Source: Sphingomonadales bacterium (GTDB lineage: Bacteria > Bacteroidota > Bacteroidia > Chitinophagales > Chitinophagaceae). From it: a DNA stretch of 52,425 nt. The stretch is from positions 1 through 52,425 of the forward strand of contig VHBB01000011.1 of NCBI GenBank assembly GCA_016872155.1. Direction: 5' to 3'. Positions 1 through 52,425 of the stretch are shown here, piece after piece; position 1 is the first letter of the stretch; every line of letters begins with the position of its first letter. A program made the translations under genes and the position numbers. The notes under the pieces were generated by a model that did no database searches, had not been told where the DNA came from, and saw only the letters and a program-made list of their open reading frames with translations.

Positions 1-1116
1 CGCATTACGGGTATGCCCTTTGTGATCCCTACCCACCAGGGAAGGGCCTCCGAAAAGATCTTATTCTCGGCCCTGGGCGGAAAAGGAAAATATTTTATTA
101 GCAATACCCTCTTTGATACCACGCGCGCCAACATTGAATTCTCCGGTGCCGAAGGAATTGACCTGATCTGCGAAGAAGGAAGAGACCCGCTGGTGCCCGC
201 TCCCTTTAAAGGCAATATGAATGTGGCCGCACTGGAGCCCACCATTCTCGAAAAAGGCGTTGCCAATATTCCGTTGGTCATGATGACGGTGACCAATAAT
301 TCGGGAGGCGGACAGCCCGTTAGCATGGCCAACCTACAAGCGGTCAGTACCATTTGTAAAAAATATGGCATTCCTCTTTTTCTCGATGCTTGTCGCTTTG
401 CCGAAAATGCCTACTTTATAAAAAAGAGAGAGGCAGGATATGCCGATCGCTCCATCGAATCGATAGCGCAAGAGATGTTCTCGTACGCACAAGGCGCTAC
501 CATGAGTGCCAAAAAAGATGCGTTTGCCAATATCGGCGGTTTCCTCTCGTTACACGACGAAAAGCTGGCCTTGGAATGCCGCAACCTGCTTATTATTACC
601 GAGGGCTTTCCAACCTATGGTGGATTGGCGGGCCGCGATCTCGAAGCCATTGCTATCGGGCTCGAAGAAGTGATGGACGAAAATTATTTGCAGTACCGTA
701 TTCGCAGCATGGAATACCTGACCGAAAAATTAATGGCCGCCGGTGTTCCCGTTATGCAACCTGCGGGTGGTCATGCGGTTTATCTCGATGCCAAGGCCTT
801 CTTGCCGCATATTCCCGTTGAGCAATATCCCGGACAGGCCCTGGTATGTGCCCTGTATACAGAGGGAGGTGTTCGGACGGTAGAGATCGGGTCGCTCATG
901 TTTGGCAAATACGATGCAAACGGAACGCTACTACCCGCCCCGCTCGAACTGGTACGACTGGCCATACCGCGGCGCGTGTACACCCAAAGTCATATCGACT
1001 ATGTGGCCGAAGTAATCATTGAGGTCTTTCAAAAAAGAAACGAAGTAAAAGGTCTTCGTATTACCGAAGAAGCTCCTTTACTTCGTCACTTTACTGCCAA
1101 GTTGCAGACCCTCTAA
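1..1116 (+). CDS. tnaA: Tryptophanase (L-tryptophan indole-lyase), 5' truncated
   Basis: PLP-dependent beta-elimination enzyme that splits L-tryptophan into indole, pyruvate and ammonia. The open frame runs in from the window edge, so the true start and roughly the first 90 residues are missing. The SAKKDA segment holds the expected PLP-binding lysine. Two positions separate tryptophanase from the closely related tyrosine phenol-lyase, and both favour tryptophanase: TVEIGS, where phenol-lyase has an arginine in MERG, and LRHFTAKL near the C-terminus, with the tryptophanase histidine rather than phenylalanine. Parts of the middle (MFSYAQG, GGLAGRD) look more like phenol-lyase, so some substrate doubt remains. 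It converges on the SLBB gene, 41 bp away. Confidence 0.9.
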   Translation, partial: RITGMPFVIPTHQGRASEKILFSALGGKGKYFISNTLFDTTRANIEFSGAEGIDLICEEGRDPLVPAPFKGNMNVAALEPTILEKGVANIPLVMMTVTNNSGGGQPVSMANLQAVSTICKKYGIPLFLDACRFAENAYFIKKREAGYADRSIESIAQEMFSYAQGATMSAKKDAFANIGGFLSLHDEKLALECRNLLIITEGFPTYGGLAGRDLEAIAIGLEEVMDENYLQYRIRSMEYLTEKLMAAGVPVMQPAGGHAVYLDAKAFLPHIPVEQYPGQALVCALYTEGGVRTVEIGSLMFGKYDANGTLLPAPLELVRLAIPRRVYTQSHIDYVAEVIIEVFQKRNEVKGLRITEEAPLLRHFTAKLQTL

Positions 1117-1157
1117 TGCTATCGCGATTAGCGATCAGTATCAATTAAGTTGTCTAT

Positions 1158-3935
1158 CTATTTAGTGGCGGTAATCAGTACGGCCAGCGTGGTAGCCGCC
1201 GCCATGATCTTACTGATCACATTATCCCAATCTACTTTTTTCTCGCCACCTGGCCCCCTAGAAGTTTCTTCCTTGGTGGTGAGCGAAACAAGAGTACCCG
1301 GTCTTACAGTAGGATATTTTCTAAAGAAGAAGAACATTTTTCGGGTACCCCGTACACTACCATCGGGATATGCAACGGTCACACTCTTTTTGTCGGCTCG
1401 CTTGGCAAAGCCACCGGCATATTCTTTAATGTACCACCCGGCATTGCGAGAATTTGCATAGATATAGCTAGAAACAGAGTTCAAGCGCAACGAGTCGGTC
1501 CTTATGCCTACATTGATCAGATCGGCCTGACGGGTACCTTGTATGCGCACACCCACGGTATTTTGATAAGCAGGAATGCTGATCGTATCGCCAGCTAACA
1601 GCACCGGATCGAAACGAAGCGAGCCTTTTCGCTGTAAGGCTTTTTGCAGATTGATCCCGATCAGTCCTCTTTTGTTATAAGGTCTGATCAATAAAGCATG
1701 ACGTCTGTCGGCAAGCGAGTTGAGCCCACCGGCCTGCTCTAATACATCACTTAAGTGCACCTGCTTTGCTTCGAGTACATAGACACCCGGGTATTTTACC
1801 TGCCCCTTGAGCATAACGGTTCTATCCAAATTGAACATGGGCAGATCGCGAACCACTACTTTGTCGAATGGCATCAGGGTAAACGATGTGGTTGGAGCGA
1901 TCACGTTATACGAAGAATCCACCTCTAACTCAAAGCGCGTAAAGCCCGAACCGTTCTCGCCATATCCCAAGCGAAATACATCCAAGCGAGCCGAAGTAGC
2001 AGAGCGGGTAAAACCGCCGGCCATCTTAATGAGTTCAGGAATGGTAAGGGTGGGACTATACAGCGTAGTGAGCGTATCTTTTACAGAACCGGCAATAGAG
2101 ACAGAAGAAACCAACACAAAGGTTCGCTTATCGTAGACGATCAGCTTATCGCCGGCCTGCAATTTAAATCCGGCAGGTTTTAAAAGATCGACCGCATAGT
2201 ACTCTACTTTACCCGGCGACATCACATCGCGACGCATTACCTGGGCTTGTTCGAGCGCCGTTGGCAATAGACCACCGGCCAGTTCGACCACATCGGCTAG
2301 GGGCACTTGCTCTCCAAAGGGTATGGCACGCAAAACGGGGGCACGCACCGAACCCACTACTTCGAGCAGGTCTTGGTTGGCATAGAGCGATTTATTGAAT
2401 ACTTGCACGCGGTCGCGGGGCTCGAGCACAAAATTGCTCGCATCGGCCGCCGTTACCTTACTAATTTTTACCGTGCTGTCGCGCTGCAATCGCTCTACAA
2501 AAAAGAAATCGTTTTTAGCCTCGGGCATCAGCTGTACCTTGGTAATGAGAGCACCCAGGCGCATATCTTTTTGCAATTCGTAGCGACCGGGATAATACAC
2601 GGCTCCCTCCACCTCGGTAAATCGCTCGAGCGGACGCGTATTTTCTCTTACGCGCACAATATCACCATCGAGCAAAATAGCCGATTGTGTTCCATTTAAA
2701 ATATCGGAGAGTTTGTATTCGAGCAGCACCACCGAATCGGCTTGGTTGCGCTCCACTTGCACAAACTCTACATAGGTGTTGTAGTTGATGCCGCCTGCAA
2801 AACCAAAGAGTTCTTGTAATCCTTCTTTGCCTGTCAGCTCGTATTTCATGGGGCGCTTTACCGCTCCTTCGAGGGTAACCACGCGCTGTGCCATGGGTAC
2901 ATAGAGTATGTCGTTTTGTTGAATATCAAAGTCAAACTGTGTGGCAGGGTTACTTAAAAAAGCATAGACATCGATCTTCTTTCTGTTTTTTCCTCTAATA
3001 AGCTCAATGGCACGAACCGATCCCTGCATGGCAGGCCCCCCGGCAACGGCCAATGCATTAAAGGCTGTATTAAGGGCCGACATATTAAAACTTCCGCGCA
3101 GGTTGGTCTCGCCAAATACATTTACCGTTATGGCGCGCGCCGTTTGCAGCGTAACGGCGTATTGATCTTGTTGAAAGCGATAGGCCGCACTAAAACGCTG
3201 GCCGATCAATTTACGAGCCTCTTCTAGCGATACCCCCTGCAAATAAAGTTGCTTGAGTCCGGTAGGCTGTATGTATCCTTCTTTGTTGATCTCTAACAAG
3301 AGGTCGGCTTGCGACATACCAAAAATGGTAATGCGAATGCGGTCTCCGGCCCCCAGAATATAGGTATCGGGTGCACGCGCTCCGTCGGTGGTACGAAAGG
3401 CATCGAGCGATTGATTAAAGAAAATATCATGGCCGTAAATTCCAACCTTCGGTACTACCTGCACGGCCAACTTTTGGGCTACATCGGCAATGGCTTCTTC
3501 TTTTGTATTCAACGGTTCTTTTGATCCATTATCATCGGCGCTCTTGAATTTGGCAGCGGGATCCGCTACTGGAATCATGACCGGAAGTATTTGCTGAGGC
3601 GTACCGGGTTCTGTTTTGCCCGATCCATCACCTTTATTCGTTTGCCCTTTTGATTTTTTTTCATTCTCCAACTCCAGCACCGTTTGCTCGATCAGGGCAC
3701 GATTTTGCATAATCTCGGCCTCCGACATGGTATCGACATTAAGCCCTTTGCTCTTTAAGCGCTCCTTGACCTCGTCTTGCGTCAAACCCTTTGCAGAAAG
3801 GGCGCTATAGATCTGGGCCATCACCCCGGGGTTGTTTCGGGTGTCGGGAACCTGGGCAGCCGCCTCGGTAGAGGGCAAGGCCAACAAGGCTGTAAAAAGG
3901 AGGGCAAATAGGGGTTGCCAGGAAAGAATCCTCAT
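1158..3935 (-). CDS. Polysaccharide export outer-membrane protein with multiple SLBB domains (Wza-like)
   Basis: 925 residues. An N-terminal signal peptide ends near AAAQ (residue 28). A charged helical segment lies at about 35-95. A poly_export-type domain begins at about residue 188 (TYILGAGDRIRITIFG), followed by around six SLBB-like beta-grasp units, recognisable by repeats such as LEGAVKRPM, VEGAVYYPG, VVGSVRAP, IAGSVKD and LKGQVKYPG, each followed by an AGG turn. The last 20 residues form a hydrophobic helix. Wza-family proteins form the outer-membrane channel for capsule or exopolysaccharide, and Wza itself crosses the outer membrane with a C-terminal helix. No Wzc-like kinase is adjacent; a flippase lies 4.5 kb away. 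It lies 63 bp downstream of glyS and may have its own promoter. Confidence 0.85.
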   Translation of the reverse strand: MRILSWQPLFALLFTALLALPSTEAAAQVPDTRNNPGVMAQIYSALSAKGLTQDEVKERLKSKGLNVDTMSEAEIMQNRALIEQTVLELENEKKSKGQTNKGDGSGKTEPGTPQQILPVMIPVADPAAKFKSADDNGSKEPLNTKEEAIADVAQKLAVQVVPKVGIYGHDIFFNQSLDAFRTTDGARAPDTYILGAGDRIRITIFGMSQADLLLEINKEGYIQPTGLKQLYLQGVSLEEARKLIGQRFSAAYRFQQDQYAVTLQTARAITVNVFGETNLRGSFNMSALNTAFNALAVAGGPAMQGSVRAIELIRGKNRKKIDVYAFLSNPATQFDFDIQQNDILYVPMAQRVVTLEGAVKRPMKYELTGKEGLQELFGFAGGINYNTYVEFVQVERNQADSVVLLEYKLSDILNGTQSAILLDGDIVRVRENTRPLERFTEVEGAVYYPGRYELQKDMRLGALITKVQLMPEAKNDFFFVERLQRDSTVKISKVTAADASNFVLEPRDRVQVFNKSLYANQDLLEVVGSVRAPVLRAIPFGEQVPLADVVELAGGLLPTALEQAQVMRRDVMSPGKVEYYAVDLLKPAGFKLQAGDKLIVYDKRTFVLVSSVSIAGSVKDTLTTLYSPTLTIPELIKMAGGFTRSATSARLDVFRLGYGENGSGFTRFELEVDSSYNVIAPTTSFTLMPFDKVVVRDLPMFNLDRTVMLKGQVKYPGVYVLEAKQVHLSDVLEQAGGLNSLADRRHALLIRPYNKRGLIGINLQKALQRKGSLRFDPVLLAGDTISIPAYQNTVGVRIQGTRQADLINVGIRTDSLRLNSVSSYIYANSRNAGWYIKEYAGGFAKRADKKSVTVAYPDGSVRGTRKMFFFFRKYPTVRPGTLVSLTTKEETSRGPGGEKKVDWDNVISKIMAAATTLAVLITATK

Positions 3936-3998
3936 AAAAATAGGTTGATTTTCAAGATGTTATGAAATTTTTGTTCCACAACGCCTTGCAAATTTACT

Positions 3999-5459
3999 CT
4001 ATAAAGCTTGCTTGACCAATTCCTTTACATCAGCAATAGACACCCTTTCTTGCTGCATAGAATCGCGGTAACGGATCGTGACGGTCCGGTCTTCTTTGGT
4101 TTGATAATCGACCGTTACGCAAAAAGGAGTTCCCAGGGCGTCCATGCGTCGATAGCGCTTACCAATGGAATCTTTTTCTTCGTAAAAGCAGCGAAATTCT
4201 TCTTTGCAACCGGCTATGATCTCTTGGGCGATCTCGGGCAATCCGTCTTTTTTATTGAGTGGCAACACTGCCATTTTAATAGGAGCAAGCTTAGCCGGAA
4301 ATTTCAATACCACGCGACTGTCTTGCTTTTCGGGGGTGCTCAGGTCTTGCTCTTCGTAGGCATGAGAGAGCACGGCTAAAAACATGCGGTCCAGTCCAAT
4401 CGAGGTCTCCACCACATAAGGAATATAATTTCCAAACGGTTTTCCGGTAGCTGGATCGATATCGTTATCGAAGTACTGTTGCTTTTTCTTGCTGTATTCT
4501 TGGTGCTGCCGCAGGTCAAAATCTGTTCTGCTGTGAATGCCCTCCAGCTCTTTGAACCCAATGGGAAAATCAAATTCAATATCACAGGCCGCATCGGCAT
4601 AATGGGCCAGTTTAACATGATCGTGATAACGATATTTCTCGGCGGGCATTCCCAGGGCAATATGCCATTGCAAGCGCTGCTCCTTCCAAAAGTCGTACCA
4701 TATTTTTTGCGTACCGGGTCTTACAAAAAATTGCATCTCCATTTGTTCGAACTCACGCATACGAAACACAAACTGTCTGGCCACGATCTCGTTACGAAAA
4801 GCCTTACCGGTCTGCGCAATTCCAAAGGGCAGTTTCATTCGACCGGTCTTTTGCACATTTAAAAAATTTACAAAAATGCCTTGTGCAGTCTCGGGTCGCA
4901 GGTAAACTTTATTGTCCTCTTCGCCACTGGTCGCCCCGAACTCGGTAGCGAACATTAAGTTAAACTGGCGAATGTCGGTCCAGTTGCAGGTCCCGCTATT
5001 GGCGCAGCTAATTCGGTGGTCTTCGATCAACTTCTTTAGGGCCGTAAAATCATCGGCCGCCAGCAGGGCCTCCATGGTAGCAACCAGGGCGTTGGCCTCT
5101 TTTTCGTTACCGGCGGCTTTGAGCGTGTCGGCGTGTGCCTCTATTAAATGATCGACGCGGTAGCGCTTATTGCTGTCGCGGTTATCGATCATAGGGTCGT
5201 TAAAGTTATCGACGTGACCGCTGGCCTTCCAGGTGGTAGGGTGCATAAAGATGGCCGCATCTATTCCCACTACATCATCGCGCAATTGGGTCATGCTCTT
5301 CCACCAACAATCCCTGATATTTTTTTTGAGTTCGCTACCCATTTGGCCATAATCATATACAGCCTGAAGTCCATCATAGATCTCACTGCTGGGAAAAATA
5401 AATCCGTACTCCTTGGCATGCGAAATAATTGCCTGAAAAAGGGGGGTATCGTTGGCCAT
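3999..5459 (-). CDS. glyS: Glycine--tRNA ligase (single-chain, dimeric type)
   Basis: Class II aminoacyl-tRNA synthetase charging tRNA-Gly. 486 residues from the ATG at 5459; an in-frame TTG three codons upstream is less likely. Visible are the LRPETAQGIF segment typical of the alpha2 GlyRS family, motif 2 (FRNEIVARQFVFRMREFEQME), motif 3 (SIGLDRMFLAVL) and a C-terminal anticodon-binding domain starting near LAPIKMAVLPL. The cysteine pair CANSGTC lies in the family's insertion. This is the homodimeric form, not the alpha/beta GlyQS form. It is third in a minus-strand run dtd, mazG-like, glyS, 26 bp behind the mazG-like gene. Confidence 0.95.
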   Translation of the reverse strand: MANDTPLFQAIISHAKEYGFIFPSSEIYDGLQAVYDYGQMGSELKKNIRDCWWKSMTQLRDDVVGIDAAIFMHPTTWKASGHVDNFNDPMIDNRDSNKRYRVDHLIEAHADTLKAAGNEKEANALVATMEALLAADDFTALKKLIEDHRISCANSGTCNWTDIRQFNLMFATEFGATSGEEDNKVYLRPETAQGIFVNFLNVQKTGRMKLPFGIAQTGKAFRNEIVARQFVFRMREFEQMEMQFFVRPGTQKIWYDFWKEQRLQWHIALGMPAEKYRYHDHVKLAHYADAACDIEFDFPIGFKELEGIHSRTDFDLRQHQEYSKKKQQYFDNDIDPATGKPFGNYIPYVVETSIGLDRMFLAVLSHAYEEQDLSTPEKQDSRVVLKFPAKLAPIKMAVLPLNKKDGLPEIAQEIIAGCKEEFRCFYEEKDSIGKRYRRMDALGTPFCVTVDYQTKEDRTVTIRYRDSMQQERVSIADVKELVKQAL

Positions 5460-5485
5460 AGGGTGCAAATATAAAACCTATCCGG

Positions 5486-5812
5486 CTAGTGAAGCTTTTC
5501 GTTCCGGTGATGACGGTCTTTGTCGCGCGAGGTCTTTTTCTCGAAACTACCTTGCAAGGCCTGGGTCAGGTCAACTCCGGTCTGGTTGGCAATACAGAGC
5601 AACACCCATAACACATCGGCCAACTCTTCGGCCATTTCTTTTTTGGTTTCGGTGGGTTTAAAACTTTGATCGCCGTACTGGCGAGCCATCAGTCGGGCCA
5701 GCTCTCCTACCTCTTCGGTTAAAACCGCCATATTGGTCAGTTCGCTAAAGTAGCGAACGCCATGCGTCTTGATATACTGGTCTACCTGTTGCTGCGCTTG
5801 TTGTATCGTCAT
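5486..5812 (-). CDS. MazG-like nucleotide pyrophosphohydrolase
   Basis: 108 residues, about the length of a single-domain MazG-like protein. The all-alpha NTP-PPase signature is present: EEVGELARLMAR in the first helix and EELADVLWVLL in the second, which supply the acidic magnesium ligands. Members hydrolyse (d)NTPs to monophosphates and clear aberrant nucleotides; the substrate here cannot be told from sequence. The charged tail (SRDKDRHHRNEKLH) is probably disordered. It lies 9 bp behind dtd and 26 bp before glyS on the same strand, so the three are probably co-transcribed. Confidence 0.85.
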   Translation of the reverse strand: MTIQQAQQQVDQYIKTHGVRYFSELTNMAVLTEEVGELARLMARQYGDQSFKPTETKKEMAEELADVLWVLLCIANQTGVDLTQALQGSFEKKTSRDKDRHHRNEKLH

Positions 5813-5821
5813 GGGTTAGGT

Positions 5822-6274
5822 TTATTCTTTTTGTTTTGTATCGAACCAGATGGTAACGGGGCCATCATTGATAAGTGAGACCTTCATATCGGCGCCAAAG
5901 ACACCGGTCTTGAGTCGGGGACCCAAGAGCGTGCGCAGTTGTGCGATCATCTGCTCGTACAAGAGGTTGGCCTGCTCGGGACGAGCCGCTTTACTAAACG
6001 AGGGTCGGTTTCCTTTTTTGGTGGATGCCTGCAGGGTAAACTGGCTGATCAACAAGAGTTCTCCTTCTATCTCTTGCAACGAGCGATTAAGTTGACCCTG
6101 CTCGTCATTAAAAATGCGCAGTTGCACAATTTTTGTACACAGCCATTCGATATCTTCTGGGTTATCGGCCGCTTCGATGCCAAGTAGCACGAGCAGACCG
6201 GGGCCGACGGCGGCATGCACCGAACCGTCAATGCTAACCGAAGCCTCGCTGACCCGCTGAACGACCGCACGCAT
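5822..6274 (-). CDS. dtd: D-aminoacyl-tRNA deacylase
   Basis: 150 residues, full length for Dtd. The protein begins MRAVVQRVSEASV as is usual for the family, and carries the SQFTLQAST segment containing the catalytic-site SQxTL motif and a second conserved loop near the C-terminus (NDGPVTIWFDT), equivalent to the family's NxGPVT motif. Dtd removes D-amino acids, and also mischarged glycine, from tRNA. It is the first gene of the run with the mazG-like gene and glyS and is divergent from arfB, with only 17 bp between the start codons. Confidence 0.95.
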   Translation of the reverse strand: MRAVVQRVSEASVSIDGSVHAAVGPGLLVLLGIEAADNPEDIEWLCTKIVQLRIFNDEQGQLNRSLQEIEGELLLISQFTLQASTKKGNRPSFSKAARPEQANLLYEQMIAQLRTLLGPRLKTGVFGADMKVSLINDGPVTIWFDTKQKE

Positions 6275-6291
6275 AAATAAATAAGTTAAAT

Positions 6292-6726
6292 TTGAGAGTG
6301 GTAAATGTACAACTGAATTTTGAGCCCCTTGTCAGGGAGATCCGAATCACCACCAGCAGAAGCGGGGGCAAGGGCGGGCAAAACGTCAATAAAGTAGAAA
6401 CGGCCGTGTTGGCCTCGCTCGATCTGGTCAATACAACTGCATTAAGCAGCGCGCAGGTGGCGCGACTGCGCGAGAAACTGGCCAATCGCATTAACGATGC
6501 CGGCTGTTTGCAAGTAAAATGTCAGACCCATCGCACCCAATTGGCCAATCGCGAAGAAGCCATCAAAAAAATAAAACAGCTAATCGTAGCGGCCCTTAAG
6601 CGAAAGAAAAGCCGAATCGCTACTTCGGTTCCGCGAGTAGCCAAAGAAAAAAGAATCGATCAAAAAAAGCAACGTAGTGCCGTAAAATCTACCAGAAGAA
6701 GACCTCGAGGTCCCTACGAGGAGTAA
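6292..6726 (+). CDS. arfB: Peptidyl-tRNA hydrolase-like ribosome rescue factor (ArfB/YaeJ family)
   Basis: Releases nascent peptides from ribosomes stalled without a stop codon. The SGGKGGQNVNKVET segment contains the catalytic GGQ motif shared with class I release factors. The C-terminal 60 residues are rich in lysine and arginine and fit the tail that enters the empty mRNA channel. About 144 residues, normal for the family. The start is uncertain: no in-frame ATG precedes GGQ, so TTG at 6292, GTG at 6298 or a later codon must be used. The gene starts 17 bp from the divergent dtd start and ends 9 bp before the peroxidase gene. Confidence 0.88.
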   Translation: MRVVNVQLNFEPLVREIRITTSRSGGKGGQNVNKVETAVLASLDLVNTTALSSAQVARLREKLANRINDAGCLQVKCQTHRTQLANREEAIKKIKQLIVAALKRKKSRIATSVPRVAKEKRIDQKKQRSAVKSTRRRPRGPYEE

Positions 6727-6735
6727 GTACCCGCC

Positions 6736-7782
6736 ATGAAAAGGCCATTTTTTTATCTGATCGTTTTACTGACCCTGGCCGCAGGGCTCTCTCGCTTGCT
6801 AAGCAGTTGTAATAAAGCGGTGGGCATACGTACACTAACCCCTGTAACGCTGGCGGTACCCGATGGGTTTCCGGCTCCGCTGTACAATAACAGCGACAAT
6901 CCGCTGTCGAAAGAAGGGATCGAACTGGGCAGACGACTTTTCTACGAAAAAAAATTATCCATCGACCAGGCGCATCCCTGTTCGTCTTGTCACGAACAGA
7001 TCGCTTCGTTCGGCACCTTCGAACACGACCGCAGCCACGGGGTCAACAATACGCATACCCTGCGCAACGCACCGGTACTGGTCAATCTGGCCTGGGCGCC
7101 CTATTTTCATTGGGATGGTCAATTCGAAACCTTAGCACTGCAAGCCACCCATCCGCTTACCGGCGATCACGAAATGGGAGAGACCTTTCCCGGCATCATT
7201 CGCAAATTAGAAGCGGACCCGGGGTATAAAAATGCCTTTCAACAGGTATTTAATACTGCATCCATCGAGCCGATGCAGATCGTAAAGGCGCTGGCACAAT
7301 TTACCGCCACCATGATCAGCGCGAACAGTCGCTACGATAAGTACAAAAAAGGACAAATCGTCTTTAACAGCCAAGAGCTGGCCGGTTATCAATTATTCTT
7401 ACAACATTGCAACAGCTGTCACCGCGAACCCTTGTTTACCGATCATAGTTTTAGAAACAATGGGTTGCCCGTAGACCCTTTGTTGCAAGATGTCGGAAGA
7501 ATGCGAATTAGTTTTTTAAGCAGTGACTCCCTACAATTTAAAGTACCCACGCTGCGCAATTGCTATTTATCGTCTAACTATATGCACGACGGACGATTTA
7601 TCTCTATTCAGCAATGCATTAATCATTACCGGTTTCAGGTACAGCCGGGCCCCACCCTCGATCCGCTACTGCGACAAGGGATTACACTCACCAATGAGCA
7701 GAGCGATCAGCTGATGGCTTTTTTAAAAACGCTAACGGATTCTAGTTTTATAACTGACCGGCGGTTGGCACGGCCGGAATAA
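6736..7782 (+). CDS. Di-haem cytochrome c peroxidase family lipoprotein
   Basis: 348 residues. A lipoprotein signal peptide ends at LSSC (Cys25). Two c-type haem motifs are present: CSSCH at residues 82-86 and CNSCH at 225-229, spaced as in the bacterial CcpA/MauG family. Typical family segments around them include LGRRLFYEKKLS, RNAPVLVNLAW and PTLRNCYLSSNYMHDGRF. The expected role is reduction of hydrogen peroxide, or another MauG-type oxidation, in the periplasm with electrons from a cytochrome. The exact substrate cannot be assigned. The last 35 bp overlap the end of the convergent gene at 7748. Confidence 0.88.
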   Translation: MKRPFFYLIVLLTLAAGLSRLLSSCNKAVGIRTLTPVTLAVPDGFPAPLYNNSDNPLSKEGIELGRRLFYEKKLSIDQAHPCSSCHEQIASFGTFEHDRSHGVNNTHTLRNAPVLVNLAWAPYFHWDGQFETLALQATHPLTGDHEMGETFPGIIRKLEADPGYKNAFQQVFNTASIEPMQIVKALAQFTATMISANSRYDKYKKGQIVFNSQELAGYQLFLQHCNSCHREPLFTDHSFRNNGLPVDPLLQDVGRMRISFLSSDSLQFKVPTLRNCYLSSNYMHDGRFISIQQCINHYRFQVQPGPTLDPLLRQGITLTNEQSDQLMAFLKTLTDSSFITDRRLARPE

Positions 7783-8413
7783 CACGGCGAGATTTTAATA
7801 CGTCGAGTCCTTCTTTTTTTGCCCCGATCTCGTTTTCGGTATCTCGCTGCGATTGCTTGTTCAACTCGATCTTACGCTCCAGATCGGCTTGATCTTTCTT
7901 GAGTGACTCCAGTTTTTTCTCGGCCTTTACAATCGCCTCTTCTTGGGCCTTAATATCGAGCTCTAGACTTTCGGCCACCACATCGGGTGTGAGCCCCCGT
8001 AAAAAATCCTTTACTTTTTCGGCACGCGAGGCACTCACATTTCGACCCAGGGCCTCTCCGCCTTGCGTTACCACCAGGGTTAGCACCGCATTTTCGTTGC
8101 CCTTGCGGCTACGGCTGTCGACCTTGATCAAAAAATCGGCTTGCCCCTCTGTAATATCGGGCATAATAGAGCCGGCAAAAACGTTGAATCCCTTGTCTCT
8201 GTTCAAGAGGCCTTTTTCTTCGCGAGGGCGATAGCCCAATTTCGAAAATCGCTTAACGATCGCATTCTCTACGGCAGCAGCAGGATAACTATACTCTGCA
8301 ATAAAGGCGGGCATTTTCTTTTTATCGAACTCGGCCGTTCCCTCGTAGACCTGTGCCAGCAACGAGGAGAAACCCAACAGGATGAATGCGAAAACCAGCA
8401 GAAAATTTCTCAT
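7748..8413 (-). CDS. Secreted coiled-coil protein of unknown function
   Basis: I do not recognise a named family. 221 residues from the ATG at 8413; the frame stays open upstream, but the ATG is followed directly by a clear signal peptide (MRNFLLVFAFILLGF to LLAQ). The first 120 mature residues look globular, with strand-like stretches and many basic residues. About residues 145-205 are a long charged helix (repeated EKKLESLKKDQADLERKIE-type heptads) likely to form a coiled coil. A periplasmic location is inferred. Its 3' end overlaps the peroxidase gene by 35 bp, tail to tail. It is divergent from the flippase gene. Confidence 0.75.
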   Translation of the reverse strand: MRNFLLVFAFILLGFSSLLAQVYEGTAEFDKKKMPAFIAEYSYPAAAVENAIVKRFSKLGYRPREEKGLLNRDKGFNVFAGSIMPDITEGQADFLIKVDSRSRKGNENAVLTLVVTQGGEALGRNVSASRAEKVKDFLRGLTPDVVAESLELDIKAQEEAIVKAEKKLESLKKDQADLERKIELNKQSQRDTENEIGAKKEGLDVLKSRRVIPAVPTAGQL

Positions 8414-8486
8414 AACAATAGAATTGATGCCTAAAGATACTGCAGGGCAACCCACAGAACCGCTATCTTTATGCAAAACATTTTTA

Positions 8487-9983
8487 GTGAGTGGTATCAG
8501 AAAACTGGCAGGACAGACCCTCTGGTACGGACTACCCAGTGTAGCCAGCCGGTTTCTGGGCTATTTGATGAACCTGAGCCTGCCGCTGATCTTTAAAGAA
8601 CCGGCTATTACGGCCGACCTGACCCTGATCTATGCCACAGTTGCTTTTTTAAATATCATCTATACCTACGGACTCGAGACCACTTACTTTCGTTTTTCAG
8701 CCACCGAAGACCGCGATCGTCTCTACGGAACACTCTCGGTAGCCCTGCTGGTTTCTTCTTTTCTTTTTAGTGCCCTGCTTTGGTCGTTGCAAGACCAGCT
8801 GGCCCAATGGGGACGACTCGGCTCCCATACCGAATACATTCGCTGGATGATCGGGATCTTGTGGGTGGATTCACTCTCTACCCTGGCCTTTGCCAAACTT
8901 CGACAAGAGAATCGCCCGCGGCGATACGCGCTGGCCAAGATGGTCTCTGTATTGGTAAATATTATCGTGGTGATCGTTTTTTTAGGTATTGTGCCGCGCT
9001 ATCTGGCTACCCACCCCAACGCGCTGCTGACCTCGCTTTACGCCACCGACGAAACAGGTATTGTGTGGTTTTTGATCGGTAATTTCTTTGGCAGCCTGCT
9101 GTCGTTGTTGCTGCTGACCAACGAATGGATATCGGTACGTTTTTATTTTGATGCCTCCCTTTTTAAAAAAGTAATGCGCTACGCCTGGCCACTGGTGCTC
9201 GTGGGTATGGGTGGAATTGCCAATGACATGCTCAGTCGATTGCTCTATCAATTTGTGGTCGATCTTCCGCCAGAAGAGGCCAAGCACCAGTTAGGCGTAT
9301 TCGGCAATATCGTGCGTCTCTCGATCGTGATCACCATTGCCATACAGGCCTTTCGCATGGCGGCAGAACCATTTTTCTTTCACCACAGCCAAGCAGACGA
9401 TGCGCCCCGCACCTATGCCCGGGTCATGAATTATTTTGTGATCGTGTGTTGCTTTTTGTTCTTGGGATTATCGCTGTATATCGATCTTATCAAATGGTTC
9501 TTTGAAGCCATCGATCGAGTCCGCTGGACCGAAGGTCTCTATGTGGTCCCCCTCATCGCTATGGCCAATATTTTCTTGGGTATTTACTACAACCTTAGCA
9601 TCTGGTACAAACTCACCAACCATACTCTTACCGGCGCCTATATTACCATTGGCGGCACGCTCATTACCCTGCTGCTCACTACTACGCTGATTCCCTCGCT
9701 GGGATACCTGGGCGCTGCACTCGCCAGTTTTTGCTGTTATTCTTTTATGATGATGAGCAGCTACTGGCTCGGGCAAAAACACTATCCCGTGCCCTATCCT
9801 GTTAAAAAGATCTTATTTTATTTGCTGCTATCGGCCTCGCTGTACGGGGCTCATCGCTGGCTGATCACCCTTATAGAACATCCGGCACTCAACCTTGCGT
9901 TGGCCACGGTGCTACTCGCTGTATTTGCTTATGTAGTGCAACAAAAAGAGCAGTTTCGCTGGGCGGCTTTCAAAAAAGCATAA
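8487..9983 (+). CDS. Polysaccharide flippase (Wzx/MATE-like, MOP superfamily)
   Basis: A polytopic inner-membrane protein with about 12-14 hydrophobic segments, matching the polysaccharide-transport branch of the MOP superfamily that flips lipid-linked sugars. I place the start at the GTG at 8487, because the conserved N-terminus (SGIRKLAGQTLWYGLPS) begins there. An in-frame ATG at 8427 would add 20 residues with no family character, and the frame remains open beyond it. With the GTG start the protein has 499 residues. No glycosyltransferases are adjacent. The SLBB export protein at 1158-3935 is the only other polysaccharide-export gene nearby. The start assignment is less certain than the function. 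Confidence 0.82.
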   Translation: MSGIRKLAGQTLWYGLPSVASRFLGYLMNLSLPLIFKEPAITADLTLIYATVAFLNIIYTYGLETTYFRFSATEDRDRLYGTLSVALLVSSFLFSALLWSLQDQLAQWGRLGSHTEYIRWMIGILWVDSLSTLAFAKLRQENRPRRYALAKMVSVLVNIIVVIVFLGIVPRYLATHPNALLTSLYATDETGIVWFLIGNFFGSLLSLLLLTNEWISVRFYFDASLFKKVMRYAWPLVLVGMGGIANDMLSRLLYQFVVDLPPEEAKHQLGVFGNIVRLSIVITIAIQAFRMAAEPFFFHHSQADDAPRTYARVMNYFVIVCCFLFLGLSLYIDLIKWFFEAIDRVRWTEGLYVVPLIAMANIFLGIYYNLSIWYKLTNHTLTGAYITIGGTLITLLLTTTLIPSLGYLGAALASFCCYSFMMMSSYWLGQKHYPVPYPVKKILFYLLLSASLYGAHRWLITLIEHPALNLALATVLLAVFAYVVQQKEQFRWAAFKKA

Positions 9984-9992
9984 CCCTTTTAT

Positions 9993-10637
9993 TTACGTAG
10001 GCTTTACAAAAGGATTGAACTGCTTTTCGTGGCCAATGGTGGTAGGCATACCATGGCCGGCATGCACATGCGTTTCGTCGGGTAACGAGTAAAGTTGGGC
10101 GCGGATACTCTCGGACAGGGTATTAAAATCAGAGCCGGGCAGATCGGTGCGGCCCACGCTTTCTCTAAAGAGTACATCGCCCGCTATTACCCAATTTCCT
10201 TCGGCGCTATAGAGCGAGATACTACCCGGCGAATGCCCGGGTGTGAGCAAGATCTTGAGTCTGTCTTCGCCCAGCAGCAGGGGTTCGCTTTCGCTTAGGT
10301 GGTGCACCGGACCCTCGTATTGATCAAAGGGCAGGTTCCAAGCCGTTCCGGCCATGGGGGCAAAGTCGAACACCTTTTGTTCCAGGGCATGAAAATGCAA
10401 CTCCAAGCCCCAGGTCTCGTGCACAAAGCGGTTTCCAAAGACATGATCGAGATGACAGTGTGTATTGACCAGTTTTACGGGGCGAAGCCCGAGTTTTTCG
10501 ATCCATTCAATTAATTGCTGCCGCTCTTCCGGAAAATAGCAGCCCGGATCGATAATGAGCGCCTCATTTTTTTCGTTATAGACCAGATAGGTGTTTTCCT
10601 GAACGGGGTTAAAGATCTTCGACGCCAACGTTAACAT
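9993..10637 (-). CDS. Metallo-beta-lactamase-fold hydrolase (glyoxalase II-like)
   Basis: 214 residues. The binuclear zinc motif HxHxDH is seen as THCHLDHVFG, followed by the further ligands in TPGHSPGSISLY, AGDVLFRESVGRTDLPGSD and the final HAGHGMPTTIG. The compact length, without the C-terminal glutathione-binding domain of true GloB, fits the YcbL-like hydroxyacylglutathione hydrolase branch. The physiological thioester substrate is unknown. It converges with the flippase gene, 9 bp apart, and is divergent from the large outer-membrane gene at 10680. Confidence 0.88.
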   Translation of the reverse strand: MLTLASKIFNPVQENTYLVYNEKNEALIIDPGCYFPEERQQLIEWIEKLGLRPVKLVNTHCHLDHVFGNRFVHETWGLELHFHALEQKVFDFAPMAGTAWNLPFDQYEGPVHHLSESEPLLLGEDRLKILLTPGHSPGSISLYSAEGNWVIAGDVLFRESVGRTDLPGSDFNTLSESIRAQLYSLPDETHVHAGHGMPTTIGHEKQFNPFVKPT

Positions 10638-10679
10638 AGCGGGGTTTTCGTATTTTTATTGTCAATTACAAAGATAGCT

Positions 10680-13600
10680 ATGAACAGAGTCCGGTGGTTC
10701 TTATTGTTGGGGATGATCAGCGCTACATCGCTTTCTACTGCCCAGGTCAATACCGTGCAGTTCGGCCAGAACCGCGTGCAGTTTCAAAACTTTAAATGGA
10801 AGTATTATCAAACCGATAATTTCAACTGCTACTTTAGTCAAGATGGGCTGGGGCTGGGCGAGTTTGTATCACAGATCGCCGAAGCAGAATTGTCGTCGGT
10901 AGAACGCTTTGTTGAATTTGGATTACAGCGCCGGCTCAACATTGTTGTCTACAACAATTACGACGAAATGCAGCAATCCAACATCGGAATGGGCATCGAC
11001 TGGCAAAATACCGGCGGTCTCACCAAGCTGGTCAATAATAAAATGATCGTCTATTACGACGGTAATCGCGAGCACCTGCGACTACAGATCAGACAAGGCA
11101 TTGCCCGCAACCTGGTCGAGAATCTGCTCTTTGGAGAAGACCTGGGCGAATATGCGGCCAACCAAGCCCTGCTCGATCTTCCAAAGTGGCTCACCGATGG
11201 TTATATCTTTTATGCCGCCGAAAATTGGAATACTGCGCTCGATGATGAGCTTAGAGCCGTGATGCTGGCCGGTAGTTACCGAAATTTTTATCAGTTCGCC
11301 TTCGATAAACCCAACCTGGCCGGGCAAGCGTTTTGGAAATACATCGCCGATAAATATGGCAAAAACAAGGTCACTTATTTTTTGAACCTGGCGCGCAATT
11401 TTCGCAACCTCAATAGCGCGGCCTACAAATTGGCCAAAACGAAATTCAAGGGACTGCTGCAAGATTTCATGACCGATATGCAAAGCGTTTACTTTAAGGA
11501 TATCAAAGCAAGACGCAATGCCCCTCGCGGTCAACTCGCCGTTAGTGAATACGCCGGCAAAAAAGATTTTTACCACTTTAATGCCAATCCCATTCCTCGT
11601 AATTTCTCTTACGCTGTAACTGAATACAAGCAAGGCCGCATACAAGTGGTGTTGATGGAGAATTTCGTCAAACGAAATGTATTGCTCAAACAAGGAGTGC
11701 TCTCGCGCGAAGAGGACCGCAACCCCAATTACCCGCTGCTGGCTTGGGATGGCAAGGGCACCCGACTGGCTGTTATGTATTACGAAAAAGGAGAGATCCA
11801 TTTCTTTGTTTACGACATGAACCTTCGCATAAAGATGAACCGGCAGGTACTCGATAAATTCGACCAAGTGGTCGATATGAAGTACATGCTCGATAACAAT
11901 ACCCTGATCTTAAGTGCGGTCAGAAGCGGTCAGTCCGATATCTATGTCTATAAGATCGATAAACAACAAATCGAGCAGATCACCAACGACAGTTACGACG
12001 ATCTCGATCCGTCGTTCGTAGCTTTTCCTAACAAGACCGGTATACTTTTTTCGAGTGCCCGCCCCAATGCCACCACGCGCAGCGAAGAGGGTCCCCTGCC
12101 CAAACGTCCTTACAATATATTTTTGGTCGACAACTGGAATAAATCGGAGACCCGTCAAATTTCGCAGCTCACCAATTTGGTGCGTGGCAATGCTCGTTAT
12201 CCGTCGCAGTACAACACCAGTCATTTTACCTTTGTAAGTGACGAGAACGGTATCGGGAATCGCTACGCTGGTTTCTTTACGACCGAAAGAGCGGGGCTGG
12301 ATACGCTGGTCTTTATTGGAGACGAAGTGCTGCGCAATCCTCCGCACAGCGATGTAGACAGTGTGCTTAAAGAATGGGATAAGACCGATATCGACTCGGT
12401 CGGATTTGTGTCGGTGACCCTCGACTCGGCTTATGTATTTCCACTCACAAATTACCAGAGCAGTCTGCTCGAAACCCGCACGGCCGGAGACAATCAACAA
12501 GTGAGCGAAGTCGTTCGCCTGGGCGATGCCAAGCTATTGTATCGTTTAAAGGTCGATGAAAATACGCTGCGCAGAAGAAATGTCACGGCCCGACCCAGCG
12601 AATATGTTAGAAAACTAATCGAAGAAGAAAAGAAAATTAACAGACGAGTGGCTCCCACACAGGCTCCCGTGGCCGCCACACCCAAACCCGCCAAGCCCAG
12701 CAATATCTTTAGCAGTGGATTTGAAGACGAAACCAGTAGCTCCGGCGCAGCCCCCGCAGTTGGTACCACCTCCGCCGCCGCAACACGCAAAACCGTCCGC
12801 TCCAAGATCTTTGAATACCGCCCCCCCAAGTTTTTCAACGATTATCTGGTAAGTGGATTTAACAACAACGTACTGGTTACCCGTTTTCAACCCTACCAAG
12901 GCGGACGCGGTCCTATTCAGCTTAGCAATAACAATCCCCTCAATGGTATCTTACGGCTGGGTACGTCCGATCTAATGGAAGACCTAAAGTTTGCAGGCGG
13001 GTTGCGCATTAGTCCCAACCTCGATGCCAACGAATACATCTTTACCGGGCAGTATCTGAAAAAACGCATCGACTACGGATTTACCTATTACCGCAACACG
13101 GTCAAAAATCCTCCGCTGTACAACGACTCTATTTTCTTTGACACCAAACTTCATTCCAATCTCTATCAAGCGACCCTTAGCTATCCCTTTAACAAGGTCA
13201 GAAGCCTGCGCATCAATGCTGCCTACCGGAGCGATCGCTATGTAAAACTGGCCAATCCTGTCTACCCCAATCAATCTCTTAAAGGCAAAGACGATCAGCT
13301 GCAATACGGACTGGTGCACATCGAACTGGTACACGACGATGCCATTTCTCCGGCCCTCAATATTTGGAACGGACTTCGCTACAAGCTCTATTTTGATTAC
13401 AACGCACAGATCGGCAGCAACGCCAAGAGTACTTTTCAGTCGATGCCCTACACTATGAACGTAGGATTCGATGCCCGTCACTTCTTACCTATTTATCGCA
13501 ACATTACCTGGGCGGTGCGGGCTGCCGCGGATTTTTCGTGGGGATCGCAAAAGTTCATCTATTATCTGGGCGGTGTTGACAACTGGCTCATGTTCGGACA

Positions 13601-14081
13601 AAACAGAAAACAAGACGGCTCGTACCGCTACTTCGATCCTGCCAACGTACCCGACCGCGATGCCGAATATGCCTTCGAATCACTGGCCGTTAACCTGCGT
13701 GGCTTTAAGCAAAATGTTGCCAATGGAAACAATGCCTTGGTCATTAACTCCGAGATCAGAGCGCCCATCTTTAGCAGCTTCTTTAATCGCCCCATCAACA
13801 ATGCGTTCTTGCGCAACTTGCAGATCGTACAGTTCGTAGATCTGGGTACGGCCTGGAACGGCGCTTACGATAAGTTAGAAAGACCCTATGTCTCGTACAG
13901 CTCGGCACCCGTTACCTTACGGGTCAAGGCCGGTGGTGTTGGCCCGCTCGCGGGTGGCTATGGGTTCGGAGCCCGCAGTACGCTACTGGGGTATTTTCTA
14001 AAACTCGATGCGGCCTGGCAGATGAATGGGTTCTTTAAAGGAAAACCCCTCTATTACTTTGCGATGGGGCTTGACTTTTGA
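10680..14081 (+). CDS. Outer-membrane protein: degenerate peptidase-like domain, TolB-type propeller and BamA-like barrel
   Basis: 1133 residues from the ATG at 10680, which is followed by a signal peptide ending near STAQ; an upstream in-frame TTG is rejected. Residues about 40-290 resemble a gluzincin (peptidase MA-like) domain: LPKWLTDGYIFYA matches the usual LPxWxxEGL region, but the helix expected to carry HExxH reads IRQGIARNL, without histidines. Residues about 300-560 contain PD40/TolB-like propeller blades (LLAWDGKGTRLAV, DDLDPSFV, ILFSSARP). A Pro/Ala-rich linker follows. The last 350 residues are a beta-barrel with the surface-antigen segment VNLRGFKQNVANGNNALVINSEIRAPIF and a terminal aromatic strand ending in F. 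I have seen no gene symbol I trust for this family. Confidence 0.82.
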   Translation: MNRVRWFLLLGMISATSLSTAQVNTVQFGQNRVQFQNFKWKYYQTDNFNCYFSQDGLGLGEFVSQIAEAELSSVERFVEFGLQRRLNIVVYNNYDEMQQSNIGMGIDWQNTGGLTKLVNNKMIVYYDGNREHLRLQIRQGIARNLVENLLFGEDLGEYAANQALLDLPKWLTDGYIFYAAENWNTALDDELRAVMLAGSYRNFYQFAFDKPNLAGQAFWKYIADKYGKNKVTYFLNLARNFRNLNSAAYKLAKTKFKGLLQDFMTDMQSVYFKDIKARRNAPRGQLAVSEYAGKKDFYHFNANPIPRNFSYAVTEYKQGRIQVVLMENFVKRNVLLKQGVLSREEDRNPNYPLLAWDGKGTRLAVMYYEKGEIHFFVYDMNLRIKMNRQVLDKFDQVVDMKYMLDNNTLILSAVRSGQSDIYVYKIDKQQIEQITNDSYDDLDPSFVAFPNKTGILFSSARPNATTRSEEGPLPKRPYNIFLVDNWNKSETRQISQLTNLVRGNARYPSQYNTSHFTFVSDENGIGNRYAGFFTTERAGLDTLVFIGDEVLRNPPHSDVDSVLKEWDKTDIDSVGFVSVTLDSAYVFPLTNYQSSLLETRTAGDNQQVSEVVRLGDAKLLYRLKVDENTLRRRNVTARPSEYVRKLIEEEKKINRRVAPTQAPVAATPKPAKPSNIFSSGFEDETSSSGAAPAVGTTSAAATRKTVRSKIFEYRPPKFFNDYLVSGFNNNVLVTRFQPYQGGRGPIQLSNNNPLNGILRLGTSDLMEDLKFAGGLRISPNLDANEYIFTGQYLKKRIDYGFTYYRNTVKNPPLYNDSIFFDTKLHSNLYQATLSYPFNKVRSLRINAAYRSDRYVKLANPVYPNQSLKGKDDQLQYGLVHIELVHDDAISPALNIWNGLRYKLYFDYNAQIGSNAKSTFQSMPYTMNVGFDARHFLPIYRNITWAVRAAADFSWGSQKFIYYLGGVDNWLMFGQNRKQDGSYRYFDPANVPDRDAEYAFESLAVNLRGFKQNVANGNNALVINSEIRAPIFSSFFNRPINNAFLRNLQIVQFVDLGTAWNGAYDKLERPYVSYSSAPVTLRVKAGGVGPLAGGYGFGARSTLLGYFLKLDAAWQMNGFFKGKPLYYFAMGLDF

Positions 14082-14112
14082 TTCCTTATCTTAGGGAACC
14101 CAACGTTTTTGC

Positions 14113-15609
14113 ATGCCAATTATTCTTGCGCTCGATCAGGGCACGACCAGCAGTCGCAGTATTCTCTTTAACGAGAAAGGAGAAGCGCTTGGTATGGCCC
14201 AAAAAGAATTCAAACAACACTATCCGCAACCCGGATGGGTAGAGCACGATGCCCACGAGATCTGGGAAACCCAGTTCGCAACACTAGCCGAGGTACTGGC
14301 CAAAGCGCGCACCGACCTACAACAAGTGGCGGCCATTGGCATTACCAACCAACGAGAGACCACCGTTGTATGGAATAAAACTACCGGCGAGCCCATTGCA
14401 CCCGCCATCGTATGGCAAGACCGCCGCACGGCTGCCTATTGCGATGAGCTGCGCCAACAAGGCAAGGCGCCCCTGCTTCAACAAAAGACCGGGCTGATCC
14501 TTGATGCCTATTTCTCTGCGACCAAACTAAAGTGGATCCTTGATCATACCCCCGGCGCCCGTGAACAAGCGGCTACCGGGCAATTGGCCTTTGGCACCAT
14601 CGACAGTTGGCTGATCTATAAATTGACCGGTGGTGCCGTGCATGCTACCGACGTTAGCAATGCATCACGCACGCTGCTCTTTAATATTCATACCCTGCAA
14701 TGGGATGTCGAGTTATTAGAACTATTCGATATTCCCGCATCGGTGCTGCCGGTAGTTACACCCAGCGCGGGTGTCGTGGGTGAATGCACGATTTTTCCCG
14801 GTGCGCGCATTCCCATTGCGGGCGTAGCCGGCGATCAGCAAGCGGCCTTGTTCGGACAACTCTGTACCGAAGAAGGCATGGTCAAAAATACCTATGGCAC
14901 CGGTTGCTTTATGTTGATGAATACCGGGCAGCAGGCCATTGCTTCAAAAAATAAATTACTTACTACCGTTGCCTGGCAGATCGATGGCAAAACAACCTAT
15001 GCCCTCGAAGGATCGGTGTTTATTGGCGGAGCGGTCGTTCAATGGCTGCGCGATGAATTAAAAGTCATTCACAGCGCGCCTGATATAGAAAAGCTAGCCG
15101 CAACTGTAAAAGGAAGCGAAGGTGTCTATGTAGTGCCTGCCTTTGCCGGCTTGGGAGCGCCCTATTGGAACGCTCACGCCAGAGGCGCCCTCTTTGGTAT
15201 TACACGTGGCACCAATCATGCGCATATCGCGCGCGCGGCCCTAGACAGTATCGCTTATCAATCGGCCGATCTGCTCAAAGCCATGCAGGCCGATGCCCGT
15301 ATTCCCATTCGGGAGCTACGCGTAGATGGGGGTGCCACGGCCAATGATTTGCTGATGCAATTTCAGGCCGATCTGCTCGATTGTAAAGTAGTAAGGCCCG
15401 AGATTACCGAGACCACGGCTATGGGAGCCGCCTTTTTAGCAGGGCTTGGCGCCGGTATTTGGAAAGATCAACAAGAACTTTCCAAACAATGGAAATCGGC
15501 ACGAGTCTTCGATCCGCAAGTAGAGGCTAGTGAGCGGGCCATTCTTTTAAAAGGATGGCAACGCGCGGTCAACGCCACCATTGCCTGGGCCGACGATCGT
15601 AACAGCTAA
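14113..15609 (+). CDS. glpK: Glycerol kinase
   Basis: Phosphorylates glycerol to sn-glycerol 3-phosphate with ATP in the cytoplasm. 498 residues, full length for the FGGY family. Visible are the N-terminal phosphate loop [13 protein letters not shown], the substrate-binding [12 protein letters not shown] segment, TYGTGCFM and the C-terminal adenosine motif [17 protein letters not shown]. It is followed after 33 bp by the glycerol facilitator gene, so the two form a glycerol-uptake operon. No aerobic glycerol-3-phosphate dehydrogenase (glpD) is adjacent; gpsA lies 28 kb away in the same window. Confidence 0.97.
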
Positions 15610-15642
15610 TACCGCCTCAATAATTAATTTAATCCTCATACT

Positions 15643-16356
15643 ATGAACCCTGTATTGACCGAATTTATTGGAACGGCCCTGCTGATCTTGTTGGGCTGTG
15701 GCGTTAATGCCAACAACACCTTGCACCATTCGCATGGAAAAAACAGCGGCTGGTTGCTCATTAGCTTTGGCTGGGGGCTGGCGGTTTTTGTAGCGGTATA
15801 TGTGAGTGTATCCCTAGGGGGTGCCGGCCACCTTAATCCGGCCGTTAGTTTTGCGATGCTGCTCATGAATAAGCTTAGCCCGGCACTGTGCAGTCAATAT
15901 GTAGTGGCCCAACTGGGCGGCGCCTTTACAGGTGCCGTATTGGTTTGGCTTTCGTACCGCGACCAGTTCAATCAACATCCCCATGCCGAAGAGCAACTGG
16001 GTGTCTTTGCAACGGGTCCGGGCATTCGCAACGACAGACAAAATCTAATCAGTGAAACACTGGCCAGTTTTGCTTTTCTGTTTGCGATCCTTTGTATTCA
16101 ACCTGCCACCGCTTCGATGGGAAGTCTCGATGCACTCACGGTGGCACTACTGGTAATGGCCATTGGCATGTGTCTGGGAGGAACCACCGGCTATCCGCTA
16201 AACCCCGCACGCGATCTGGGCCCCCGCCTTGCTCATTTTTTGTTACCCCTAAAAGGAAAAGGAAAAAGTAATTGGGATTATGCCTGGCTTCCCGTTGCTG
16301 CACCCCTATTGGGCGCAGCGCTGGCCGTACTACTTTATCAAACACTCGTCAAGTAA
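15643..16356 (+). CDS. glpF: Glycerol uptake facilitator (MIP/aquaglyceroporin)
   Basis: 237 residues with about six membrane segments and the two half-helix NPA motifs of the aquaporin superfamily: GHLNPAV and YPLNPARDLGPR. The aspartate directly after the second NPAR is the usual mark of glycerol-conducting rather than water-only channels. The pairing with glpK supports facilitated glycerol entry trapped by phosphorylation. It ends 2 bp before the stop of the convergent aminotransferase gene. Confidence 0.94.
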   Translation: MNPVLTEFIGTALLILLGCGVNANNTLHHSHGKNSGWLLISFGWGLAVFVAVYVSVSLGGAGHLNPAVSFAMLLMNKLSPALCSQYVVAQLGGAFTGAVLVWLSYRDQFNQHPHAEEQLGVFATGPGIRNDRQNLISETLASFAFLFAILCIQPATASMGSLDALTVALLVMAIGMCLGGTTGYPLNPARDLGPRLAHFLLPLKGKGKSNWDYAWLPVAAPLLGAALAVLLYQTLVK

Positions 16357-16358
16357 TA

Positions 16359-17543
16359 TCAAAGCACCTTATTGCAAGCCTCTACAATAAGAGCGGCCGC
16401 TTTTTTTAATTGCTCGGGATGAATAAGGAGCGGTGGCGAAATGCGTAGACAATGCGGCGCAAATAAGAACCAATCGGTAAGCAATCCTTTTTCTAAGACA
16501 GAGTCGATTACTTTTTTGCAATCCTGCGCGCTGGCAAATGTAACACCCATCCAAAGACCTGCACTGCTTACAGAAACGATCTTGGGATGCACCAATGCCT
16601 GCAGCAAGAGTTGTTCTTTTTCTTGCACCTGCTCCATCCATTTTTCGTCGAGCAATGCCTCGAAGGCAGCAAGACCGGCGGCACAACAGACAGGATGCCC
16701 TCCAAACGTTGTAATATGACCCAAGACCGGACGATCGGTCAATTGATCCATCCATTTTTTATTTGTGATAAAGGCACCGAGCGGCATACCGCCCCCCAGT
16801 GCCTTTCCTAAAAGAAGCACATCGGGTACGATCTCGTAATTCAAAAAGGCCCAAAGCGATCCTGTTCTTCCAAAGCCCGCCTGTATCTCGTCGAAGATGA
16901 GAAGAGCTCCTGTCTCTGAACATTTTTTTCGAATGGCGGCGATCCACGAACGATCAGGCTGTATAACCCCCGACTCGGCTTGCACCGTTTCCATAATTAC
17001 ACAAGCCGTGTTTGTATCAATGGCCGCAAGCGCAGCGTCGTCATTAAAATTATAATGCCATACATCGGGCAACAGCGGACGAAAGGCATTGCGGTAATAT
17101 TCATCGCCCAACAGACTCAACGCGCCTTGTGTAGAGCCGTGATACGACTTGTTAAAGGCGATCATTTTGGTACGACCCGTTACCCGCTTAGCGAGCTTCA
17201 TGGCACCCTCGGTAGCTTCGGCTCCCGAGTTGGTAAAGTAAACCGACTGCAGATTGTCGGGCAAGTGCTTGGCCAAGGCAGTGGCATAGCGAACCTGTGG
17301 CGATTCGATCATTTCTCCGTAGACCATCACATGCAAGTAGGCATCGGTTTGCTGACGAATGGCCTCCACGACGCGAGGATGTCGATGGCCGATATTGGCC
17401 ACACTGATTCCTCCGATCAGATCGATGTACTCTTTTCCTTGCGCATCGTAGAGCGTTGCACAATCGGCACGTACCACCTCTATGCCCAGCGGAGCCGGCG
17501 AGGTCTGTGCCACATGTTTAAAAAAAAGTTCGCGTTGATGCAT
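16359..17543 (-). CDS. Class III (acetylornithine-type) PLP aminotransferase
   Basis: 394 residues from the ATG at 17543; the frame is open upstream but lacks family sequence there. Class III signatures are clear: GGISVANIGHRHPRVVEAI near the N-terminus, TNSGAEATEGAMKLA, FDEIQAGFGRTG, and LLGKALGGGMPLGAF, which contains the PLP-binding lysine. Family members act on acetylornithine, ornithine, 4-aminobutyrate or related omega-amines. Sequence alone does not settle the substrate, and no arginine, proline or polyamine gene is adjacent. It is divergent from the gamma-carbonic anhydrase gene across 95 bp. Confidence 0.9.
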   Translation of the reverse strand: MHQRELFFKHVAQTSPAPLGIEVVRADCATLYDAQGKEYIDLIGGISVANIGHRHPRVVEAIRQQTDAYLHVMVYGEMIESPQVRYATALAKHLPDNLQSVYFTNSGAEATEGAMKLAKRVTGRTKMIAFNKSYHGSTQGALSLLGDEYYRNAFRPLLPDVWHYNFNDDAALAAIDTNTACVIMETVQAESGVIQPDRSWIAAIRKKCSETGALLIFDEIQAGFGRTGSLWAFLNYEIVPDVLLLGKALGGGMPLGAFITNKKWMDQLTDRPVLGHITTFGGHPVCCAAGLAAFEALLDEKWMEQVQEKEQLLLQALVHPKIVSVSSAGLWMGVTFASAQDCKKVIDSVLEKGLLTDWFLFAPHCLRISPPLLIHPEQLKKAAALIVEACNKVL

Positions 17544-17638
17544 GCCTAAATGGGCCCCGGGCCGACTACCAACAAAGGAAACAAAGAAAATCGACCTTTT
17601 AAAATTTACGCTACTTTGCAATTAAATTTTATAGCAGC

Positions 17639-18172
17639 ATGACGACCATCCTTCCGGTACGGGGTAAACATCCGCAGTGGGGCTCCGCTTGTTTTTTTGC
17701 GCCCAATGCCACCCTCGTGGGCGATGTAACGATGGGCGATGAATGCAGCGTTTGGTTCAATGCGGTCATAAGGGGCGATGTAAATTTTATTCGCATGGGT
17801 CATAAGGTCAATGTACAAGACGGCGCTTGTATTCATGGCACCTTCGAAAAATGCGGCACCACCATTGGCAATAACGTTTCGATCGGGCACAATGCCATCG
17901 TTCACGGCTGCACGCTGCACGACAATGTGCTGGTAGGCATGGGGGCCATCGTAATGGACAAGGCGGTGGTACATTCCAATACTATTATAGCCGCCGGCGC
18001 CGTTATACTAGAAAATACCATTTGTGAACCCAGCAGCATCTACGCCGGGGTTCCCGCTAAAAAAGTAAAGGATATCTCGGGCGAGCTGATCGAAGGAGAG
18101 ATCAACCGTATTGCTCAAAACTATATCCGCTACTCCTCTTGGTTCACGAATCCCAATACCACTATCCCATGA
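17639..18172 (+). CDS. Gamma-class carbonic anhydrase family protein
   Basis: 177 residues with the left-handed beta-helix hexapeptide pattern (for example VGDVTMGDECSVWFNAVIRG). The histidines expected to bind zinc or iron are in IRMGHKVNVQDG and in SIGHNAIVHGC. The family (also called PaaY/YrdA-like) includes true carbonic anhydrases and proteins of unproven activity, so the catalytic claim is moderate. The stop codon overlaps the start of the next small lipoprotein gene in an ATGA arrangement, suggesting translational coupling. Confidence 0.9.
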   Translation: MTTILPVRGKHPQWGSACFFAPNATLVGDVTMGDECSVWFNAVIRGDVNFIRMGHKVNVQDGACIHGTFEKCGTTIGNNVSIGHNAIVHGCTLHDNVLVGMGAIVMDKAVVHSNTIIAAGAVILENTICEPSSIYAGVPAKKVKDISGELIEGEINRIAQNYIRYSSWFTNPNTTIP

Positions 18173-18348
18173 AAAAAAAGATACTGATCCTGTTGCTAGT
18201 CTGTAGTTGTTGCAGCTCTTGCAAACTTTGGCATAAGGTGTTTCCACCAAAACTGACCTTTGGTCAACCCATTGGGGCCGAAAAGATCATCAATGGAGAT
18301 CCCAAAGCCGAAAAACAGCTCAAGAAGCAACCCAAGTTCAAGTACTAA
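18169..18348 (+). CDS. Small cysteine-rich lipoprotein, unknown function
   Basis: 59 residues. The ATG at 18169 overlaps the stop of the carbonic anhydrase gene (ATGA). A short basic N-terminus and hydrophobic core are followed by a cluster of four cysteines (CSCCSSC, residues 12-18), any of the later ones being a possible lipidation site. The mature part is short, basic and ends in QPKFKY. I recognise no family. The overlap and shared strand argue that it is a real gene. Localisation to an envelope membrane is inferred. Confidence 0.65.
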   Translation: MKKKILILLLVCSCCSSCKLWHKVFPPKLTFGQPIGAEKIINGDPKAEKQLKKQPKFKY

Positions 18349-18386
18349 TAACCATTGGGCAATCAACGATCGCCCTGCGCAAGCGG

Positions 18387-19313
18387 TCAGTACTGTTTTT
18401 CTTCGATAGAATCTAAGATAGAGAGATAACTAATGTAGCGATCTTCGTGGATGCGCCCTTCTTGTACGGCCTTTTTTACTGCGCAGCCTGGTTCGTTGTA
18501 GTGTTGACAGTTATTAAACTGGCAATCCGGCAGCAGGGGTTTCATTTCTGAAAAATAATGCGAGAGCTCTTGTTTACTGATATCGACAAGCCCAAATTCG
18601 CGCATCCCGGGCGTATCGATAATCTTGCCTCCTTGTGGCAGATCGAACATTTCGGCAAAGGTGGTCGTGTGTTGCCCCTTACCACTCCATCCGCTTACAT
18701 CTTGCGTCTTTCTGTTGATGCCCGGAAACCAGGTATTGAGCAAACTCGATTTGCCTACTCCGCTATGCCCCGAGAGCAAAGTGGTCTTTTCGGTCAGTGT
18801 GGTCAGTAATTCGTCCATGCCCTGACCGGTCACCGCACTCACTAGCAGCACGCGGTAGCCGATCGATGTGTACATCGAGCGTAGCGCTTCGTATCGGTCC
18901 ATCTCTTTTTGACGATACAGATCGGCCTTGTTAAAAACAAGGAGCGGGGTTACATGATACATGGCAGCCGCCACCAAGAAGCGATCGATAAATCCTTGTG
19001 AGGTCTTGGGCTCTTTAAGAGTGGCTACCAGCAAGGTCTGGTCCAGATTGGCCGCAACAATATGATGCTGGTGTTTATGGCGCGGACTTTGCCGATTAAT
19101 ATAATTGTGGCGGGGCAAGATCTCACTGATCACAGCGGTAGCAGCCGCTTCGGATTCGATCTCGAAGGTAACTTGGTCGCCCACAGCAACAGGATTGGTC
19201 GAGGTGATCTCGTCTAGCTTTAGCACCCCCTTCATACGGGCATTCCAAAGCTGTCCCTGCTCATCGCACACGATATACCAGCTTCCTGTTGATTTATAGA
19301 CCAGTCCTGTCAT
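18387..19313 (-). CDS. rsgA: Small-subunit-dependent ribosome biogenesis GTPase
   Basis: 308 residues. An N-terminal OB fold precedes a circularly permuted GTPase: the G4 motif NKAD comes first, then the P-loop GHSGVGKSSLLN, then DTPGMREFGL. The C-terminal zinc knuckle is visible as CQFNNCQHYNEPGC. RsgA matures the 30S subunit and releases RbfA-type factors. Its ATG directly abuts the end of nadE, with no spacer, so it is probably translated from the nadE transcript. Confidence 0.96.
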   Translation of the reverse strand: MTGLVYKSTGSWYIVCDEQGQLWNARMKGVLKLDEITSTNPVAVGDQVTFEIESEAAATAVISEILPRHNYINRQSPRHKHQHHIVAANLDQTLLVATLKEPKTSQGFIDRFLVAAAMYHVTPLLVFNKADLYRQKEMDRYEALRSMYTSIGYRVLLVSAVTGQGMDELLTTLTEKTTLLSGHSGVGKSSLLNTWFPGINRKTQDVSGWSGKGQHTTTFAEMFDLPQGGKIIDTPGMREFGLVDISKQELSHYFSEMKPLLPDCQFNNCQHYNEPGCAVKKAVQEGRIHEDRYISYLSILDSIEEKQY

Positions 19314-20996
19314 TTACGAAAGATATTTACCGACAATGGGCATTCTTCTTCCTACTCCAAAAGCCTTAGGAGAAATGCGGATGATCGGACAAAATTGATT
19401 GCGCTTATACTCATTTGTGTTGACCATGCTGAGTACGCGGTCTACCAGTGTCGCTTCGTAGCCGAGCTGCCGAATGGCCGCAGGCGATCTTCTTTTCTCG
19501 ATATATTGGTACAAGATATGATCGAGCACCTCATAAGGCGGAAGCGAATCCGTATCGAGTTGGTCAGGACGCAGTTCGGCAGAGGGAGGCTTGCAAATAA
19601 TAGAATGAGGAATCAGTTCGGTATGGCGATTGATGTAGCGAGCCAGGGCATAGACCTGCAATTTGTAACAATCACCCAGCACCCCGAGCCCTCCGGCCAT
19701 ATCCCCATAGAGCGTGCCATAGCCGGTAGCCAGCTCGCTTTTATTAGATGTATTGAGCAGCACATAGCCAAACTTATTGGCCAGTCCCATTAAAATATTG
19801 CCCCGACTGCGACTTTGCAGATTCTCTTCGGCAAGCCCGGAGGGGCGATTGCCAAAACTTTTTTTCAGGACCCCCAAGAGTGACTCGAATACCGGTTGTA
19901 TAGAAATGATCTCGTAAGCATTGCCCAATCGCTGACTGAGCAACTCGGCATCCCGTACACTATGATCGCTCGAATAAGCAGAGGGTAAAAGAACGGCCAT
20001 TACATTTTCTTTTCCCAAGGCCTCTACGGCCAGCGCCTGTGTAACCGCACTGTCAATACCCCCACTGCTACCCAAGATAGCCTTGGTAAAACCCATTTTT
20101 TTAAAATAATCGCGAATGCCGCTCACCAGGGCATCCTTGATCTCGGCCGTGCAGAGATCGGGCTCTAAGCGAAGCGGATCAAGTTCGGCATCGGGCAATT
20201 GCGCTGCAGTTTGCAGGGCAGGTTCGGCAAAAGAGCCGTCCTCGTTCCAGGTTATCAGCTGCAACGACTCCTTAAAGAGCGGAAGCTGCGCTACCAGATT
20301 GGCGTGCTTATCCATGACCAGCGATCCGCCATCAAAGACGATCTCGGTCTGGCTACCTACTGCATTGCAATACACCAGCGGAATATGATAGCGTAGCACA
20401 TTTCTTTTTACGATCGCCTTGCGATCTTCGACATGGGTATAATCGAAGGGAGAGGCCGATAAGTTGATAATGATATCGGGTTGCTGACCGATCAGCTGGT
20501 CCATGGGGCAATGCGTATAGAGCGGATTGTCGCCCAGATTCCAGATATCCTCGCAAAGGGTCACAGCCAGTTTCTTTCCTTGAAAATCGACCAGCGTCCA
20601 CTCGTGTGCGGGTTCAAAATAACGGTACTCATCAAATACATCATAGGTTGGAAGACAGGTCTTATAAACCACGGCCCGGGTTTCACCATCGTGCAAAAAG
20701 TAAGCGGCGTTATACAATCGCTTTCCCTTTGAAGAGGGATTGCGATCGGGCGCTCCGATCAAGACCCCTATGCCTGCCGTATGCGGCTTGATCTTATCGA
20801 GTGCGGCTTGGCACTGATCGATAAAATCTTCGAATTCCAAAAAATCGCGGGGCGGATACCCACAGATCGCCAACTCAGAAAAAACGATCAGCGCAGCGCC
20901 CTTTTGCTTGGCCTCGGTAATAGCATCGATGATCTTGTTGGTGTTACCCGCAAAATTGCCGATGTGATAGTTCTGCTGCGCAATGGCGATCTTCAT
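19314..20996 (-). CDS. nadE: Glutamine-dependent NAD+ synthase
   Basis: 560 residues from the ATG at 20996, full length for the two-domain enzyme. The N-terminal nitrilase-type glutaminase shows the catalytic triad in context: Glu in VFSELAICGYPPRD, Lys in KTCLPTYDVFDE and Cys in VTLCEDIWN. The C-terminal synthetase has the ATP pyrophosphatase loop LGSSGGIDSAV and GNILMGLANKFGY. It makes the last step of NAD synthesis from deamido-NAD and glutamine. nadC at 24309 serves an earlier step of the same pathway. The start is divergent from the GldB-like gene, 42 bp apart. Confidence 0.96.
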   Translation of the reverse strand: MKIAIAQQNYHIGNFAGNTNKIIDAITEAKQKGAALIVFSELAICGYPPRDFLEFEDFIDQCQAALDKIKPHTAGIGVLIGAPDRNPSSKGKRLYNAAYFLHDGETRAVVYKTCLPTYDVFDEYRYFEPAHEWTLVDFQGKKLAVTLCEDIWNLGDNPLYTHCPMDQLIGQQPDIIINLSASPFDYTHVEDRKAIVKRNVLRYHIPLVYCNAVGSQTEIVFDGGSLVMDKHANLVAQLPLFKESLQLITWNEDGSFAEPALQTAAQLPDAELDPLRLEPDLCTAEIKDALVSGIRDYFKKMGFTKAILGSSGGIDSAVTQALAVEALGKENVMAVLLPSAYSSDHSVRDAELLSQRLGNAYEIISIQPVFESLLGVLKKSFGNRPSGLAEENLQSRSRGNILMGLANKFGYVLLNTSNKSELATGYGTLYGDMAGGLGVLGDCYKLQVYALARYINRHTELIPHSIICKPPSAELRPDQLDTDSLPPYEVLDHILYQYIEKRRSPAAIRQLGYEATLVDRVLSMVNTNEYKRNQFCPIIRISPKAFGVGRRMPIVGKYLS

Positions 20997-21038
20997 ACGA
21001 CAAAAGTACGCCATTGTTTTGTAGCGTACCTTCGTACC

Positions 21039-22058
21039 ATGTATTTACGCAGTTGGATAGGAGCGATCGGATGGCTATTGCTGAGCGGCTGCTCAAACAA
21101 CAATACAGCGCCCGATATAAGCAACATTAAGGTGTCCGTAACGATCGATCGCTTCGACAAGGCTTTTTTTTCGCTCGATACCTTGCAGCTGGCCCCCGCC
21201 TTAGAGAAGTTGTCAAAAAATTACCCTGGCTTCTACCCCGAGTACATGCAGTTTATTTTGGGAGTGAGCGGTGACCCCGCAGACAGCACCACCAGACTGG
21301 CTACTCTCCAATTTTTACGCAGCTACTCCGGTATCAACGACTCGCTACAAGTTCGTTTTAACGATACCCTGGACCTCGAAAAAGAAGTAGAGACCGCGTT
21401 TCGTTATCTACACTATTATTTTCCTTCTTATAAACCCGGAACGATCACCTTGTACACGGGGCCCTTTGATGCCCCCGGTGTGGCCACTGTGCGCAGCGGA
21501 ACAGCATTGGGTCTGCAACAGTTTGCCGGACAAGATTTTTTTGCCTATCAAACGGCCGAACTGCAAGCGCTCTACCCTAGTTATCTCAGCAGACGATTTG
21601 CTCCACTCTACAGGGTGCCGGGCATTATCAAGGCCATTGCAGAAGATCTGTTTCCGCCACGGACGGCCGAACTCCCCCTTGTAGAACAAATGGTAGAAAA
21701 AGGAAAGTACTGGTATTTATCGTCGTTGCTCTTACCCTACCATGCCGATTCGCTCATTACCGGATTTACAGAACAACAACTAGACTGGTGCCAAGAGAAC
21801 GAAGGACTCATCTGGAGTCATTTGCTAAAGAACGAAGACCTTAATTCGCTCAACCCCGTGGTCATACAAACTTATTTGGGAGAGGCTCCATTTACCCAAG
21901 GGTTATCGCAAGAATATTCACCGGGTAATCTGGGTACTTGGGTCGGTTGGCAGATCGTAAAAAAATATGTGGCGGCTCACCCTGCGCTTCATCCCGAAGC
22001 GGTCATGAAAACAAACCCTGCCACTTTGCTGGAGCAGGCCAAGTACAAGCCCAAATAA
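21039..22058 (+). CDS. gldB: GldB-like gliding motility lipoprotein
   Basis: 339 residues from the ATG at 21039, giving a lipoprotein signal with the lipobox LLSGC (Cys19). A longer in-frame reading from 20781 runs antisense through nadE and is rejected. The mature start (DISNIKVSVTIDRFDKAFFSLD) and the segment FLRSYSGINDSLQVRFN are typical of GldB of the Bacteroidota. GldB is needed for gliding in Flavobacterium; its biochemical role is unknown. It lies 12 kb from the gld/por secretion operon on the other strand. It converges with apaG, 3 bp apart. Confidence 0.8.
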   Translation: MYLRSWIGAIGWLLLSGCSNNNTAPDISNIKVSVTIDRFDKAFFSLDTLQLAPALEKLSKNYPGFYPEYMQFILGVSGDPADSTTRLATLQFLRSYSGINDSLQVRFNDTLDLEKEVETAFRYLHYYFPSYKPGTITLYTGPFDAPGVATVRSGTALGLQQFAGQDFFAYQTAELQALYPSYLSRRFAPLYRVPGIIKAIAEDLFPPRTAELPLVEQMVEKGKYWYLSSLLLPYHADSLITGFTEQQLDWCQENEGLIWSHLLKNEDLNSLNPVVIQTYLGEAPFTQGLSQEYSPGNLGTWVGWQIVKKYVAAHPALHPEAVMKTNPATLLEQAKYKPK

Positions 22059-22061
22059 TGG

Positions 22062-22448
22062 TTAATTGTTCTTGAACGGAACGATCATCTCAAAACTGGG
22101 AATCGTAACGGTAAAGAGTTGATGGGTCTCGAGATTTTCCATCTGGTAGGTGCCGTACATGCGACCCATTTCGGTACGCAGGTTACAACCGCTCACGTAC
22201 TGATACCGCTCACCGGGTTGTAAAACGGGTTGCACACCGACCACCCCTTCGCCCTCTACTTCGCGGTGTGAGGCATTGCTATCGAAAATGAACCAATGAC
22301 GGCGATGCAGTTTTACAGGAAAAGAGTTGTAATTCTCCAGCACAATTCGGTAAGCGAACATGTACTCCGATTGCAACGGGTTGCTGTAGTCCTCTTGGTA
22401 AAAGGTCTCTACGCTTACCTGTACCCCCTCTGATATCATCGAAGCCAT
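22062..22448 (-). CDS. apaG: ApaG-domain protein
   Basis: 128 residues, the size of stand-alone ApaG. The immunoglobulin-like fold signatures are visible: FAYRIVLENYNSFPVKLHRRHWFI, GVVGVQPVLQPGERYQYVSGCNL and MYGTYQME. ApaG has been linked to cobalt/magnesium resistance and dinucleoside polyphosphate levels in enterobacteria, and the fold is also an F-box-associated domain; the true function remains unclear. It is a single gene, divergent from isocitrate dehydrogenase across 77 bp. Confidence 0.93.
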   Translation of the reverse strand: MASMISEGVQVSVETFYQEDYSNPLQSEYMFAYRIVLENYNSFPVKLHRRHWFIFDSNASHREVEGEGVVGVQPVLQPGERYQYVSGCNLRTEMGRMYGTYQMENLETHQLFTVTIPSFEMIVPFKNN

Positions 22449-22497
22449 GGTATAAAATTAGTAAAAATGATAAGGATCGCATTAAGTTTTTGCGCGT

Positions 22498-22505
22498 TAC
22501 CTTTG
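22498..22505 (+). promoter_or_regulatory. Bacteroidota -7 element (TACCTTTG) ahead of icd
   Basis: Exact match to TAnnTTTG, 20 bases before the icd start codon. No clear -33 TTTG lies at the usual distance, so the promoter is only partly supported. Confidence 0.5.
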
Positions 22506-22525
22506 CGGCGTAAAATTGAATTGAT

Positions 22526-23977
22526 ATGAAGATAGCGGTTGCAAAAGGAGATGGAATCGGACCCGAAATTATGCAAGCGGTCCTGCGCATTTTTGAGGCT
22601 AACCAAGTTCCCCTGCAATACGAAATGGTCGAGATGGGAAAATGGGTTTTTGATAAAGGTTTCAACAATGGCATGACGCCGGCGGCTAAACAAACTATTG
22701 AGCAACTTGGCCTTCTTTTTAAGGGCCCCATGGAGACTCCCAAGGGCAAAGGCGTAAAAAGTATCAACGTAACCGCTCGCAAGACCTGGAATACCTATGC
22801 CAACAAACGCGTCTTTACCTCGCTGCACGGTGTAGATACCGTCTTTAGCAAGGCCGGCATTCCCATTAACATTACCATCGTTCGCGAAAATATCGAAGAC
22901 ACCTATGGTGGTATCGAGCACATGCTTACGCAAGACGTGGCTCTCTGCCGCCGTTTTATTACCCGCCCCGGCACGATGCAGGTAATGCGTTATGCCTTCG
23001 AGATGGCCAGCAAGAAAAATGCAAAACGCATTAGCTGTGGTCATAAGGCCAACATTATGAAGATCACCGATGGGCTGTTCTTGGAATGCTTCTACGAAGT
23101 AGCCAAAGAGTATCCCCACCTTAAGGCCGATGATATTATTGTGGATGACCTTTGTATGAAACTCGTTACGCGCCCCGATCTGTTCGATGTGGTGGTACTG
23201 CCCAATTTGCAAGGTGATATTGTATCTGACCTTTGCGCGGGACTGGTCGGAGGTTTGGGCTTTGCTCCCTCTGCCAACATCGGCGATCATATCTCGATCT
23301 TCGAAGCCGTACATGGAACCGCACCGGATATTGCCGGAAAAAATGTTGCCAACCCTACCGCCTTATTGCTGAGCGGCCTGGCCATGCTGCGTCATGTGGG
23401 TCTGTATCAACATGCAGCTACGATCGAAAACGCACTCCGCTATACCCTCGAAAGCGGGGTACATACGGGCGATTTTGGCGACAAGAACACCCCTGCTGCC
23501 AATACCACCGAATTTGCCGACGCCATTATTGAAAATTTTGGAAAAAGGCCCAAGCAAGGGGCAGTCGACTATACCGGCAATAATAAACCGTATCAGCCTG
23601 CCGCTGCCATCGATCAACATCCCATGCTCGAATCTACTCTTCAAAAGAGCGAGGCCATCGTAGGCGCCGACCTTTTTGTACAGTGCAATCAACAACCTTC
23701 CGCGCTGGCAGCACTTTGCCAACAAGCGGCCGGCGATCTGTTTAAGCTGATCATCATCAGCAACAGAGGCACACAGGTATGGCCCACCGGTTCGGTCTAT
23801 ACCAATCTGGTCAATCAATACCGGGTACGTTTTGAAAGCATCGACGGAGGATCCCTTCAACAAGCGGACATCATTGCCTTGTACGAAAGAGTCAGCCACC
23901 TGGTTAAGGTTTGTTCGGTAGAGCTGCTGCACCAATGGGGCGATCAAAAAGCGTATAGCCTGGCGCAAGGTCAGTAA
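22526..23977 (+). CDS. icd: Isocitrate dehydrogenase (probably NADP-dependent)
   Basis: 483 residues. The beta-decarboxylating dehydrogenase family is shown by the N-terminal KGDGIGPEIM, the substrate-binding KSINVTARKTWNTYANKR, the metal-site DDLCMKLVTRPDLFDVVVLPNLQGDIVSD region, and AVHGTAPDIAGKNVANPTA near the nucleotide site. The C-terminal 140 residues after the dehydrogenase core match the longer Thermus/Rickettsia-type enzymes rather than the 416-residue E. coli form. The cofactor preference is inferred from that resemblance. A perfect TACCTTTG -7 element lies 21 bp upstream. The last 7 bp overlap the convergent SUI1-family gene. Confidence 0.9.
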   Translation: MKIAVAKGDGIGPEIMQAVLRIFEANQVPLQYEMVEMGKWVFDKGFNNGMTPAAKQTIEQLGLLFKGPMETPKGKGVKSINVTARKTWNTYANKRVFTSLHGVDTVFSKAGIPINITIVRENIEDTYGGIEHMLTQDVALCRRFITRPGTMQVMRYAFEMASKKNAKRISCGHKANIMKITDGLFLECFYEVAKEYPHLKADDIIVDDLCMKLVTRPDLFDVVVLPNLQGDIVSDLCAGLVGGLGFAPSANIGDHISIFEAVHGTAPDIAGKNVANPTALLLSGLAMLRHVGLYQHAATIENALRYTLESGVHTGDFGDKNTPAANTTEFADAIIENFGKRPKQGAVDYTGNNKPYQPAAAIDQHPMLESTLQKSEAIVGADLFVQCNQQPSALAALCQQAAGDLFKLIIISNRGTQVWPTGSVYTNLVNQYRVRFESIDGGSLQQADIIALYERVSHLVKVCSVELLHQWGDQKAYSLAQGQ

Positions 23978-24306
23978 ACGCCGTATCCCTGTTTTTGCAG
24001 GTACTGTTTTACTTTGGCCCGCTGATCGCCTTGCACGATCACTTCGCCTTCTTTAACCGAGCCACCGGTGCCACAAAAATTGCGCAGCTGTTTACCCAGT
24101 GTTTCGAGGTCTTCTGTTTTACCTACAAAACCCGTAATCAGTGTTACTGCTTTGCCGGCTCGCTGTTTAGTGTCGAGTAAAATACGAAGCCGTTGCTGCT
24201 TGGGAGCCAACGTTTCTACTTGTTCCTGTGGTTCGGGTTGATAAGAAAAATTCGGATCGGTGCTAAAGACGAACCCGCGGCTATCGGCTTTATTTTTTTT
24301 TGACAT
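23971..24306 (-). CDS. SUI1/eIF1-family translation initiation factor (YciH-like)
   Basis: 111 residues. The C-terminal 80 residues form the SUI1 fold, with the conserved stretch KAVTLITGFVGKTEDLETLGKQLRNFCGTGGSVKEGEVIVQGD. The short N-terminus is charged and probably disordered. Bacterial YciH relatives can influence start-codon selection and may repress translation in stress, but their role in Bacteroidota is not settled. It lies 2 bp downstream of nadC on the same strand, so the two are likely co-transcribed. Confidence 0.92.
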   Translation of the reverse strand: MSKKNKADSRGFVFSTDPNFSYQPEPQEQVETLAPKQQRLRILLDTKQRAGKAVTLITGFVGKTEDLETLGKQLRNFCGTGGSVKEGEVIVQGDQRAKVKQYLQKQGYGVY

Positions 24307-24308
24307 GC

Positions 24309-25190
24309 TTATTGGGGATGAGAATATAAGGAGGCCTTTAAACTCAGATCGATACTTTGCGCCTGGTGAATAAGGGCACCTACGCTAATAAAATCGACCC
24401 CGGTATCGGCGTAGCTTCGAATGTTCTCTTTGGTAATGCCGCCACTGGCTTCGGTCTCGAAAGTACCCAAAGGTGCATTTGTCTTAATGTACGTCAACGC
24501 CTCGCTCAACTGCGCCGGAGAAAAATTATCGAGCATAATTCGTTTTACTTTTTTTTGCCCGTGGCGAACCACCTCGGCTACCTCTTGCATGGAGCGGGTC
24601 TCTACCTCTATGGAAAGTGCAGGTTTTTTCTCTTGTACATAGCGCCAAGCCCGGTCAATGGCGGTTACGATACTACCGCAAAAATCAATATGATTATCCT
24701 TTAGCATGATCATATCGTAAAGACCAAAGCGATGATTGAGGGCGCCCCCAATACGCACCGCTTCTTTTTCGAGTAGTCGAAAGTTAGGCGTGGTCTTTCT
24801 CGTATCGAGCAATCGAGTAGACGTTCCTTGCAATAGCGAAACATAGTCCCGTGTTAGCGTAGCGATGCCACTCATGCGCTGCATACAGTTGAGCACGATC
24901 CGTTCGCATTGCAAGATAACGGCGGCAAAAGATTCGACCTCAAAAGCAATAGTGCCGGGCTGTACCCGATCGCCATCCGTTACATAAGCGGTAAAACGGG
25001 CATCGGGATCTTTGAGCAAGAAGATCTTTTGGGCCACCGCTATGCCGGCCAGCACAGCCGACTGTTTGACCTTAAGCACCGCCTTGCCCCTGGCCGTAGC
25101 GGCTATACAAGAGAGCGTGGAATGATCGCCATCTCCTAGATCTTCTTCGAAAGCCTGCTGAACAAAGCGGTTAAATAAATCGGGATCCAT
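24309..25190 (-). CDS. nadC: Nicotinate-nucleotide pyrophosphorylase (carboxylating)
   Basis: Quinolinate phosphoribosyltransferase of de novo NAD synthesis; it converts quinolinate and PRPP to nicotinate mononucleotide. 293 residues. Family segments: EEDLGDGDHST at the N-terminus, ERIVLNCMQRMSGIAT, LLDTRKTTPNFRLLEKEAVRIGGALNHR, KDNHI and the phosphate-binding end EASGGITKENIRSYADTGVDFISVG. It follows the DUF4783 gene by 15 bp and precedes the SUI1-family gene by 2 bp, in a three-gene minus-strand operon. Confidence 0.96.
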   Translation of the reverse strand: MDPDLFNRFVQQAFEEDLGDGDHSTLSCIAATARGKAVLKVKQSAVLAGIAVAQKIFLLKDPDARFTAYVTDGDRVQPGTIAFEVESFAAVILQCERIVLNCMQRMSGIATLTRDYVSLLQGTSTRLLDTRKTTPNFRLLEKEAVRIGGALNHRFGLYDMIMLKDNHIDFCGSIVTAIDRAWRYVQEKKPALSIEVETRSMQEVAEVVRHGQKKVKRIMLDNFSPAQLSEALTYIKTNAPLGTFETEASGGITKENIRSYADTGVDFISVGALIHQAQSIDLSLKASLYSHPQ

Positions 25191-25205
25191 TCTTAAAATT
25201 AGCGC

Positions 25206-25604
25206 TTAATCCATGGTTTGAATGCGAAGTTCTCTAACCCCTTCTTTGGGACCGGCCGGCGACATAAAGATGTTGACCCGAAACTGTCCTTTTTCGGTTA
25301 GCAGGGTGCCGATGGCAAAGGCCCCGCCGGGTGCATTGCCGCGGTGCTTGAGTTCAAACCCGGTAACAGGATAGGCGGTAAAAAATTTCGCAATGGCCGT
25401 TTGAGCCTGCGCCTTGCTTACTGGCAACGACTGATCGGGCAGGGTCAGCATGAGTTCTTTTTCGAAACGCCCGGCCAGTTGTGTGGCATTTCCATTTTTG
25501 AGAGCACCAATAACGGCCTCGATTGCATCTTGCCGGGTAGCCGCAATGCTCAGTGCGAAGAAGGCGGGCAACAGTACGCCCGCTAACAGCATTTGAATTT
25601 TCAT
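25206..25604 (-). CDS. DUF4783-type secreted protein
   Basis: 132 residues from the ATG at 25604; a GTG two codons upstream is the alternative. A signal peptide (MKIQMLLAGVLLPAFFALSIAA) precedes a small domain resembling the DUF4783 family, an NTF2/SnoaL-like fold seen in Bacteroidota: an N-terminal helix (RQDAIEAVIGALKNGNATQLAGRFE) and later strands with FELKHRGNAPGG and FRVNIFMS. Function unknown; periplasmic location inferred. It heads the operon with nadC. It is divergent from gpmI, 53 bp away. Confidence 0.8.
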   Translation of the reverse strand: MKIQMLLAGVLLPAFFALSIAATRQDAIEAVIGALKNGNATQLAGRFEKELMLTLPDQSLPVSKAQAQTAIAKFFTAYPVTGFELKHRGNAPGGAFAIGTLLTEKGQFRVNIFMSPAGPKEGVRELRIQTMD

Positions 25605-25632
25605 GATCACTAAATTACAGCATTTTTGAATG

Positions 25633-25640
25633 TACCTTTG
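25633..25640 (+). promoter_or_regulatory. Bacteroidota -7 element (TACCTTTG) ahead of gpmI
   Basis: Exact match to TAnnTTTG, 17 bases before the gpmI start codon, in the 53 bp separating it from the divergent DUF4783 gene. A TTTTG lies too close upstream to be a -33 element. Confidence 0.5.
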
Positions 25641-25657
25641 TGACCAACATTTGCACG

Positions 25658-27178
25658 ATGAAAAAAACCATGTTGGTCATAATGGATGGATGGGGGTTAG
25701 GAAAAATTCCTGCTTCCGATGCCATTGCCGCGGCCGACACGCCTTTTGTCGATTCGCTCTATGAACGATATCCGCATACGACCCTGGTTACCTGTGGCGA
25801 GGCAGTAGGGCTTCCCGAAGGACAGATGGGTAACTCCGAGGTCGGGCATCTCAACTTGGGCGCAGGAAGGGTGGTCTATCAAGAACTACAACGTATCAAC
25901 CGCGCCATTGCCGATGGATCTATCTTTTCGAATGCTGTTTTACTTCAAAGCATCGACTATGCACTTCGCAACAACAAGGCCCTGCACTTGATGGGGCTGG
26001 TCAGTAACGGCGGGGTTCATTCGCATATCGATCATCTAAAAGCGCTGTTGCGATGCTGTGCACAAAAGGGATTGACAAATGTTTTTATACATGTCTTTAC
26101 CGACGGACGCGACTGCGATCCGAAAAGCGGGCTGGGTTTTATAGAAGAACTCGAGCAGTATCTGCCTACACAGGTGGGTACCATTGCCACCGTAAGCGGT
26201 CGCTATTTTGCAATGGACCGCGATCAACGCTGGGAACGGATTAAGCTGGCCTACGAAGCCCTCACACAGGGAAAAGGAGCGTATGCGACCACGGCCGCAG
26301 CGGCCCTTAAAGATTCGTATGCCCGGGGCATAACCGATGAATTTATCGTCCCCACCGTACTTATAAACGAAGCAAAGCAGCCCATCGCCACCCTGCAAGA
26401 AGGTGATGCGGTTATCTGTTTTAATTTTAGAACCGATCGCTGTCGCGAGATTACCCAAGTACTTACGCAGATCGATCTGCCTGCCTTTGGCATGCAAAAA
26501 TATTCGCTGCACTATACGACCCTTACCGAATACGACAAAACCTACAAGAACGTACCCGTGATCTTCGAGACCGATAACTTGAATAATACGATCGGAGAAG
26601 TGATCGCAGCGGCCGGTCTTTCGCAAATTCGAATTGCCGAAACCGAGAAATATCCACACGTTAGTTTTTTCTTTAGCGGGGGGCGTGAGCAACCTTTTGC
26701 CAGAGAAAAAAGAATCATGATCCCCTCGCCCAAGGTAGCTACCTACGATCTGCAACCCGCAATGAGCGCCCATGAAGTAACCCAGGCCATCTTACCCGAG
26801 ATCGAAAACAAGACCGCCGATTTTATCTGTCTCAACTATGCCAACACCGATATGGTAGGACATACCGGCAATTGGGAGGCCGCCAAACAAGCAGCTTCAA
26901 CGGTAGATGCCTGTGTAGCCCGGCTTGTTCCCGCTGCACTCAAGAGCGGTTATACTCTTTTTCTGACCAGCGATCATGGCAATGCCGATTATCTTGTTAA
27001 CCCAGACGGCAGCCCCAACACCGCACATACCCTTAACCCGGTTCCCCTTTTTATTATTGGCAATGAGCCTCCGGTCAGCGTTCGTACAGGTAAACTCGGA
27101 GATATCGCCCCCACTATTTTATATTACATGAACCTGCCGATTCCGCAAGAGATGACCGGCACTATTTTAATTGATTAA
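25658..27178 (+). CDS. gpmI: 2,3-bisphosphoglycerate-independent phosphoglycerate mutase
   Basis: 506 residues from the ATG at 25658. An alkaline-phosphatase-superfamily enzyme interconverting 3- and 2-phosphoglycerate in glycolysis. Metal and catalytic sites are visible: MLVIMDGWG at the N-terminus, the phosphorylated serine in GNSEVGHLNLGAGR, HIHVFTDGRD-like FIHVFTDGRDCDP, NYANTDMVGHTG and TSDHGNADY. A TACCTTTG -7 element lies 18 bp upstream of the start codon. The haem-binding-domain gene follows after 14 bp. Confidence 0.96.
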   Translation: MKKTMLVIMDGWGLGKIPASDAIAAADTPFVDSLYERYPHTTLVTCGEAVGLPEGQMGNSEVGHLNLGAGRVVYQELQRINRAIADGSIFSNAVLLQSIDYALRNNKALHLMGLVSNGGVHSHIDHLKALLRCCAQKGLTNVFIHVFTDGRDCDPKSGLGFIEELEQYLPTQVGTIATVSGRYFAMDRDQRWERIKLAYEALTQGKGAYATTAAAALKDSYARGITDEFIVPTVLINEAKQPIATLQEGDAVICFNFRTDRCREITQVLTQIDLPAFGMQKYSLHYTTLTEYDKTYKNVPVIFETDNLNNTIGEVIAAAGLSQIRIAETEKYPHVSFFFSGGREQPFAREKRIMIPSPKVATYDLQPAMSAHEVTQAILPEIENKTADFICLNYANTDMVGHTGNWEAAKQAASTVDACVARLVPAALKSGYTLFLTSDHGNADYLVNPDGSPNTAHTLNPVPLFIIGNEPPVSVRTGKLGDIAPTILYYMNLPIPQEMTGTILID

Positions 27179-27192
27179 ATACGCAACTGCTT

Positions 27193-27690
27193 ATGAACCT
27201 TGTAAAAACGATTGGACTAACCCTGCTGGGTGCACTGGTAGTGATCCAATTTATTCATCCTAAAAAAAATCAATTGCCCGTTAATCCCGATTTGCAATTA
27301 GCGAGTCGCTTTTCAATTCCCGATTCGGTCAATGCTATTTTGCAAAAGGCTTGTATGGATTGTCACAGCAATACCTCTCGATACCCCTGGTATGCATCGA
27401 TACAACCCGTGGCCTGGTGGCTAGACGAACATATTCGCGATGGTAAAAAGCATTTGAACTTCGATGAGTATACCCACCGCTCGCTTCGCTATCAATATCA
27501 CAAAATGGAAGAGACCATCGAGATGGTCAAAGAAGAAGAGATGCCACTCCCCTCTTACACCTGGACCCATACCGAGGCCAGGCTTTCAACAGCAGAGCGG
27601 GTTGCTATTACACAGTGGGCCCAATCGGTAATGGATACGATGAAGCACCGCTATCCGGCCGATAGTCTGGTTAAGCCGCGTAAATCATAA
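27193..27690 (+). CDS. Haem-binding-domain protein (cytochrome c-like, membrane-anchored)
   Basis: 165 residues. An uncleaved N-terminal hydrophobic helix (TIGLTLLGALVVIQFI) is followed by one CMDCHS motif, in the haem_bd family context KACMDCHSNTSRYPWYASIQP, and by a conserved helix AWWLDEHIRDGKKHLNFDEY. One c-type haem attached through CxxCH and facing the periplasm is the expected state. Members occur widely in Bacteroidota as electron carriers of unknown partner. It lies between gpmI (14 bp) and a TonB-dependent receptor (21 bp) on the same strand. Confidence 0.86.
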   Translation: MNLVKTIGLTLLGALVVIQFIHPKKNQLPVNPDLQLASRFSIPDSVNAILQKACMDCHSNTSRYPWYASIQPVAWWLDEHIRDGKKHLNFDEYTHRSLRYQYHKMEETIEMVKEEEMPLPSYTWTHTEARLSTAERVAITQWAQSVMDTMKHRYPADSLVKPRKS

Positions 27691-27711
27691 CAAGTTTTCG
27701 ACGCGTAGCCC

Positions 27712-29940
27712 ATGCCAATTCAAAAAAAAATTTACCTCGCACTTTGTGCGTCACTTTTTTCTTTAGCAGCCACCGCCCAAGTAGACACGCTGGTGCAAAA
27801 AGAACTCGAAGAGGCCGTAGTCTACACCTCTAAATTTGCCGAAAAGAAAAAAAATATAGCCCAACCCATCGATGTAATCACGGCCAAGACCATTGCCAGA
27901 ACCAATGCGCAGAACATGGGCGATCTGCTCATTAACACCGGACAATTATATGTTCAAAAAAGTCAGCAAGGCGGAAGCAGCCCCGTTATTAGAGGTTTCG
28001 AGGCCAGTCGGGTGCTGTTGGTCGTAGATGGCATTCGACTGAACAATGCGATCTACCGCTCCGGACATTTGCAAAACGTAATTACCATCGATCAGTTTAT
28101 GCTCGACCGGGTAGAAGTGTTGTACGGACCGGGCTCCACACTCTATGGAAGCGATGCGCTGGGGGGTGTGGTACATATGCGTACCCGAACACCACTGCTT
28201 TCGCAGGGCACCAAAACCCTTTTTACCTCGCAATTGGTAACCCGCTTTAGCACCGCCAATAATGAACGCACCCTGCACAGCAGTCAGCAGATCGGCGGCA
28301 AAAAATGGGGTTGGTTGCAATCGGTAACCGTGAGTGAGTTTGATGATCTGCGAATGGGCGATCGCTATCCCAAAAAATATCCCGACTTTGGCAGAAGAAC
28401 GCAGTACATAGAGACCATCAATGGAGTCGATCAACTCGTGACCAACCATGATGATCGAATTCAAAAATTTTCGGGTTACAAGCAATGGGACCTGCTGGGT
28501 AAGCTACTCTTTAAACCCCGCGCCGACCAGACCCATGTACTCAATTTGCAGCACTCCAATTCTTCGAACATTCCACGGTACGATCGTCTTCAAGATCGCA
28601 AGACCTTTACCGGTATTGGCAATACACTTCGCTGGGCCGAATGGTACTACGGACCCCAAACACGGTGGCTGGCCGCTTACGAATGGGGTGCCAAAAACAT
28701 TAAATCTATCGACGAGCTGCGACTCAATCTCAATTACCAGCACATCAAAGAAAGTCGCAACCAGCGCGAGTATTTGGCCTACACGCAATTTGACAGCCGA
28801 CGCGAAGCCGTTACCGTTGCAGGTTTTACCCTCGATGCCAGAGAAAAATGGGGACGTCACGAACTGACCCTCGGTGCCGATGCGCAGCACAACGAAGTGC
28901 AATCAGCAGCCGATCGAACCAACTTATTAACTGGAACGATCACTGCTTTAGATACCCGTTACCCCGATGGACGCAACCGCATGACACTCGCCGGTCTCTA
29001 TGGGCAGCATCTCTACAAAAGCGGCAATGGAAAATGGATCGTCAATGACGGACTTCGGTTTCAAGTTGTGGGCTTGCACTCCACGCTTACTAACAACAGC
29101 TTTTTTAATTTTCCTTTTTCCAAGATCGAACAGCGCCAACAAGCCCTTACCGGTAATCTGGGAATCGTTCACCTCAGTGCTGCCTCCCTGCGAATCGCTG
29201 CCAATCTTGCCTCTGCCTTTAGAGCGCCCAATGTCGACGATGCCGCTCGCATCTTTGAATCGAGCAGCAGTGCTAGGCGTTTGATCGTTCCCAACCCGAA
29301 CGTAAAGCCGGAGTACACCTATACGGGTGACATCAATGTTCAATACAAAACTGAAAGAATAAAAATGGAACTGGGCTCGTTCTATACGCTTTTTCGCAAT
29401 GCCATGGCACTGGCTCCCTTTCGCTTAAATGGACAAGATTCCGTTTTGTACAACGGGATCATGGCCCGGGTCATTGCCAACCAAAATACCCGCAGGGCCT
29501 TTGTGCGGGGACTCAACTACCGCCTAGAGATGACCCTGACCAAAGGGCTTAGCTGGGAGACTACCATTACCAGCACCTATGGTCGTTTCATTAATCCTGA
29601 TAAGACCCTAAAGCCTCTCGATCATATTCCCCCCACCTTTGGACGCTCGGCCCTGCTCTACCAAAAAGAAGCGTTCTCTTGGGAATTTTTTCTGCTGTTC
29701 AATGGCACCAAAAAGATCGCCGACTTTAATCCCGATGGCGAGGATAACGGGCAATATGCCACCCCCGATGGCATGCCTGCCTGGTACACCCTCAATATCA
29801 GAACCGAATACCGGGCTGGCAAAGGCTTTACCCTGCAGGCCGGACTCGAGAACCTCTTGGACCGCAACTACCGCTATTTTGCCTCTGGTTTCTCGGCCCC
29901 CGGGCGTAATCTCTATGTGACCATCCGCCAAAATTTTTAA
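27712..29940 (+). CDS. TonB-dependent outer-membrane receptor, ligand uncertain
   Basis: 742 residues. Signal peptide to about residue 22 (ATAQ), a plug domain at about 40-160 and a 22-strand barrel after it, ending in an aromatic strand (LYVTIRQNF). The plug stretch SSPVIRGFEASRVLLVVDGIRLNNAIYRSGHLQNV closely resembles haemoglobin/haem-type receptors. FRAPN and NPNVKPE occur in the region corresponding to the FRAP/NPNL boxes of haem receptors, but no histidine lies between them, so haem specificity is not established. The preceding gene encodes a haem-binding-domain protein, a suggestive link only. Confidence 0.9.
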   Translation: MPIQKKIYLALCASLFSLAATAQVDTLVQKELEEAVVYTSKFAEKKKNIAQPIDVITAKTIARTNAQNMGDLLINTGQLYVQKSQQGGSSPVIRGFEASRVLLVVDGIRLNNAIYRSGHLQNVITIDQFMLDRVEVLYGPGSTLYGSDALGGVVHMRTRTPLLSQGTKTLFTSQLVTRFSTANNERTLHSSQQIGGKKWGWLQSVTVSEFDDLRMGDRYPKKYPDFGRRTQYIETINGVDQLVTNHDDRIQKFSGYKQWDLLGKLLFKPRADQTHVLNLQHSNSSNIPRYDRLQDRKTFTGIGNTLRWAEWYYGPQTRWLAAYEWGAKNIKSIDELRLNLNYQHIKESRNQREYLAYTQFDSRREAVTVAGFTLDAREKWGRHELTLGADAQHNEVQSAADRTNLLTGTITALDTRYPDGRNRMTLAGLYGQHLYKSGNGKWIVNDGLRFQVVGLHSTLTNNSFFNFPFSKIEQRQQALTGNLGIVHLSAASLRIAANLASAFRAPNVDDAARIFESSSSARRLIVPNPNVKPEYTYTGDINVQYKTERIKMELGSFYTLFRNAMALAPFRLNGQDSVLYNGIMARVIANQNTRRAFVRGLNYRLEMTLTKGLSWETTITSTYGRFINPDKTLKPLDHIPPTFGRSALLYQKEAFSWEFFLLFNGTKKIADFNPDGEDNGQYATPDGMPAWYTLNIRTEYRAGKGFTLQAGLENLLDRNYRYFASGFSAPGRNLYVTIRQNF

Positions 29941-29998
29941 CAGCGGCTGCAGCAATCTCCCTGCTAAATTGTCTTATATTAGTGGTCACCTCTGTTCC

Positions 29999-30577
29999 AT
30001 GACAGAAGAAGCCATCATAAAAGGTTGTATCAAGAATCAAGCGGCCGCGCAGCGAGAACTGTATACGCAATACAGTCCCAAGATGCTGGCCGTTTGTTAT
30101 CGGTACGCTCATAACCGCGAAGATGCAGAAGACATGTTACAAGAGGGATTCATAAAAGTATTCACCCAAATAGCACGCTTCGAGAATCGCGGTTCTTTCG
30201 AGGGATGGATCAGAAAGATCGTGGTACATACCTGCATCAACATCCTCAAGAAAAATAAAAAGTTCAACGAGAGTGTCGATCTGATCCACGCACATGGGGT
30301 GGCCCTGAAAGAAGATAGTATACCGGCGCTGGTGCAGGTCAAACAGATCGTGGAATGTATTCGACTGCTGCCTACCGGTTATCGGACCGTTTTGAACTTA
30401 TTTGCGATCGAGGGGTATAGTCACCGCGAGATCGCGCAGTTGTTAGATATAGAAGAGAGCACCAGCCGGAGCCAATTTACCAGGGCCAAGGCCATGCTCG
30501 AGGAGCTGTTGATCAGAAAAAAGATTTTGCAACCAAAGCAGGAGTCCGGCTGGCTAGCCGCCGTGGCTCCTCATTAA
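29999..30577 (+). CDS. ECF-type RNA polymerase sigma factor
   Basis: 192 residues from the ATG at 29999. Sigma region 2 is seen as QRELYTQYSPKMLAVCYRYAHNREDAEDMLQEGFIKVFTQI, and region 4 as IRLLPTGYRTVLNLFAIEGYSHREIAQLLDIEESTSRSQFTRAKAML; no region 3 separates them, which defines the extracytoplasmic-function class. It should direct RNA polymerase to a small regulon. The next gene, 27 bp downstream, has the topology of a membrane-bound regulator fused to a barrel and is the likely controlling partner. Confidence 0.94.
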   Translation: MTEEAIIKGCIKNQAAAQRELYTQYSPKMLAVCYRYAHNREDAEDMLQEGFIKVFTQIARFENRGSFEGWIRKIVVHTCINILKKNKKFNESVDLIHAHGVALKEDSIPALVQVKQIVECIRLLPTGYRTVLNLFAIEGYSHREIAQLLDIEESTSRSQFTRAKAMLEELLIRKKILQPKQESGWLAAVAPH

Positions 30578-30582
30578 AACAA

Positions 30583-30599
30583 CCTTGCCCCGCAAGGAG
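30583..30599 (+). promoter_or_regulatory. Hairpin overlapping the Shine-Dalgarno of the barrel gene
   Basis: CCTTGC at 30583-30588 pairs with GCAAGG at 30592-30597 around a CCC loop. The second arm overlaps a strong AAGGAG site (30594-30599) five bases before the ATG at 30605. Folding would mask the ribosome-binding site in the sigma-barrel transcript. Bacteroidota use Shine-Dalgarno sites weakly, so the effect is uncertain. Confidence 0.5.
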
Positions 30600-30604
30600 C
30601 TGCC

Positions 30605-31918
30605 ATGCCGATGGATGGGAATAAAGACCATAGTGAATTCGAGCATTTTTTAAAACAGAATGCAGATGCGCATCGTTTATACCCCTCTGACCGGGTATGG
30701 AGTCGTATCTATTCACGTATGCATGGCCGCCGTCAGCGCAGGGTGGCATTGTTGCTGCTACTTCCCTTATTAGCCGGAACGGCCTGGTTCTTATCAGACT
30801 CTTTACAGCACCGTTCGGAACTTTCCTCTACAGGCAACAAGACAACGTACTCGTTAGCGCTTACGCAGCCCAGTGCAGAACAGCAACCCCGAACAGAGCT
30901 ACAACCCAATGCAGAACTGCAACCCCGTGCAGAACTGGAGCCCAATGCAGAACTGCAACCTCGAGCAGCGCTGCCACTCAATGCAGTGCTGCCACCCGTT
31001 ATTGAGTTGAACACCGTAACCGAAACCCAAGAAGCCTCTGTATCCGAAGAAGCGATCCCTGCACTTCCGCAAGAGAAAACGATCGAAACCCTTGCTACTG
31101 TAGCCTCGGCCCGGCAAGACGATCGCTATCCGCTCGATATTGAAAGTGTGGTCAACAGCTACCAGCGACAACTGCATCAACCCCGCTTTAAATGGCAGGT
31201 GCATTTTACGCCTACCGTCAGCTACCGTTCGCTACAAGAAGATCAAAAGTTCATTGCCCAAGCAAGAATGAGCAGTGCGGCTCCCGCCAGCGCGAATACC
31301 AACCCTACCGATTTGTCGAGTGTCATTCGTCACCGTCCTGACCTTGGGATGCAAATTGGGTTGACCGGCACTTATCCCATTAGTAAAAAAATAGACTGGG
31401 TAACCGGCATTCAATTCAACGTAAGCAAATACGATATTGCCGCTTACAACTACCCCTCCGAAGTGGCGACCATTGCGCTCATGAACCCCTGGGGAGGTAC
31501 CAGCACGGTCAGCACGCTTACCAGTTTTCGCAGCAGTGGATTTCGCTCGGCCGCTAACTGGCTGCGCAATTACTATTACTCTGTATCAATCCCCATTGGA
31601 CTACAATGGCGCATATTGGGTAAAAAACAAACGCATTGGGGCATCAGTGCCACTGCGCAGCCTACCTATGTCGTCGGTAACCGCTCTTATGTAATCTCGG
31701 TCGATTATCAGAATTATGCCGAAGTGCCTTACCTTATTAACAAGTGGAACCTTAATATCGGGTTAGAGACCTATGCCCGTTTTCAATTGGGTAAAAATGA
31801 TTTTCAGATCGGTCCACAGATCCGCTACCAGGCTCTCTCCAGCTTTAAAAAGGGCTACCCCGTTCAGGAACACCTCTACGATTTTGGTATCAAATTGGGG
31901 TTGATACTAGGCAAATAG
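30605..31918 (+). CDS. Putative trans-envelope protein: cytoplasmic N-terminus, one TM helix, repeat linker, outer-membrane-type beta-barrel
   Basis: 437 residues. Residues 1-46 are hydrophilic with an RVWSRIYSRMHGRRQRR stretch that would stay in the cytoplasm. About 47-66 is a single hydrophobic helix with no signal-peptidase site. Residues 70-185 are a Pro/Glu-rich linker holding seven six-residue repeats at 91-132. From about 195 to the end, alternating strands (WQVHFTPTVSYR, YYYSVSIPIGLQWRI, FQIGPQIRYQA, YDFGIKLGLILG) look like an 8-10 strand barrel. The N-terminal arrangement recalls anti-sigma factors, and the gene follows an ECF sigma gene. Anti-sigma activity is inference; no zinc-binding anti-sigma motif is visible. 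The pattern seems to occur in related Chitinophagaceae. Confidence 0.75.
   Translation: MPMDGNKDHSEFEHFLKQNADAHRLYPSDRVWSRIYSRMHGRRQRRVALLLLLPLLAGTAWFLSDSLQHRSELSSTGNKTTYSLALTQPSAEQQPRTELQPNAELQPRAELEPNAELQPRAALPLNAVLPPVIELNTVTETQEASVSEEAIPALPQEKTIETLATVASARQDDRYPLDIESVVNSYQRQLHQPRFKWQVHFTPTVSYRSLQEDQKFIAQARMSSAAPASANTNPTDLSSVIRHRPDLGMQIGLTGTYPISKKIDWVTGIQFNVSKYDIAAYNYPSEVATIALMNPWGGTSTVSTLTSFRSSGFRSAANWLRNYYYSVSIPIGLQWRILGKKQTHWGISATAQPTYVVGNRSYVISVDYQNYAEVPYLINKWNLNIGLETYARFQLGKNDFQIGPQIRYQALSSFKKGYPVQEHLYDFGIKLGLILGK
30875..31000 (+). repeat. Seven 18-bp in-frame tandem repeats (six-residue units)
   Basis: Within the barrel gene the residues 91-132 split into seven six-residue units of the form A/T-E-x-x-P-R/N: AEQQPR, TELQPN, AELQPR, AELEPN, AELQPR, AALPLN and AVLPPV. 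At the DNA level the unit is close to gcagaactgcaaccccgt. The central units are most alike; the last two have drifted. Confidence 0.85.
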
Positions 31919-31956
31919 CCCCCGAAAGCGCTACCCGTTTATCTTAATTTTACAGC

Positions 31957-32529
31957 ATGAAAAATCGGCTGACCGCCTTTGCGATCGCGCTGCTCCTGCT
32001 TACAGGATGCAAGCACGACCAAAAACCCGCATCAAGTTTTGTCTCGATCCCTTCACTTATCGAGGCGCAAGTAGCCCATATCGACACCTCGCTTTACTCC
32101 ATTACCCGCTACGATTACCGCGGCACCGATACCATTCCCTTCGATACTCTCTACATTGCACGCGAACAATTTAGAAAAGAGGCTCTTCCGTTTTTGAACC
32201 TACCCGATCTTTTACAACCTGCCTTTGCAAAACGATATAGCGAAGAAAGCCGCTACGACGAATTGATGAAAAAGGTTATTCTTAGCTACGTGCCCGTCAA
32301 TCCCAACAACGAGGAGTGGCAAAAAGAAGAACTGCATGTGCTGCCCAGTGTAGCCGAGGGCGATAAGGTCACCACCATCTTGGCCAGCAGGATCGTCAAC
32401 GATCGCAACGGACTGCTACAAGAAGAATTTTTATGGCTCATGGACAAAAGCTTTACCATTGTTCGTACCACCCAATTGCCCGGAGAGCCCGCACAACTTA
32501 TCACGACCAAAGTAAGCTGGAACCAGTAG
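31957..32529 (+). CDS. Lipoprotein of unknown function
   Basis: 190 residues. A lipoprotein signal peptide ends at LLTGC (Cys18), followed by KHDQKPASS. The mature protein is mixed alpha/beta, with SLYSITRYDYRGTDTIPFDTLYI followed by a helical segment and a strand pair in the last 60 residues (ASRIVNDRNGLLQEEFLWLMDKSFTIVRTT). I recognise no named family. It lies 38 bp after the barrel gene and 6 bp before uvrC on the same strand, and could belong to either transcript. Confidence 0.75.
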   Translation: MKNRLTAFAIALLLLTGCKHDQKPASSFVSIPSLIEAQVAHIDTSLYSITRYDYRGTDTIPFDTLYIAREQFRKEALPFLNLPDLLQPAFAKRYSEESRYDELMKKVILSYVPVNPNNEEWQKEELHVLPSVAEGDKVTTILASRIVNDRNGLLQEEFLWLMDKSFTIVRTTQLPGEPAQLITTKVSWNQ

Positions 32530-32535
32530 TACCCT

Positions 32536-34341
32536 ATGACCCTTGCCGAGTTTCAACAGATCGCACCCACCCTTCCGCTACAGCCGGGTATCTATCAGTA
32601 TTATGATACAAATGGAGCACTCTTGTATGTGGGCAAGGCCAAACAGATCCGAAAAAGGGTCAGCTCTTATTTTTCTAAGCAACAAGACAATCAAAAAACC
32701 ATCGAGCTGGTCAAACGCATTGCCACGATTCGTTTTACGATCGTAGATTCCGAGCAAGACGCCTTCTTGCTCGAGAACTCGCTGATCAAAGAATACCAGC
32801 CGCGCTATAACATCAACTTAAAAGACGATAAGACCTATCCCTTTATCGTAATCAGAAAAGAATCCTTTGCCCGGATCTTTTTGACTCGAAAAAAAATCAA
32901 GGATGGCTCTACCTACCTGGGGCCTTATACCTCGGTGCACCAACTGCGCGAACTGCTCGAGTTTATAAAACAGACCATCCCTCTTCGTACCTGCTCGCTC
33001 GATCTGAGCCCAGCCAAGATCGCTCGTCGCAAATACAAAGTATGCCTGGAATATCATCTGGGCAACTGCAAAGGGCCCTGCGAAGGACTGCAATCGGCAC
33101 AAGATTATGCGAGCGATCTGCAACAGGCCGCCCATATCTTAAAAGGAGAACTCTCACCGGTTATTCGCTTTCTCGAAGCGCAAATGAAGCAGGCCTCACA
33201 GCAATTGGCCTTCGAACAAGCAGCTCACCTTAAAAAGAAGATCGATTATTTGCGTCAGTACCGCTCGCGCTCAGTTATTGCCAATGCCCGTACCCCCGAT
33301 CTGGATATATTTTCGATCAGTCAAGAAAAAAAGGCCTTTGTCAATTACCTGATGCTGCGCAACGGAGCCATCGTGCAAAGCCATACCATCGAGGCCGAGC
33401 GTAAACTCGACGAGAGCCCCGAAGAGATCCTTTCGTTTGCCGCAGCCATGCTAAGAGACCGCTTCGAAAGCCAGGCAAAAGAGATCGTGGTGCCCTTTGC
33501 CATTGATTATCCGGACTCGACCGTAAAGATCACGCTCCCCCGAAGCGGAGATCGAAAAAAACTATTGGAGCTCTCGCAAAAAAATGCAACCTACTTTATT
33601 GCCGAGCAACGAAAAAGAGAGCGACTGCAACTCGACAAAAAGATCATAGATACCGACAGACTCTTGTTGGAGCTGCAACAAGATCTGCAACTCTCCTCAC
33701 TGCCCTTGCATATCGAGTGCTTCGACAATTCTAATTTTCAGGGCAGCTATCCCGTTTCGGCGATGGTCTGTTTTAAAAATGCAGCGCCCAGCAAAAAGGA
33801 CTATAGAAAATTCAATATCGAGACCGTGCAGGGCATCAACGACTTTGCCTCTATGAAAGAAGCGGTCTATCGCCGCTACAAACGACAACAAGCCGAGCAG
33901 CAGCCCCTGCCCCAGTTGGTGATCATCGATGGCGGAAAAGGACAACTGAGTGCAGCCATGGAGGCGGTTACCGAATTGGGACTGCAAGGAAGCATGACAC
34001 TGGTGGGACTAGCTAAAAACCAAGAAGAACTTTTCTTTACCGGAGACAGCGAGCCGCTGCGGCTGCCGTACCAAAGCAATAGCCTACTGCTTATTCGAAG
34101 GATACGCGACGAAGTGCACCGCTTTGGCGTTAATTTTCATCGCAAGCAACGCAGCAAGGGCACCTTTAAAAACCAGTTACAAGAAATTCCCGGTATCGGT
34201 GCGCAAACCGCCACCGACCTGCTACACCATTTTCGCTCCGTCAACAACATTCAAAAGGCTTCGGTAGAAGAGCTGACCGTAGTGGCAGGAAAGGTAAAAG
34301 CCCATAAGATCAAGGCTTATTTTGCCAATACCCGATCGTAA
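32536..34341 (+). CDS. uvrC: Excinuclease ABC subunit C
   Basis: 601 residues, full length. Makes both incisions in UvrABC nucleotide-excision repair. The N-terminal GIY-YIG nuclease is visible (QPGIYQYYDTNG, then LLYVGKAKQIRKR). A cysteine cluster lies around RTCSL to GNCKGPCEGL. A UVR motif is seen in FEQAAHLKKKIDYLRQY. The C-terminal RNase H-like nuclease has ECFDNSNFQGSYPVSAMV and VIIDGGKGQL, and the helix-hairpin-helix end reads IPGIGAQTATDLLHHF. It converges on the gldN terminator. Confidence 0.97.
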   Translation: MTLAEFQQIAPTLPLQPGIYQYYDTNGALLYVGKAKQIRKRVSSYFSKQQDNQKTIELVKRIATIRFTIVDSEQDAFLLENSLIKEYQPRYNINLKDDKTYPFIVIRKESFARIFLTRKKIKDGSTYLGPYTSVHQLRELLEFIKQTIPLRTCSLDLSPAKIARRKYKVCLEYHLGNCKGPCEGLQSAQDYASDLQQAAHILKGELSPVIRFLEAQMKQASQQLAFEQAAHLKKKIDYLRQYRSRSVIANARTPDLDIFSISQEKKAFVNYLMLRNGAIVQSHTIEAERKLDESPEEILSFAAAMLRDRFESQAKEIVVPFAIDYPDSTVKITLPRSGDRKKLLELSQKNATYFIAEQRKRERLQLDKKIIDTDRLLLELQQDLQLSSLPLHIECFDNSNFQGSYPVSAMVCFKNAAPSKKDYRKFNIETVQGINDFASMKEAVYRRYKRQQAEQQPLPQLVIIDGGKGQLSAAMEAVTELGLQGSMTLVGLAKNQEELFFTGDSEPLRLPYQSNSLLLIRRIRDEVHRFGVNFHRKQRSKGTFKNQLQEIPGIGAQTATDLLHHFRSVNNIQKASVEELTVVAGKVKAHKIKAYFANTRS

Positions 34342-34348
34342 AGGAGCA

Positions 34349-34377
34349 TAAAAAAACCGGCCCCTTTCGCGACCGGT
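34349..34377 (-). terminator. Intrinsic terminator of the gldKLMN operon
   Basis: Read on the minus strand, ACCGGTC pairs with GGCCGGT (seven pairs, one of them G-U) around an eight-base loop, followed by a run of seven T. It lies 25 bp past the stop of gldN. The reverse direction has a run of A before the stem but no T run after it, so it should not stop uvrC transcripts strongly. Confidence 0.8.
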
Positions 34378-34401
34378 CCTTGAAAATTTCTTGCTGCTCT
34401 A

Positions 34402-35427
34402 TTAGTAAGACCAAAGGTCTTGCTCGAAATTAAAGATCTTCTCTTTGATGTTCTCGCCTTCGAGCAATTGCAAAATAGGATCTTTGATATAGTTACGGAT
34501 CAATTTATTCTGCGGATTATCGAGCGTAGACTTTACGATGTAGCTGCTAAACATGCGGCTCTCGAAAAGCTCTTCCCAGGTCATACGATTCTGTCCCATG
34601 TTCTTGGGATTGTACACCTCTGATTTGACCAGGGCCGGACGCAGATCGGGATAGTAGATCCAAAATAAAGAAGAGGTGCCGCGCTCTTTATTGGTATTAG
34701 GAAAATACTCTGTCTTAAGAAGTCCGATACCGAGTATTCGTACATGCATGCGGCTCGATTCGCGGTCAAAGACCCACTCTTCTTTTAAGCGAATCTTATT
34801 GATCGATTTAGGGTCGAATGATTTGCGGGTAACCACATATCCCACCACCTTGTCGATCTGCTTAATATCGTATTTAGGAACCGTGTCGAGGCTACCGGCC
34901 ACCAATTGCTGAACAGCACTCACCGAAAGTGGTACAGTAAAGCGATCGTCAGAGAAGGCCGTTACTTCACCACTTTGTACTGTCTTCATGAGCATGTTTA
35001 CAAAGATCTGGCTGCCGTCATCTTCCATCGACTCGTACATAAATATTTTGTTCATCTTCTCGCGCAGGTCCAGCTCACGCCATACTTTTTCGGCATAGAA
35101 AGCATCGTCCCAACGAAGATGCTCATAGGTAAGCGGGGTACGTTGTGTAAGACTACTCTTGTCGAAGGCATTATCTTGACGAAGCGATTTACGAATGGTG
35201 TTGTCTGCAGTGGCCGTGTCGTATTCAAAGGGAAGGTTGGCATAGGCATCAAAAGCAGGCGCCTTGGGAACCGTATCGGTCGACACTGGCTCTGCAGCGG
35301 GCTCAGGTACAGTGGTGGCAGCCGGTGCACCGCCCCTGCGACGGGGAGCACGCTGTGCAGCGGCATCACTGGCTAGTAGCACCAGCGTACCCAGCAGCAA
35401 AACAGAAGAAAATAATTTCAGCTTCAT
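34402..35427 (-). CDS. gldN: Type IX secretion/gliding protein GldN (PorN)
   Basis: 341 residues with a signal peptide (MKLKLFSSVLLLGTLVLLASDAAAQ). A basic Pro/Ala/Thr-rich stretch (RAPRRRGGAPAAT) precedes the conserved GldN domain, recognisable in YEHLRWDDAFYAEKVWRELDLREKMN, IGLLKTEYFPNTNKERGTSSLFWIYYPDLRPAL and MTWEELFESRMFSSYIVKSTLDNPQN. PorN forms a periplasmic ring with the PorK lipoprotein at the outer membrane in the type IX secretion machine. Last gene of the gldK-L-M-N operon, 12 bp after gldM. Confidence 0.95.
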   Translation of the reverse strand: MKLKLFSSVLLLGTLVLLASDAAAQRAPRRRGGAPAATTVPEPAAEPVSTDTVPKAPAFDAYANLPFEYDTATADNTIRKSLRQDNAFDKSSLTQRTPLTYEHLRWDDAFYAEKVWRELDLREKMNKIFMYESMEDDGSQIFVNMLMKTVQSGEVTAFSDDRFTVPLSVSAVQQLVAGSLDTVPKYDIKQIDKVVGYVVTRKSFDPKSINKIRLKEEWVFDRESSRMHVRILGIGLLKTEYFPNTNKERGTSSLFWIYYPDLRPALVKSEVYNPKNMGQNRMTWEELFESRMFSSYIVKSTLDNPQNKLIRNYIKDPILQLLEGENIKEKIFNFEQDLWSY

Positions 35428-35439
35428 ATACTAAAAACG

Positions 35440-36957
35440 TTATTTGATATAATAGACCAATGAGGGCGCTTTATTGGTGCGACCATCCGGACCTTTCACG
35501 CGAATATCATCGATGGTCACCATTCTACCGGCCTGCACATATTGATTGATGGCTGTACGCACTTGCGACGTAAAGGCCGCACCCTGGTTAGGAATCGAAA
35601 CGATATCATCATCCGTATCGCAGGTAAACGTAAAGCTCACCACATCGTATTCAAGCTCAAAAGGAAAGTTTTTGATACCGGCACCCACACCCCCTTGCGC
35701 ACGGAACGATCCGGCGTTGATGTTAGCACCACTGGGTTGCCCTCCCACAAAGGCCTGTGCCTCGGGAATGGTGCGAACCCTAAAATTGAAAGAAGATACT
35801 TTACCATCAATATCGATATTAACCTTGCAGTCGTCCGTAACGGTGTTAACGAATACATCGTACTTGCCGGGTCCTTTCTTTACAAAAGTGCCGCCTCCGC
35901 CTGCAAGACTCAGCTTCACCTTGTCGTCACCACCACCACTGGCGGCAACGGTAACAGGATTGGGAACACCAATATAGAGCACGTTCATCTTATCGAGACC
36001 CACCGACGCATTGGCTTGTCCCACGATATACTCGACCTTAACTTCTTTGCGCTCGGTCTGTCCGGTATTTTGATTGGTATACGTTATTACGACCGGTACG
36101 GTATGCGGACCCACGGCACCGCCATCAAGCTCGCGAAGGGCAAAACCTTCTTCACCAATGGGAACTGCAGCACCACCAATCGTGATGGTGGGCTTAGCTT
36201 CTTTACTAAAGGCACCGATACCCGCTTTGATATCGAGCTTTTGCCCGGGCATCAGGTAGTTGGAGTTTTGTCCTACGATCGCGGCATACGAATCGAATAC
36301 CACTTCTACCTTACCGACCTGCTCGTGACAGAAAGTAACTACTTTGTTCTCGGAGGTGCGGATATCATTTTGAAATTTGCTCAAAATGCTGAGCGCTCCC
36401 ACCGTAGGAGACATATAGAAATAAGCTTCTTCCCACGTCTTTTTGCTAGAGTTCTGTGATTTAGGAGGATCGAGGTTGACCTGAAAAGAATTAGCAAATT
36501 GCGTCTGGATCTTAGGATCGATCTTTAAGACCGTTTCTTTGTACCGCTTTAGCACCTCATAGAGTTGCTTGCCCTTTCCTTCTTTGACTAAGATGCGCGT
36601 GGTGGCATTCTGATCGTCATCCTTCATTTTATCGCCAGAGGTAGAGGCCGCGATAATTTCTTTTTTAAGATTATCCACGAAACTATACGCCTCTTTGGCC
36701 AGATCGGCTACCGAGTCGGCCTTGGGCTTCCAAATAGTGGCACGGTCGCGCGTAGCCGGATCGTTGAGTTTCTGGGTAAGCGAAGACAATACTTGCGTTG
36801 TAGAGGCATTGACGGCCGTATTCGTCTTTTCAAGACTCTCGTTAATGGTCTTGAACGCATTGAGGATCTCGGCAGAAATATTGATGGCCAGCAGCGCAGT
36901 CAACACCAAATACATGATGTTGATCATCTTCTGCCGCGGTTCTTTAGGTAATGCCAT
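35440..36957 (-). CDS. gldM: Type IX secretion/gliding motor protein GldM (PorM)
   Basis: 505 residues. One N-terminal transmembrane helix (MINIMYLVLTALLAINISAEI) anchors the protein in the inner membrane. A helical bundle covers about 40-220, followed by beta domains with KVEVVFDSYAAIVGQNSNYLMPGQ and the C-terminal stretch FRAQGGVGAGIKNFPFELEYDVVSFTF. GldM pairs with GldL to form the proton-driven motor; its long periplasmic part reaches the PorK/PorN ring. It lies 49 bp after gldL and 12 bp before gldN. Confidence 0.96.
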   Translation of the reverse strand: MALPKEPRQKMINIMYLVLTALLAINISAEILNAFKTINESLEKTNTAVNASTTQVLSSLTQKLNDPATRDRATIWKPKADSVADLAKEAYSFVDNLKKEIIAASTSGDKMKDDDQNATTRILVKEGKGKQLYEVLKRYKETVLKIDPKIQTQFANSFQVNLDPPKSQNSSKKTWEEAYFYMSPTVGALSILSKFQNDIRTSENKVVTFCHEQVGKVEVVFDSYAAIVGQNSNYLMPGQKLDIKAGIGAFSKEAKPTITIGGAAVPIGEEGFALRELDGGAVGPHTVPVVITYTNQNTGQTERKEVKVEYIVGQANASVGLDKMNVLYIGVPNPVTVAASGGGDDKVKLSLAGGGGTFVKKGPGKYDVFVNTVTDDCKVNIDIDGKVSSFNFRVRTIPEAQAFVGGQPSGANINAGSFRAQGGVGAGIKNFPFELEYDVVSFTFTCDTDDDIVSIPNQGAAFTSQVRTAINQYVQAGRMVTIDDIRVKGPDGRTNKAPSLVYYIK

Positions 36958-37006
36958 GTAAGCTCTTCTTTAAAAAATTAAGCAATGAGTAGGGCGTTCG
37001 GGGCGC

Positions 37007-37756
37007 TTACGAGCGACCCTGCATGGCCGTTAGCATACTGCCGTAAATATTGTTCAGTCTTCCGAGATTGCCGGCCAAGGCACCGATCTGCTCTTGTACT
37101 TTTTTGGCATCTTCGGTACTGCTGATCATCGCATTGGAAGCCTCGGTTAACCTACCATAAAAACTATTGAGTGCCTTAAGGTGGTTATTGCTTTCGGCCA
37201 GCTCCAGTTCATAGATGGTATTGAGCGAAGAGAGGTTCTTGGTTAGCACTTGTACCTGGTCATGAAAATGACGAGCTCCTTCGGTGGCATTATTGAAAGC
37301 ACCTACCGATTCGGCAGCGGCCGTGTAGGCATTCTTTACTTTGTCGAGTTCGGCAGCGACCGCTTTGGTCTTGGCCGCCATTTCGCCAGAGGCAGCAGCG
37401 GCATCGGCCATGGTGCCGAGATTTGATACCGTAGTGTTAAGCTGACGAAAACTTTCTCCCAAACGACTCAATACATCGGTATTGATATCGGCATCCTTCA
37501 TCATCTTATCCATTTTGCCAACAACAGACAATTGCTCTTCGGCATGGCTGGCATCGTCGATGGGAGGGTACTTGATGTACAACACCCCATAGAGCGCAAA
37601 GATGAGTGCCTCGGTGGTCAGACCGATCCAAAGCCAGATATCGGCATCCGGAGCGTGAATGATCTTACGAAGCGCACCCCAGATTACAAGGGCGGCTCCA
37701 AATGAAACGCCTACGTCTACCCATTTACTTACTTTAGAAGGAATAGCTGCTGCCAT
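37007..37756 (-). CDS. gldL: Type IX secretion/gliding motor protein GldL (PorL)
   Basis: 249 residues with two N-terminal membrane helices (VSFGAALVIWGALRKII and IWLWIGLTTEALIFALYGVLYI). The second contains the conserved glutamate (TTEALIF) implicated in proton conduction by GldL. The remaining 180 residues are a cytoplasmic coiled-coil-rich domain. It is the inner-membrane stator/motor partner of GldM. It lies 39 bp after gldK. Confidence 0.95.
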   Translation of the reverse strand: MAAAIPSKVSKWVDVGVSFGAALVIWGALRKIIHAPDADIWLWIGLTTEALIFALYGVLYIKYPPIDDASHAEEQLSVVGKMDKMMKDADINTDVLSRLGESFRQLNTTVSNLGTMADAAAASGEMAAKTKAVAAELDKVKNAYTAAAESVGAFNNATEGARHFHDQVQVLTKNLSSLNTIYELELAESNNHLKALNSFYGRLTEASNAMISSTEDAKKVQEQIGALAGNLGRLNNIYGSMLTAMQGRS

Positions 37757-37795
37757 AATTCGAATCGTTTAGAGGATGATTGGTTATAAAAGAAA

Positions 37796-39097
37796 TTATT
37801 TTAAAGAAGTTGCAGGAAGATCGATCACACAACGAAAACCAACATAAGATTTAGCCGAGTCTTGGTATTCGTAGGTAGAGGTTCCGTTCTGAATAAAATA
37901 ACCCACGTCTTTCCAGCTGCCACCACGGGTAATCTTGCGCTTCATGAGCGGCGGATCGTCCTCTTTGGCATTCCAGCGTACATCGGGGTTCATGTCGTGC
38001 TGAAAATTGTTGCGTCCTTCGTAGTAGATAGTCGATGTCCACTCGGCCACATTACCGGCCATGCAATACAGCCCAAAATCATTGGGCCAATAGCTATCGG
38101 CACGCACGGTATAGAAACCGCCATCTTCGGGATAATTACCACGGCCGGGCTTAAAGTTGGCCATCAGACAACCCTTTTTATTACGGGTATAATAATTTCC
38201 CCAGGGGAACATGGTTTGCGAACGACCGCCGCGTGCGGCGTATTCCCACTGTGCCTCGGTGGGCAAGCGAAAATCAGATTCTTGCGGACGCTTCTTTGCA
38301 TCGAGATAAGCATTGAGATAATGCGTTCTCCACTCGCAAAAAGCTACGGCCTGCTTCCAGCTGACACCCACAACAGGATAGTCGCCAAAAGAGGGATGCA
38401 TAAAATAACGCTTGGTCATGGGCTCGTTGTACGAGTAAGAGAAGTCGCGAATCCAAACCAGCGTGTCGGGATAAATGGGCGTATCTTTTTTTACGATAAA
38501 AGAAGAGAGGGGCTTGCCTGCATTCTCGCGGCGGGCCGCTTCTTTCAGATCAAAGACCTCGGAGTGATAAATGATCTTAGAGGGATCGAGTTGTTTTTTT
38601 CCAAAAATGCGATCGTTGGGAGGAAGAATAATATCGGTGCTGCTCAATTGTTCCATGACCCGGGGATCGTTCCATTTGAGCGTACGGGTCTTTGCCCAAT
38701 CCACATGTTCTTCGCCGTCGGGGCCGGCCTTTACATAGCCAAGCTTACGGGCTACCACCGAATCGCGTACCCACATTACAAATTGGCGATACTCGTTATT
38801 GGTAATCTCGGTCTGGTCCATCCAGAATCCGGAGATTGAGATCGAACGATTACGGGCACTGTACGCATAGGCGGGATCTTCATCGCTGGGTCCCATACGA
38901 AAATTTCCTTGCGGAATGTAGACCATGCCGGGCGGGCGAGGCAGGGTATAACGGTTGCCGGGGGATACGCCGCGAAGCATACCGTCGTTGACCATCGCGG
39001 ATCCGCCGCTCTTCTTACTTCCCAAAATGCCGCAGCCCGTCATCGAAAACAGGGCGATCAGGATCAGCGACAAAAAACAAAGGTTCTTCATTTTCAT
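37796..39097 (-). CDS. gldK: Type IX secretion lipoprotein GldK/PorK (SUMF1-like)
   Basis: 433 residues with a lipoprotein signal (LFSMTGC). The mature part carries the formylglycine-generating-enzyme (SUMF1) fold: MVYIPQGNFRMGPSDED, DQTEITNNEYRQFV, PVVGVSWKQAVAFCEWRTHYLN, LPTEAQWEYAARGG and WKDVGYFIQNGTSTYEYQDSAKSYVGFRC. In the Bacteroidota such lipoproteins are structural (GldK/PorK, also GldJ); its place directly ahead of gldLMN identifies GldK. A second in-frame ATG two codons later (39091) is equally possible as start. A perfect -7 element lies 18 bp upstream. Confidence 0.94.
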   Translation of the reverse strand: MKMKNLCFLSLILIALFSMTGCGILGSKKSGGSAMVNDGMLRGVSPGNRYTLPRPPGMVYIPQGNFRMGPSDEDPAYAYSARNRSISISGFWMDQTEITNNEYRQFVMWVRDSVVARKLGYVKAGPDGEEHVDWAKTRTLKWNDPRVMEQLSSTDIILPPNDRIFGKKQLDPSKIIYHSEVFDLKEAARRENAGKPLSSFIVKKDTPIYPDTLVWIRDFSYSYNEPMTKRYFMHPSFGDYPVVGVSWKQAVAFCEWRTHYLNAYLDAKKRPQESDFRLPTEAQWEYAARGGRSQTMFPWGNYYTRNKKGCLMANFKPGRGNYPEDGGFYTVRADSYWPNDFGLYCMAGNVAEWTSTIYYEGRNNFQHDMNPDVRWNAKEDDPPLMKRKITRGGSWKDVGYFIQNGTSTYEYQDSAKSYVGFRCVIDLPATSLK

Positions 39098-39115
39098 TCA
39101 CTTAAAGGGTAGGGA

Positions 39116-39123
39116 CAAATATA
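39116..39123 (-). promoter_or_regulatory. Bacteroidota -7 element (TATATTTG) ahead of gldK
   Basis: On the minus strand TATATTTG matches the TAnnTTTG consensus exactly and ends 18 bases before the gldK start codon. No TTTG or TTG lies at the expected spacing of about 19-21 bases upstream, so it is a candidate promoter only. Confidence 0.5.
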
Positions 39124-39147
39124 ACACTTGGAGGGGGAGTTTTTCTT

Positions 39148-39190
39148 TTGGTTTAAGAGAAAATTTGTATCCCCTTCTCGGTTAAACCAA
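39148..39190. repeat. Inverted repeat between gldK and the DUF255 gene
   Basis: TTGGTTTAA at 39148-39156 pairs with TTAAACCAA at 39182-39190. The stem continues inward with GAGAA against TTCTC after a two-base GG bulge, giving 14 pairs around a 13-base loop. It lies within the 142 bp separating gldK from the DUF255 gene (both minus strand), 25 bp upstream of the -7 element. It may form an RNA hairpin ending the DUF255 transcript or a binding site controlling gldK; no long T run follows. Confidence 0.6.
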
Positions 39191-39239
39191 GGGTCTAAAC
39201 GACAGGCATTATCGAATTATTGCCAAGCCCGGTGTTAAT

Positions 39240-41297
39240 TCAAGATCTTTGTTCGGCCTTGTCGATCAATGAGATAAGTTCAGAAACCGCATGCACAGGC
39301 GCCAAACAGGTGTAATTTTTACAAAGCCAGAGGGCCGTCTCGCCTTGCGAATCTTTGCCCCTGAGAAAGGGGTATCGGGGGTCGGCAACAGGGGCTGCTT
39401 GCAATAACTTGTAAGGAATATAATTATTTAAAACATTGTCTTTTAATGTATTATAATTTTTTCCCACCAGCGATATTTCGTTGGTACCATAGTAAAACTC
39501 CTGCAAGAGACAGGCCCAATTACCAAAGGAAGTTGGATAGCGCAAAATGGCGTTACCCAAGGCGGAGGTCATTTCGAGGCTTTTTAGACCCCACTCGGGT
39601 TTATCTAACAGCAAAGAAATATGATGCAATACTATGGCAATCATTGCATTAGAAGAGGGAACCGCCCCATCGTATACCTCCTTTTTTCTGATGATTACAT
39701 CGCCTTGGCCCGAATGGGTATAGAAGAAAAAGGGGGTCTCGGGGTCCGAAAAAGCACCCACTATATAATTTGTTAAAGTTTCGGCCTCATGCAGCCATTT
39801 GGTGTTAGCGGTAACCTCAAACAGGCAAATCAGGGCCTCGGCCAGGTAAGCCAGGTCTTCTAAGACCGCAGAAAAACGGGCTTGTTTCTTGTAGACATGC
39901 AACCAGTTTTGATCGGGGCCCCGAAATTTACTTAGTAAAAATTCCATGTTGTCGATGGCCAACTTTTGGTAAGCTCTATCGCCAGTAATCGCATAGGCCT
40001 TACTGCAAGCTTTGTTCATCAGCGCGTTCCATCCTAAAATAATTTTATCGTCGAGCAGCGGCCGAATTCTGTGGGCGCGTTCTGTCATTAACCGTTGCTT
40101 GCAGTGGGCCAGCCAATTTCGAAACTCCTTTTCGTCGAGCCCTCGCGTAGCGCAGAAATTCTCAATGGGTTCTTTGATCCATAAGATGTTCGTATGCTCC
40201 CAGTTTCCCTCATCCCGAACATCATAGAAGGCATTAAAAAGGGCAGCGTCTTTTTGTAAGAGGGTCTCGATCTCGGCGGCCGACCAGGTATAGAATTTTC
40301 CTTCGACCCCTTCCGAATCGGCATCGAGAGCCGAAAAAAATCCGGCTTCTGGGCTCAGCAATTCTCTTTGCACAAAATGCATGGTTTCGCGCACCACCGT
40401 GCGATAAGTTTCGTTACCGGTTAGTTGATACGCCTCGGCATAGGCAACGATCAACAGTGCGTTATCGTAGAGCATTTTTTCAAAGTGCGGCGCCAGCCAT
40501 TCGGTGTCGGTTGCATAGCGGGCAAAGCCACCTCCCAGCTGATCGTAGAGTCCGCCCTGCATCATTTTATTGAGCGAGAGTAGGGCCTGCTGCAGCGAAG
40601 CCTCGTCGTTGGTAAAATGATAATGACGTAGCAAAAACAGAATGGTAAAACTTTGCGGAAACTTAGGAGCCTTGCCAAAGCCACCCCAATGGGTGTCGGC
40701 TTGTTGCAAGATAGTAGCAGCGATCTGCGTAAGCGAACGTATAGAGATCAGCTCTTGTGGATCGGTGGCGGTGGCGCCAAAAGCATTGGACTGTTGTAAA
40801 TGAGCCGTAAGATTTTCTGCCTGTGCCAATAGCTCGTGCTTGCGCAAAGACCAAGCCTGCTGCACACCCAACAAGGTCTCTTTCCACGAAGCACGGTTGT
40901 AGGCGCGCACGGGCGGAAAGTACGTGCCCCCGTAAAAGGGCTTTGCGTCGGGTGTTAAAAAAATATTCAACGGCCATCCCCCGGAGCCACTGATAGTTTG
41001 CAGGGCATCCATATAAATATGATCAAGATCGGGACGTTCTTCGCGGTCGATCTTGATGTTGATGAAATGCTCGTTCATAATGGCTGCCGTGGCCTCATCT
41101 TCGAAACTCTCTTTTTCCATAACATGACACCAATGGCAAGCGGCATAACCAATGCTTACCAGTATAGGCTTATCCTCTGCCCGGGCGCGACCCAAGGCCT
41201 CATGGCCCCACGGATACCAATCGACCGGGTTATGTGCATGCTGCAAAAGATAGGGAGAGGTTTCGTCGGCCAGTCTGTTGGTAAACCGTGTGGACAT
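39240..41297 (-). CDS. DUF255 thioredoxin-like domain protein (YyaL/SPATA20 family)
   Basis: 685 residues. The N-terminal 160 residues are a thioredoxin-like domain beginning [25 protein letters not shown], with the motif [17 protein letters not shown] (CxxC as CHWC). The remainder is an alpha/alpha toroid like that of N-acylglucosamine 2-epimerases, including [33 protein letters not shown]. The family is conserved from bacteria to human SPATA20, but its reaction is not established. Its start lies 5 bp after hemD on the same strand. Confidence 0.92.
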
Positions 41298-41302
41298 ACG
41301 AC

Positions 41303-42100
41303 TTATTTCTTAGCCGTACGAGCGCTCAAAAACTGATCGATGGCAGCGACCATGCTGGGCGCCTTGGGGGCAGGAGCGGCAATAGAAAGTTGTAGTCCTT
41401 GCTCTTCGACCGCTCGAATGGTATTGCTACCAAAGGCGCCGATAAGCAGGTCTTTTTGCGCAAAGTCTGGAAAGCTATCGAAGAGACTTTTAATACCACT
41501 GGGGGTAAAGAAACAGATCAGGTCGTACGATTTTTTAGCGAACAGGGGTTTGATGTCGCAGCTTACACTGCGGTACATAAAGGCCAGGGTAAATTCGCAC
41601 TGATGCGCTTTTAACCAACTTACGATCTCGTTGTCTTGCTGATTTTCGGAGCAGACGTACAAGAATTTCTCGTTGGCCTTGTGCTTAGCGATCACATCGA
41701 ACAGACTCTTGTTCGTGCCATCGGCTCCAAAGAACACCTTGCGCTTGCGATACAAAATAAATTTTTGCAAATAGAGCGCCACCGCCTCGGTAATACAGAA
41801 ATACTTGGTGTCTTGCGAAATGCTCACCTTCATTTCTTCGCAAAGGCGAAAAAAATGATCGATGGCATTGCGACTGGTAAAAACAATACCCGAATAAGAA
41901 GCGATATCGATCTTTTGCTTGCGAAAATCCTTGGCCGGAATACCTTCTAGTTTAATGAAAGGACAAAAATCAAGTTCTACGTTAAACTTTCTCGCCAGTT
42001 CGTAATAAGGCGATTTGTCACTCTCCGGACGGGGTTGTGTAATAAGAATTTGCTTGACGCTGCGCACAGCCACACTGTTTTTACCCCCTTTACTACTCAT
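41303..42100 (-). CDS. hemD: Uroporphyrinogen-III synthase
   Basis: 265 residues from the ATG at 42100; an in-frame TTG eight codons upstream is the alternative. HemD closes hydroxymethylbilane to uroporphyrinogen III in tetrapyrrole synthesis. The two-domain HemD pattern is seen in [73 protein letters not shown] and [17 protein letters not shown]. HemD is poorly conserved, but this form is typical of Bacteroidota. It follows the DUF4271 gene by 36 bp. Confidence 0.88.
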
Positions 42101-42136
42101 GTTCTCACTGGTAATTGGGTGCAAAAGTAAAAACTT

Positions 42137-42868
42137 TTATCCAAAATTGAGCACGATCAACTTGTAAATGACCAGCAAGGGCACGATCTCGAAGCCGGCC
42201 ACATAGAGCAGAAAATGAAATCCGGAGAGCTGCACTTGCTTGCGCACCACCCGAAAACTCAGCAGCAATCGATAGAGCAGTAGCGCGATCAGCACCACCC
42301 ACGACAAAGTGAGTGCCCCTGTAAAAACCGGTGCTGCCGAGAACGCCATCACCACCACCAGTGGTAATAAAAAGATCCCGGTCATCTTGTTGATGGTAAA
42401 CACCGTAAACAAATAAGAATCCGCCGCCTCGCGCGCTCTAAAAAGCCAGCCCGTTAGGCGAAGTGTGCTATACTTAATTAGATAAGCGCTCGATAAGGCC
42501 AGCAATAAATAAGCAAATAATTGCCAAAAGTTTTGATAGGGATTGAGGGCTGCCTGCTCGATCCAAAAACTCAAGTAAAAACCGGCCAGCAAAAAGAAAA
42601 ATATATTCAGTAAAAAAGAAGGGAGCGGCGTTTGACTCAGCTGCTCACTCAGGTGACGCTGCTTTAACGTGGTTCTAAAGAACAACCGAAAAAGATCTTG
42701 CATGTACTTGGGAAAGGCCCTGCGTATAATGGCAAAGAAAAGTACCAAGGCCACCATGGCATAAAAGATCAGGTCTTTGTTTACCGGCTCATGCTTCACT
42801 AGGGCCCCTTGACCCAGCGCCACCGTACTTGAAATTGCCCACGCTATCAAAAAATATAGTACCCGCAT
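42137..42868 (-). CDS. DUF4271 integral membrane protein
   Basis: 243 residues. A signal peptide or first helix (VLYFLIAWAISSTVALGQG) is followed by about five to six further membrane segments. The middle loop AFPKYMQDLFRLFFRTTLKQRHLSEQLSQTPLPSFLLN is typical of DUF4271, a family restricted to Bacteroidota and often adjacent to hemD. Function unknown. It is the first gene of the DUF4271-hemD-DUF255 run and is divergent from hemW, 61 bp apart. Confidence 0.85.
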   Translation of the reverse strand: MRVLYFLIAWAISSTVALGQGALVKHEPVNKDLIFYAMVALVLFFAIIRRAFPKYMQDLFRLFFRTTLKQRHLSEQLSQTPLPSFLLNIFFFLLAGFYLSFWIEQAALNPYQNFWQLFAYLLLALSSAYLIKYSTLRLTGWLFRAREAADSYLFTVFTINKMTGIFLLPLVVVMAFSAAPVFTGALTLSWVVLIALLLYRLLLSFRVVRKQVQLSGFHFLLYVAGFEIVPLLVIYKLIVLNFG

Positions 42869-42929
42869 TCAAGACAAAACTAATAAACCAAGTTCAAAAG
42901 CAATTCTTAACTTACCGCTTCTACTATCC

Positions 42930-44048
42930 ATGGCAGGCCTGTACCTTCATATTCCGTTTTGCAAACAAGCCTGCCACTATTGCAATTTTCACTTTTCGAC
43001 CTCGCTACGCTCCCAAAACGAACTGGTAGAAGCGCTGCTGCTCGAGCTGGAATTGCAAAAAGATTACTTGCAACGCCAACCCCTGCTCACGATCTACCTG
43101 GGGGGCGGCACGCCAAGTTTACTACCCGGCGAAACGATCTCGACCTTACTAAGCAATATCAAACAACGGCATTGGTACGATACCGAAGCAGAGATAACCC
43201 TCGAGGCTAATCCCGACGATATTACCGAAGAGAATTGCCAAGCCTGGCAAGCAGCGGGCATCAACCGACTGAGCATTGGGATACAAAGTTTTTCTGACAA
43301 GGAACTTCGCTGGATGAACCGTGCCCACACGGCCGCCCAATCGCTACAAGGATTACAAATCGCAAAACAATTTTTCGACAATATCTCCATTGACCTGATC
43401 TATGGACTGCCCGAGCAAGACAATACAGCCTGGGAGGTCAATGTAGCGCAGGCCTTGGCCTTGCAACTGCCCCATCTTTCTTGCTATGCACTTACGGTAG
43501 AGCCCAAGACCTTGCTAGAAAAAAAGATCCGCAATAAGCAGTACAGCCCTGTTGATCCCGAAAAACAATCAGAGCAGTTTATGCTGTTGATGCAGTGGAT
43601 GGAGCAAGCCGGTTATCGCCATTACGAGATCTCTAATTTTGCGCTGCCCACAAAAGAAAGTCGGCACAACAGTGTCTATTGGCAAGGAGCGCATTATTTA
43701 GGCATTGGGCCCTCGGCGCATTCGTACAACGGCTACTCCCGTCAGTGGAATGTATCGAACAACGCTTTGTACATCCAATCGCTACAGCAAGGTCTACTAC
43801 CGGCAGAAACAGAAGTGTTGACCCCGGTGCAACAGCGCAATGAATATATTATGACCGCCATTCGTACCGATCAAGGTATCGAATTAAAAAAACTGGGCAC
43901 CGATCTGGCAAGAGTAGAAAAAACAGCGGCCCGATACATAGAAACCGGACAGGTACTGATCAATGCAGAAAGACTTTGGTTGAGTAAAGAAGGAAAACTA
44001 CTGGCCGATGGCATTGCGGCCGCTTTGTTCGCCAACGAAGACGAGTAA
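42930..44048 (+). CDS. hemW: Radical SAM haem chaperone (HemW)
   Basis: 372 residues. The radical SAM iron-sulfur motif appears near the N-terminus as CKQACHYCNF (Cx3Cx2C), after AGLYLHIPF. Later segments YLGGGTPSLL, NRLSIGIQSFSDKELRWMNRAH, DNISIDLIYGLPEQ and YEISNFALPTKESRHNSVYWQGAHYLGIGPSAHSY match HemW. HemW was formerly annotated as oxygen-independent coproporphyrinogen oxidase but lacks that activity and delivers haem to respiratory enzymes. It lies opposite the hemD run and converges with gpsA, 5 bp apart. Confidence 0.94.
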   Translation: MAGLYLHIPFCKQACHYCNFHFSTSLRSQNELVEALLLELELQKDYLQRQPLLTIYLGGGTPSLLPGETISTLLSNIKQRHWYDTEAEITLEANPDDITEENCQAWQAAGINRLSIGIQSFSDKELRWMNRAHTAAQSLQGLQIAKQFFDNISIDLIYGLPEQDNTAWEVNVAQALALQLPHLSCYALTVEPKTLLEKKIRNKQYSPVDPEKQSEQFMLLMQWMEQAGYRHYEISNFALPTKESRHNSVYWQGAHYLGIGPSAHSYNGYSRQWNVSNNALYIQSLQQGLLPAETEVLTPVQQRNEYIMTAIRTDQGIELKKLGTDLARVEKTAARYIETGQVLINAERLWLSKEGKLLADGIAAALFANEDE

Positions 44049-44053
44049 ACCGT

Positions 44054-45091
44054 TTAGATAAGCGTTTGCTCGAGCGCCTTGAATCCTTCGTCGGCCGGCA
44101 CCTGCTCCCAAAGAATTCTGTAGATCATCGAAGCAATAGGAATAGAAGATTTATCGGTATCGTTTAGCTGGTAAATGCAACGACTGGCCTGGTACCCTTC
44201 GGCAACCATGTTCATTTCTACTTCGGCCGCTTTTACCGAGTAGCCGCGACCGATCATATTACCAAAACGACGGTTACGGCTGTGCGGAGAGTAACAAGTA
44301 ACCAGCAGATCGCCCAGATAAACCGAGGCTGCATAGTTCATTGACTTGCGATGATTAAGCTCATCGCTGCCCTCGTGTACGCCCACCACTACGTGCTCGG
44401 CGCCGAATTGCTGCAAGAAGCCGGCCATCTCATCGGCCGCATTGGCAATGTAAACGCTTAAAAAATTATCGCCGTAATCTAACCCATGAGCAATACCTGC
44501 ACCCAGCGCATAAATGTTTTTGAGCACGGCAGCGTACTGCACCCCCAAGATATCGGCACTCACGATCGTATTGATATACTCACAAGAGAAGAGCGCGGCA
44601 ATCTGCTGCGTAGTAGACAGATCGATCCCCGAAAACGTGAGGTAAGAGAGTTTTTCTTCGGCCACTTCTTCGGCATGACAGGGACCCAGCACGGCAAAAT
44701 AATCATCGAGGGCCACCCCGTAGTGGTTTTGTAAAAAATAATTGAGCAGCTCATTATGCTCAGGAAGTAATCCTTTGATGGCCGAGAGAACTTTTTTTCC
44801 TTTTAGATCGTCGGCAGAAAGTTCTTGTAAATAACTCTTAACATAGGCAGAAGGAACCGCAATAACGAGCAGCTCACAGGCTTGCAGCACCTCTTTTACC
44901 TGGGTAGTTAGTGTGATCAGCGACAGATCGAGTCTTGCCGTGGGCAGGTACTGTGGATTTTGACGCTTGCGCTTGATATGCTCCAGCTGGTTGGCATGTC
45001 GAACGCACCAATGAACGGCCTGTCCGTTTTGAGTGAGTATCTTAACCAGGGCCGTAGCCCAACTTCCACTGCCAATTACACCAACTTGCAT
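44054..45091 (-). CDS. gpsA: Glycerol-3-phosphate dehydrogenase [NAD(P)+]
   Basis: 345 residues. Makes sn-glycerol 3-phosphate from dihydroxyacetone phosphate for phospholipid synthesis. The N-terminal Rossmann motif is GVIGSGSWATALVKIL. Later family segments are AIKGLLPEHNEL, AVLGPCHAEEVAEEKLSYLTFS, AVLKNIYALGAGIAHGLDYGDN (with the catalytic lysine) and GDLLVTCYSPHSRNRRFGNMIGRG. It ends the minus-strand series after the adaptor gene, 26 bp behind it, and may be read from the same transcript. Confidence 0.96.
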   Translation of the reverse strand: MQVGVIGSGSWATALVKILTQNGQAVHWCVRHANQLEHIKRKRQNPQYLPTARLDLSLITLTTQVKEVLQACELLVIAVPSAYVKSYLQELSADDLKGKKVLSAIKGLLPEHNELLNYFLQNHYGVALDDYFAVLGPCHAEEVAEEKLSYLTFSGIDLSTTQQIAALFSCEYINTIVSADILGVQYAAVLKNIYALGAGIAHGLDYGDNFLSVYIANAADEMAGFLQQFGAEHVVVGVHEGSDELNHRKSMNYAASVYLGDLLVTCYSPHSRNRRFGNMIGRGYSVKAAEVEMNMVAEGYQASRCIYQLNDTDKSSIPIASMIYRILWEQVPADEGFKALEQTLI

Positions 45092-45117
45092 GCTGCAATG
45101 TTAGCAAATTTGAGCCA

Positions 45118-46470
45118 CTACTTCTCGTAAAGCTCCTCTTTCTTGACCGGCTTTACTTTTAGGCCGTCCTTGAGTGTCTTGCTAATGGCCGAGTAGGGAG
45201 CGGTAATTACCTGATCGCCCTCTTTTAGTCCGGAAAGGATCTCGATATAATTAATATCCTGCACCCCCGAGCGAACCACGGCTTTTTTGACCGTTCCATC
45301 CTTTTGTAAAACAAATACGACTTCTTCGAGCTCATCGCTTGCAGCTACGGCATCGGCACTCACAGACTCTTGCTCGCCCTTGGCCTCTTTATTTTCTTTT
45401 TGTTTATCGGCCATGCTCATGTCACTACCTTTTACGCGTGCATTGACGGCCGTAATGGGAACGGCCAATACGTTTTGGACCACTTTGGTACGAATGTCGG
45501 CCGTGGCATTCATACCCGGACGAAATGGAAAGGGAAGCTTGGCAAGGTCTTCGTAAGAAGATTTGTCTAGACGAATCCGCACTTCGTAATTGGTTACATC
45601 ATTAGAGGCAGCCAGTGCCGCCCCACCCTTGGTGCTACTTGCGATCTTGGTTACTACTCCCTTGAACTTTCTGTTATTATAGGCATCTACCTCGACATCG
45701 GCCGAATCGCCAATGCTGATCTTTACGATATCGTTCTCTCCTACGTCGACGCGCACTTCGAGCACCGCCATATCGGCCACTGTCATCATTTCGGTACCGA
45801 CGTTAAAACTATTGCCCGCTACGCGTTCGCCTTTTTTTACTTTAAGAGATGACACCACCCCGTCCATGGGGGCTACCAGCGTCGTGCGACTCAGATCTTT
45901 ATTGGCGCGGTTTAAACTAACCTGTGTACCCTGTACCGATGCTTGCAAGCCGCGAATGGATTGCTCGGCCGCATTCAGGTTGGCTTGTGCTGAGCGAAGT
46001 GCGGTTTCGGTTTGTTCAAACTCGGCGCGAGAGATCACTTTTTCTTCGACCAATTTCTTGTTGCGATCGTAGGTTAGCTGGGCCTGACGAAGCGTGGCGC
46101 GCAGTGCATCTTGGGCTGCTTTACTATTCTCGACATTGGCTGCGGTCTGATTTACACGAGAGGCCGCCTCGTCGCGTTGCAGCGCATAGATATCGGCATA
46201 GATACGGGCCAATACCTGGCCTTTGCGTACCGAGTCTCCTTCTTCGACATTCAACTCTGTAATCTCGCCAGAGATATCGGGACTAATCTTAACTTCTACT
46301 TCGGGATAGACCTTTCCGCTCGCATTGACCGTTTCTACGATCGTGCGTTTGACCGCGGCTTCTACCACTACCTTCTCGTCTTTGTCGCGGCTAGAAATTG
46401 AGCGGCCAATGCCCCCTACTACCACTACGGCTACGGTAATAATAAGACCCCATTTTAATTTCTTGTTCAT
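45118..46470 (-). CDS. Periplasmic adaptor (HlyD/MacA-like membrane fusion protein)
   Basis: 450 residues. An N-terminal inner-membrane anchor (LKWGLIITVAVVVVGGIG) precedes a split lipoyl domain (SGKVYPEVEVKISPDISGEI with VVSSLKVKKGERVAG), a long alpha-helical hairpin at about 105-200 and beta-barrel and membrane-proximal domains. The segment at about 345-385 is a highly charged insertion. Such adaptors connect an inner-membrane ABC or RND pump to TolC; the form resembles MacA. It lies 15 bp after the TolC-family gene. No pump gene is present next to the pair, where an ABC transporter would usually be expected. Confidence 0.9.
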   Translation of the reverse strand: MNKKLKWGLIITVAVVVVGGIGRSISSRDKDEKVVVEAAVKRTIVETVNASGKVYPEVEVKISPDISGEITELNVEEGDSVRKGQVLARIYADIYALQRDEAASRVNQTAANVENSKAAQDALRATLRQAQLTYDRNKKLVEEKVISRAEFEQTETALRSAQANLNAAEQSIRGLQASVQGTQVSLNRANKDLSRTTLVAPMDGVVSSLKVKKGERVAGNSFNVGTEMMTVADMAVLEVRVDVGENDIVKISIGDSADVEVDAYNNRKFKGVVTKIASSTKGGAALAASNDVTNYEVRIRLDKSSYEDLAKLPFPFRPGMNATADIRTKVVQNVLAVPITAVNARVKGSDMSMADKQKENKEAKGEQESVSADAVAASDELEEVVFVLQKDGTVKKAVVRSGVQDINYIEILSGLKEGDQVITAPYSAISKTLKDGLKVKPVKKEELYEK

Positions 46471-46485
46471 AGTTGTACTATTATT

Positions 46486-47934
46486 TTATTGTAAGCGAAT
46501 GCCCTGCCCGCGGTAGAACTCGAGCAACTTCATTTTAAAAACAAAATCGTATTGAGAGAGTAGCGCTTGAATGCGTGCCCGTTGCAAATTACCCTGGCTA
46601 TTGATCAGCTCAAAGGCAGAGAGCAGGTTGAGGTCGTAGCGGCGAGAGGCAAACGAAAATGCCTTTTCGGCCATGGTGAGCGACTTTTTATCGGCCTCGT
46701 TTTTTTGCAGGGCCGCCACCGCATCATTGTAAGCGCGGTAAATATCTTGCTTGAGTTGTCTTTCGCCTTGCTCCAGTTGCAAATTGAGTTGCTCCAGATT
46801 TAATTTAGAACGATCTACATTCAGACGTGCGGAGCGACCGTTAAAGATGGGTACGTTCATCCCCACCCCTACCGACTGACCCAAGTTCGCATTGAATTGC
46901 TGGCCTACCTTGTCGGGCTTAAAATAACCCACCACGGTATTGCCAAAACTATAACTGGGTACTTCTACCGGAAAGAAAACACCGCCGGCATTTACCCGGG
47001 CGCCCGACGATACATATCCATTCAACACCTGGTTATAAATTTCTTTCTTAAACCGAATGGCATTGCTATTTAAACTTCCGAAGGCAGAAAAACTAGGCAG
47101 CAGGCGCGCGCGGGCCGCCTCGATGGTTTGCTGAGCAGATTGAATACGCAGGCGATTTACTTTTTGTTGCGGCAGCAGGGTCAGTGCATTTTGATAGACC
47201 GCCTCGGGTTGCAGATCGGCCAGTGCCATAACGGGAATCAACTGTACGGGAGGCTCGGCTATATCAAATTCAGCTCCGGCATCGAGGTTCAATAACGCTT
47301 TTAATTGCAGCAGCAGCTGTATCGAAGCGGTTTGCGCCGTAATCAACGAAGCACTGTCTCTAGCCAGTTGCGCCTCTAATTCGGCTGCGTTGATCTCGGG
47401 AACTACACCCGCCTCTACGCGTTTGCGGGTATCATTTAACTGAGCGCGTACCTGATCGACTTGTACCGCTACTACATTGGCCTGCTCTCGGGCCAGTAGT
47501 AACTGTAGGTATGAAACCGCCACATTCAGCGAAATATCATCCATGATCTTACGGGTCTGCTCTTTGTTGGCTTCCCAAGTAAGACGGCTGGCCTCGCGAT
47601 TTTTTTTAATAGCAAACCAGTTGAAGAGACTCACACTGCTTTGCATCTGCATCCCCATGTTAAAGAAATTATTGTCTTCGAGCACACCGGTCGTGGGATT
47701 CTCGGAACGACCCAAGCGATATCCGGCGTTCGAGCCAAAATTGAGCGTGGGTAATTGCCCGAACTTATTGCCCAGGTAATCGAGCTGCGAAAACCGCGCT
47801 TGCAGATCGGTCTGACGCACCGAAATATTATGTTGAATGGCATAATCCACGCACTGCCTTAGATCCCACTTAGATTGGGCCAGTAAAGGAGTGGTAGCCA
47901 CCATTATCCATAAAAAAAGAAGATTCTTTTTCAT
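46486..47934 (-). CDS. TolC-family outer-membrane efflux protein
   Basis: 482 residues from the ATG at 47934 with a signal peptide (MKKNLLFLWIMVATTPLLAQ). Two OEP repeats are visible, each with paired long helices: one at WDLRQCVDYAIQHNISVRQTDLQ and one at TAQQTIEAARARLLPSFSAFGSLN-type sequence in the second half. The trimeric channel-tunnel carries exported substrates across the outer membrane. It is followed after 15 bp by the periplasmic adaptor. The substrate is unknown. Confidence 0.93.
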   Translation of the reverse strand: MKKNLLFLWIMVATTPLLAQSKWDLRQCVDYAIQHNISVRQTDLQARFSQLDYLGNKFGQLPTLNFGSNAGYRLGRSENPTTGVLEDNNFFNMGMQMQSSVSLFNWFAIKKNREASRLTWEANKEQTRKIMDDISLNVAVSYLQLLLAREQANVVAVQVDQVRAQLNDTRKRVEAGVVPEINAAELEAQLARDSASLITAQTASIQLLLQLKALLNLDAGAEFDIAEPPVQLIPVMALADLQPEAVYQNALTLLPQQKVNRLRIQSAQQTIEAARARLLPSFSAFGSLNSNAIRFKKEIYNQVLNGYVSSGARVNAGGVFFPVEVPSYSFGNTVVGYFKPDKVGQQFNANLGQSVGVGMNVPIFNGRSARLNVDRSKLNLEQLNLQLEQGERQLKQDIYRAYNDAVAALQKNEADKKSLTMAEKAFSFASRRYDLNLLSAFELINSQGNLQRARIQALLSQYDFVFKMKLLEFYRGQGIRLQ

Positions 47935-48034
47935 AGCCCGCAAAATTAAACCAATTGACCGGGGCTAGCACTGATTTTTTACAAGCGGTTCAAATGGCGT
48001 GGCAGGGGTCGCCAGGGGCATTTTGATAGACGAA

Positions 48035-49351
48035 CTATGCTTTTCGATGATAAAAAACAAAGTAAAGCGCCAAGAAAAGCGCCAGTAGACCCGTACCAGT
48101 CAGGGCGGCATTTAGGTCTTTTAAAAAGACCCCCGTTGCAATGACCGCATAGGCCACAATAAAGAAAGAGGCGAAAAAAGGGGTGTAACGGGTAAATCCA
48201 CCCAGCGCCGTCTTTTGTCGTTTGCGAAGAATAAACAGCGCCGCGGCCGAGCTGGCCATACCGATGCAATCCAAAAACATACTAAAATTTAATATCGGAT
48301 CGACCCCTTTTCCTAAAAAGCTTACAAAGATGGTGACCAGCGAAAAAACAGTAAGCCCGGCCGTGAGTGCACCCGTCTTTTCGTTTCGATTGGCAAAAAT
48401 GCGCGGAAACACCTTGTCGACACTCATCGCGTACATCACGCGTGGATTACTCAGCAAGATCACGTTTACATAGGCCATGACAGATAAAAACATCAACATA
48501 TCAAATATCTTGGCACCCGCCTTTCCAAACCAAGCTTCGCAAAGGAGCGCCCCAATGGCCGTTGCATTTTTCATGGGCTCGAAACCGATTACGGTGGTAT
48601 AGGCCAGGTTGATGGATACATACAGCAGTACAACGATCAGAATCCCGATCAAGATTCCCTTGGGAATACCGCTGGGCTTTTCGGCCTCGGCCCCAAAATT
48701 GATCGTTTGCTGATAGCCCCCAAAGGCAAAGCTGACCGGGATCAGCGATACCACAAATAAAAACCAGGGACTGTGGTCAGAGAATTGATACAACGGATCG
48801 CTTTCGTTATAACCGTGCGGAGTTACCGTAACCCCTTTGAGCATACTGGCAATCAAGATCACGATCATCGACAATTTAAAAATGGTCAGCAGATTTTGTG
48901 TGCGGCTGCTGGTACGCAGCCCGAATAAATTGACTACATAAAAAATACCCACCGCCACGATCGCTACCATTGTATTAAAAAAAGTACCACTTGGTTTTCC
49001 GTATAGGAGATCACTTACATAGTCGGCCCCAATTAGCGCTACTATGGCCAGCGAAGCCGCATTGCTTATTAATATGATGGCATTTACAGAAAAACCGATA
49101 GAAGGATGATAACAAGCTGCAAATACTTTATAATACCCTCCCATGGCCGGTAGCCGCTGCCCTATCTCTGCATAGGTAAGAGCGCCGCAAAGGGCAATGA
49201 AGCCGCCCATGGCCCAGACCGAAAAAAAGATCCACTCTTTGCCCGAGGTGGCCGCCACCGAGGCGGGAACCCGAAAGATCCCCATCCCAATAACCAAACT
49301 GACCACGATTAGGCTGATATCAAAAAGACTTAATTTTTTTACGGCAGTCAT
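48035..49351 (-). CDS. Amino-acid permease (APC superfamily)
   Basis: 438 residues from the ATG at 49351; upstream in-frame codons are poor in family character. About 12 transmembrane segments. The first helix has the APC signature SLIVVSLVIGMGIFRVPASVAA, followed by GALTYAEIGQRLPAMGGYYKVFAACYHP in helix 2-3, and FGGYQQTINFGAEAEKPSGIPKGILIG in the central region. The amino-acid substrate and mode of exchange cannot be read from sequence. It is divergent from the cobalamin-riboswitch-controlled receptor, in the window's only long non-coding gap. Confidence 0.92.
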   Translation of the reverse strand: MTAVKKLSLFDISLIVVSLVIGMGIFRVPASVAATSGKEWIFFSVWAMGGFIALCGALTYAEIGQRLPAMGGYYKVFAACYHPSIGFSVNAIILISNAASLAIVALIGADYVSDLLYGKPSGTFFNTMVAIVAVGIFYVVNLFGLRTSSRTQNLLTIFKLSMIVILIASMLKGVTVTPHGYNESDPLYQFSDHSPWFLFVVSLIPVSFAFGGYQQTINFGAEAEKPSGIPKGILIGILIVVLLYVSINLAYTTVIGFEPMKNATAIGALLCEAWFGKAGAKIFDMLMFLSVMAYVNVILLSNPRVMYAMSVDKVFPRIFANRNEKTGALTAGLTVFSLVTIFVSFLGKGVDPILNFSMFLDCIGMASSAAALFILRKRQKTALGGFTRYTPFFASFFIVAYAVIATGVFLKDLNAALTGTGLLALFLALYFVFYHRKA

Positions 49352-49413
49352 TGGTTTTCTTATTGCAGAACAAGATACGAGATTAGTTTTCAACAACGGG
49401 TGCATAACTCGGG

Positions 49414-49444
49414 TTGCCGCATCTACTGATCTACTCTATATTTG
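49414..49444 (+). promoter_or_regulatory. Bacteroidota promoter (TTG - 20 bp - TATATTTG) ahead of the cobalamin riboswitch
   Basis: TTG at 49414-49416 and TATATTTG at 49437-49444 match the -33 and -7 elements used by the Bacteroidota housekeeping sigma factor, with a 20-base spacer. Transcription would start about 6-8 bases further on, right at the beginning of the riboswitch. This is the best complete promoter in the window. Confidence 0.75.
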
Positions 49445-49446
49445 TT

Positions 49447-49645
49447 ACCGATACGGTTTCCTGAACAAGGAATGAAAAGGGAAATCCGGTGTAACAACCA
49501 TTGTGAATCCGGTGCTATCCCCGTAGCTGTGAATCCCGCTCCGGCGAACTTACTAACGCTCAAGGAGCAACGCTGACGAACAACGCCACTGTGCAAACGG
49601 GAAGGCCCTCAGCGAGGATGAGCCAGAAGACCTGCCGCATCAAGC
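49447..49645 (+). promoter_or_regulatory. Cobalamin (adenosylcobalamin) riboswitch
   Basis: The leader contains the conserved cobalamin aptamer blocks in order: CGGTTTCC, AAAAGGGAA, TCCGGTGC, GCTATCCCCGTAGCTGTGA, GCCACTGTGCAAACGGGAAGGC and the B12 box AGCCAGAAGACCTGCC at 49621-49636. The aptamer begins directly after a good promoter and ends about 110 bases before the TonB-receptor start codon. The region between holds a small hairpin (AGCTTTC/GAAAGGCT, near 49660-49677) and a T-rich stretch (49702-49715) that may be the expression platform. Repression of the receptor by cobalamin is expected for the family. Confidence 0.93.
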
Positions 49646-49753
49646 ATTATCATTATGAGCTTTCGGGTGAAAGGCTTGAAGATTTAAAGGTGTAAGGGCA
49701 CTTTTTTATTTTCTACTTTAACATCTGGAAGTAGTCACACAAAAATTTGCATT

Positions 49754-51703
49754 ATGCAACGACATTTTTTTGTGGGGGCTGCTCTAGTATTGAGCACGCT
49801 ACTACATGCCCAACAAGACAGTACGTATTTGCAAGAGGTCGTAGTAACGGCCAACAAGTACGAAAAGAAACAAAGCCAGACCGGCAAGGTCGTTTCGGTA
49901 ATCAGCAGCGAGCTGCTTCGCCAAAGCGGAGGACGTTCGCTGGGCGAGCTGCTAAACCAGGTGGCCGGGGTAACAGTGCCAGGCGCCAACAATAACTTGG
50001 GCAGCAATCAAACCATCAATATAAGAGGAGGCGCTGCCGGTAACGCCCTGATCTTGCTCGATGGCATTCCTGTTAATGACCCCTCAGTGATCAGCAATTA
50101 TTTTGATATCAACTTGCTTAGCGTCGATCAAATTGAGCGCGTAGAAATTTTAAAAGGCGGCCAATCTACTCTTTATGGCTCCGATGCTGTTGCGGGAGTG
50201 GTCAATATCATCTCAAAAAAAGCAGCCCGAGCTACCACAAAACCAGCCATAAACGCTGCCTTTTCGGGAGGAAGCTTTGGCACCCTGCGCTCCTCGTTGG
50301 GCATTAGCGGACAACAAAAAAAATTAGATTATCTACTACAGCTATCGACCCTCTCTTCGCAGGGCTTCTCGGCCGCCACCGATACCACGCAGGCAGCCAA
50401 CTTTGAAAAAGACGATTACCGTCAGCAAACCGCAAGGCTGCAAGTCGGGTATAAGATCGGCGCTCACTCGCGCCTTACCCTAAACAATCTTTATAGCCGC
50501 TATAAAACTTCTTTAGATGCGGCCGCTTTTGTAGATGAAAAAGATTTTACAGCCGATAATACCAATAAATTAAGCGGGATCGGCTGGCAGCTAAAAAAAG
50601 AAAATACGCTACTGCAACTCAATTATCAGTATAACGAAGTAGAGAGAACTTATCTCGATGACTCCAGTTATCGCAGCAGCAGTTTTGTAAATTTTGTAAA
50701 AAGTAACTATACCGGTATCACTCATTTTGCCGAAGTGTACCTCTCTAAAAAAGCGGGAAACTTCGAGTGGCTGGGCGGAGTCGATTATCGTAAGCATCAA
50801 ACCACACAATCGTATTGGTCTACCGGACCCTGGGGTCCCTATGCACCCCCAGACCTAAACGCTTCGTTCGATCAGCTTAGCCCCTACGGCTCGCTGGTCT
50901 TTACCCGCGGCTCTCTAAGCATAGAGGGCGGCAGCCGCTTTAACCAGCACTCCGTGTATGGCAGCAATGTTACCTACACCTTTAATCCGGTCTATCGAAT
51001 TAATCCCAACACTAAATTATTCGCCAATCTGTATAGCGCCTTTAAAGCCCCTACCCTGTATCAACTCTTTGACCCGGGCGCCGGTAATGCGGCACTTGAG
51101 CCCGAGAAAGGAGCGATACAAGAAATCGGGCTAGAGTGGATCAATGGACGTGCCTTTAGAGGTCGTATCGTAGGATTCAATCGAGAAAGCAATGGCACTA
51201 TTATCTACAGCTATAACCCTGCCACCTGGAGCGGCCAGTACATCAATGCCTCTACCCAGCATAACTACGGCGCAGAGATCGAAACACAACTAGCGATCAA
51301 TAGATGTACCATTCGTGCCAACTACGCCTATACCAATGGACGCATCGAAGGACGTTACAGCGGCACCGGTACAGCACTTACCAAAGACAGCAGCTATTTT
51401 AATCTATACCGCATTCCTAAACATGCGCTCAACATTAGTGTCAGCTTCTCCCGTGGTCAATGCTTATATACCTTCTCGGCCCGCGCTGCCACCGATCGTC
51501 AGGAATTTATATATGGCGCTGCTCCCGTGCTGATGCCCGGATATGCTACGTTCGATCTGTATGGAGAATATCGTTTTAAGAAGATCAACGGCTTGCGCGC
51601 CTTTGCCGACTTGCGCAACCTTACCGACACCCGCTACGAAGAACTGCGTGGCTACACCGCCAGAGGCTTTACCCTAATGGCCGGATTAGTTTTTAGTCGA
51701 TAA
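49754..51703 (+). CDS. btuB: TonB-dependent cobalamin receptor (BtuB-like)
   Basis: 649 residues with a signal peptide (MQRHFFVGAALVLSTLLHAQ). TonB-box region and plug begin at LQEVVVTANKYEKKQSQTGKV; the plug includes NQTINIRGGAAGNALILLDGIPVND and VEILKGGQSTLYGSDAVAGVVNII. The barrel ends in a short aromatic strand. The sequence resembles BtuB in size and layout, but the main evidence for cobalamin or a corrinoid as ligand is the riboswitch in its leader. No BtuF/BtuCD genes are within the window. Confidence 0.88.
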   Translation: MQRHFFVGAALVLSTLLHAQQDSTYLQEVVVTANKYEKKQSQTGKVVSVISSELLRQSGGRSLGELLNQVAGVTVPGANNNLGSNQTINIRGGAAGNALILLDGIPVNDPSVISNYFDINLLSVDQIERVEILKGGQSTLYGSDAVAGVVNIISKKAARATTKPAINAAFSGGSFGTLRSSLGISGQQKKLDYLLQLSTLSSQGFSAATDTTQAANFEKDDYRQQTARLQVGYKIGAHSRLTLNNLYSRYKTSLDAAAFVDEKDFTADNTNKLSGIGWQLKKENTLLQLNYQYNEVERTYLDDSSYRSSSFVNFVKSNYTGITHFAEVYLSKKAGNFEWLGGVDYRKHQTTQSYWSTGPWGPYAPPDLNASFDQLSPYGSLVFTRGSLSIEGGSRFNQHSVYGSNVTYTFNPVYRINPNTKLFANLYSAFKAPTLYQLFDPGAGNAALEPEKGAIQEIGLEWINGRAFRGRIVGFNRESNGTIIYSYNPATWSGQYINASTQHNYGAEIETQLAINRCTIRANYAYTNGRIEGRYSGTGTALTKDSSYFNLYRIPKHALNISVSFSRGQCLYTFSARAATDRQEFIYGAAPVLMPGYATFDLYGEYRFKKINGLRAFADLRNLTDTRYEELRGYTARGFTLMAGLVFSR

Positions 51704-51737
51704 ACAATCGTTTATTAACTTTAAAGAAACAAGCCCC

Positions 51738-52331
51738 ATGGCGTTTAACCTCAAAGAGTTCTTAACCCTGAGCTTTACCCTTTTTGCCGTTATTGATATT
51801 TTGGGCACCATCCCGCTGCTCATTAGCATCAAAAAAAAGATCGGGGATATTCATCCGTTTCGAGTAACGCTGATCTCGGGTGGCTTGATGGTGCTTTTTT
51901 TCTTTGTCGGCAAACCCTTTTTAAATATGCTCGGGGTCGATATTCGCTCCTTTGCCGTAGCGGGTTCTATCGTCATCTTTATCTTGGGGCTCGAGATGAT
52001 ACTGGGTATTGAATTCTTTAAATCGGAGCAGAACGGGCCCACCACCACAGTAGTGCCTATTGCCTTTCCGCTGATTGCCGGAAGTGGCACCCTTACTACC
52101 ATTATGTCGCTCAAGGCCACTTTTGAGCGCAACGACAAAAACGAATACACGATCTTGCTGGCCATCCTCGTAAACCTGATCGTTATTTATATCGTAATCC
52201 GCTCGCTCAACATCATTGAACGACTCTTGGGCAAGGCCGGACTGATGGCCGTGCGTAAGTTTTTTGGTGTAATTTTGCTCGCTATTGCCGTTAAGATCTT
52301 TGCGACCAACGCAGCAGGTCTAATTCGGTAG
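51738..52331 (+). CDS. MarC family integral membrane protein
   Basis: 197 residues with six membrane segments and the MarC-family opening FTLFAVIDILGTIPLLISI and the segment VPIAFPLIAGSGTLTTIM. The family was once linked to multiple antibiotic resistance, but that role was not upheld and the function is unknown. It lies 34 bp after the btuB-like gene, and tRNA-Arg begins 2 bp after its stop codon. Confidence 0.92.
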   Translation: MAFNLKEFLTLSFTLFAVIDILGTIPLLISIKKKIGDIHPFRVTLISGGLMVLFFFVGKPFLNMLGVDIRSFAVAGSIVIFILGLEMILGIEFFKSEQNGPTTTVVPIAFPLIAGSGTLTTIMSLKATFERNDKNEYTILLAILVNLIVIYIVIRSLNIIERLLGKAGLMAVRKFFGVILLAIAVKIFATNAAGLIR

Positions 52332-52333
52332 CC

Positions 52334-52405
52334 GGCCTCGTAGTACAATGGATAGTATAAGAGTTTCCGAAGCTCCAGATACAGGTTCGATTCCTGTCGA
52401 GGCTA
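52334..52405 (+). tRNA. tRNA-Arg (anticodon CCG)
   Basis: Cloverleaf folded by eye: acceptor GGCCTCG with CGAGGCT (first pair G-U), D-arm GTAC/GTAT with loop AATGGATA, anticodon loop TTCCGAA giving CCG at 52367-52369, and T-arm ACAGG-TTCGATT-CCTGT. A is the discriminator. CCA is not encoded (CAC follows). The anticodon stem has an A-C mismatch at its outer end (27-43). It decodes CGG. Confidence 0.93.
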
Positions 52406-52425
52406 CACGACTTCCAAAAAGGCAT

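What the first reader, a model, noticed from the sequence alone, without database searches (positions are those of the whole stretch)
29999..31918. ECF sigma factor paired with a single protein that appears to span both membranes
The gene after the sigma factor encodes, in order, a basic cytoplasmic tail, one uncleaved transmembrane helix, a Pro/Glu-rich linker of over 100 residues and an outer-membrane-type beta-barrel. The usual route from the outer membrane to an ECF sigma factor needs two proteins (receptor and anti-sigma). Here one polypeptide could do both: the barrel senses at the surface and the tail binds the sigma factor. Seen: topology and adjacency. Inferred: sensing and anti-sigma function. 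The main puzzle is how an inner-membrane-anchored protein would have its barrel inserted in the outer membrane.
Basis: partly seen in the sequence, partly recalled or inferred. Interest (0 to 1): 0.72.

Follow-up and report, generated by a model that had tools for sequence, protein, structure and literature searches.

The report
Sigma factor with membrane-spanning sensor
The gene pair is real and conserved: a transcription-switching sigma factor followed by a protein that probably runs from the cytoplasm to the outer membrane and holds the sigma factor back, a kind of regulator already described in gut Bacteroides (Dma, Reo), here in another branch of the phylum.

Summary
An ECF sigma gene (29999-30577) is followed 27 bp later by a 437-residue protein: conserved tail, one TM helix, 128-residue linker, OMP_b-brl_2 barrel. 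All 32 first-fetched loci, window included, carry the pair. In 79 loci (36 same-family), all 75 proteins with a tail have a sigma gene beside them; the 4 without a tail have none. In 28 orthologs the linker diverges (17% identity) but is never under 128 residues; tail and barrel keep 54% identity and near-fixed length. This is the architecture published as Dma (B. thetaiotaomicron) and Reo (Phocaeicola). A tail profile finds sigma-paired barrel proteins in a NigD-bearing family. Sigma binding was not tested; both structure predictions failed. New here: a conserved promoter-like motif TGCAGC-N16-TGTCTNA before the sigma gene (core in 32 of 35 upstream regions), with one exact match in this genome, and a lipoprotein gene downstream in 32 of 36 loci. 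Whether other genes are targets is open. Verdict: new member of a known kind.

The parts
29948..29976 (+). promoter-like motif TGCAGC-N16-TGTCTTA before the sigma gene, probable autoregulated ECF promoter
   Evidence: GCAG-N17-TGTC in 32 of 35 ortholog upstream regions against at most 5 of 35 in five shuffled sets; only exact match in the window and in this genome
29999..30577 (+). ECF sigma factor gene, 192 aa
   Evidence: Sigma70_r2, Sigma70_r4_2, TIGR02937 over their cut-offs
30605..31918 (+). 437-aa Dma/Reo-type membrane-spanning anti-sigma factor gene
   Evidence: domain order, pairing with the sigma gene and conservation pattern
30605..30742 (+). cytoplasmic tail, residues 1-46, presumed sigma-binding module
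   Evidence: 41-43 residues, mean pairwise identity 0.54 in 28 orthologs; shared with sigma-paired proteins of other families
30743..30799 (+). transmembrane helix, residues 47-65
   Evidence: best hydrophobic stretch; no cleavage site conserved in place
30800..31183 (+). linker, residues 66-193, presumed periplasmic tether, with an 18-bp tandem repeat at 30865-30997
   Evidence: 0.17 identity, 128-194 residues in 28 orthologs
31184..31915 (+). outer-membrane beta-barrel domain, residues 194-437
   Evidence: PF13568 over its cut-off; strand alternation above 500 of 500 shuffles
31957..32529 (+). 190-aa predicted lipoprotein, probable operon partner
   Evidence: homolog downstream in 32 of 36 Chitinophagaceae loci; no Pfam match at E<=1; lipobox LLLLTGC read by eye

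Best explanation
A Dma/Reo-type sigma/anti-sigma pair. The N-terminal tail of the second protein holds the ECF sigma factor at the inner membrane; the TM helix anchors it; the long disordered linker crosses the periplasm; the C-terminal barrel sits in the outer membrane and senses an unknown signal there, probably outer-membrane stress or a ligand. The signal frees the sigma factor, which transcribes its own operon (sigma, anti-sigma, lipoprotein) from the TGCAGC-N16-TGTCTNA promoter. Shown here: gene order, domain order, conservation pattern, promoter-like motif. Inferred: sigma binding, inhibition, outer-membrane insertion, sensing, release, promoter activity.
For: Pairing in 32 of 32 first-fetched loci. 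Over 79 loci, 75 of 75 proteins whose TM helix starts at residue 37 or later have an adjacent sigma gene, 0 of 4 with TM start at residue 18 or earlier do. Linker free in sequence but at least 128 residues in all 28 aligned orthologs; tail and barrel near-fixed in length. Barrel match and strand alternation. In this genome the other 5 PF13568 places lie nowhere near the sigma-family places found. A tail profile finds sigma-paired proteins in a NigD-bearing family (27 of 30 loci), and profile-profile comparison gives 96.2% probability, E 2.8e-9, over 39 tail columns. Published Dma2 and Reo have this domain order and deletion of each switches on effects that need its sigma factor; BT1558 (Dma2) had no signal peptide by SignalP and is reported in vesicles. 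Promoter motif.
Against: No direct evidence of binding or localisation. Both structure models, from 3 sequences each, had mean pLDDT 35.8 and 39.5 and prove nothing. 11 of 28 orthologs do not reach PF13568 at E<=0.01. The barrels of this group and of the NigD-bearing family did not align. A marginal GTA site lies in the TM segment of the window protein. Sequences of Dma1, Dma2 and Reo themselves were not at hand. The conserved block before the sigma gene runs on into the leader up to the start codon, so part of it may be an mRNA element rather than a promoter. Off-locus motif sites exceed the reversed control (11 against 5 exact in 31 genomes; 43 against 15 with up to one mismatch in 6 genomes), so further targets are neither shown nor excluded.
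Confidence: 0.88

Rival explanations
1. Tail and TM helix are an unusually long signal peptide: the barrel is cut off and goes to the outer membrane as an ordinary protein, and the tail has a separate role or none.
For: A marginal small-x-small site (GTA) in the TM segment of the window protein; the other PF13568 proteins of this genome seem to begin with ordinary signal peptides, by eye.
Against: No site conserved in place over 28 orthologs; tail as conserved as the barrel (0.54 each); tail presence goes with sigma adjacency in 79 of 79 loci.
Confidence: 0.05
2. An ordinary inner-membrane anti-sigma factor whose C-terminal beta domain stays in the periplasm and is not inserted in the outer membrane.
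For: The Pfam score is only 1.3 bits over the cut-off and 11 of 28 orthologs miss E<=0.01; no usable structure model.
Against: Barrel length near-fixed with strand alternation; linker never under 128 residues; the family model is one of outer-membrane barrels.
Confidence: 0.05
3. The tail does not restrain but helps the sigma factor (a positive regulator, as FecR is for FecI in Escherichia coli; recalled).
For: Adjacency and a bound tail would look the same; nothing here measures the sign.
Against: In published Dma2 and Reo, deletion of the membrane protein switches the sigma-dependent effects on.
Confidence: 0.06

Closest known systems
Dma family (Dma1, Dma2 with Das1, Das2), Bacteroides thetaiotaomicron
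   Same: Order: N-terminal anti-sigma domain, TM helix, long disordered tether, C-terminal beta-barrel; gene beside an ECF sigma gene; dma2 in a three-gene operon (PMC13088901, sections read). The founding PNAS 2024 paper was not held and is known here from reference lists and recall.
   Different: Against a NigD-bearing family taken as the Bacteroidaceae-like group, only the tail aligns, not the barrel. The downstream lipoprotein has no Pfam match, so no sign that it is the DUF4943 gene of the dma2 operon. ECF21 membership of this sigma was not tested.
EcfO-Reo of Bacteroides fragilis and Phocaeicola vulgatus
   Same: Sigma gene followed by an anti-sigma factor predicted to run from the cytoplasm through both membranes; induced by outer-membrane-acting toxins in P. 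vulgatus (passages of PMC9308784, PMC13114119).
   Different: The EcfO regulon includes NigD genes; NigD_N was not found in this genome. Sequences not compared directly.
FecA-FecR-FecI type cell-surface signalling (recalled)
   Same: An outer-membrane signal reaches an ECF sigma factor.
   Different: There two proteins, receptor and anti-sigma factor, do what one polypeptide would do here; no FecR domain match.

Membership tests
Dma/Reo membrane-spanning anti-sigma factors | gene adjacent to an ECF sigma gene | tested here: met
   32 of 32 first-fetched loci; 75 of 79 loci in all, the 4 others lacking the tail
Dma/Reo membrane-spanning anti-sigma factors | N-terminal anti-sigma domain homologous to that of known members | tested here: inconclusive
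   tail aligns with that of sigma-paired barrel proteins in a NigD-bearing family (96.2%, E 2.8e-9, 39 columns); Dma1, Dma2 and Reo sequences themselves not compared
Dma/Reo membrane-spanning anti-sigma factors | single TM helix | tested here: met
   hydrophobic stretch 47-65, in the same place in 28 aligned orthologs; hydropathy only
Dma/Reo membrane-spanning anti-sigma factors | long disordered tether | tested here: met
   128-194 residues at 0.17 identity in 28 orthologs; disorder itself inferred from composition and divergence
Dma/Reo membrane-spanning anti-sigma factors | C-terminal outer-membrane beta-barrel | tested here: met
   PF13568 over its cut-off by 1.3 bits; 17 of 28 orthologs at E<=0.01; alternation; no usable structure model
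Dma/Reo membrane-spanning anti-sigma factors | cognate sigma factor of group ECF21 | not tested
   no ECF group model at hand; in a tree of 48 hand-picked rows it groups with the other tail-linked sigmas
Dma/Reo membrane-spanning anti-sigma factors | restrains its sigma factor | not testable with these tools
   needs deletion strains or binding assays
FecR-type two-protein surface signalling | FecR-domain anti-sigma factor beside a separate outer-membrane transducer | tested here: not met
   no FecR domain match in the second protein; a TonB receptor gene lies upstream in the window, but whether it is regularly there was not fairly testable

The most novel reading that the evidence does not exclude
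The tail is a small exchangeable sigma-holding module that Bacteroidota have joined to several different envelope sensors: barrels of unrelated-looking sequence, a four-fold tandem tail, and a PKD plus type IX sorting domain. In Chitinophagaceae the pair forms a nearly closed circuit whose main target is its own operon, with the lipoprotein as the effector that restores the outer membrane.
Probability: 0.25. Interest if true: 0.6.

Novelty: new member of a known kind. Interest (0 to 1): 0.36.

Why it matters
It shows that membrane-spanning anti-sigma factors are a widely kept system in this family (132 of 195 genomes drawn), not only a gut Bacteroides feature, and one kept in a 1.79-Mb genome. 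The conserved promoter-like motif offers a reporter for finding the signal, and the link between tail and sigma gene supplies a natural test of which part binds the sigma factor. How a protein anchored in the inner membrane delivers its barrel to the outer membrane is an open, testable question.

Tried and rejected
Structure prediction of the whole protein and of the barrel alone, from 3 sequences each, gave mean pLDDT 35.8 and 39.5; no fold search was run on them. A profile of 28 orthologs found no relative among solved structures (best E 0.26, taken as chance). Regulon search: with up to one mismatch the six genomes tried gave 49 sites, 6 of them the sigma promoters, against 15 for the reversed control (G000 4/3, G004 8/7, G091 7/2, G118 5/1, G027 17/0, G040 8/2). 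The reversed pattern contains CpG pairs and may be rarer for that reason alone, so I take the excess neither as a regulon nor as its absence; the sites were not read. A search joining the PF13568 model name with sigma factors gave one paper, seen in the listing only. The TonB receptor upstream was not taken as a partner: its homolog was seen upstream in few of 36 loci, but most loci hold little upstream sequence, so this is no fair test. My motif regex missed 7 of the 75 tails, so the tail was judged by the place of the TM helix, a rule set after seeing the table; the Fisher value printed belongs to the regex and is not used. A T9SS paper search gave nothing on a type IX anti-sigma factor in its listing.

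Full report
What is there. At 29999-30577 is an ECF sigma gene and at 30605-31918, same strand, a gene for a 437-residue protein. Its parts in order are a tail (1-46), a TM helix (47-65), a linker (66-193) and a barrel (194-437).

Conservation. A homolog is present in 132 of 195 genomes drawn from the family, the own one included. All 32 loci first fetched, the window's own among them, have a sigma gene directly upstream (in L024 cut by the contig end). In 28 aligned orthologs tail and barrel each keep a mean pairwise identity of 0.54 and near-constant length (41-43 and 236-244), while the linker has 0.17 and varies from 128 to 194; the window has 128, the shortest. A linker free in sequence but bounded below in length is what a tether across the periplasm should look like.

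Tail and sigma gene. A search of 395 genomes of the class found the profile in 47, own family included. Over 79 loci (36 of the family, the rest mostly of other families), the TM helix starts at residue 37 or later in 75, and all 75 have a sigma gene on the same strand beside them; in 4 it starts at residue 18 or earlier and none has one. Of these four, L097 looks like an ordinary secreted barrel, and L078, L088 and L099 keep a TM segment and a C-terminus that matches the barrel part of the profile but have no tail. The loci were gathered by similarity, are partly related by descent, and the TM rule was set afterwards, so no probability is attached. A few tail proteins (L079, L084, L094, L095) are short and seem to lack a barrel.

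Link to Bacteroidales. A profile of 41 tails, at a loose threshold of E 0.1, matches in 43 of 61 genomes of a family chosen because it carries NigD genes; that it is Bacteroidaceae is my guess. Of 30 loci read, 27 have a sigma gene beside the match; the misses are L113, L123 (contig start) and L129. L111, L113, L128 and L129 do not end like barrels. In 4 of the 6 NigD-bearing genomes of that family seen a NigD gene lies within about 1.1 kb of a tail match, which recalls the NigD targets of Dma1 and EcfO. Profile against profile, only 39 tail columns align: the holding module is shared, the sensor is not visibly so. In a sigma tree of 48 hand-picked rows the 43 tail-linked sigmas group apart from four of the five other ECF sigmas taken from this genome; the fifth, L043, falls inside on a very long branch and its place is unsure.

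Promoter and operon. Before the sigma gene lies TGCAGC-N16-TGTCTTA (29948-29976). The core is in 32 of 35 ortholog upstream regions, against at most 5 of 35 in five block-shuffled sets. Shuffles do not allow for relatedness. The side towards the upstream gene is much less alike, but the conserved block continues through the leader (TTACAGGCAACC) to the start codon, so an mRNA element is possible too. In 31 genomes the pattern with TGTCTNA has 37 exact sites, 26 at this locus and 11 elsewhere, against 5 for the reversed control; 28 of 31 genomes have one. In this genome the only exact site is the sigma promoter. With up to one mismatch, sites outnumber the reversed control in all six genomes tried, most in G027, but the control is not well matched, so the size of the regulon is open. 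Downstream, a lipoprotein homolog is found in 32 of 36 loci and uvrC in 32 of 36 (the L032 contig ends before uvrC).

Mechanism. The best-supported account is a Dma/Reo-type system: the tail restrains the sigma factor, the barrel senses at the outer membrane, and release switches on the operon, which replenishes its own inhibitor. Restraint, sensing and insertion rest on published relatives and on the conservation pattern, not on a test here.

Novelty. The architecture is in print, so this is a new member of a known kind. Library searches listed, by title and abstract start, no paper on a Chitinophagaceae case; the founding paper was not held and may already include such members.

Noticed in passing
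L093 (= L132) and L133-L151, family f22: A sigma gene followed by a tail and TM protein whose C-terminus is PKD plus a type IX sorting domain instead of a barrel (PF13585 and TIGR04131 over their cut-offs, only L093 scanned). Sigma-paired in 20 of 20 fetched loci. Possibly an anti-sigma factor taken to the surface by type IX secretion; one paper search listed nothing on it.
   Followed up: partly
L061, L062, L072, L076 N-termini: The tail motif seems to occur four times in tandem, 31 residues apart, before the TM helix: four copies by eye, 4 profile hits in L072 and L076 and 3 in L061 and L062, as if the sigma-holding unit had been multiplied.
   Followed up: partly
L078, L088, L099: TM-anchored proteins matching the barrel part of the profile, without the tail and without a sigma gene nearby: apparent tail-less variants.
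   Followed up: partly
window 27193-29940: A small protein with a CMDCHSN haem-like motif (by eye) and a TonB-dependent receptor nearest the haemoglobin/transferrin type (TIGR01786 205.6 bits, below its cut-off) lie upstream; the receptor is at the same place in the two closest relatives.
   Followed up: no
L041 (same genome, C5): Another ECF sigma gene followed by a 204-aa gene and a small Pro-rich exported-looking protein that resembles Spy by eye (untested); compare the Spy gene beside cirYZ in P. vulgatus.
   Followed up: no
G027 genome: 17 sites with up to one mismatch of the promoter motif against 0 for the reversed control, more than in the other five genomes; sites not read.
   Followed up: no
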